From a virus: a DNA stretch of 29,984 nt. The stretch is taken from the IMG/VR virus record IMGVR_UViG_3300009149_009181, positions 1 to 29,984 of that record; one strand, written 5' to 3'. A model generated the notes under the pieces. That model was not told the origin of the DNA. It worked only from the letters and a program-made list of their open reading frames with translations, and did no database searches. Shown in pieces: positions 1 to 29,984 of this stretch; the first letter of the stretch is position 1; every line of letters begins with the position of its first letter. The translations under genes and the position numbers were made by a program.

Positions 1-1077
1 GGAACTCTTAGTCATCCGTATATTGCCACTATCTGGCTGCTTTGTTGTCCATTCTATTATTTCAGGGAGCGTAGGAGCTTCACCTAATCCTAAATAGAAC
101 TGTCCTAAAACCTCATTCTGAAACGCTCTAGGTGATAAGTCTTCTCTCTTTCTTTCAATCGCCTCACGAGTAATATAAGGAACAAGCATTTGACTAATAT
201 GGTAACCTCTTCTATAGAAACCCTCTTGTCTAGTAGGAATCCATTTACCGTTTTTAACTCCAATTCTTTTATCGAACATTTTTTTACAATAGTCACATTC
301 TACCATAAATCCAGTTTTATAATTTTCGAGTGTAAGCATCATAACCTGTCCACAATGCATACATTTTAAATGAAAATATCTTTGATCAGAAGATTCCCAT
401 AATCTTTCAAAATCTGATCCTGCGCTCTTAGGTGTACCAAAATAAAGCTCTAGCCCACTACCTGATGCTCCAAATACACTATGGGAAAGTGCCTGCTGAG
501 TATTTTCTCGTGCAGCAGTAGTCATATCTTGAATTTCATCGAAGATGCCAAAATCAATTGGCAAACCCCTCAGCCTATCACCATCTTTAGAAGTACTATC
601 TATATAAAGAATATTCTTCGTTGTATAATGTTTTTCTGTAACAGAATATGTCTTCATATCTTTTAGCTTAACTAAACAACCTTTTACGGATTCGGCTATT
701 AACCGATCGTATGGACCATTAGAATGACGTCTAGCTGTCTCAACTGCAGGGAAAGCATGCAGACCTTGTATGTTCTGATACGTACCACTACACATAAGAT
801 AAGCACTCATCACTGCAGCCGTAGTAGTAAACTCAACCTGTCTCCCTTTAGAAATAACCATTGGCATTCCATCTTTACCTGTTGCTTCAAGACAAGCATA
901 TCTATATATCTCATAAAGATAGTCTCTACCGCAATCAATCAGCTCAAACGGTTCACCTCTAATCGTTAACCGTTCTTGAGCAAATTTTACAGGATCTATC
1001 TGACCGAGATCCTTTTTCAAATCGGCAAAAAAATCAGCTGTTGATCCTGTTGGTACTGGCGTTGTTTGTTTTTTCAT
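1..1077 (-). CDS. terL: Terminase large subunit, GpA-like (partial; 3' end outside window)
   Basis: This is the ATPase/nuclease motor that packages DNA into proheads. The ORF starts at the ATG at 1077-1075 and is open for 359 codons to the window edge, so the C-terminal nuclease domain is mostly missing. Visible features are an ATPase core with an atypical Walker A around residues 76-86 (SKGRQVEFTTT), a Walker B ending FDE (D180, E181) and a coupling-type motif YFGTP near 213-217. A zinc ribbon follows (C239, C242, C261, C264), then a GKW stretch and a conserved-looking LGQFYLGLGE segment near 333-342. Ribbon, then G-W, then an FxNxVLG-like segment is the layout of the lambda gpA family (family knowledge). 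The gene follows an intrinsic terminator at 1094-1127 and has only a weak ribosome-binding site. The terminase call is confident; the GpA subgroup is less certain. Confidence 0.9.
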   Translation of the reverse strand, partial: MKKQTTPVPTGSTADFFADLKKDLGQIDPVKFAQERLTIRGEPFELIDCGRDYLYEIYRYACLEATGKDGMPMVISKGRQVEFTTTAAVMSAYLMCSGTYQNIQGLHAFPAVETARRHSNGPYDRLIAESVKGCLVKLKDMKTYSVTEKHYTTKNILYIDSTSKDGDRLRGLPIDFGIFDEIQDMTTAARENTQQALSHSVFGASGSGLELYFGTPKSAGSDFERLWESSDQRYFHLKCMHCGQVMMLTLENYKTGFMVECDYCKKMFDKRIGVKNGKWIPTRQEGFYRRGYHISQMLVPYITREAIERKREDLSPRAFQNEVLGQFYLGLGEAPTLPEIIEWTTKQPDSGNIRMTKSS

Positions 1078-1092
1078 AAAGTCTCTATATAC

Positions 1093-1128
1093 AAAAAGAG
1101 GCAAGGAGTGTTGCCCTTACCTCTTTTC
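1093..1128 (-). terminator. Intrinsic terminator between the 377-aa gene and terL
   Basis: On the minus strand, AAAAGAGG-t-AAGG pairs with CCTT-g-CCTCTTTT across a short loop and is followed by a run of five T. The stem is nearly symmetrical, so it may also stop plus-strand transcription. It would reduce read-through into terL, which may therefore depend on partial read-through or its own promoter. Confidence 0.6.
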
Positions 1129-1159
1129 TAAAAAATCAATACTTTGTGTCTTCATCAAA

Positions 1160-2293
1160 TTAAACAGATATCGATGCTTGTTCTCCAGTAGGGTTCTTTT
1201 TAGCTACTTCTAAATCCTTAGCTTGAGCTTCAGCGTCTGTTTCGACTTTAGCTCCATCACCACTAACAGGATTGTCTAACTGAGTAGTCGTTCCACCACC
1301 AGGATGAAATTCTGTAATTATTTTATCTAACTGTTCGGCGATTTTAATCTCACCTTTCGCATCTAAACTATCAGCGATTGCGATAAGTTTTTCAACTGTC
1401 TTAATGTTTGCTGCCATAGGTAACCTCTCTTCTGTTTCGAGGACTTCAACTGGGAACTCAATAATCTTCCCTGCATTCATTTCCTCTTGTAATTGATTGT
1501 CTATTTCATTTACTACTTCTTCTTCGAACGCAGGATTCTCTAATAAGTCAGTATCCTGAGCATCCATAACTTCTTCTAAACTTTCGAACGGACCTTCGAC
1601 TGACATTTTTTCTGTATCAGTATACCACCACGTATCACTAGCTGCCGTTTTAACGATACCTTCCGTACTTGAGATCGTTGGATCAAATGTCGGAACCTCT
1701 TCTACCGCTGGGGTACTACGACTTTTCTCTCTTGCCGGATAACGTTTAATAATGTCTTGAGCTACTTCGTCTATACGACTTTTTAATTCTCCCAACGCTT
1801 CTTCAGATTTTTCTTTCTGAATAGTAAGAATAGGATCAAAAACACCATTCCGTAATAATGTTATTAAAAAGCTTTTAACTTCATCATCACCCCGAAGTCC
1901 TTCTAGTTGAGGCATTGTAAAAGTATCAGAATAAACAAGTTGTGGACTTCTTCCACCAGCTCTCTTTCTTACCCAATATATAGTTCTCGGATCACTTATC
2001 ATATCCTGAATCTTCTCATGAATCTTCTCATCCGAGATTTTTTCTGTATCTGGATACTTTTTCCGAAAATATTGGAAAGCCTGTTCTTTACTCGTTAATA
2101 ACTCACCCTCTTGTGTTTTTGCTACTAACCCTGCACGAAGATAAAAGCGCATAGTAACTTTATCACCTTCTGTACTGAAATTAAAAATAGCTCCTAATCT
2201 TGTTGGGGCTTTAGGATATGCGACTTCCTCAGCAATCTTGCTTAATTCTTGTTTAGCAAAATCGCTTTCCATATAACTAGCAAATACTTCCAT
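1160..2293 (-). CDS. Hypothetical virion or packaging protein with helical-hairpin motif
   Basis: I do not recognise this 377-aa protein. The first 190 residues look globular, with mixed alpha/beta character and an RKRAGGRSPQLVYSDTF stretch near 109-125. Residues 200-290 are acidic and low in complexity. Residues 299-328 hold a short amphipathic helical pair (LIAIADSLDAKG, then AEQLDKII) that recurs in neighbouring proteins. The tail is Gly/Thr/Asp-rich and probably disordered. The start ATG overlaps the upstream stop by one base (TAATG) and has an AAGGAG site inside the upstream gene, so the two are translationally coupled. Its place between packaging genes suggests a virion or assembly role, but this is inference. 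Confidence 0.6.
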   Translation of the reverse strand: MEVFASYMESDFAKQELSKIAEEVAYPKAPTRLGAIFNFSTEGDKVTMRFYLRAGLVAKTQEGELLTSKEQAFQYFRKKYPDTEKISDEKIHEKIQDMISDPRTIYWVRKRAGGRSPQLVYSDTFTMPQLEGLRGDDEVKSFLITLLRNGVFDPILTIQKEKSEEALGELKSRIDEVAQDIIKRYPAREKSRSTPAVEEVPTFDPTISSTEGIVKTAASDTWWYTDTEKMSVEGPFESLEEVMDAQDTDLLENPAFEEEVVNEIDNQLQEEMNAGKIIEFPVEVLETEERLPMAANIKTVEKLIAIADSLDAKGEIKIAEQLDKIITEFHPGGGTTTQLDNPVSGDGAKVETDAEAQAKDLEVAKKNPTGEQASISV

Positions 2294-4281
2294 TATTTTC
2301 TCCTTTTAGCCATAGAGCTTAATTCATATAATTCTTTAGCCTCTCCTTTTGTCCCACCATTATCAATCTCTTGAGCAATCTTTTTTATCTGATTACTTAA
2401 TTCAGCAGCGAGTGGCAAGGCCTCTTCTTCTTCAGGTTCCATCTTAGCAAGGTCAGGATCTGCCAATAATAATGTATCTAACTCTTCTACCAACAGAGTA
2501 TCACTATCTTCATTAAAATTCTTAATATTCTTCTGTATTAACTCTTCTTCAGTATTAAAAATTCTACCTTCTGAATCAAAAAAGAAAACATCTGGAAGCC
2601 CTTCTTGGGCTTTCTTAGATAATCCCTTTAAGCTAGCTGACGAAATATCACCAGCTGAAGGAAGATTAAAACGTTCAAGACTCTTAATGCTATTTTTCTT
2701 CTTACCAAAATCTTTATGCTTCTCATACTCTTCGTCGAATATCTCTATAGTCGATGGTACAAACTCGGGTATCGAACTCATTGAAACAGGATTACCTTCT
2801 TTATCTACGGTTAATGGTTGGTCAAACATTATTGCTTCTTTTGTTTCACCAAAAATCATAAATTTAAGAGCATCCTTCTTTGCTTTTAAATCTCCTGTTA
2901 TTGGATATTTGCTAAAATTAACAACATTACCAACATTAGGATTAGGTATTCCGGTATCTTCGCTAGTTGGTAACCCATCTTCATCCAAAAATGCTTTATT
3001 GTCTATAGGATTATATTCCAATACTTTATTCGCTGCCGGTCCATAACCTGTAACACGCTTCTGCCCAGAGTGATGAAGTTTATCATCGAGATGTAGCTGA
3101 GACATAAATATCTTAAGTATCTCAATTCGCTGTTGCTTTGGAAGCTCTGCGTAAAATTTCTTAAAAGAAGGAACCTTCTGTCCTTTCCTTCCACCCGGTA
3201 CATGATAGGGGACATCTATTAGCCCATGGAACTCTTCGGCTGTTGCCCTATTAAGAACTTCCATTTGTGAATAAAGCTCTTCCATTTCAGCTCTAACCTG
3301 ACTTTTTTCTTCTTCAGTCATGTCAGGGCTATTATATAGAGTATGTATTTTTTGGAAAACCTGTCTTAATAATTGCTGGCCTTCTGGACTACTCTTATAG
3401 AAATCAAACAATTGATCCACTAACTGCATCGCAGCTTGTTGATCAGAAACGCCACCAAATTGATCGCTCATTACAAGTCTCTCGAGCTTATTCAATACAT
3501 TCTGGAATAATGCTGCCTGGTCTATAGGATCTTTTTGTTCATAGAACTGCTCAAATCTTTCTCCAAGCATGCGCCCTACTGCAGTTATTAGTGACTTTTT
3601 AACGTCTCTATATAATGCTTCTCTCATTTGTTTACTAGTTGTTATAATTGAACGCACTACATAAACTGAGATCTTTGGGATATCAGCTTTAAAATCTAAA
3701 CCAACATATCTAGTTGCATTATCTAAATCTTCTTCGGTTGGGTCTTCAGGTACTTCTCCTGGCCATTCGCCTGGGAACGACATTGGGATTTCCTTACCAA
3801 ATTTCTCTGTAAGAAGGTTTTTAAAGTTTCCTGTGCTAGGGTCTTTAGTGTTTCCACCTCCTGGCTGACCATCTGATCCTAGGCCGCCTTGATCAGGATC
3901 TGTACTTACTGACCTAGCTATTTCACCCTGCTCACTTCTCTCTTGATCTGATCTACTCTCTAGCTTTTCTTTTATTTTCTTCTTCTCTTCTGGGGTATTC
4001 CCCATCTCATTTGCGATAGCATCGTATTCACTATACTCTGCACTAACTGGGAATCCGGCCTTTCTTTTCATTGCCATCATATACATGGCATTAACTTCTT
4101 TATGAGAAAGACCTATTCTGCTACGAAAATCTTCTAACGCGTCACCGATCGTAGCATATTTGGTAGGATGGCCATTATGCATCGCTACTAGCCGCTCGAT
4201 TTCATCTAAGTAACTTGCGTTAATCTTTCTTGCTACTCTACTGTCAGTAAAGCTTCTAAGCCATTCCGGTATTGACCTCAT
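2293..4281 (-). CDS. Large hypothetical protein next to the terminase; possible structural protein
   Basis: This 662-aa protein was not recognised. The N-terminal 80 residues are helical (MRSIPEWLRS start) and are followed by a charged segment. A Gly/Asp/Gln-rich linker lies near 130-150. A long mainly helical middle section spans about 170-400, and a less regular section with many Pro, Gly and Asp spans about 400-580. The last 60 residues are very acidic and lead into a degenerate copy of the helical hairpin (IKKIAQEID) and a basic KRRK end. Size and position two genes from terL would fit a portal or portal-associated protein, but I see no portal signature and do not claim it. An AGGAA ribosome-binding site precedes the ATG, and the stop overlaps the next start. 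Confidence 0.55.
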   Translation of the reverse strand: MRSIPEWLRSFTDSRVARKINASYLDEIERLVAMHNGHPTKYATIGDALEDFRSRIGLSHKEVNAMYMMAMKRKAGFPVSAEYSEYDAIANEMGNTPEEKKKIKEKLESRSDQERSEQGEIARSVSTDPDQGGLGSDGQPGGGNTKDPSTGNFKNLLTEKFGKEIPMSFPGEWPGEVPEDPTEEDLDNATRYVGLDFKADIPKISVYVVRSIITTSKQMREALYRDVKKSLITAVGRMLGERFEQFYEQKDPIDQAALFQNVLNKLERLVMSDQFGGVSDQQAAMQLVDQLFDFYKSSPEGQQLLRQVFQKIHTLYNSPDMTEEEKSQVRAEMEELYSQMEVLNRATAEEFHGLIDVPYHVPGGRKGQKVPSFKKFYAELPKQQRIEILKIFMSQLHLDDKLHHSGQKRVTGYGPAANKVLEYNPIDNKAFLDEDGLPTSEDTGIPNPNVGNVVNFSKYPITGDLKAKKDALKFMIFGETKEAIMFDQPLTVDKEGNPVSMSSIPEFVPSTIEIFDEEYEKHKDFGKKKNSIKSLERFNLPSAGDISSASLKGLSKKAQEGLPDVFFFDSEGRIFNTEEELIQKNIKNFNEDSDTLLVEELDTLLLADPDLAKMEPEEEEALPLAAELSNQIKKIAQEIDNGGTKGEAKELYELSSMAKRRK

Positions 4282-4290
4282 AATTTATTC

Positions 4291-4836
4291 CTATTTTGAT
4301 ATTCTAACTATTTGTTTAATCAAATTATCTATCTTATCAGCTGCTACTGATTTGCCTTTAGTATCTAACTTGTCTGCTATTTTTTGGAGCCTACTACAAA
4401 GTGTAATAGATGCTGCTTTGGATTTCTTTGCTCCTCCACCTTGTCCGTCATCAACATACGAAAATCTATTCCAATCATCTGTCTTAAGCTTATCCCAATC
4501 GTGAGCATGTCCGTGTTCACTAAAGATCTGCTCAGCAAGAGTAGGATTATTAATCCTTAAATAGCATTCTTGACGAACACTATTAAAACCCTTATTAAGA
4601 AGGTCATTATAAGCGCTCTTATTAAGACCTTTAAACTGACGAACAGCTATTACGTTTATACCTTCTTTTGCTAAAGAAGTTTTAATAGCTTCCCAATAAT
4701 CCATTAAGTAAGCTGAGTCCATAATCTCTATCTCTGCTGCAACTCCTGCAAGATCATCCTCTGCGATTTCAGTAATACCTTTTTCCTTAAGGTACTCTAT
4801 AAGTCGTTGTGTTTCATCAAAAGCTTTTTTATGCAT
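4291..4836 (-). CDS. Hypothetical protein with C-terminal helical hairpin
   Basis: This 181-aa protein of unknown function has a helical N-terminal region, an aromatic and acidic stretch near 113-130, and a Gly-rich hinge (GQGGGAKKSKAAS) near 131-143. It ends in the clearest copy of the recurring hairpin, residues 147-176 (SRLQKIADKLDTKG, then AADKIDNLIKQI). The hinge makes the hairpin look like a detachable tag on a separate domain. The start overlaps the preceding stop by 8 bases, so translation is probably coupled. It belongs to the putative virion block, but its role is unknown. Confidence 0.6.
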   Translation of the reverse strand: MHKKAFDETQRLIEYLKEKGITEIAEDDLAGVAAEIEIMDSAYLMDYWEAIKTSLAKEGINVIAVRQFKGLNKSAYNDLLNKGFNSVRQECYLRINNPTLAEQIFSEHGHAHDWDKLKTDDWNRFSYVDDGQGGGAKKSKAASITLCSRLQKIADKLDTKGKSVAADKIDNLIKQIVRISK

Positions 4837-5530
4837 AATATTGCTTGATCATATCGTTAGAGGTTTCCATCATACTGTGGCGTACTGGATAGCCAGAGTC
4901 TTTTAAAATCTGTAATACTGCGAGTCTTTCTCTTTTGTCGATTTTATATTCCTCTACTAATTCCTGAAAGACTTCTTCAATATTCTTTCCGTTAGAAATC
5001 TTCGCGTTAATACAGATCATCGAAATGGCTTTCAAGAACGGATCTACCGTATATACCAAGTTCGCTGGTGTAGATGCCTCTTTCGCAAGATCTTTTTTTG
5101 CAAGACCTTGACGCTTAACGTTCTCTGATGTTTTTTCGAGTCTATCTACAAGTTGATTCCGAGCAACAATTATTGAATCATCAATTACATCAAGCTCTGC
5201 GATCTGCACATTACTAAGATCCGCATAATTTGCGTCTCTCTGAACTGCTTCTTCAATTTCACTAAGAAGACCATCATAATAAGTGATAGCTCTTTTAACT
5301 GCATTGTGACTACCTTCTGCAATCGGAGGAACAGCAGCAAGTGACTTTTTAAGATAAGTCAAGAAAGAAGAAGTATCTTTCCATGCAGATACCTCGATAT
5401 CCTTCTTATTAAGTCTATCTTCTTCAGTTACTATTAGTGGCTGCATTGTAGCGTCCTCTTCAACGAAAACAGCCTTCTTATCAAAATTAAGATCTGTTTC
5501 GTTGACAACAATTTCTTTAGTATTATTCAT
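4829..5530 (-). CDS. Hypothetical virion-block protein
   Basis: This 233-aa acidic, mainly helical protein resembles nothing I recognise. It opens with an extended charged segment of about 45 residues. A helical core follows, including a likely coiled-coil region near 80-140. After a KEAST linker near 152-156 there is a second helical domain that ends in a basic and then a polar segment. There are no Cys motifs or membrane segments. An AAGGAG site lies 8 bases before the ATG, which supports this start. The gene follows a 34-base gap after the upstream gene and overlaps the next one by 8 bases. Confidence 0.55.
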   Translation of the reverse strand: MNNTKEIVVNETDLNFDKKAVFVEEDATMQPLIVTEEDRLNKKDIEVSAWKDTSSFLTYLKKSLAAVPPIAEGSHNAVKRAITYYDGLLSEIEEAVQRDANYADLSNVQIAELDVIDDSIIVARNQLVDRLEKTSENVKRQGLAKKDLAKEASTPANLVYTVDPFLKAISMICINAKISNGKNIEEVFQELVEEYKIDKRERLAVLQILKDSGYPVRHSMMETSNDMIKQYYA

Positions 5531-5564
5531 CCTAGACTCTCCTTACTGTTATTAAAAATCTCTT

Positions 5565-6158
5565 TTAGCCGTAGATACTTGGATAAGGATAAAGTTCGTT
5601 CCCATACTGTTGAGAATAAGCATGATATCCTCTATCTAATGCAATTCCCGAAAACCCACTCCACATTTTAGGATATTGTGGATTCCCATGGAACATTTTT
5701 ATACTCTTTCGCCCTGCTGATACTGTACCAAACGTACAATCTACTGCTTTATTGTTCGCCATGACTGCATCAGCATATAAACATCTATCGCTACTTCTCT
5801 CATAATTATACATACTCACATTACATACTTCACAATACTCTTCGCTATTTGTTGGATCCATATCTAATACACTATCACCTGCATACGAACAGGACTGAGG
5901 AATTGGTAATCCGAACGGACATTCCTTTCCCTTTCTAATAACAGCGATCTTGACATCTTGCTTTATTGATCCTTCAGTCTTATGTATATTCTTATAAGCA
6001 TTTAGAGTATCTTCAATTCCTTGTTCACTATCTATAATGATATCTGCCTCTTCAATAAGATCTGCCATTATCTTTCTGATCCGGCTAGCCTCTTTAAGAA
6101 AACCCTTCTCTTCTAAAGAACTAATAGTTTCTATAAGATAACTATAGTTATAGTGCAT
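5565..6158 (-). CDS. Cys-rich hypothetical protein, likely metal-binding
   Basis: This 197-aa protein begins with a helical hairpin of the type shared across this block (residues 7-34: LIETISSLEEKG, then KEASRIRKIMADL). From about residue 78 it has many cysteines: C78, C88, CEVC near 109-112, and others near 126 and 141. These could form a zinc site or disulphides. The last 50 residues are rich in Tyr, Gly, Pro and Ser (YPYPSIYG end), as often seen in surface or adhesive segments; that reading is inference. The start overlaps the upstream stop by 11 bases. I assign no function. Confidence 0.6.
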   Translation of the reverse strand: MHYNYSYLIETISSLEEKGFLKEASRIRKIMADLIEEADIIIDSEQGIEDTLNAYKNIHKTEGSIKQDVKIAVIRKGKECPFGLPIPQSCSYAGDSVLDMDPTNSEEYCEVCNVSMYNYERSSDRCLYADAVMANNKAVDCTFGTVSAGRKSIKMFHGNPQYPKMWSGFSGIALDRGYHAYSQQYGNELYPYPSIYG

Positions 6159-7050
6159 TGTCTACCTTTTCTACATTAGACTTAACAGTAAGTTTATTCA
6201 AATTACTAATGACTTCATATATATCATTGCTTGAGGAATCTAACGGCTTCAGAAGAGTATTAATTGCTTTCTTTAATGGATCTGTATAAGAAAGGTTATG
6301 TTTATCAAGAAAGTCTATAACCTTAATAAGATTCTTTATTCTATCAAATGATAGAATAGCCGCCTCTTTTATCAAAATCTCTTTAACCTTTTCAATCTGC
6401 ATAATCACTTCTGGAGAAATCGCTTGTGCTTTAATTTCTCTTTTACCTCTAAACTCAGCTACTATTTCTTTCGATCCTTGCAAAAAATCCGCGACCTCAA
6501 AGAACTCGGCTTTCTTGAAAAGCTTAGTAACACGGTTATGTCTTGCTACTATCAACTCTGGCCTTTTAAGCGTTAGGATTTCGTTCTTAAGTTTTTGTAA
6601 AATATTACTTAAGTACTCAACTTTCTGAGTAGCCTTATCATCAGTACCTAATAAGCCCAGATCGTATATCCTCTGCAAAATCTTATCTGCAGAATTAATT
6701 CTATTCCTTAGCTTCTGTCGTAGCTCTTTAAGCTTTTCGTCAGAGGTAACGTCTATTGTATTTGCAAAACGTGTCATATTATATCCCTCATTACTACTTT
6801 GAATTTCAAAGCTCTTATATTTTTTATCATCTCCATGGTTTTTTAAATCAAACCATTGAATAAAATCATACTTTTCCTTCTCTGGCCACTCTTTAGTATA
6901 CTTAGATATTATATCTTCGATACTATAATTAGGATAACTACGTTTCGATAACAGAACCCTCTTCCTAATCTGTTCCCACTTATCTAAATGTCCTCTAGGA
7001 TTCTCTTGAACCCAGAAATCAACAACTTGTGGATAAGCTTTCTTTTCCAT
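6148..7050 (-). CDS. Hypothetical helical protein of the packaging/virion block
   Basis: This 300-aa protein was not recognised. The N-terminal 90 residues are rich in Trp, Tyr and charged residues (VDFWVQENPRGHLDKWEQIR), suggesting a compact domain. Residues 100-170 are strongly helical and may form a coiled coil. Residues 225-270 contain a KEAAI sequence followed by a helical pair (LIKVIDFLDKHN) like the hairpin in its neighbours. It lies directly after the candidate small-terminase gene, with stop and start overlapping as TAATG. A role in packaging or head assembly is suggested by position only. Confidence 0.55.
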   Translation of the reverse strand: MEKKAYPQVVDFWVQENPRGHLDKWEQIRKRVLLSKRSYPNYSIEDIISKYTKEWPEKEKYDFIQWFDLKNHGDDKKYKSFEIQSSNEGYNMTRFANTIDVTSDEKLKELRQKLRNRINSADKILQRIYDLGLLGTDDKATQKVEYLSNILQKLKNEILTLKRPELIVARHNRVTKLFKKAEFFEVADFLQGSKEIVAEFRGKREIKAQAISPEVIMQIEKVKEILIKEAAILSFDRIKNLIKVIDFLDKHNLSYTDPLKKAINTLLKPLDSSSNDIYEVISNLNKLTVKSNVEKVDNAL

Positions 7051-7745
7051 TAATTATTCACCTGTATGTTAACCTGATTCTGAAAAGCTGGTTGTTCAAA
7101 ATCTGCTACTTCTAATTTATGTTCTAACTTCTCTAAAAATACTGGGATTACATGCTCGACCCCAGATTCTCTCAAAGAATCTATAATACACTGCTTAAGA
7201 GCATTCATCTGTTGTGTAACCTGAAGCATATTAACGTTAATCGTTGTATCGCCAGTCTTTTTATCTTGATTCTCAACTAATTTCATATAGTCCATCAAGA
7301 GTGTTCTTGCCTGACCTAAATAATCGCAAATTACGCGATCATTAAGATGCTTCGTTTCTTCGTTCTCTAATACCCTTATTCGAGCCCAAACCTTATCATG
7401 TATGTCGACGATCTCTTGCTCTACATTAAGAATATTCTCAGCTATTTTCCTTTTAGCTGCCACATAAGAAGAACTTTGTTTAACTAAATCTTGTCTTCTC
7501 TTCTCTTTCTCTTCTTTGAGAACTTCTTTTCTTTCTTCTTTTATCTCACTTAAAACTTCACCTTCGAGATTTAATCTATTAGATCTATATGACTGTAAAG
7601 TCATCCAGCTAAGTTGCTCTTTTTTGTTTCGTGGATGTTTTTGTTTAAGCCAACCTTCTACAGCTTTAACACTCTCACCATTAAGTAAACGATGAGTAAT
7701 CTCCTCACTATCTGGATGTGTTATGACTGCGTCGCCACGTGGCAT
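7050..7745 (-). CDS. Candidate terminase small subunit (HTH plus coiled coil)
   Basis: The 231-aa protein starts with a possible DNA-binding helix-turn-helix: EEITHRLLNGESVKAVEGWL near 14-33, then a second helix near 45-55 and YRSNRLNL. This resembles the 'repetitive gene, small basic HTH, then R/H-rich helix' layout of phage small terminases. A long highly charged helix (about 65-110) and a helical oligomerisation-type core (about 115-170) follow, then a polar tail. That architecture fits a ring-forming small terminase, which recognises the packaging site and recruits the large subunit. The assignment rests on architecture and on lying in the same block as terL, so it is tentative. GAGGAG precedes the ATG, which follows the upstream TAG directly. 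Confidence 0.42.
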   Translation of the reverse strand: MPRGDAVITHPDSEEITHRLLNGESVKAVEGWLKQKHPRNKKEQLSWMTLQSYRSNRLNLEGEVLSEIKEERKEVLKEEKEKRRQDLVKQSSSYVAAKRKIAENILNVEQEIVDIHDKVWARIRVLENEETKHLNDRVICDYLGQARTLLMDYMKLVENQDKKTGDTTINVNMLQVTQQMNALKQCIIDSLRESGVEHVIPVFLEKLEHKLEVADFEQPAFQNQVNIQVNN

Positions 7746-8309
7746 CTATTCTATCTCCTCACTTGAGATTTCCATTTCTTCTACAGGAACACTTATTGCT
7801 TCGTAAACATTCTTTATGGCCAAGTTAAGATCTCCACTATCAAAAGCAGAACCTAAAACCTGTTCAATTTTTGCCTTATCCTCTGCGGAAGCTGTATTAT
7901 TAATTGCATCTCGTACATTTACAATAAACTGAGAAACAGATCCTCTAAAGTCTGCCTTGCGAACTAATTTACCATCAACAGAAGCAGTATTCCTATGAGG
8001 TGGTTTGCTAGGATCCATTAAGGCTCCTCCTGCTCCATAGAATTCTGCATCAAATGGTAACTGTTCAGCAGGACTACCTTTTGCTGCCAAATAAACTGAT
8101 CCACATATTGAACACTGCCAATATCCTTCTTTACCTGGAACAGGACCAGCCTGTCCTTGGCACTCAGGACACTGACGAGTAGATAACATCATTGATTCGC
8201 CACCAGGAGTCGGCTTGCCAAAAAGATTGTTAAACTTATCTTCTGACTCAGCTGTTTTGGCCAACTCATGTCTACGAGCAGAACGTTTTAATAATTCTTT
8301 ATTGTCCAT
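7746..8309 (-). CDS. Small zinc-ribbon protein
   Basis: This protein is about 187 aa long. The ATG at 8309 is preferred over an in-frame TTG 15 bases upstream because that TTG lies inside the ribosome-binding site (TTGGAGAG). After a basic N-terminus comes a classical four-Cys ribbon, CPEC then CSIC, about 20 residues apart. This is the type seen in nucleic-acid-binding or transcription-related proteins. A Gly/Pro-rich segment, an NTASV sequence and a helical acidic C-terminal half follow. Lying among putative virion proteins, it may be structural or DNA-associated. It is one of several separate zinc ribbons in the window. Confidence 0.6.
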   Translation of the reverse strand: MDNKELLKRSARRHELAKTAESEDKFNNLFGKPTPGGESMMLSTRQCPECQGQAGPVPGKEGYWQCSICGSVYLAAKGSPAEQLPFDAEFYGAGGALMDPSKPPHRNTASVDGKLVRKADFRGSVSQFIVNVRDAINNTASAEDKAKIEQVLGSAFDSGDLNLAIKNVYEAISVPVEEMEISSEEIE

Positions 8310-8324
8310 TATTATTCTCTCCAA

Positions 8325-9962
8325 TTAGGTTAGCTTAATTTGTGATGTTACCATCTCTCCGACCCAACTATCTCTAACTTCTTCAAAGTTTGTTGTTGCT
8401 CTCATAGTTGATCCGAAATTGTCTTTATAATCTAAAGTTGCACCAGTAAGAAGCTTCTGATAATCTTCCATTGCAGTTGCGTGATGTTCAACACCATATT
8501 TGTCTGCGATTACACTCAATGCTTGTTCTGCTACTGCGTATCTCTTATCTGCTACTGCTTTGTGTACAATCTTTCTTAAATCATTAAAATGCAGATCAAC
8601 TAAATCACTACTATAACGAACTGGGATAGCATTCTCTAAATTAGAAGCAATAAACTTCTGGAATCCTTCTTTTGAAAGGTCATAAGAAGCTGAAGTTATC
8701 TCTACTTCCTCTTCCGTACCTTCTTCTTCATTCTCTTCTTGTGCTTTCTCAGTTTCTACTCTTTTCATGAAATTCATATCTCGAACACCTGAAAAGACTG
8801 TAGGGATTAAAGCTCGTCCATCTGATGCCTCAACAGGTACCATAATATCAAACTTACCTTCAGGAGTTTGAACTGTAGCACTCATACTCAATCCTTTTTC
8901 ATGATCGCCTTCAAACTTAATAGTAGAATTTGCATAGCCGAGTTTTGTCAACTCATCTCTAACCATTCCAATAACTAAGTTGATTTCACTATCATTATAT
9001 TTAGACTCTTTTCTGATAAGAGAGTTCTCTAAGATCTCGGCTACTGGGATAAGTGCTTCTGGCATCTTAACGTTATTAGTTAAGTCCTGCTCTGCGAGAG
9101 TATGTTCATCCACTTCGATAGACCCATCACTAGCTTTAACTTCACGAGCAATATCAGTAAGGAATGTATCTCTTGATCCCATTGCAGTTCTATTCTGTTT
9201 AATCTCGTGTTGTGCTCTCTTAACATTTAAGAACTGCTGTACCCCTTCTTTAGATAGTTCAAAAATTCTATCTGCAATAGTAAATGAAGTAGGGTACAGT
9301 ACTTGATTATTAGCCATCTCTACAGGGACATAAATAATCTGTTTCCCTATCTCTGTATCGATCGAAGCGGTATATAATAATGTATCATTGTTACATACTG
9401 TATAAGCTACTGCTGAGTTTAAACCCAGACCTTTAAGCTCATCGGCTACTAAATACTCGCCTCTATTGATAAGCTCTTCCGGAACTGCTACATGAGCTAG
9501 TTTCATATCCTTCTTATCAAAAACGCTCGCTAAAACATTTGGAACTTCTGTCTTAGCTAAATCAAACTCGTCCACTTCAAGCTGAGCTTCTTTTGAAGGA
9601 ATACGTGAACCGTCTTCGAAATAATTATGACGAGAAGATTCAAGATGTTCCTGAGTATGAGAGTCTTCTTCTGTTAGAGAAACAGGTAAGAGGTCAGCAC
9701 ATACCTTCTTAAAGTTATCAACCGAACCAAGTCCTGCGAACTGATTGGCGATTTGGGATAATTCCTGACCAGTAATTACACTGTTCGGATTATCAAAAGC
9801 TTTCTTTTCCATTGCTTGTCCAACGCATCGTATGACCTGATCATAGCGATAAGTATCTGCGATGCTGGCAAAGTAATCAGATAACATTTTTGCGCTGAAG
9901 CATTTAAGATCGTTTGTCTCAATTACCTGAGCTAATGCTCTAATTCTTTCTTCGTTATTCAT
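8325..9962 (-). CDS. Hypothetical structural-type protein with internal domain duplication
   Basis: This protein is 545 aa long. The ATG at 9962 is preferred over the preceding in-frame TTG because GGAGG is then properly spaced. It was not recognised. A helical N-terminal domain of about 100 residues is followed by two copies of a beta-rich unit. One lies near 170-246 (IYVPVEMANNQVLYPTSF, then LSKEGVQQFL). The other lies near 335-440 (IMVPVEASDGRALIPTVF, then LSKEGFQKFI). Between VPVE and LSKEG the second copy carries a Glu-rich insert. A helical segment near 455-490 and a final domain rich in polar residues follow. A repeated beta unit of this kind suits a virion or scaffold protein, but that is inference. 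No Cys cluster or membrane segment was seen. Confidence 0.6.
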   Translation of the reverse strand: MNNEERIRALAQVIETNDLKCFSAKMLSDYFASIADTYRYDQVIRCVGQAMEKKAFDNPNSVITGQELSQIANQFAGLGSVDNFKKVCADLLPVSLTEEDSHTQEHLESSRHNYFEDGSRIPSKEAQLEVDEFDLAKTEVPNVLASVFDKKDMKLAHVAVPEELINRGEYLVADELKGLGLNSAVAYTVCNNDTLLYTASIDTEIGKQIIYVPVEMANNQVLYPTSFTIADRIFELSKEGVQQFLNVKRAQHEIKQNRTAMGSRDTFLTDIAREVKASDGSIEVDEHTLAEQDLTNNVKMPEALIPVAEILENSLIRKESKYNDSEINLVIGMVRDELTKLGYANSTIKFEGDHEKGLSMSATVQTPEGKFDIMVPVEASDGRALIPTVFSGVRDMNFMKRVETEKAQEENEEEGTEEEVEITSASYDLSKEGFQKFIASNLENAIPVRYSSDLVDLHFNDLRKIVHKAVADKRYAVAEQALSVIADKYGVEHHATAMEDYQKLLTGATLDYKDNFGSTMRATTNFEEVRDSWVGEMVTSQIKLT

Positions 9963-9986
9963 CAAGGCCTCCTTTATAGGGACAAT

Positions 9987-12389
9987 TTAATTATATTCGT
10001 TATGACTGAGTCTTTTAAACAAAGAGGATGTTGGTGTTAATTCTTTTCCCTCTCCTTTCGCCTTTTCAATCAATACCGTTGTTTTTTCATCGTACTTGTC
10101 AAGGTTTTCTCGGAAAGTCTCTTCAAACATCTTAGTTAACACTTCCTCTTTAACGAGTTCGGTCAAAATAGTTTCAACTTTATTGCTGTTGTCTTCTGTC
10201 GCTTGGCTCAGTTTCTTAAAGCCAAAGGAAGAAGCTACAACCTTACCAAGAACTTCTTTTTTCTTTTCTTCCCAAGCTCCTAAGATATCTGTAATCAATT
10301 CATTTACAAATTCTTTTTGAATGGGACTATCGTCAGTAAAAAACTCTTTCAGTCTTTGCATATTGCTAGCTAGCTGATTTGTTTTATCATCTATAATCTT
10401 AAATACTATTTCATTGAATTCTTTAAGCGTTGCCTGGAGAGGCTCCTCTACTTCTAGAGCTAACTCCTCCTTGTCGAGACTTATTTGTAAAGACTGGACT
10501 ATTTTATTTTTATAATCTTTTCTAATCCCATCTAAAGTCAACCGCAACATATCTTCTAATTCTTTATCATCGCCAACTTGATCTTCGTTCTTATATTTCT
10601 TTATAATCTCTCGAGCTTTTTCAGTAACAATCTTTAATTCCTCAAGAGCTTTCTCAGTAAATGGCTCTTGTGCATAAGTAGACAATCCTTTATAATTAGA
10701 CTTTGCACTAATACCTAATACATCATCAATATCATCTTCCGATAATAGTGCTTTATATGCACTAAGCGCTGACTCATGTCGGAAAAGTTCTTGTTTTAAT
10801 AATGTCATGTCAGTAGCGTCTCCACCTGTATCTATTATCTCTTGTAATTCTTTTAATTCCTCATGAAGATCTTTTACAGTCCTCTTCGTTTCTTCGTATA
10901 ATCTTTTCCCTTTTTCGTCCTGAGTCTCACGCTTCTCTTCTTGAGCGTTTTGAGATTCTTGAGTATCTTCCTCCTCAATCTCCTTTCGAACCTCTTTATC
11001 TATATATTCTTGGACAAACTCTTTTTGGCCAGTTTGAGGTAAACTCTCAACTAATCCTATTAATTGATCTTGAGTTTGTCCTCTTAAAAAAGCGATCTGC
11101 TCGTCTGTTGCACCTGCTTCTTTTAATTTACTAAATGAGTCTATTGAAGCAATGTCGCTTTTTTTTGCCTTCTCTGTTTTCTCTTTATATTTTGCCAAAT
11201 TAGCATCTTGCTTTTTTTTAATAGCTGCAAGTTCATTCTTCTGTTCATTTGAAAACTTTATGGACTGGACTGCTTCTTCGACAGCCCTTTCCGCCACGAC
11301 TATATTCCCGTCTATCGCCTTAACAAATCCGTCAGAGAACCCTTCTAAAAACCCAACCTTACCTTCTCCACCTTTAACAAAATTATTAAGTGCAATAAGA
11401 TTTGCTTTATATTTTTCATCAGACCATGCTTTTGCTAAATTAGTATAAGCGTCTTTAAGAGGTCCTTTAATTACAGATTCACTTACGTTCTCAAGATCAG
11501 TAATAATGCCTCTCCAAGTAGACAAATGATCTTGGATCGCAGCCTTCTTAACTATTGCTAATGTCTTAATAGAAGCGAATATCCCACCAACTGCCTCTGA
11601 TGCTTTTTCGTACCCTAAGTCCTTTAATACCTTTAAGGTAAGCTTCCTTGCAGAACTTCTTTGGGAAGTGAGCCCTGCTCCCATTAAGTAATCTTCTATT
11701 GCTTTGGCTGTCTCTCTCAATTCTTCTGAGCTAGAAGTTTCGTCTGGAAAAAGAGGAGTGTCATCTAAGGGATTAGGGTTATAACGAAGGACTTGCTCTT
11801 TAATCTTTTTAACATCTAAAACCTCTGACTTTTTTTTGTCTTTTCTCGAGTCCCTTTTTAAATCTCTTATAATCCCTTTATATTTTGTATCCTCATCTTC
11901 TGACGTTAACCAAGGAATATTTGGAATCCTGATTGGAAGTTTATCGGTAACATAACCAGCTACATCCATAAACTTATTAAGTGACTCTAAAACCGAAAAA
12001 GCTTTCCTAGTATAATCACGAAGGAGCTTAAGTCGAATCTCTCTTTCTTTAATCGAACTATCATTAGGCTTAACGCCTGCTTCTTTTAAGGCTTGGGCAA
12101 GAAGAACCCCACTGTCGTAATCTTTCTCTAAAGCGGATTGTGCTTCTGTGCCCCTTTTATGTAAGGATGACACTTCTTTCTTTGTCTGTGAAATTAACTT
12201 TTCAAAAGCATCGTAAGGACTAGCTGCAATCTTCTCGCTTTGAGTAGTTTTGGTTGCAAAAGTAATTCTACGAATATCCCGGGTGATGGAGGCTATGAAT
12301 GAATCCCAACAATCATTAAGCTGAGTCTTATAAGTAATAAGGCTCCCCTGTTTTAACTGGACTTTTCTTAGTAATTGTTTTGTAGTCAT
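9987..12389 (-). CDS. Very long helical/coiled-coil protein, virion block
   Basis: This 800-aa protein was not recognised. It is overwhelmingly helical and highly charged, with predicted coiled-coil-like stretches at roughly 380-420 and 480-530, the second extremely rich in Glu, Lys and Gln. A less charged segment near 240-360 may be a folded domain. A KIAASPYDAFEKLI sequence lies near 52-65 and KVVASSF near 740. There is no transmembrane run, so a classic tape-measure protein with hydrophobic segments is not clearly indicated, although length and helicity would permit it. It starts two bases after the stop of the similarly helical 485-aa gene, and the two probably act together. Confidence 0.55.
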   Translation of the reverse strand: MTTKQLLRKVQLKQGSLITYKTQLNDCWDSFIASITRDIRRITFATKTTQSEKIAASPYDAFEKLISQTKKEVSSLHKRGTEAQSALEKDYDSGVLLAQALKEAGVKPNDSSIKEREIRLKLLRDYTRKAFSVLESLNKFMDVAGYVTDKLPIRIPNIPWLTSEDEDTKYKGIIRDLKRDSRKDKKKSEVLDVKKIKEQVLRYNPNPLDDTPLFPDETSSSEELRETAKAIEDYLMGAGLTSQRSSARKLTLKVLKDLGYEKASEAVGGIFASIKTLAIVKKAAIQDHLSTWRGIITDLENVSESVIKGPLKDAYTNLAKAWSDEKYKANLIALNNFVKGGEGKVGFLEGFSDGFVKAIDGNIVVAERAVEEAVQSIKFSNEQKNELAAIKKKQDANLAKYKEKTEKAKKSDIASIDSFSKLKEAGATDEQIAFLRGQTQDQLIGLVESLPQTGQKEFVQEYIDKEVRKEIEEEDTQESQNAQEEKRETQDEKGKRLYEETKRTVKDLHEELKELQEIIDTGGDATDMTLLKQELFRHESALSAYKALLSEDDIDDVLGISAKSNYKGLSTYAQEPFTEKALEELKIVTEKAREIIKKYKNEDQVGDDKELEDMLRLTLDGIRKDYKNKIVQSLQISLDKEELALEVEEPLQATLKEFNEIVFKIIDDKTNQLASNMQRLKEFFTDDSPIQKEFVNELITDILGAWEEKKKEVLGKVVASSFGFKKLSQATEDNSNKVETILTELVKEEVLTKMFEETFRENLDKYDEKTTVLIEKAKGEGKELTPTSSLFKRLSHNEYN

Positions 12390-12391
12390 AA

Positions 12392-13849
12392 TTATATCTT
12401 CAATACGTTTAAAACCTTCTTGTAACTGTCTGTATTCGTTTTTAAGAAGTCTTTTGCTTTGTTACTCTTATTAGAAATAAAGTTAACTCTTCTATCAATT
12501 CTTTCAACTGTATCTGTTACTTCTTTTTCAAAAAGATCCCAATCTATTCTCTTAACTTGTCTTGAAGATAAAGTTTCGTCTATAGTTGAGCGAAGTGTCT
12601 GAGCTGACTGGATCTCTTCTTGAACAGCATTCTCATACCTTCTATTAATGAGCTTTAATTCCTTCATTGCTCTTTCGGCTTTTGCAATTAGTTTCTTTAT
12701 ATTTAGTAACTCTGAAGAATCTTCCGGCTCTGGTAAAGTCTCTAATCCTTCCAACTCAAAGTCAATAGCCATCTTAGATAAAGAAGCTCTCTTAATAGGT
12801 TTTAAAACTCTATTTATCTTTTGTATAAATTCTTGCTTCTCTTCTTTATTAAGGATTCCTTCAAGATTCCCTAATGCCTTTTCATTATTCCTATTCGCTT
12901 CATAAAACTCATCATAAAGCATCTCTAATGTATCACGGAATCCTTCGAGTTGTCGATGCCATTTCCCTCGAGATTGTCGAGTAGCACTACGTGTTGCTGC
13001 AATATCTTTATGTGCATCTGCTAAGTCAATAAGTCTAGGATCACCACTCTTTCTTGCTTTTTGTCTATACCAATCAATATCTCGATCTTCTTCTATAAAC
13101 GTTGGTCCTTTTGTACTGAGATAAACTAAATCTCCCTCTTCAAAAAGGGACTTCAAATCATCAGTTCTTTTCCCCTTTTGATCTTTAAGAAAGTTCTTAA
13201 TCTTTTCTTTAGTCGCATCTATAATATCTTCGAACTGATTAATATCTATATTACCCTTCTTTAGATAAGTATTAAGATCAGCCACGATATCATAATATTC
13301 TTTCTTTATCTCCTCAAGCGTCTCTCTAACTTCACTATCACTTTTAGGGTTAACAGAAATAATGTTTAATCTAGTTACTAGTCTCTCAACATCTTTCTTT
13401 ACTAACTCATATTCGTTTTCAACCGAAGAAAATACAGTATACATTTGATTAAGAGCACTCTGTACATATTGTTTAGTATATTCTACCAATGTTTCAAAAT
13501 GTTCATTGCCCGCTAAATGCTTAAGATTTGGTTCTAATACCTGAGATACCAAAACATTCAACCATTCTAAGATACTTATATATCGTTGTGCGACAGTCCC
13601 TGTAACCTTTTTCCCCCGGGGCAACCCAGGAAAAGAGGGAAGCGTCACCTCTATAGAAGGATTAGAAATAAGGCTATGAGGCTCTAAAACGTTTAGAGCT
13701 CTAACCAATGATTTGACAGCCTCTTTTTCAAAAATTGAAAACACAAAAGCTTGCCGATATAAAAAGCGATCGATAAGTTCCGCTTCTCTGTGCAAGCTTT
13801 GCATGTCGAGTCTGTCAGCTATGAAAGCTAACTCTTCGATTTTATTCAT
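12392..13849 (-). CDS. Coiled-coil protein with N-terminal helical hairpin
   Basis: This 485-aa protein of unknown function has a copy of the recurring hairpin at its very N-terminus, residues 3-30 (IEELAFIADRLDMQSLHREA, then ELIDRF). The rest is mostly helical. Coiled-coil-like stretches lie near 140-225 and 335-430, with a basic segment between them rich in Arg, Asp and Trp (about 255-300). A KRASLSKMA sequence lies near residue 353. The ribosome-binding site is a run of AGAAGAAGA just before the ATG, weaker than its neighbours. It is followed by another long helical protein two bases downstream. The pair may form an elongated virion or scaffold component. Confidence 0.55.
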   Translation of the reverse strand: MNKIEELAFIADRLDMQSLHREAELIDRFLYRQAFVFSIFEKEAVKSLVRALNVLEPHSLISNPSIEVTLPSFPGLPRGKKVTGTVAQRYISILEWLNVLVSQVLEPNLKHLAGNEHFETLVEYTKQYVQSALNQMYTVFSSVENEYELVKKDVERLVTRLNIISVNPKSDSEVRETLEEIKKEYYDIVADLNTYLKKGNIDINQFEDIIDATKEKIKNFLKDQKGKRTDDLKSLFEEGDLVYLSTKGPTFIEEDRDIDWYRQKARKSGDPRLIDLADAHKDIAATRSATRQSRGKWHRQLEGFRDTLEMLYDEFYEANRNNEKALGNLEGILNKEEKQEFIQKINRVLKPIKRASLSKMAIDFELEGLETLPEPEDSSELLNIKKLIAKAERAMKELKLINRRYENAVQEEIQSAQTLRSTIDETLSSRQVKRIDWDLFEKEVTDTVERIDRRVNFISNKSNKAKDFLKTNTDSYKKVLNVLKI

Positions 13850-13857
13850 TCTTCTTC

Positions 13858-14337
13858 TTACTTAAAAAGTTCAGGACACTCTATTTCAACTGTCTTTTTT
13901 GTCTGAGGACCTAATTCTGCAAAAATATGTTTCTTAAACTCTTTATCCGCAACACTGGCTAAGATACGATCACAAAAGGCACTTACGTTTCCTTCTGTAA
14001 AACCGAACTCAGCAGAAGCGAACCTTTTTAAAGGAATGTTTTTATAAGCAAGGGTGATATTCTTATTCCCCTTATCTGCTGCTACTGACCACAAAGAAGC
14101 TTCTTTAGTGAAAGAAGCTTCTGGATCCTCTATCTCTGTACGGATAAAGAATTCTTCTCCTGTCTCTGCAGTTTCAATCTTCCATAATCCCTCTTCGTCA
14201 TTCTTTCTAAAAAGATCCGCAGCGGCTTTTTTAAAAAGATGCTCACTTCCTTCACGTGCAACTCTTTTTACTGAAGCTGTTTTAACAGCTTTGTTTACAC
14301 CTAACTTCTCTGCAAGGCAATTAAAATCTAGTGACAT
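13858..14337 (-). CDS. Hypothetical protein, first gene of the virion block
   Basis: This 159-aa protein was not recognised. It has a short N-terminal helix and basic segments around KTASVKRVA and LFKKAAADLF. A beta-rich middle follows (GLWKIETAETGEEFFIRTEI near 70-89), then a segment with KEASLWSVAADKG, and a final helical and acidic part ending in ECPELFK. Only one or two Cys are present. AAAGGAG lies well spaced before the ATG. It is preceded by a 75-base gap that contains a possible promoter, so it may head the transcript for the block to its left. Confidence 0.55.
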   Translation of the reverse strand: MSLDFNCLAEKLGVNKAVKTASVKRVAREGSEHLFKKAAADLFRKNDEEGLWKIETAETGEEFFIRTEIEDPEASFTKEASLWSVAADKGNKNITLAYKNIPLKRFASAEFGFTEGNVSAFCDRILASVADKEFKKHIFAELGPQTKKTVEIECPELFK

Positions 14338-14370
14338 TATAGTCTCCTTTAGGTTTCAGTGACGATGTGT

Positions 14371-14397
14371 ATTCTATATAATGTACAGATATATCAA
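14371..14397 (-). promoter_or_regulatory. Possible sigma70-like promoter before the virion block
   Basis: In the gap before the 159-aa gene, the minus strand carries TTGATA (14397-14392) and, 15 bases on, TAGAAT (14376-14371). The spacer is shorter than the usual 17, and an AT-rich gap gives chance matches, so this is only a candidate. Its position, between an HTH regulator gene and the putative virion genes, makes a late or middle promoter plausible. Confidence 0.3.
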
Positions 14398-14412
14398 TAG
14401 GTATAAACCAGA

Positions 14413-14904
14413 TTAACATACTTCTAAAGTCTCTAATTTCATTTCTTCAGTGATCTCTAATTCCATTTCTTCAGAGCCTTGTTTTAATTTATTCATTTTT
14501 CCTAAAAGCTCTAAACAGAGTGGATCTTTCGAGCAGATTTTTTGCAATTTCCTCTCAATCCCTCCATGGTATTTACCGTGTTTCTTTGTTTTAATTCCTT
14601 TAATCGCATTAGCTATCGCTGTATAATTTACACATAATAATGTTGCCATTGTATTGTAGGTAAGACTTTTAAGCATTAAGGCAATAACCTTCTTCTGATG
14701 TTCTGTCATATGTATCTCGATTAGTTCATAAACTCTATCAACTAAATCAACCTTAACCTTTGTAAAAATCTCTGCCTTCCTTCTTTCCTCTTCAGAGATC
14801 TCAAAATCATCATCTCTTACTGAGGCGATTTTTTCTAAATCCAATGCAGAGAAAGGTATCTCTTTAAACAAATATTGCGTATTTTCTTCAAACTCGAGTA
14901 TCAT
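14413..14904 (-). CDS. Sigma-region-4-like helix-turn-helix regulator
   Basis: This 163-aa protein has an acidic N-terminal region (about 1-60). Residues 66-103 then read like the HTH of sigma70 region 4 or LuxR-type regulators: MTEHQKKVIALMLKSLTYNT, then MATLLCVNYTAIANAIKGIK. This is the 'L-x-x-x-Q-x-x-V-x-x-L-x-x-x-x-x-x-x-x-A-x-x-x-x-x-x-x-x-x-V/I' layout. A basic KTKKHGKYHGG linker and another helix follow, then a Glu/Met-rich tail. It lacks region 2, so it cannot be a whole sigma factor. It could be a DNA-binding activator or the region-4 half of a split sigma factor, as with SPO1 gp33/gp34 or Bacillus SigO/RsoA. It sits just before the virion block, which fits a late-gene regulator. Some small terminases also carry such HTHs, an alternative I cannot exclude. 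Confidence 0.55.
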   Translation of the reverse strand: MILEFEENTQYLFKEIPFSALDLEKIASVRDDDFEISEEERRKAEIFTKVKVDLVDRVYELIEIHMTEHQKKVIALMLKSLTYNTMATLLCVNYTAIANAIKGIKTKKHGKYHGGIERKLQKICSKDPLCLELLGKMNKLKQGSEEMELEITEEMKLETLEVC

Positions 14905-15002
14905 AATAAGAACTCCATGAATAAAAATTAAAATGTATTTTTGGGATTTAGTAGTGTGCAGGAGTTAGGGCAACTCGTCTGTTCCCATTACCGCAAATCT
15001 GA

Positions 15003-15740
15003 TCAGATTCTTGACTTTAAATAGCTATGCTCTGTCTCGTGTATTAAATCTAAATAAGTTGTTCTGCCATACTTCCGTAAAAACGAATCTGGGTCTTCAC
15101 CTTTAGGTAAAAATATAGGCTTCAATGTAACCCCGTCGTAGTTTTCTTTTAAGACCCTCTCGACAGCTTTTCGTCCTGCCTTATCGGCATCATATAGTAA
15201 ATAAATTGTTTCGGCGTATCTCGAAAGTAACATCATATGTTCTAATGTGAACGCAGTACCACAAGTACCTACTGCATTCAAAATCTTTTGTTGATGATTC
15301 ATGACAACGTCGAGATGCCCCTCCATTACTATCACTTCACCTGTTCTGCGGATCTCAGGGATTGCAAAATTCAATCCATAAAGAACTCTTCTCTTCGCAT
15401 ATTCAGTATTAAAATATTTACGCTGACCAGTGAAATGTTCAGGCAAAATTCGTCCGGCAATTGCGATCAACTTTCCATATTGATCCCTTACTGGCAATAT
15501 TATATAATTGGAGAAAAAGCAATAAGATGCGTCCCTAATAAAACCTATCTCTCTAAGCTTTACAGGATCTGTTTTGGCAAGTAGTTCTTCTATTCCCACA
15601 GGACAGAAGCCTATCTGAAAAGTATCTATATATTCTTTATTTATACTTCTTTCAGCTAAATAGCTTTTAGCTATAGTCCCAGTCTCAAACTTTTCTCTGC
15701 AAAAATCAACAATTTTCTGCAAAAACTTTTCTTCAATCAA
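15003..15740 (-). CDS. DnaG-type primase catalytic core (TOPRIM), no zinc domain
   Basis: This 245-aa protein would make RNA primers for replication. The N-terminal half has the DnaG core look: ERSINKEYIDTFQIGFCP near 30-47, then LPVRDQYGKLIAIAGRILP near 82-100, then RKYFNTE near 107-113. The TOPRIM domain follows, with EGHLDVV (E140) and YDADKAGRKA (D184, D186) holding the metal-binding acids. Bacterial DnaG is about 600 aa. The N-terminal CHC2 zinc domain and the C-terminal helicase-binding domain are both absent. Translation starts at a TTG that overlaps the stop of the upstream zinc-ribbon gene (TTGA); a TAA lies two codons before the TTG, so no upstream start exists. The coupling suggests the zinc protein works with it. 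Confidence 0.85.
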   Translation of the reverse strand: MIEEKFLQKIVDFCREKFETGTIAKSYLAERSINKEYIDTFQIGFCPVGIEELLAKTDPVKLREIGFIRDASYCFFSNYIILPVRDQYGKLIAIAGRILPEHFTGQRKYFNTEYAKRRVLYGLNFAIPEIRRTGEVIVMEGHLDVVMNHQQKILNAVGTCGTAFTLEHMMLLSRYAETIYLLYDADKAGRKAVERVLKENYDGVTLKPIFLPKGEDPDSFLRKYGRTTYLDLIHETEHSYLKSRI

Positions 15741-16054
15741 GACTTCTTATCCATCATCTTCATAGTACTAAGCATATGCGCTGATACGTTCATCTTCTTT
15801 CCACAGATAGTACAGGCCACGTATTGCTTATTCGCTGATAAGTTTCCACCATGTACCTCTTTACAAGTATCACAATGAAATGCAAAAGCTTCTTTTTTCT
15901 TCTCTAAGAAATCTTTCTGACTCTTCATTGTGTTTACAATAAAAGATGAAAGGTTAGTTACCTCTTTGTTACAAGTGAGACAAATAGGTGTTTCTGTCTT
16001 GCGGTCAATCTTAACCTCTGCTGTTGTATTGCAATGATTACAATGTAATAACAT
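15737..16054 (-). CDS. Tandem zinc-ribbon protein coupled to the primase
   Basis: This 105-aa protein consists of two similar zinc ribbons: C5/C8 with C25/C28, and C61/C64 with C81/C84. Each is followed by a similar helical piece (LSSFIVNTMKSQ and VSAHMLSTMKMM), so it arose by internal duplication. AAAGGAG is well placed before the ATG. Its stop overlaps the TTG start of the DnaG core gene. Because that core lacks a zinc domain, which in DnaG helps template recognition, this protein may supply the function in trans. That is inference: the ribbons are not obviously CHC2 type. Another DNA- or RNA-binding role is possible. Confidence 0.65.
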   Translation of the reverse strand: MLLHCNHCNTTAEVKIDRKTETPICLTCNKEVTNLSSFIVNTMKSQKDFLEKKKEAFAFHCDTCKEVHGGNLSANKQYVACTICGKKMNVSAHMLSTMKMMDKKS

Positions 16055-16073
16055 TTCTACTCCTTTGATTATT

Positions 16074-16108
16074 AAAAAAAAGCCCTAAAGTTTCCTTTAG
16101 AGCTTTTT
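16074..16108 (-). terminator. Strong intrinsic terminator after the HU gene
   Basis: On the minus strand, AAAAAGCTCTAAAG, a four-base loop (gaaa), and CTTTAGGGCTTTTT pair along almost the whole stem with one mismatch, followed by a run of T. It lies 32 bases after the HU stop and just before the zinc-ribbon gene's ribosome-binding site. It should end the recombination transcript here, separating it from the primase and virion genes. Confidence 0.88.
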
Positions 16109-16139
16109 AATCATTTAGCTGTCTATTGTCACTAAAATA

Positions 16140-16418
16140 TTATTTACCTTTTACAATAGCTTTGAAACGACGACCAGCTTTGAATTTCGTGAGAGTTGTC
16201 TCAGCGATATCCATCGGAGCACTTGTCGAAGGATTACGACCCTTACGAGCAGCACGCTTGATAGTATAAAACTGACCAAACCCTTTAAGATTAACATTCT
16301 GTCCCTTGGATACCTTTTTCTGGATAGTTCCAAGAGCTGCATCGATAACAGCGGCTGTGTCTTTTTTCGAAACCTTTGTGCCTTTTGCGGTCTCTTTAAT
16401 TAGTTCTGCTTTGGTCAT
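16140..16418 (-). CDS. HU/IHF-family DNA-binding protein
   Basis: This 92-aa protein has the standard length and fold of the HU/IHF family, small dimeric proteins that bend and compact DNA. Helical N-terminus: MTKAELIKETAKGTKVSKKD. The strand motif NLKGFGQFYTIKRAARKGRNP (about 43-63) leads into the DNA-embracing arm with the RNP turn, and the C-terminal basic strand and helix end in KGK. The lysine-rich composition matches. A perfect AAGGAGG site precedes the ATG, so it is probably made in quantity, as expected for a DNA-packing protein. It follows recA and is closed by a strong terminator. In a phage it may help replication, recombination or packaging. Confidence 0.92.
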   Translation of the reverse strand: MTKAELIKETAKGTKVSKKDTAAVIDAALGTIQKKVSKGQNVNLKGFGQFYTIKRAARKGRNPSTSAPMDIAETTLTKFKAGRRFKAIVKGK

Positions 16419-16450
16419 TTAAGACCTCCTTTTGAATGTGAAGTGAAAAA

Positions 16451-17866
16451 CTACTGTGACTTTTGAATGATATTTAATAAGTCCTGTTTTGATTGATATT
16501 TCCAAAGGTTTGGAACTTCTATTCTCTTTGCTTCCTCCTTCAGTTGTTTCAATGTCATTTCTTCTATTCCCTGCTTGTTCTTAATAGGATCTACTTTTTT
16601 GTCGGAAGAGTCACTACTTTTTTGAATAATTTCTTTTTTTTCTTCCTGAGGCTTGCTAACTTCTGGAGAATCAGCAGGTTCTGTATCTACGTCTTCAAAG
16701 CCTTCGAGCGATTCGTCTACTGTTCCCTGCTGAGTCATCACGTCTTCTTCACTAAGCTCTGTGAACTCCGTATTGTCTAACCTATTAAGTTCTTGTTCCT
16801 TCTTCGCCTCTTTAACCTTTTTAGCTATCTCGAGCATAAGGTCCTTGTTAGTATACAATGCCTCTAATAGATTAGACATCCCATTCCATTTAAAATCACC
16901 TAAATCGGATTTATATGAATAAGTTTTAGTTGACTCCTTAACTATAACACCAACTTGAATAGCTTGTTCAGGAATCTCAGGGCGTACATCTATCCCTTTC
17001 TGAAAATAAATAGTAAACTCTGCTTTTTTAAAAGGGGGAGCTACTTTATTCTTTCTGATCTTGCCTCTTATTTTATGACCAGTCTTCTCACCATCTTTTC
17101 TACCGTCTATAGTAATTGCAGACTGGCTCACAATACCTAAATCAAGCCAAACTGAAGCGGCATGTTTTAAAGCACGTCCTCCAGAAACGGTAAGTGCATC
17201 ACCATATAATTGTCCTGGTGTCTGACGAGCCTGCATTATTGCTATAACGGAAATCCCAGTCTTACTTAATATAGGGGTCAGTCTTCTTAACTCTGGAGGT
17301 AGAAATCTAGCCATAAGAGCCATATTCATTTTACCGACTTCACTAGACATCTCCATTGGAGGAGCTAAAGCGTCGATACTATCAATCACTATAACCTTAA
17401 GTCCTGCTTTAATGAGCTTCTCATTATTAATAATCCCAGGGATTGCATTCTGTCTTTTGCCTTGGATCGCAGGCTTCCCAAGTAAAAGCTCGAATACCGC
17501 TTTAGCGTCATTGGTCTGCGATACCATAATCCTATCTATGTCTACCCCAAGTCTTTGAGTCCAATCAGGATCAAAAGTATACTCGGCATCAATATAGTAT
17601 CCTATCCCGCCCGTTTTTTGTGCTTCTTTAATAATTGAAAGGGCTAATAATGATTTACCTGAACTCTCAATTCCAGATAACATCATAAGCCTACCACAAG
17701 GTACCCCTCCAACCCCAATAGCATCATTGAGGTTGAAAGAGCCCGTACTTACTGATTCGATATTGGATCTAAAATCATCCTTAGGCATAAATACACTCGC
17801 TGTACCATATTGTTTACGAACTTCTGCTATCCCCTCTTGTAAAGTCTTAAGCTTCTTCTCTGACAT
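16451..17866 (-). CDS. recA: RecA-type recombinase with extended C-terminus
   Basis: This 471-aa strand-exchange ATPase is longer than bacterial RecA (about 350 aa). The core is clear. Walker A is GIESSGKS (65-72). A DAEYTFD segment carries the catalytic Glu (E95). Walker B is VIVIDSIDAL (158-167). Loop 2 reads QARQTPGQLYGDALTVSGGR (213-232), followed by ALKHAASVWLDL. After about residue 370 comes an extra acidic, Glu/Ser/Lys-rich linker. A final segment of about 40 residues (MTLKQLKEEAKRIEVPNLWK) resembles SAP or Rho-N type helical nucleic-acid-binding domains. The first 20 bases overlap the end of the resolvase gene, and an AAGGAT site precedes the ATG. The phage probably uses it for recombination-dependent replication and repair. 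Confidence 0.93.
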   Translation of the reverse strand: MSEKKLKTLQEGIAEVRKQYGTASVFMPKDDFRSNIESVSTGSFNLNDAIGVGGVPCGRLMMLSGIESSGKSLLALSIIKEAQKTGGIGYYIDAEYTFDPDWTQRLGVDIDRIMVSQTNDAKAVFELLLGKPAIQGKRQNAIPGIINNEKLIKAGLKVIVIDSIDALAPPMEMSSEVGKMNMALMARFLPPELRRLTPILSKTGISVIAIMQARQTPGQLYGDALTVSGGRALKHAASVWLDLGIVSQSAITIDGRKDGEKTGHKIRGKIRKNKVAPPFKKAEFTIYFQKGIDVRPEIPEQAIQVGVIVKESTKTYSYKSDLGDFKWNGMSNLLEALYTNKDLMLEIAKKVKEAKKEQELNRLDNTEFTELSEEDVMTQQGTVDESLEGFEDVDTEPADSPEVSKPQEEKKEIIQKSSDSSDKKVDPIKNKQGIEEMTLKQLKEEAKRIEVPNLWKYQSKQDLLNIIQKSQ

Positions 17867-18287
17867 CTTTATCCTTTTCTTTTATGGTTATGAAATCTTC
17901 TCGAAAATTACACTGACCTTTTTTTGTGCAACTCTCTGTAACATATTCCTTAACCAGATTTGTAAAATCTGCCAAAGTTAAACAAACATACTCATCATTA
18001 TCCCTAGGCAGATGAAAAATCAAAAGTGGCATTTTGCCTTCAGGACAGTCATCCTTCGCTTGCTTAAGCCATGCAGGTACTGATAAAGCCTTTTGGTTCT
18101 TGCATTCGACACTAAAAGGAAAGTTATCGTCTTGACGATCAATAGGAACAATATCGCCTGTTATCTTTTCTTTAGCCCAGCCTCCACTTAATGGAGTACG
18201 TCTAAATTGCTCACCCCAAACCGCTTCAAGAATGTGTGCTACTTTCCTTTCGTAGGTAAAGCCTTTTCGTCTTGATGTTTTCCCCAT
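17847..18287 (-). CDS. Holliday-junction-resolvase-like PD-(D/E)XK nuclease
   Basis: This 146-aa protein matches the size and motif order of small phage and archaeal Hjc-like resolvases. It has RRKGFTYERKVAHIL (E13) in the first helix, then GWAKEKITGDIV (D45), then FSVECKNQ (E61, K63). These are the acidic, GD and E-x-K positions of the PD-(D/E)XK fold. An AWLKQAKDD helix and a beta-rich C-terminus follow. It would cut branched recombination or replication intermediates, which fits its place between ssb and recA. The ATG is four bases after the SSB stop, with AGGGAT as the ribosome-binding site. Another structure-specific nuclease of the same fold is possible. Confidence 0.8.
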   Translation of the reverse strand: MGKTSRRKGFTYERKVAHILEAVWGEQFRRTPLSGGWAKEKITGDIVPIDRQDDNFPFSVECKNQKALSVPAWLKQAKDDCPEGKMPLLIFHLPRDNDEYVCLTLADFTNLVKEYVTESCTKKGQCNFREDFITIKEKDKDVREEA

Positions 18288-18293
18288 TTATCC

Positions 18294-19055
18294 CTACAAG
18301 TCTAAGAATTCATCATCACTAGTAGCTGACTCAGTAGTAGTAGCTGCTGCAGGAGTAGTAACTGCTGCAGGAGTAGTAACTGGTGTAGTCGCTGGCGTAT
18401 CGTCTAATACGTCATCAAATCCTGCTGCTGCTGCAGTAGAAGCGTTAACGTTAACAGTTGCTGCACCAGTCATTACACTATTGATTTTATCAGGAGTCCA
18501 AGGATTCCCTATCTTCTGAAGATCAATAAAAGTCTCGCTTTCTTCAACGCGAGTAGCTTTTATGGCTGTTTTCTCTTCATCTGTAAGAGCACTCTTCGAA
18601 ACAGGAGCAACAGTATAAAGAGGATTCTTACCTTTTGGTCCTCTTTTGATTTTGATATCATAACCGACAACTGAACCCCAATCCTTATCTTTATTATAAT
18701 CTGCAATAGCGTTTAGAATCTGAGAACCACAATCCAGAACATTTATTATGGTTTTTCCTTCTTTTTCAGATTCAGCACGATTGATAACTTTGAACAACCA
18801 ATGAGCTTTTGCTTTACTTTCTTTTGTCCCTAATTTACAAATAGGACAGGTATTCTCGTCTGCTGTACAATTAACCTTTTTTGCTGCTCCTGAAATATCA
18901 TTTATCCAATGCTGATAATACAGAAACGGCTTACTAACTACACGGACCTGGTAATCCGCAGGCTCTTTCATAACTAAAAAAGGAATCCTAGGGCCTCCAG
19001 TACCTCCGGTACTAGCAGCTGAATCCCAATCCACTTCTCCAAATTGATACGACAT
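18294..19055 (-). CDS. ssb: Single-stranded DNA-binding protein, gp32-like
   Basis: This protein is 253 aa when started at the ATG at 19055. A longer reading from the TTG at 19067 is rejected because that TTG is within the GGAGG ribosome-binding site. The protein has a Gly/Ser-rich N-terminus, a beta-rich core and a probable zinc site: H49, C63, C70, C73 (H-x13-C-x6-C-x2-C). This closely resembles the H-x12-C-x9-C-x2-C of T4 gp32. The C-terminus has a long Thr/Pro/Ala repeat linker and an acidic tip (SDDEFLDL), the usual protein-interaction tail. It coats single-stranded DNA in replication and recombination, and is followed at once by the resolvase and RecA genes. Confidence 0.85.
   Translation of the reverse strand: MSYQFGEVDWDSAASTGGTGGPRIPFLVMKEPADYQVRVVSKPFLYYQHWINDISGAAKKVNCTADENTCPICKLGTKESKAKAHWLFKVINRAESEKEGKTIINVLDCGSQILNAIADYNKDKDWGSVVGYDIKIKRGPKGKNPLYTVAPVSKSALTDEEKTAIKATRVEESETFIDLQKIGNPWTPDKINSVMTGAATVNVNASTAAAAGFDDVLDDTPATTPVTTPAAVTTPAAATTTESATSDDEFLDL
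18344..18379 (-). repeat. 18-bp tandem repeat in the SSB linker
   Basis: The plus-strand unit ctgctgcaggagtagtaa occurs twice in exact tandem (18344-18361 and 18362-18379), with degenerate flanking copies. It encodes Thr-Thr-Pro-Ala-type repeats in the linker between the SSB core and the acidic tail. Copy number could vary by slippage, changing linker length. Confidence 0.85.
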
Positions 19056-19070
19056 CTTAACCTCCAATTG

Positions 19071-19091
19071 TTTAAACTTTAAACTGTAAAC
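19071..19091. repeat. Three 7-bp direct repeats upstream of ssb
   Basis: The plus strand shows TTTAAAC, TTTAAAC and TGTAAAC in unbroken succession, ending directly before the GGAGG ribosome-binding site of ssb. Spacing this close to the start codon could allow a repressor, or SSB itself, to act on this leader. Three AT-rich copies may also be chance. Confidence 0.55.
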
Positions 19092-19164
19092 TTATATTGT
19101 GTGAACATTAATCTTTAATCGCAGAACAAATAAGGAAAGTCACTAAAATTCTATAAACTTTGCC

Positions 19165-19755
19165 TTAAAATTCTACAAACCCTGGTTTTGTAGTTTTCAT
19201 ATCAGGGGCAGGCTGTCTTGAGGGTCTTGAGGGTCTTGAAAAAGACGGGGAGTGGGAATTTGAAGAGGCTGGAGTATTGAAATTATCTGACGATTCACTT
19301 CCTCTCCATGAATTAGCTCTCTCTGTTTCACTATGACGAGCTAATAAATTCTTACATAAAATATGAGCTCTTATGAGATTAGCATGCTTCTCTTCTAACC
19401 ATTTTAATAATGACTCAGCGGCTGTTGCTCCATTAGCTGCTTCAATATATTGATCGTCGTCTGCATATGCTTCTTTTGCAACAGTAGGAGTAACTTTCTC
19501 TTTAATCTTTCGATAGATTGAGGCACTCTTTTGTGATCTTTTTTCTGTTTCTCTTTCCCCACTAAACCTTGCTGCTTGTGCTAATAAGTCACCACAGTAA
19601 TCTGCACATCTCAGAAAAAGAGTAGCTAGATTCTCTGCATTATTAATATCTATAACACCGTCAAGAGGTATCTTTTCAATAGTGGTTTGAACATAAGTTA
19701 TATCCAAATCCATCGGATCAAATCCCTCAATACTTAAAATATCTCCGCTTTTCAT
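19165..19755 (-). CDS. Helical protein next to ssb; possible recombination mediator
   Basis: This 196-aa protein has an N-terminal segment of about 40 residues, then a helical core (about 45-145). The core includes SIYRKIKEKVTPTVAKEAYA and a Leu-rich second part (AAESLLKWLEEKHANL, then RAHILCKNLL). The tail is Ser/Pro/Arg-rich and disordered. Small helical proteins with this 'YR-x-x-K, then acidic gap, then long helix' pattern often sit beside phage ssb and recA genes, where they are thought to load recombinase (UvsY-like role). I infer that role from pattern and place only. The start overlaps the upstream stop as ATGA, and a 97-base gap precedes the ssb ATG region. Confidence 0.5.
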   Translation of the reverse strand: MKSGDILSIEGFDPMDLDITYVQTTIEKIPLDGVIDINNAENLATLFLRCADYCGDLLAQAARFSGERETEKRSQKSASIYRKIKEKVTPTVAKEAYADDDQYIEAANGATAAESLLKWLEEKHANLIRAHILCKNLLARHSETERANSWRGSESSDNFNTPASSNSHSPSFSRPSRPSRQPAPDMKTTKPGFVEF

Positions 19756-20330
19756 GCTATCCTTTGAATTGGCTTAGATGAACTACCTTTTGGTGCTAAG
19801 TTCTTTAGTCGTTCAGCCTTGGCTGCTTCTTCCCCTAATGAGCCGTCAGAAAAGACAACATCTTCCGCTGCGTCAATATCTTCTTTACTTAAGTTATCAG
19901 GAGGAGCTCCTTCATATTGTTCTTCTAAAACCTCTCTGTAAATATTGTCCCGCATCTTATTCTGTTCTTCTACTAGATCAACAGAATCTGTAGCGGTCTT
20001 ATTAGAGAGAGTTCTTGCCGGCGGTACTAGCGGCGTTTTCTTTACTTCTGGCTTATCACCTAATTTAACAATATCTTCTTCCTGTTCGATCTCTTTAATC
20101 TTTATGCATTTCATATGTATCATTAATACTCTAATAACTTTGTCCCTAATCTTTTCATCTACCCCTACATTATCTGTAAAGCGCTGTGAACCTAAAATGC
20201 CTTGTAGGTCGACAAATTGACGCATTTCTTCTTTATCTAATATCGCATTACCACAATAAGGACATTCATTTGCTTTAAGAGCTTTCTTCATCTTAACGTT
20301 TATTTCTTCTCCACAAGATTTACAAATCAT
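19752..20330 (-). CDS. Zinc-ribbon protein of unknown function
   Basis: This 192-aa protein opens with a four-Cys ribbon at its N-terminus: CKSC (3-6) and CPYC (23-26). A helical segment (about 30-80) includes KVIRVLMIHMKCIKI. The rest is acidic, Pro- and Ser-containing and looks largely disordered, ending in KPIQRIA. Ribbons of this kind bind DNA, RNA or proteins. It lies among replication and recombination genes, so a DNA-related accessory role is likely. It is coupled on both sides by ATGA overlaps (start with the 131-aa gene, stop with the 196-aa gene). Confidence 0.6.
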   Translation of the reverse strand: MICKSCGEEINVKMKKALKANECPYCGNAILDKEEMRQFVDLQGILGSQRFTDNVGVDEKIRDKVIRVLMIHMKCIKIKEIEQEEDIVKLGDKPEVKKTPLVPPARTLSNKTATDSVDLVEEQNKMRDNIYREVLEEQYEGAPPDNLSKEDIDAAEDVVFSDGSLGEEAAKAERLKNLAPKGSSSKPIQRIA

Positions 20331-20722
20331 TCAGTACCTCTCTTTTTAGAAGCCTTCTTTTTCTTATGAAGTTCATTTACACTTTGTTCTAAGGTGAGAA
20401 CTCTCTTTTTAAGAAGGTCATGGTCCTCTTCTAATTGGGAAAACTTAGCAACGTCAATAGCCTGCTGCTCCTGATCTATTCCAGACCCTGGTTCTGTTGA
20501 CTCTTCTCCTTCATCCTTAATGTATTCTTTTTTTGAAAGAATTTTAAAATCCTGAGTATGTCCTAGTTTACAAACCTTACTAGGGCTCCGCATACATCCT
20601 GCCTCTGTACTCCCCTGCCTTAGATTTGTAAAATCGTCTAAGCTTACAATGACTGCACCTTCTTTACATTGCATTTTACACGAGATATGTTGACATAAAT
20701 ATTCTATTTTAATTTTTCCCAT
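20327..20722 (-). CDS. Small Cys-containing protein with C-terminal coiled coil
   Basis: This 131-aa protein was not recognised. Its N-terminal half has cysteines at 10, 15, 19, 43 and 51 (CQHISCKMQC, then CMRSPSKVC), possibly a metal site. After an acidic Glu/Gly/Ser linker comes a heptad-like stretch (FSQLEEDHDLLKKRVLTLEQ) near 93-112, likely a short coiled coil, and a very basic KKKKASKKRG end. An AAGGGGAT ribosome-binding site precedes the ATG. It lies in the accessory cluster before ssb, and I assign no function. Confidence 0.55.
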   Translation of the reverse strand: MGKIKIEYLCQHISCKMQCKEGAVIVSLDDFTNLRQGSTEAGCMRSPSKVCKLGHTQDFKILSKKEYIKDEGEESTEPGSGIDQEQQAIDVAKFSQLEEDHDLLKKRVLTLEQSVNELHKKKKASKKRGTE

Positions 20723-20736
20723 TTTTATCCCCTTTT

Positions 20737-21216
20737 TTAATCAAGATCAAATGTAAATATTTTAGAACTCTTGCGAGTCCCTACGATCTCATACCCAAAA
20801 TCTTTTTCAATCATAATAGCTAAAATATGAGGTACATAGTATCTGTAAAACCAACCCTTCATCTTCTCGTAAAAGGTAAACCTTATTGTCGTACAAAGAC
20901 TAACCCTATCTTTTAAATTATAAGGGGCTGGTATTTCATAAGGCGTTTTGTTCTTATTCTGTGCATCAAGCCACTTATTAGTTTTTGATCCCTTACCTCT
21001 AAGTTGCGGATTAATCCTAGGATGAAAAGAACTTAAATCATGTCTATAAAGTACAATAGAACTCCCCGTATCTTTATGATACCTATCTTCTGGGAATCTA
21101 TAATAAACCTTAATAACCTTTTCTACTGACTTCGAACTACTCTTATCTGTATTCTCTTCGAGGAAATAACTTTTAGTATGTTCTTCCCAGGAAATCTCTT
21201 TATTTACCACTGGCAT
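20737..21216 (-). CDS. Hypothetical protein
   Basis: This 159-aa protein was not recognised. It is rich in Tyr, Arg and Lys, with a VEKVIKVYYRFPEDRYHKDT stretch, a YDLSSFHPRINPQL-like segment, and a C-terminal domain rich in aromatics (FYEKMKGWFYRYYVPHILAI). The alternating aromatic and basic residues suggest a compact mixed alpha/beta fold, perhaps nucleic-acid-binding. No Cys cluster, signal peptide or membrane segment is present. Its start overlaps the end of the dUTPase-family gene by 17 bases. Confidence 0.5.
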   Translation of the reverse strand: MPVVNKEISWEEHTKSYFLEENTDKSSSKSVEKVIKVYYRFPEDRYHKDTGSSIVLYRHDLSSFHPRINPQLRGKGSKTNKWLDAQNKNKTPYEIPAPYNLKDRVSLCTTIRFTFYEKMKGWFYRYYVPHILAIMIEKDFGYEIVGTRKSSKIFTFDLD

Positions 21217-21717
21217 GACTTTTTAGAAGATTGTACGTCCCTTTATATGTAGAAGCAGCTGAAGCTTTTACAAAAAGTATCTGGGCAATACGTGTGCCAA
21301 CTTCAACCTCTACAGTATTGTGGACATACATTGTTGCTCCGATATTACCTTCAAACCCTGGGTCGTATACAGATCCCGTTATAAAGACTCCACTTCTATT
21401 AAAGGTACTTCTATGAAGAACAAAAGCCGCTGCATCAATAGGTACTACGCAGTCTTCCATAGTATCGACAGAATAAGCTTTTCCTGGCTGAAGCCGAATC
21501 CAACCTGCTGAATCTGGCTGAACCTCAGAATAAATCTCACTAAAATCTGGCTTAACCTTTTTCCCAAATCTAATTATAGGGGTATTCACTGTAAAAACTT
21601 TATTTAATCGTACGTCTATGCCTGCTTGCTGCAACTGTTCCCCCACATTTATGGCAGGACAATTCTGTGCCCAACTACGAATTCTTTATCTAAAATTTCT
21701 TGGGGATTGATAATCAT
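21200..21717 (-). CDS. dUTPase/dCTP-deaminase-family protein, frame-broken near its N-terminus
   Basis: The main ORF (21200-21646, GTG start, 148 aa) has family marks: QLQQAGIDVRLNK, then FVLHRSTFNRSG, then VYDPGFEGNIGATMYVHN, then GTRIAQILFV and STYKGTYN. The typical N-terminus, about 22 residues (MIINPQEILDKEF, then HRIVLP), is instead encoded one frame away from an ATG at 21717 and ends at TAA 21651-21649. Joining the two by a -1 shift at the CCATAA gives a continuous family-like sequence, LPINVGEQLQQAG. The ATG overlaps the stop of the 58-aa gene (ATGA) and has an AGGGA site, so it looks like the true start. The Glu used by dCTP deaminases is not evident, so dUTPase activity is favoured. 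It lowers dUTP and supplies dUMP. Confidence 0.72.
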
Positions 21718-21890
21718 GCTTTGTCCCTTGTGTCTTTATCAAAAATCTTATCCATTTCTTTCTCTATTTGAATAACATATCTTCTCAACATTCTGTCAGC
21801 GATTGATAAATCCGCTAATGTCGCACCTGCCAAGTCAATAGTCCCTTCTACTTTTTCTTCACTGTTGTCTACTTTAAGAGTAATCTTCAT
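21714..21890 (-). CDS. Small hypothetical protein (58 aa)
   Basis: This 58-aa ORF starts at the ATG at 21890, with GGAG six bases upstream, and ends in TGA overlapping the ATG of the dUTPase-family gene (ATGA). It is acidic at the N-terminus (MKITLKVDNSEEKVEG) and helical at the C-terminus (ADRMLRRYVIQIEKEMDKIF). The good ribosome-binding site and the stop/start overlap argue that it is real. No function is assigned. Confidence 0.65.
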   Translation of the reverse strand: MKITLKVDNSEEKVEGTIDLAGATLADLSIADRMLRRYVIQIEKEMDKIFDKDTRDKA

Positions 21891-21906
21891 CTTTTTCTCC
21901 TTATTT

Positions 21907-21941
21907 TCTTATTACGTTATCTTATTACGTTATCTTATTAC
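21907..21941. repeat. 13-bp direct repeats (2.7 copies) before the 58-aa gene
   Basis: The plus-strand unit GTTATCTTATTAC occurs at 21916-21928 and 21929-21941, preceded by a nine-base partial copy (TCTTATTAC, 21907-21915). The repeats lie between the dnaE stop and the ribosome-binding site of the small gene, a natural place for an operator or regulatory leader. The minus-strand unit is GTAATAAGATAAC. Confidence 0.85.
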
Positions 21942-21978
21942 CTAAATCTTCTAAGAAGAAAAAAGGATAAAGTCACCA

Positions 21979-24900
21979 TTACTTTTTAGGAAAATAATTG
22001 AGCATCCCATTACCTTTTCTTCCACTCAAAAAAGTTAATTTCTTATATGATCCAAATCTCTTTGTGACAGTAGACATAATCTGAATAATCCTACCGATCT
22101 TAAAAGCTTCCTTATGTCTATTGTATTCTTCTTCGAAAACTGCAAGTTCGGCATTCCCATCTCTATCTTCTATAAAGAAATTTCTTAACGTCTTTCCGTT
22201 TCTACATTTTATTTCTTGTTTTTTAGCTTTCACGTATACCATCGTTATTACTACTTGACCTTCACCAAACTTCTCAAAATCATCTGCCAAGCTAATATAA
22301 CCACCTCGGCCCTTAGGAGGTGCGTAAGTTGCAATGAATTGATCTTCTTCATCTTTATAGGAATCAAAAATATGACTACTAACCGCCATTCCGTAAATAT
22401 CTTCTTCAAAAGCTCTTATCTCTTCATCTGTCCATTCATCTTCTCCGTACTCAAACGTTGGGTCTTCAGCTTTTTTCTTCTCAATAATCTCTTGTAATAC
22501 CTTATCCCAATTATAATCAAACGAACTTCCTTCAATAGTGTCAAGCTTATGCCTCTTCTTATGTGCTTTTAATCTTGCTCTATAGTCTTCAAAAGTCGTT
22601 TCAAGCATCTTTCGTGTAAGTCCATCACTCAAAGACTCTAGAGCATTAGCCCTTATGAGTACTTTAACAACCCGTGCATTAATCCTTTTAGTATCAACCC
22701 TATCAAAAAAATCCATTAGCCCTTTATAAGGAGCTTTCTCCATAATGTCTTCAACTGCCGCTGCTCCTACACCCTTTAATGAAGTAAGATCCCTACGAAT
22801 CTCACTCAAACTTTCACAAACAAACATGTTTCTACTCTTATTAACATCTACTGGTAAAAGCTTTATTGGATGCTTAGTACGTCGTGTCGCCCCAATATCT
22901 GACATATACATAGTTCTCTTCTTCTCGTCACTTTCTAATGACAATGCTGCTGCCCAGAACGCAGCTGGATAATTAGCCTTAAGAAACGTCATCTTATAAG
23001 AAGTTAATTCATACGAAACTGAATGGCTTTTATTGAAACCATATTCGGCAAACTTGACAATTAACCCCCAAAGTTGTTCAGCTATTTCTGTAGATACATT
23101 ATTTTTAGCACTACCTTCCATAAACTTAGATTCTTGAGCCTCCATGAGCTTTTTAATCTTCTTACCTACAGCTTTTCTTAACGTATCAGCTTCAGACATT
23201 GTAAACCCAGCAACGTCCGTAGCTATGCGCATAACCTGTTCTTGATAACACAATACTCCATATGTATCTGCTAGAATGGGCTCAGTCAATGGATGAGGAT
23301 AGGTGACTTTTTTTCTACCGTTCTTTCTGTCAGCGTATTCTTGAGTCATACCTGAGCCTAAAGGTCCTGGCCTGAATAGTGCCAATACTGCAGCGATATC
23401 GTCAATACTATTAGGTTTAGCATTCCTTAGTAGGCCTTGCATGCCTTGGCCGCTAACTTGGAAACAAGCGGAAGTCTTACCACCTCTATAAAGATTATAA
23501 GTTTTAGAAGCTCGCTTTATATCTTCGTTGGTCTCTTTCTTAAATCTTGCTTTAAGATCTTCCGTAGCATGTAAATCTTTAGCGTCATAAGCAAGTCCTT
23601 CTAAGTAGAATCTAACCTTTTTATTATGTACCTTTTTAACGTTATTTATTGCCATCTCGATAACATCTAATGACTTCAAGCCCAATACGTCTATTTTTAA
23701 ATAACCAGCATTCTCTAAAGTTGGTCCGTCATAAGCTGTAGCCACTATGTTCCCACCGGTAGCCTTATCTTTTCGAACGATCATCGGCATCGTCTCTCCT
23801 AAAGACGTAGTACTAACTATTACTCCGGCTGCATGGATACCCATCTGGCGAGTTAATCCTTCAAACTTTAATAAAGCATCTTTAAGTTTTTTCCCTTTAG
23901 GATAAGGTAAGTCTATCTCACAGTAATTTCGAAAATCTTCTGATTGATCATAAGCTTCTTGAAAAGTTATGTCAGGGTTATCATCAGGAATACTTTTACT
24001 TATCCTGTCACCAAGTCTGAAACTCTCACTTTTATCGCCACCTAATTCTAGCGACCGTACTACATCTTTTACACATGCCCTAACTTTCATCGTCCCGAAG
24101 GTTGCTATGCTTGCAACTTTATCTTCTCCATATTTGTCAATCAGATATTGCTTCACTTCATCACGTTTTGACTGACAAATATCTGAATCAATATCTGGCA
24201 TCGAAATTCTATCTTTATTAAGAAATCTAGAAAATAGCAACCCATATTTAATAGGATCAACTTTTGTAATATCAAGGAGGAATGACAATAAACATCCCGC
24301 TGCTGAACCCCTACCTACTCCTTTAGGTATCTTGTTCTTTACGCAAAACTCTAACATATCTCCTACAATTAAGAAATACTCTGTAAAGTTCATACCTTCA
24401 ATGACTTCCAACTCTTCTTTGAGCCGATCCATGTAGTCTTTTCTTTTTCCAGGGGTTTTCTTAAATACACCGCTAAGCTTAGTCTTCATCCCTTGCTGAA
24501 TCTTATAGCGAAGATATTTAGCTATCCTGTTCTTATCCTTATACCGCCCAGTCTCCTTAACTTTTCGTTCCCATTCTTCAAACTCTTTATCTTCAGGGAT
24601 CGGAAATGGAGGGATCTTATAATCTTCGCCTGCTTCAATATAAGTAGCCGGTTCACATTGATCAGCAATTCTACGTGTATTGTCAATGTATTCTTGAGGG
24701 AATTCTTTAAGGATCTCCTCTTCAGAGATCAATGGTGTAGCTTCAAAGAATAACCTTTTTTCATCATCAATAGTTCGTTTAGACTGAACTGCTAATAACA
24801 CGTGATGAAACTCTCTGTCTTCAGGATAAACGTAATGTGAATCAAGCGCAACTACTATAGGCGTTTTTGTCTTTTTGGCAAGCGCTTCTATCTTTTTATT

Positions 24901-25470
24901 CATTACCTTTTGGTCTTCACCAATTAAATAAGTAGGCTGAACTTCAAGATAAAACTCATCAAAGATATCTTTGTATGTTTCGACTAAAGTTATTGCTTCT
25001 GATTCTAATCCGTTATTTAGAAGTACGGGGATAGTACCACCTAAACATGCACTAGTCGCTATAACACCTTTCCCATGCTTACTTAAAAGACCTAGGTCTA
25101 CACGAGGTAATACTCTGTCGTAAACTGATATTGATCCTGTTTTGTAAGCTTCGAAATTTAGCTTTAATAAATTCTGGTATCCTTTTTTATTCTTAGCCAA
25201 AAGAACCAAATGTCTATTTGGCTCTCCTTTAACTCTTTTTGTTCTATCGTCTACACAATATATCTCTATCCCTGGAATTATTCTAACACCATGCTTCTTC
25301 CCCTCATTATAAAGAGACAGAACAGCACTCATACTACCATGGTCTGTTACCGCGATTGCGTCGTAATCTAATTCTTTAGAACGTTTAATTATATCTGGAA
25401 TTCGACTGAACCCGTCAAGTGGAGAGCCTGTTTCTGTATGAAGATGAAGGTTCACAAAAGTGCATGCCAT
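21979..25470 (-). CDS. dnaE: DNA polymerase III alpha subunit, DnaE type
   Basis: This 1163-aa replicative polymerase is close to bacterial DnaE length. A PHP domain (about 1-290) has HLHTE (9-13), TDHGSM (42-47), GIEIY (67-71), SACLGG (140-145) and DSHYVYPEDREFHH (210-223). The polymerase core has GRGSAAGC (386-393), PDIDSDIC with the metal-binding acids D426 and D428 by alignment to E. coli D401/D403, and the third acid D594 in KIDVLGL. GIHAAGVIVS (544-553) also matches. A helix-hairpin-helix-type segment (LKGVGAAAVEDI) and an OB-fold near the C-terminus follow. All catalytic acids appear present, so it should be active. The start overlaps the upstream stop as TAATG. No separate proofreading exonuclease is seen here. 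Confidence 0.96.
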   Translation of the reverse strand: MACTFVNLHLHTETGSPLDGFSRIPDIIKRSKELDYDAIAVTDHGSMSAVLSLYNEGKKHGVRIIPGIEIYCVDDRTKRVKGEPNRHLVLLAKNKKGYQNLLKLNFEAYKTGSISVYDRVLPRVDLGLLSKHGKGVIATSACLGGTIPVLLNNGLESEAITLVETYKDIFDEFYLEVQPTYLIGEDQKVMNKKIEALAKKTKTPIVVALDSHYVYPEDREFHHVLLAVQSKRTIDDEKRLFFEATPLISEEEILKEFPQEYIDNTRRIADQCEPATYIEAGEDYKIPPFPIPEDKEFEEWERKVKETGRYKDKNRIAKYLRYKIQQGMKTKLSGVFKKTPGKRKDYMDRLKEELEVIEGMNFTEYFLIVGDMLEFCVKNKIPKGVGRGSAAGCLLSFLLDITKVDPIKYGLLFSRFLNKDRISMPDIDSDICQSKRDEVKQYLIDKYGEDKVASIATFGTMKVRACVKDVVRSLELGGDKSESFRLGDRISKSIPDDNPDITFQEAYDQSEDFRNYCEIDLPYPKGKKLKDALLKFEGLTRQMGIHAAGVIVSTTSLGETMPMIVRKDKATGGNIVATAYDGPTLENAGYLKIDVLGLKSLDVIEMAINNVKKVHNKKVRFYLEGLAYDAKDLHATEDLKARFKKETNEDIKRASKTYNLYRGGKTSACFQVSGQGMQGLLRNAKPNSIDDIAAVLALFRPGPLGSGMTQEYADRKNGRKKVTYPHPLTEPILADTYGVLCYQEQVMRIATDVAGFTMSEADTLRKAVGKKIKKLMEAQESKFMEGSAKNNVSTEIAEQLWGLIVKFAEYGFNKSHSVSYELTSYKMTFLKANYPAAFWAAALSLESDEKKRTMYMSDIGATRRTKHPIKLLPVDVNKSRNMFVCESLSEIRRDLTSLKGVGAAAVEDIMEKAPYKGLMDFFDRVDTKRINARVVKVLIRANALESLSDGLTRKMLETTFEDYRARLKAHKKRHKLDTIEGSSFDYNWDKVLQEIIEKKKAEDPTFEYGEDEWTDEEIRAFEEDIYGMAVSSHIFDSYKDEEDQFIATYAPPKGRGGYISLADDFEKFGEGQVVITMVYVKAKKQEIKCRNGKTLRNFFIEDRDGNAELAVFEEEYNRHKEAFKIGRIIQIMSTVTKRFGSYKKLTFLSGRKGNGMLNYFPKK

Positions 25471-25679
25471 TAATCAGACTCACCACGAATAAATTCTTCA
25501 ACTTGAGGTAAAACTTTTTCTTTTACGTCATCCATAACACTTTTAAGTAAGGATTGGTCAAGCTTTTCACTTATATGTGACGGAAGATTAAAATCACCTT
25601 GACTAGTAAAGATTTTTGCAATAACCCATTTACCTTCATTGTCCTTTTTCCAAAGGAGATTAGAAACATAAACATGCAT
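25470..25679 (-). CDS. Small hypothetical protein between trigger factor and dnaE
   Basis: This 69-aa protein was not recognised. It begins MHVYVSNLLWKKDNEGKWVI, followed by a Phe/Ser/Pro-rich middle and a helical, acidic end (VLPQVEEFIRGESD). Both ends overlap neighbours as TAATG, which argues for a real, coupled gene. An accessory role to the polymerase is possible from position, but nothing in the sequence shows it. Confidence 0.55.
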   Translation of the reverse strand: MHVYVSNLLWKKDNEGKWVIAKIFTSQGDFNLPSHISEKLDQSLLKSVMDDVKEKVLPQVEEFIRGESD

Positions 25680-27034
25680 TATAATTCCACCTCTGTTACC
25701 TTTACTTCTTCTTTTTCTGTTATTGCTTCAATGGTTGCCTTTTCCTTAAGAAATTCAAGCGTTAATTTCAATGCCAAGTTTTTCTTAATAGCTGCAACTA
25801 ATCCAACATTAGCTTTTATCTCGTCTACAGGAACATTTCGTCCGGATGCCTGCATTGCTAACTCTGCATCTAACTGTTCTTCTGTAGTTTCGATTTTTTC
25901 TTTCTCTGTAATAGCGTCTAATATATATCTGACTTTTGACTCTCGACTTACTAATCCTTCGTGCTGATCATTAAAAGCTTTTCTAGTCAAACGGGATTTC
26001 TGGAAAAAAGCTTTCTCGTCCATACCAGTCTGCTGACAAACTTTTTGCAATTCTTTAGCTAAAAGATCCTGCATTAGTAGCTCTGGTATGGGGGTAACTG
26101 TACTAGTGATAAGTAACTCATTAAATATCTTATCATCAATCAATGCCTCGTTCTGTTGCTTCTTATTGCTGATGAGATCGTCTTTGATTTTGTTTCTAGC
26201 ATCAATCAGGTTATTATAACCTATTTTTTGAGCAAAAGCATCATTGACTTCACTTAACTTCTGTTCTGCGATCTTTCTCAACGTAACTGTAAAAATAGCA
26301 TCTTTAGAAGCTAGCTCTTTCTTTAGATAGTTCTCAGGGAACTTAACTGTTACTTCTTTCTTTTCGTCAATCTTCATCCCTATAAGCTGTTCTTCAAATC
26401 CTTGGATAAACTGACCCGAGCCAATTGTCAATGGGAAAACTGCATACGTCCCATCTGGCTTTTTAGTAGAGCCACCTTCAAATGGTTGCCCGTCTACAAT
26501 ACCGTCAAACTCAATATGAGCAATGTCAGAATTCTGAACTGCTCTATCTGTTATCTCGATCTCTTCAGCATAAGTTTCTCTCATCCTTTGGATTACAGCT
26601 TCTATTTCTTTATCTTCTACTTCTATTGGAGTATACTGAACTTTAATCCCTTCGTATTCACCTAACTCTACTGTGGGTGCTACCTCTGCATTTACTGTAA
26701 CAATAATTGGGTTATCTCCACGTAATCCATCAGCATCAACAGTATTGAGCCCGACGACATTAAGAGTCAAGTCCTCTTTAATACCTCTATCTAAAATATC
26801 ATTTAAGAGAGGTGTATATAATTCTTGTAAATCTAAAAAGTTAGGTTTGTTTTCTGCAAGCGAACGAGGAACGTTCTGAGGACGAAATCCGGAAAAATGT
26901 TTTTGGAGTAATGCTTTATTATCCTTAGCAAACTTTTGCCAAATTTTTTCTTTAGCTTTTTTGATTGCCTCTACATCTTCTTCAACTATGACCACCTTTA
27001 CCGGCTGTGACATTACCTCTTTTGATACTTTCAT
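25679..27034 (-). CDS. tig: Trigger factor (ribosome-associated chaperone/PPIase), phage-encoded
   Basis: This 451-aa protein has all three trigger-factor domains in order. The N-terminal ribosome-binding domain (about 1-130) carries a changed signature: GFRPQNVP at 49-56 where bacteria have GFRKGKVP. The FKBP-type PPIase domain (about 166-253) has DGIVDGQPFEGG, then IGSGQFIQGFEEQLIGMKID, then VTVKFPENY. The helical C-terminal substrate-binding domain follows (about 257-440). Trigger factor binds nascent chains at the ribosome exit. In a phage it may fold virion or replication proteins; the altered ribosome motif could mean weak or absent ribosome binding. The first 53 bases overlap the kinase gene. 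M1 has an AGGGAT site at good spacing; M8 is an alternative start. It is unlikely to be host flanking DNA because it is embedded in a phage operon. Confidence 0.9.
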   Translation of the reverse strand: MKVSKEVMSQPVKVVIVEEDVEAIKKAKEKIWQKFAKDNKALLQKHFSGFRPQNVPRSLAENKPNFLDLQELYTPLLNDILDRGIKEDLTLNVVGLNTVDADGLRGDNPIIVTVNAEVAPTVELGEYEGIKVQYTPIEVEDKEIEAVIQRMRETYAEEIEITDRAVQNSDIAHIEFDGIVDGQPFEGGSTKKPDGTYAVFPLTIGSGQFIQGFEEQLIGMKIDEKKEVTVKFPENYLKKELASKDAIFTVTLRKIAEQKLSEVNDAFAQKIGYNNLIDARNKIKDDLISNKKQQNEALIDDKIFNELLITSTVTPIPELLMQDLLAKELQKVCQQTGMDEKAFFQKSRLTRKAFNDQHEGLVSRESKVRYILDAITEKEKIETTEEQLDAELAMQASGRNVPVDEIKANVGLVAAIKKNLALKLTLEFLKEKATIEAITEKEEVKVTEVEL

Positions 27035-27542
27035 TTTTATCCCTTTTTATTAATAGTGCTAGTGATTTTGTTTGCTCAGTCGATTCTTCCATCGAACCAT
27101 TTGTATCTACAAAATATTCTGCAAGCGTTAATGTTTCAACAATCCCTAGCTTCTCGTCTCTTTTTTCATCGCTAAGAATCTCTTCGAGAGATTTATTATC
27201 TCTTCCCATTAATCTTTCTCTTCTGCTTTTATCACAAATTTCTATCTTAGTCACCGTAATATTTTCTTTACCGAAATCCTTTTGTAATTCTTCTATTAAA
27301 AAGGACTCCCTAATCCCAGAGATAACGCAGTTTCCGTCAATCTTCGCTTTAATTTTTTTATAAAGCCACATAGGATCTTCTTGGTTTTCAGTCTCTAACT
27401 GAAGAGTCTTCCTATCCTTAGAATTAGTAACCTCTCTTACAATGTCACTAACTTCAAATACAGGGAATCCAAGAGCCTTAGCTAACTCTTTGGCTACAAG
27501 ACCTTTCCCACCACCCATCATTGCAACAACACAAATAATCAT
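26982..27542 (-). CDS. P-loop nucleotide kinase, adenylate-kinase-like superfamily
   Basis: This 186-aa protein has an N-terminal P-loop AMMGGGKGL (7-15), in which the usual Ser/Thr after the Lys is Gly, as in some archaeal adenylate-kinase-like (UPF0200) proteins. Further on are FEVSDIVREV (29-38, the nucleotide-binding SD/R motif), NCVISGIRES (70-79, a Walker-B-like strand and Arg) and SRRERLMGRD (109-118), resembling the lid region. It probably phosphorylates a deoxynucleoside or nucleoside monophosphate, which fits the neighbouring purine-salvage and dUTPase genes. The exact substrate cannot be read. Its start follows the upstream TAA directly with GGAG six bases away. Its last 53 bases overlap the trigger-factor gene, a longer overlap than elsewhere. 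Confidence 0.7.
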   Translation of the reverse strand: MIICVVAMMGGGKGLVAKELAKALGFPVFEVSDIVREVTNSKDRKTLQLETENQEDPMWLYKKIKAKIDGNCVISGIRESFLIEELQKDFGKENITVTKIEICDKSRRERLMGRDNKSLEEILSDEKRDEKLGIVETLTLAEYFVDTNGSMEESTEQTKSLALLIKRDKNESIKRGNVTAGKGGHS

Positions 27543-29291
27543 TTATACTCCAAAAGAAGTTTGAAGGTCTACAACTGGGTTACTCAGCTCTCTTCTTAAA
27601 AATAAAAGATCTTTAAGTAAAACGAGATATTTTGAATAAAGATCTTTTGTAAAAGCATCGCTCTTTACTCTTTTAAGGAACTCTCCTTCTCTTAATTTCC
27701 AAGTATAATTACAAGATATGCAAGTAAAATCTCCCTGTCCAGCCAATTTAACTTCGAGCTCTTCGAGCTTAGCCTTACATTGTGGACAACTATTTCTTAA
27801 TTTACCCATCCATCTATTAGTCACTTGATGCATATATTCTGTAATATGTTCCTTTTCGCCTTTATAGTCTCTTGGAAGAGGGACATTAACTGAATCTCCA
27901 ACATCACTAAATCCGGCTTTATTAGAACGAACTTCTAAATTAAATCCATTAACGCGTCTCTCATCGTAATTACTTAACACCTGTTTATTACGCTTACTAA
28001 TCCCTACTCCGTCAAACATCGTTGTAGAGCCACTATTTGATCCTGCAATTAAAGATCTCTCGTATCCAATTCTATACTGAAATGTCAAATTATTTTTAGC
28101 TTCAACTGCATCATATACACCGTCACTCCAGGTATTGTTGTGCTCTATTGCTGAATCTCCAAAAGGACAACCCTCTTCTTTAAGTTGTTCAAATTTGCGT
28201 TCCCAATTTTTCCCTAAATAAAACTTTCTTCCACAATCGAGACAAACAGCATAAGGATAAGAGTATCCTGCTTCTTCCGCAATTTTTAATCCAAGCGACC
28301 TGTTTGAGCTATCTATCTTACGTCTACGTTCTGTTTCATTCATCTGATCAATATCTTCTTCAGAATAAATAACATCACCTGGGACCAAAAGATCAAACAT
28401 CTCAGCTTCTTTTACAGGATCTTTGAATATCCCCGTTTTCTTTGAACTCCAATTCTTAGCGATAGCTACTTTTATATCAGTAATTGCATCTTTCAACTTA
28501 CCTTGTAGTAACTGAAGTTCGGGATTTTCTTTTGAATAGATTATCTCATTAAGAGTAATCTCTTTATCCTTATCAGAAGTATTGCCTATAGCTCCAGATA
28601 AAGACAATACTTCGGAATTGTAGAAGGATCCTCTCTCCTTAGTAGACCCGAGGACACCTTCAATCGAAATATTCTTCTTTGAAAACCGAGTAATAATGCC
28701 TGTCTCTTCTGTACAAAAAATACAAGTAAGTAACTCTTCATTATCCTTACTGCTTTTTTCTATAGTGAAGCGGTTACAATGAGGACAAGCATACTCTTTG
28801 AATTGCGTACGTTTTCTTCTATCTTTATCATATCCACCTTTAACTCTATAGTAAATATGATCCATAACCCACGAATTAAAACACTTCAGAGATATTTCTC
28901 CATTATCTTCTTTGTGAAATTTCTTTCCGTCTTGTTCATAGAAGTCATTGCTTTGATAGATTTCGACTGACATCTTCCCACATTCTTTACAGGAAAGACT
29001 ATGCCCATTTGGAGCAAAGCTATCATAAGCTTTATTAAGACCTAATTTTGAACTGGTGATTATGTCGCTGAACAAATCTTGCTTAGTCTGAAAATCAGTA
29101 TTAACCCTAGACTCAACAATGCCAGCAACAATAGATACATATGATACTAAAAACTCTTCTATTGTAAAGTTTGCCTTAAACTCTTCAAACTCCTCAACAG
29201 TATATATTTTTTTGGCAGCTTCTCTAATTGGGACAATCTTGTCCTTAAATCCTCTCTCGTAAGAAGGAACAATTTGGCTCAGAGAATTCAT
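27543..29291 (-). CDS. Zinc-ribbon-rich protein with sigma-region-2-like segment
   Basis: This 582-aa protein has at least four Cys pairs or ribbons: CKEC (101-104), CPHC (169-172) with CIFC (190-193), CLDC (340-343), and CPQC with CISC near the C-terminus. Residues 44-100 and 136-165 read like sigma70 region 2: EEFLVSYVSIVAGIVESRVN, then DLFSDIITSSKLGLNKAYDS, then, past a Cys-containing insert, FNSWVMDHIYYRVKGGYDKD and RRKR. Compare the usual DLxQEGxxGLxxAxxxF and FxxYAxxxIRxxI. A clear region 4 is not evident. It follows a promoter-bearing gap and heads the replication operon, a fitting place for an early-expressed regulator. A virion RNA-polymerase partner or zinc-binding structural protein remain alternatives; similarity to sigma was judged by eye. 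Confidence 0.5.
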   Translation of the reverse strand: MNSLSQIVPSYERGFKDKIVPIREAAKKIYTVEEFEEFKANFTIEEFLVSYVSIVAGIVESRVNTDFQTKQDLFSDIITSSKLGLNKAYDSFAPNGHSLSCKECGKMSVEIYQSNDFYEQDGKKFHKEDNGEISLKCFNSWVMDHIYYRVKGGYDKDRRKRTQFKEYACPHCNRFTIEKSSKDNEELLTCIFCTEETGIITRFSKKNISIEGVLGSTKERGSFYNSEVLSLSGAIGNTSDKDKEITLNEIIYSKENPELQLLQGKLKDAITDIKVAIAKNWSSKKTGIFKDPVKEAEMFDLLVPGDVIYSEEDIDQMNETERRRKIDSSNRSLGLKIAEEAGYSYPYAVCLDCGRKFYLGKNWERKFEQLKEEGCPFGDSAIEHNNTWSDGVYDAVEAKNNLTFQYRIGYERSLIAGSNSGSTTMFDGVGISKRNKQVLSNYDERRVNGFNLEVRSNKAGFSDVGDSVNVPLPRDYKGEKEHITEYMHQVTNRWMGKLRNSCPQCKAKLEELEVKLAGQGDFTCISCNYTWKLREGEFLKRVKSDAFTKDLYSKYLVLLKDLLFLRRELSNPVVDLQTSFGV

Positions 29292-29363
29292 ACAACCCCC
29301 TCTAAATTTATTAATATTTAAACATAAGGTATTTTTGTTTCCAAAGGGAAATAATTTAGTTCA

Positions 29364-29392
29364 ATTTTAGTTAGAATTTTTTTTCGAATCAA
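29364..29392 (-). promoter_or_regulatory. Candidate sigma70 promoter, gene-proximal
   Basis: On the minus strand TTGATT (29392-29387) is separated by exactly 17 bases, including an A8 tract, from TAAAAT (29369-29364). It lies about 70 bases before the ATG of the sigma-like gene. The hexamers match the consensus at 4/6 and 5/6. Confidence 0.5.
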
Positions 29393-29430
29393 GAGTCTAT
29401 TAACCGTAACCTATAGTGAGCATGGTTCAT

Positions 29431-29494
29431 CTTTTAAAAGAGTTAACACCTACCTATTTAATCTTATGGTGTTTAACCTTATTGTTTTTAAAAG
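29431..29494. repeat. Imperfect inverted repeat in the control region
   Basis: The plus strand has CTTTTAAAAGAGTTAACACC at 29431-29450. Facing it are GGTGTTTAACC (29468-29478) and TTTTTAAAAG (29485-29494). The two arms share CTTTTAAAA and GTTAAnCACC elements in opposite orientation, with unequal spacing between them. It could be paired operator sites for one regulator or a weak cruciform. Confidence 0.5.
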
Positions 29495-29523
29495 AATTGC
29501 ACAAACCACGTAAATTTAGATAA

Positions 29524-29553
29524 AACATACTTAATTTATGATCTCAATGTCAA
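29524..29553 (-). promoter_or_regulatory. Candidate sigma70 promoter with perfect -35
   Basis: On the minus strand a perfect TTGACA (29553-29548) is followed after 18 bases by TATGTT (29529-29524, 4/6). It lies directly after the gpt terminator, the expected place for a new transcription start by the host polymerase. Confidence 0.55.
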
Positions 29554-29559
29554 CAAAAA

Positions 29560-29603
29560 AGTATTAAAAAAGGATTATCCCTTTTCATAGGGGAATATAA
29601 TCC
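29560..29603 (-). terminator. Intrinsic terminator overlapping the gpt stop
   Basis: On the minus strand GGATTA-tat-TCCC pairs with GGGA-TAATCC across a nine-base loop, followed by TTTTT and a second T6 run. The stem includes the last codons and the TAA of the phosphoribosyltransferase gene. A three-base bulge weakens it slightly. Confidence 0.7.
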
Positions 29604-29984
29604 ATTCATTACGATTCTCAATAAAGAAATCTGCTCCTTTGGCCGTCAATCCTTTATCGAAAAGTACAGCAACATCAAAATCTATCAAATACTTATCTTT
29701 TATGGCCTCAACTGTCTTACCTGTATCTAGTAAATCATCAACGATAAGCCAATTCCCATCAAACGTTTCCGTTGTAATGACCTCTGATAATTGGATCTCT
29801 CTTTGGGAATGATCTTTCCCGTAACTCTGTCCTATGATTACGGCCATGGGTAAGTCGAGTGCATGGGATAGAATCGTTCCAGCAATGGTTCCGCCTCGCG
29901 CTACAGCTAGAACCCCCTTATATTGTTTCCCCGACTTTTGTACTAATTCCGCTAATTGGTTAGAGTACTCTATATACTTAGGCC
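29575..29984 (-). CDS. Gpt-like purine phosphoribosyltransferase (partial; 5' end outside window)
   Basis: The frame is open from the window edge to TAA at 29577-29575, about 136 codons, and the start lies beyond the edge; the Met at 29847 is internal. It is a type I phosphoribosyltransferase, transferring phosphoribose from PRPP to a purine base. YKGVLAVARGGTIAGTIL is the 'hood and first loop' segment, LIVDDLLDTGKT is the PRPP-binding loop, and NEWIIFPYEKG matches the end of E. coli Gpt (a xanthine/guanine enzyme), where the corresponding residues read PWDMG. About 15-20 N-terminal residues are probably missing. It would salvage guanine or xanthine for phage DNA synthesis. Hypoxanthine or another base is also possible. 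Confidence 0.88.
   Translation of the reverse strand, partial: PKYIEYSNQLAELVQKSGKQYKGVLAVARGGTIAGTILSHALDLPMAVIIGQSYGKDHSQREIQLSEVITTETFDGNWLIVDDLLDTGKTVEAIKDKYLIDFDVAVLFDKGLTAKGADFFIENRNEWIIFPYEKG

Follow-up and report, generated by a model that had tools for sequence, protein, structure and literature searches.

A predicted complete trigger factor encoded beside dnaE in a phage genome fragment, with an altered docking loop

Introduction

Trigger factor (TF) is a bacterial helper at the ribosome exit, where it folds new proteins. The published signature of its docking loop is GFRxGxxP (PMC11725819, PMC9527764). This loop is sensitive to change, because binding to the ribosome drops strongly in E. 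coli when FRK is replaced by AAA; the loop thus carries the binding (PMC11725819). The chloroplast TF reads GFRPG in this loop and is reported to bind ribosomes (PMC9527764). Among phages, huge phages carry IF1, IF3, EF-G/Tu/Ts, bS21, L7/L12 and peptide deformylase (PMC7162821). No TF was found in the main texts of that survey, two jumbo-phage reviews and a phage-chaperone paper, and searches of the open-access literature yielded no description of a phage TF gene family. In the literature searchable here, phages are known to bring many translation factors, but not the exit-tunnel chaperone.

In this study, we analyzed a TF-like gene in a DNA stretch of 29,984 nucleotides from the IMG/VR virus record IMGVR_UViG_3300009149_009181, hereafter the window.

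Results

Domains and predicted fold of the window protein

A 451-aa open reading frame (ORF) starting from ATG was called on the minus strand of the window, and its domains were assigned as follows.

25679..27034, minus strand: trigger factor gene, 451 aa (Pfam Trigger_N, FKBP_C and Trigger_C; TIGR00115, 250 bits; AlphaFold2 model with PDB match)
26582..27034, minus strand: ribosome-binding domain Trigger_N, aa 1-151 (Pfam, 55 bits)
26279..26545, minus strand: FKBP-type PPIase domain FKBP_C, aa 164-252 (Pfam, 55 bits; pocket residues kept)
25745..26203, minus strand: C-terminal chaperone domain Trigger_C, aa 278-430 (Pfam, 50 bits)

The three domains were in order and each scored above its curated Pfam cut-off. 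The protein also passed the TIGR00115 'tig' equivalog of NCBIfam with 250 bits against a cut-off of 180.2. A lone FKBP domain or SlyD was ruled out as the identity of the ORF by the Pfam domain scan. When an alignment of phage and bacterial relatives was used as the input, AlphaFold2 gave a confident model of a full-length TF (mean pLDDT 94, pTM 0.84). The best PDB matches of this model were E. coli TF entries, with 1w26 at the top (Foldseek E values of 4e-23 and 7e-23), and one of them was TF on a translating ribosome. Superposition on 1w26 gave a Z of 21.2 and an rmsd of 9.1 over 413 residues. The identity to the bacterial TFs examined was 33% or lower. Taken together, these findings identify the protein as a member of the trigger factor family. 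An earlier note, made from the letters of the window, had claimed a complete three-domain TF and had proposed a profile search and a structure prediction; the claim was borne out by both, since all three domains rather than just an FKBP domain were found and the predicted fold was that of TF.

No match to the window TF was obtained in the BFVD viral structure library at E ≤ 0.001. The PHROG family phrog_26774, labeled 'unknown function', matched all of the 73 TFs tested, bacterial and phage, and can now be named as trigger factor.

Gene context in the window

The source of the window is a virus record, and the window is a phage fragment. Its phage genes, all on the minus strand, encode the terminase large subunit, a DnaG-type primase, a RecA/UvsX-like recombinase, RusA, SSB, a dCTP deaminase-like protein and DnaE. 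The genes that bear on the position of TF are given below.

26982..27542, minus strand: kinase-like gene overlapping the TF start (AAA_17/AAA_18; counterpart upstream of TF in L177, the closest relative)
25470..25679, minus strand: 69-aa ORF between TF and dnaE, overlapping both (ORF and sequence)
21979..25470, minus strand: dnaE, DNA polymerase III alpha, downstream neighbor of TF (Pfam and NCBIfam; same order in 49 of 53 loci)
1..1104, minus strand: terminase large subunit, running off the window (phrog_675, 4.9e-45; GpA_ATPase; spacing from TF as in relatives)

The TF start lies inside the end of the kinase-like gene, the TF stop overlaps the start of the 69-aa ORF, and the stop of the latter overlaps the dnaE start. 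Genes that are translationally coupled are laid out in this way, and the arrangement agrees with the co-oriented phage operon near dnaE that had been described in the earlier note, with the 69-aa ORF in between; this small ORF had no Pfam match. Host genes, which would flank TF in an assembly chimera, are absent from its flanks. At 8325-12389 and 27543-29291, large ORFs of 546, 800 and 582 aa were also observed, for which neither Pfam nor PHROG gave a match.

Bacterial tig genes in phage records

Contamination was common among the public TF matches. Detailed inspection of four TF loci from deposited phage records (L002-L005) showed clpX, and mostly clpP too, beside the gene; they are bacterial loci and were rejected as known phage TFs. 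Three of these deposits, MT835986.1, OR844993.1 and CAKLQH020000005.1 (L002, L004 and L005), carry bacterial tig with clpX, and clpP in two, as host contamination. Many TF matches in IMG/VR were likewise bacterial. Four further candidates (L172-L175) were rejected as FKBP-type proteins without a GFR motif, several of them having lipoprotein-like starts. Unlike the bacterial contaminants, the window TF locus has no clpP/clpX-type layout. From the phage hallmark genes and the gene order common to other phages, we conclude that the window TF is a phage gene and not host contamination.

Related trigger factors in large phages

When IMG/VR was searched with the window TF alone or DnaE alone, no relatives were obtained; the relatives came from patterns built on alignments. 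With these, about 50 further phage contigs carrying a diverged TF were found, many of them 190-480 kb long. In the second scan, dnaE was downstream of TF on the same strand in 49 of 53 TF loci, a number that includes a few near-identical contigs, and in these 49 the best DnaE match began 0.6-4.0 kb beyond the TF stop. Exactly one TF was present in each of the 26 records tested, and ribosomal protein L23 was found in none of them. The phrog_675 terminase family was detected in 18 of the 26, always on the strand of TF and downstream of it by 24.7-31.4 kb (median 26.9); the corresponding distance in the window is 25.9 kb.

The closest relative, L177, has the order kinase-like gene, TF, DnaE, dCTP deaminase-like gene and SSB, and its DnaE is 45% identical to that of the window over the best segment. 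Among the available relatives of this phage, none was closer than about 32%. Close pairs of phage TFs gave dN/dS values of about 0.05-0.12 by the Nei-Gojobori method, synonymous sites being near saturation in most pairs; the related phage TFs are under purifying selection. In 67 of the 80 best DnaE loci, no TF was found in the DNA fetched, which for some stops short of the far upstream region. Phages with DnaE but without TF thus exist, so that only particular lineages have the TF trait.

In one group of relatives (clade C), the genes on either side of TF encode a DnaB-like helicase and a PD-(D/E)XK nuclease, and dnaE is not its neighbor. In the clade C records, matches to sheath (PF04984) and to the phrog_15 terminase were weak or absent, and the phage status of this clade rests on the IMG/VR classification, the replication genes and the absence of L23. 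A NusG-like gene was observed near the primase in the TF-holding module of clade C phages (L042:15182-15640; a similar ORF in L044). Another relative encodes a full DnaJ with J domain, zinc domain and C-terminal domain (L008:15854-16888), and a similar ORF is present at L006:15689-16708; hence, TF is not the only chaperone gene of these phages. Split matches were observed in some long ORFs, 1542-1586 aa for DnaE and 916-1337 aa for the terminase (L007:10594-15354, L177:7160-11788 and the records of L050, L056 and L063), which suggests inteins or other in-frame inserts.

Phylogeny

The window and L177 TFs formed a supported pair (100/99), to which clade C (L018, L038, L042, L044 and L045) was the sister (97/95). 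Support was also obtained for clade A (L006 and others) and for clade B, which had 39 rows in the large tree, and the window TF was on a long terminal branch. In the large tree, a single clade of all phage TFs, imposed as a constraint, had a likelihood 8.96 higher and was not rejected (p-AU 0.66). A smaller careful tree favored at least two phage TF groups and placed the window, L177 and clade C beside Bacillota (97/97), the bacterial sampling for the trees being mostly Bacillota and Pseudomonadota, with Bacteroidota TFs left out. The window TF fell inside no bacterial genus of this sampling; such a placement, with host genes alongside, would by the earlier note have spoken against its claim. 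The best bacterial identity of the window TF was 33%.

The docking loop

The docking loop and a preceding insertion were located from the alignment.

26867..26890, minus strand: docking loop GFRPQNVP, aa 49-56 (E. coli 43-50; alignment columns)
26900..26917, minus strand: 6-aa insertion KALLQK, aa 40-45, just before the docking loop (alignment; predicted short extra helix at aa 40-46)

The window loop does not fit the GFRxGxxP consensus, from which only Gly47 deviates, being changed to Gln; G43, F44, R45 and P50 are kept. The residue counts that follow are biased, the search patterns having contained the docking motif. At E. coli position 46, 27 of the 52 bacterial rows have K and 22 have P, which makes Lys46 to Pro an ordinary change. 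Position 47 is G in all 52 bacterial and in 48 of 50 phage rows. At position 48, K is found in 49 of 52 bacterial rows, in 6/6 of clade A and in 36/39 of clade B; it is absent from all seven members of the subclade of the window (H, H, H, N, N, T and C), the window having Asn. F44, R45 and P50 are kept in all seven, and R45 in every bacterial and phage row. Among the 19 TF loci found solely via the FKBP-domain pattern, R45 was present in all and F44 was replaced in three. Most other phage TFs keep GFRxGK, and the loop of L177 reads SFRKGHVP, with Gly43 changed to Ser. The 6-aa insertion was observed only in the window among the TFs aligned; L038 and L045 have one inserted residue there.

The earlier note had pointed to the change of the signature to GFRPQNVP with Phe-Arg kept and the 'basic run lost'. 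The former is correct, but the latter was overstated, P being so frequent at position 46. Nor is it supported as a hint of lost docking: Lys46 to Pro is ordinary, the chloroplast TF with GFRPG is reported to bind ribosomes, and Phe44, Arg45 and Pro50 are kept. The unusual features are Gln in place of Gly47, Asn in place of Lys48 and the 6-aa insertion, the last of which the earlier reader had missed.

The PPIase pocket

The TF PPIase pocket residues F168, F177, I195, F198, F217, Y221 and F233 were all identical in the window by alignment columns. In clade B, F177, F217 and Y221 were mostly lost, and F198 and F233 were kept. This suggests that clade B TFs may have weak or absent isomerase activity and are possibly isomerase-dead. 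In clade B loci including L034, L050 and L056, F44, R45 and K48 are kept, these three pocket residues are mostly lost, and the final Pro of the loop is often gone.

Discussion

We presume, with about even confidence, that the window TF is a phage co-translational chaperone and PPIase made with the replication genes, whose docking is retuned rather than abolished. The phage would make TF together with its replication proteins, the kinase-like gene, TF, the small ORF and dnaE overlapping one another, and the co-expression with DnaE would be early, judging from gene position. During takeover, nascent phage proteins would then be received by a chaperone and prolyl isomerase that the phage itself supplies. 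The protein may act at the exit of the ribosome by way of the Phe44-Arg45...Pro50 contacts that it has kept. Lys48 is lost in the subclade, and this loss, together with Gly47 to Gln and the 6-aa insertion in the window, may retune how tightly the protein binds the ribosome of a particular host, or how well it fits there. Docking is expected to be retuned and not dead because FRK/AAA shows that the loop carries binding, yet the chloroplast TF tolerates a changed loop. Counting against retained docking, Gly47, the same in all 52 bacterial rows, is changed here, Lys48 is lost, the insertion could move the loop, and the loop does not tolerate the FRK/AAA change well in E. coli. Action on virion proteins, which the earlier note had raised, is less likely than an early role because TF sits among replication genes in the lineages found.

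The changes of the loop could also be read as relaxed docking constraint in a soluble, off-ribosome chaperone and prolyl isomerase that serves phage proteins, for example enzymes of replication or intermediates of assembly. Gly47 to Gln, Lys48 to Asn and the insertion in the window, Gly43 to Ser in L177, the loss of Lys48 across the subclade and the kept PPIase pocket are consistent with this reading; however, the retention of Phe44, Arg45 and Pro50 by the whole subclade of seven is not what relaxed constraint would predict, and the N-terminal domain is still above the Pfam cut-off, so we regard it as rather doubtful. That the main effect is on the host, through competition with host TF at the exit tunnel or an altered TF-ClpXP partnership that weakens or redirects host proteostasis, appears unlikely. 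A full-length TF with a ribosome-binding domain would be made during infection, phages redirect translation (PMC7162821), and bacterial TF cooperates with ClpXP (PMC7804408). Yet the sequence has no inhibitor mark, and the intact chaperone and isomerase parts exceed the needs of a decoy. Blocking tig would also gain little, the gene being dispensable in E. coli under normal growth.

A decaying gene with no present role in the window phage would account for the long terminal branch and the odd docking loop, but it is very unlikely in view of the open frame, the kept pocket residues, the conserved position and the purifying selection in related phage TFs. Finally, an assembly artifact that fused host and phage DNA, or a host gene acquired only recently, might be suspected from the frequent contamination described above. 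Overlapping phage genes on both sides of TF, the low identity to bacterial TFs and the supported pairing with the phage L177 make this extremely improbable, and we consider it already refuted because the same gene order is common to other, distant phages.

Returning to a chaperone that acts co-translationally for the phage, we tentatively offer a broader possibility: a conserved, phage-specific TF family in the replication module of large phages might occupy the ribosome exit in infection, with lineages keeping different halves of the function. Clade B would keep the docking basics with much of its pocket lost, and the subclade of the window would keep the pocket with its docking loop rebuilt, so that co-translational folding might be under the control of such phages themselves, in a form suited to displacing or bypassing host TF. 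The constant place of TF beside dnaE in very distant large phages points to control of nascent-chain folding as a core element of the replication program, and the natural changes of loop and pocket are a ready series for testing which parts of TF matter on the ribosome.

Compared with bacterial Tig (TIGR00115; E. coli 1w26 and 2vrh), the window protein has the same three-domain order, fold and pocket residues, as well as Phe-Arg and the final Pro of the loop, whereas it differs in its low identity (33% at most), Gly47 to Gln, Lys48 to Asn and the 6-aa insertion; furthermore, it is encoded beside dnaE in a phage, whereas bacterial tig lies beside clpP-clpX. Chloroplast TIG1 (7zgi; PMC9527764) resembles it in that the loop departs from the bacterial form, and TIG1 is reported to be still ribosome-binding; however, TIG1 is a plant and algal organelle protein and a weaker structural match (Z 14.5 over 288 residues). 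The TFs of large phages (clades A, B and C and L177) are window-like in architecture, in their one copy per record and in their place among replication genes. Of these, clades A and B share the TF-dnaE order with the window but mostly keep Lys48, and much of the pocket is lost in clade B. Like the translation genes of huge phages (PMC7162821), the window TF is a phage copy of a host factor that acts on or near the ribosome.
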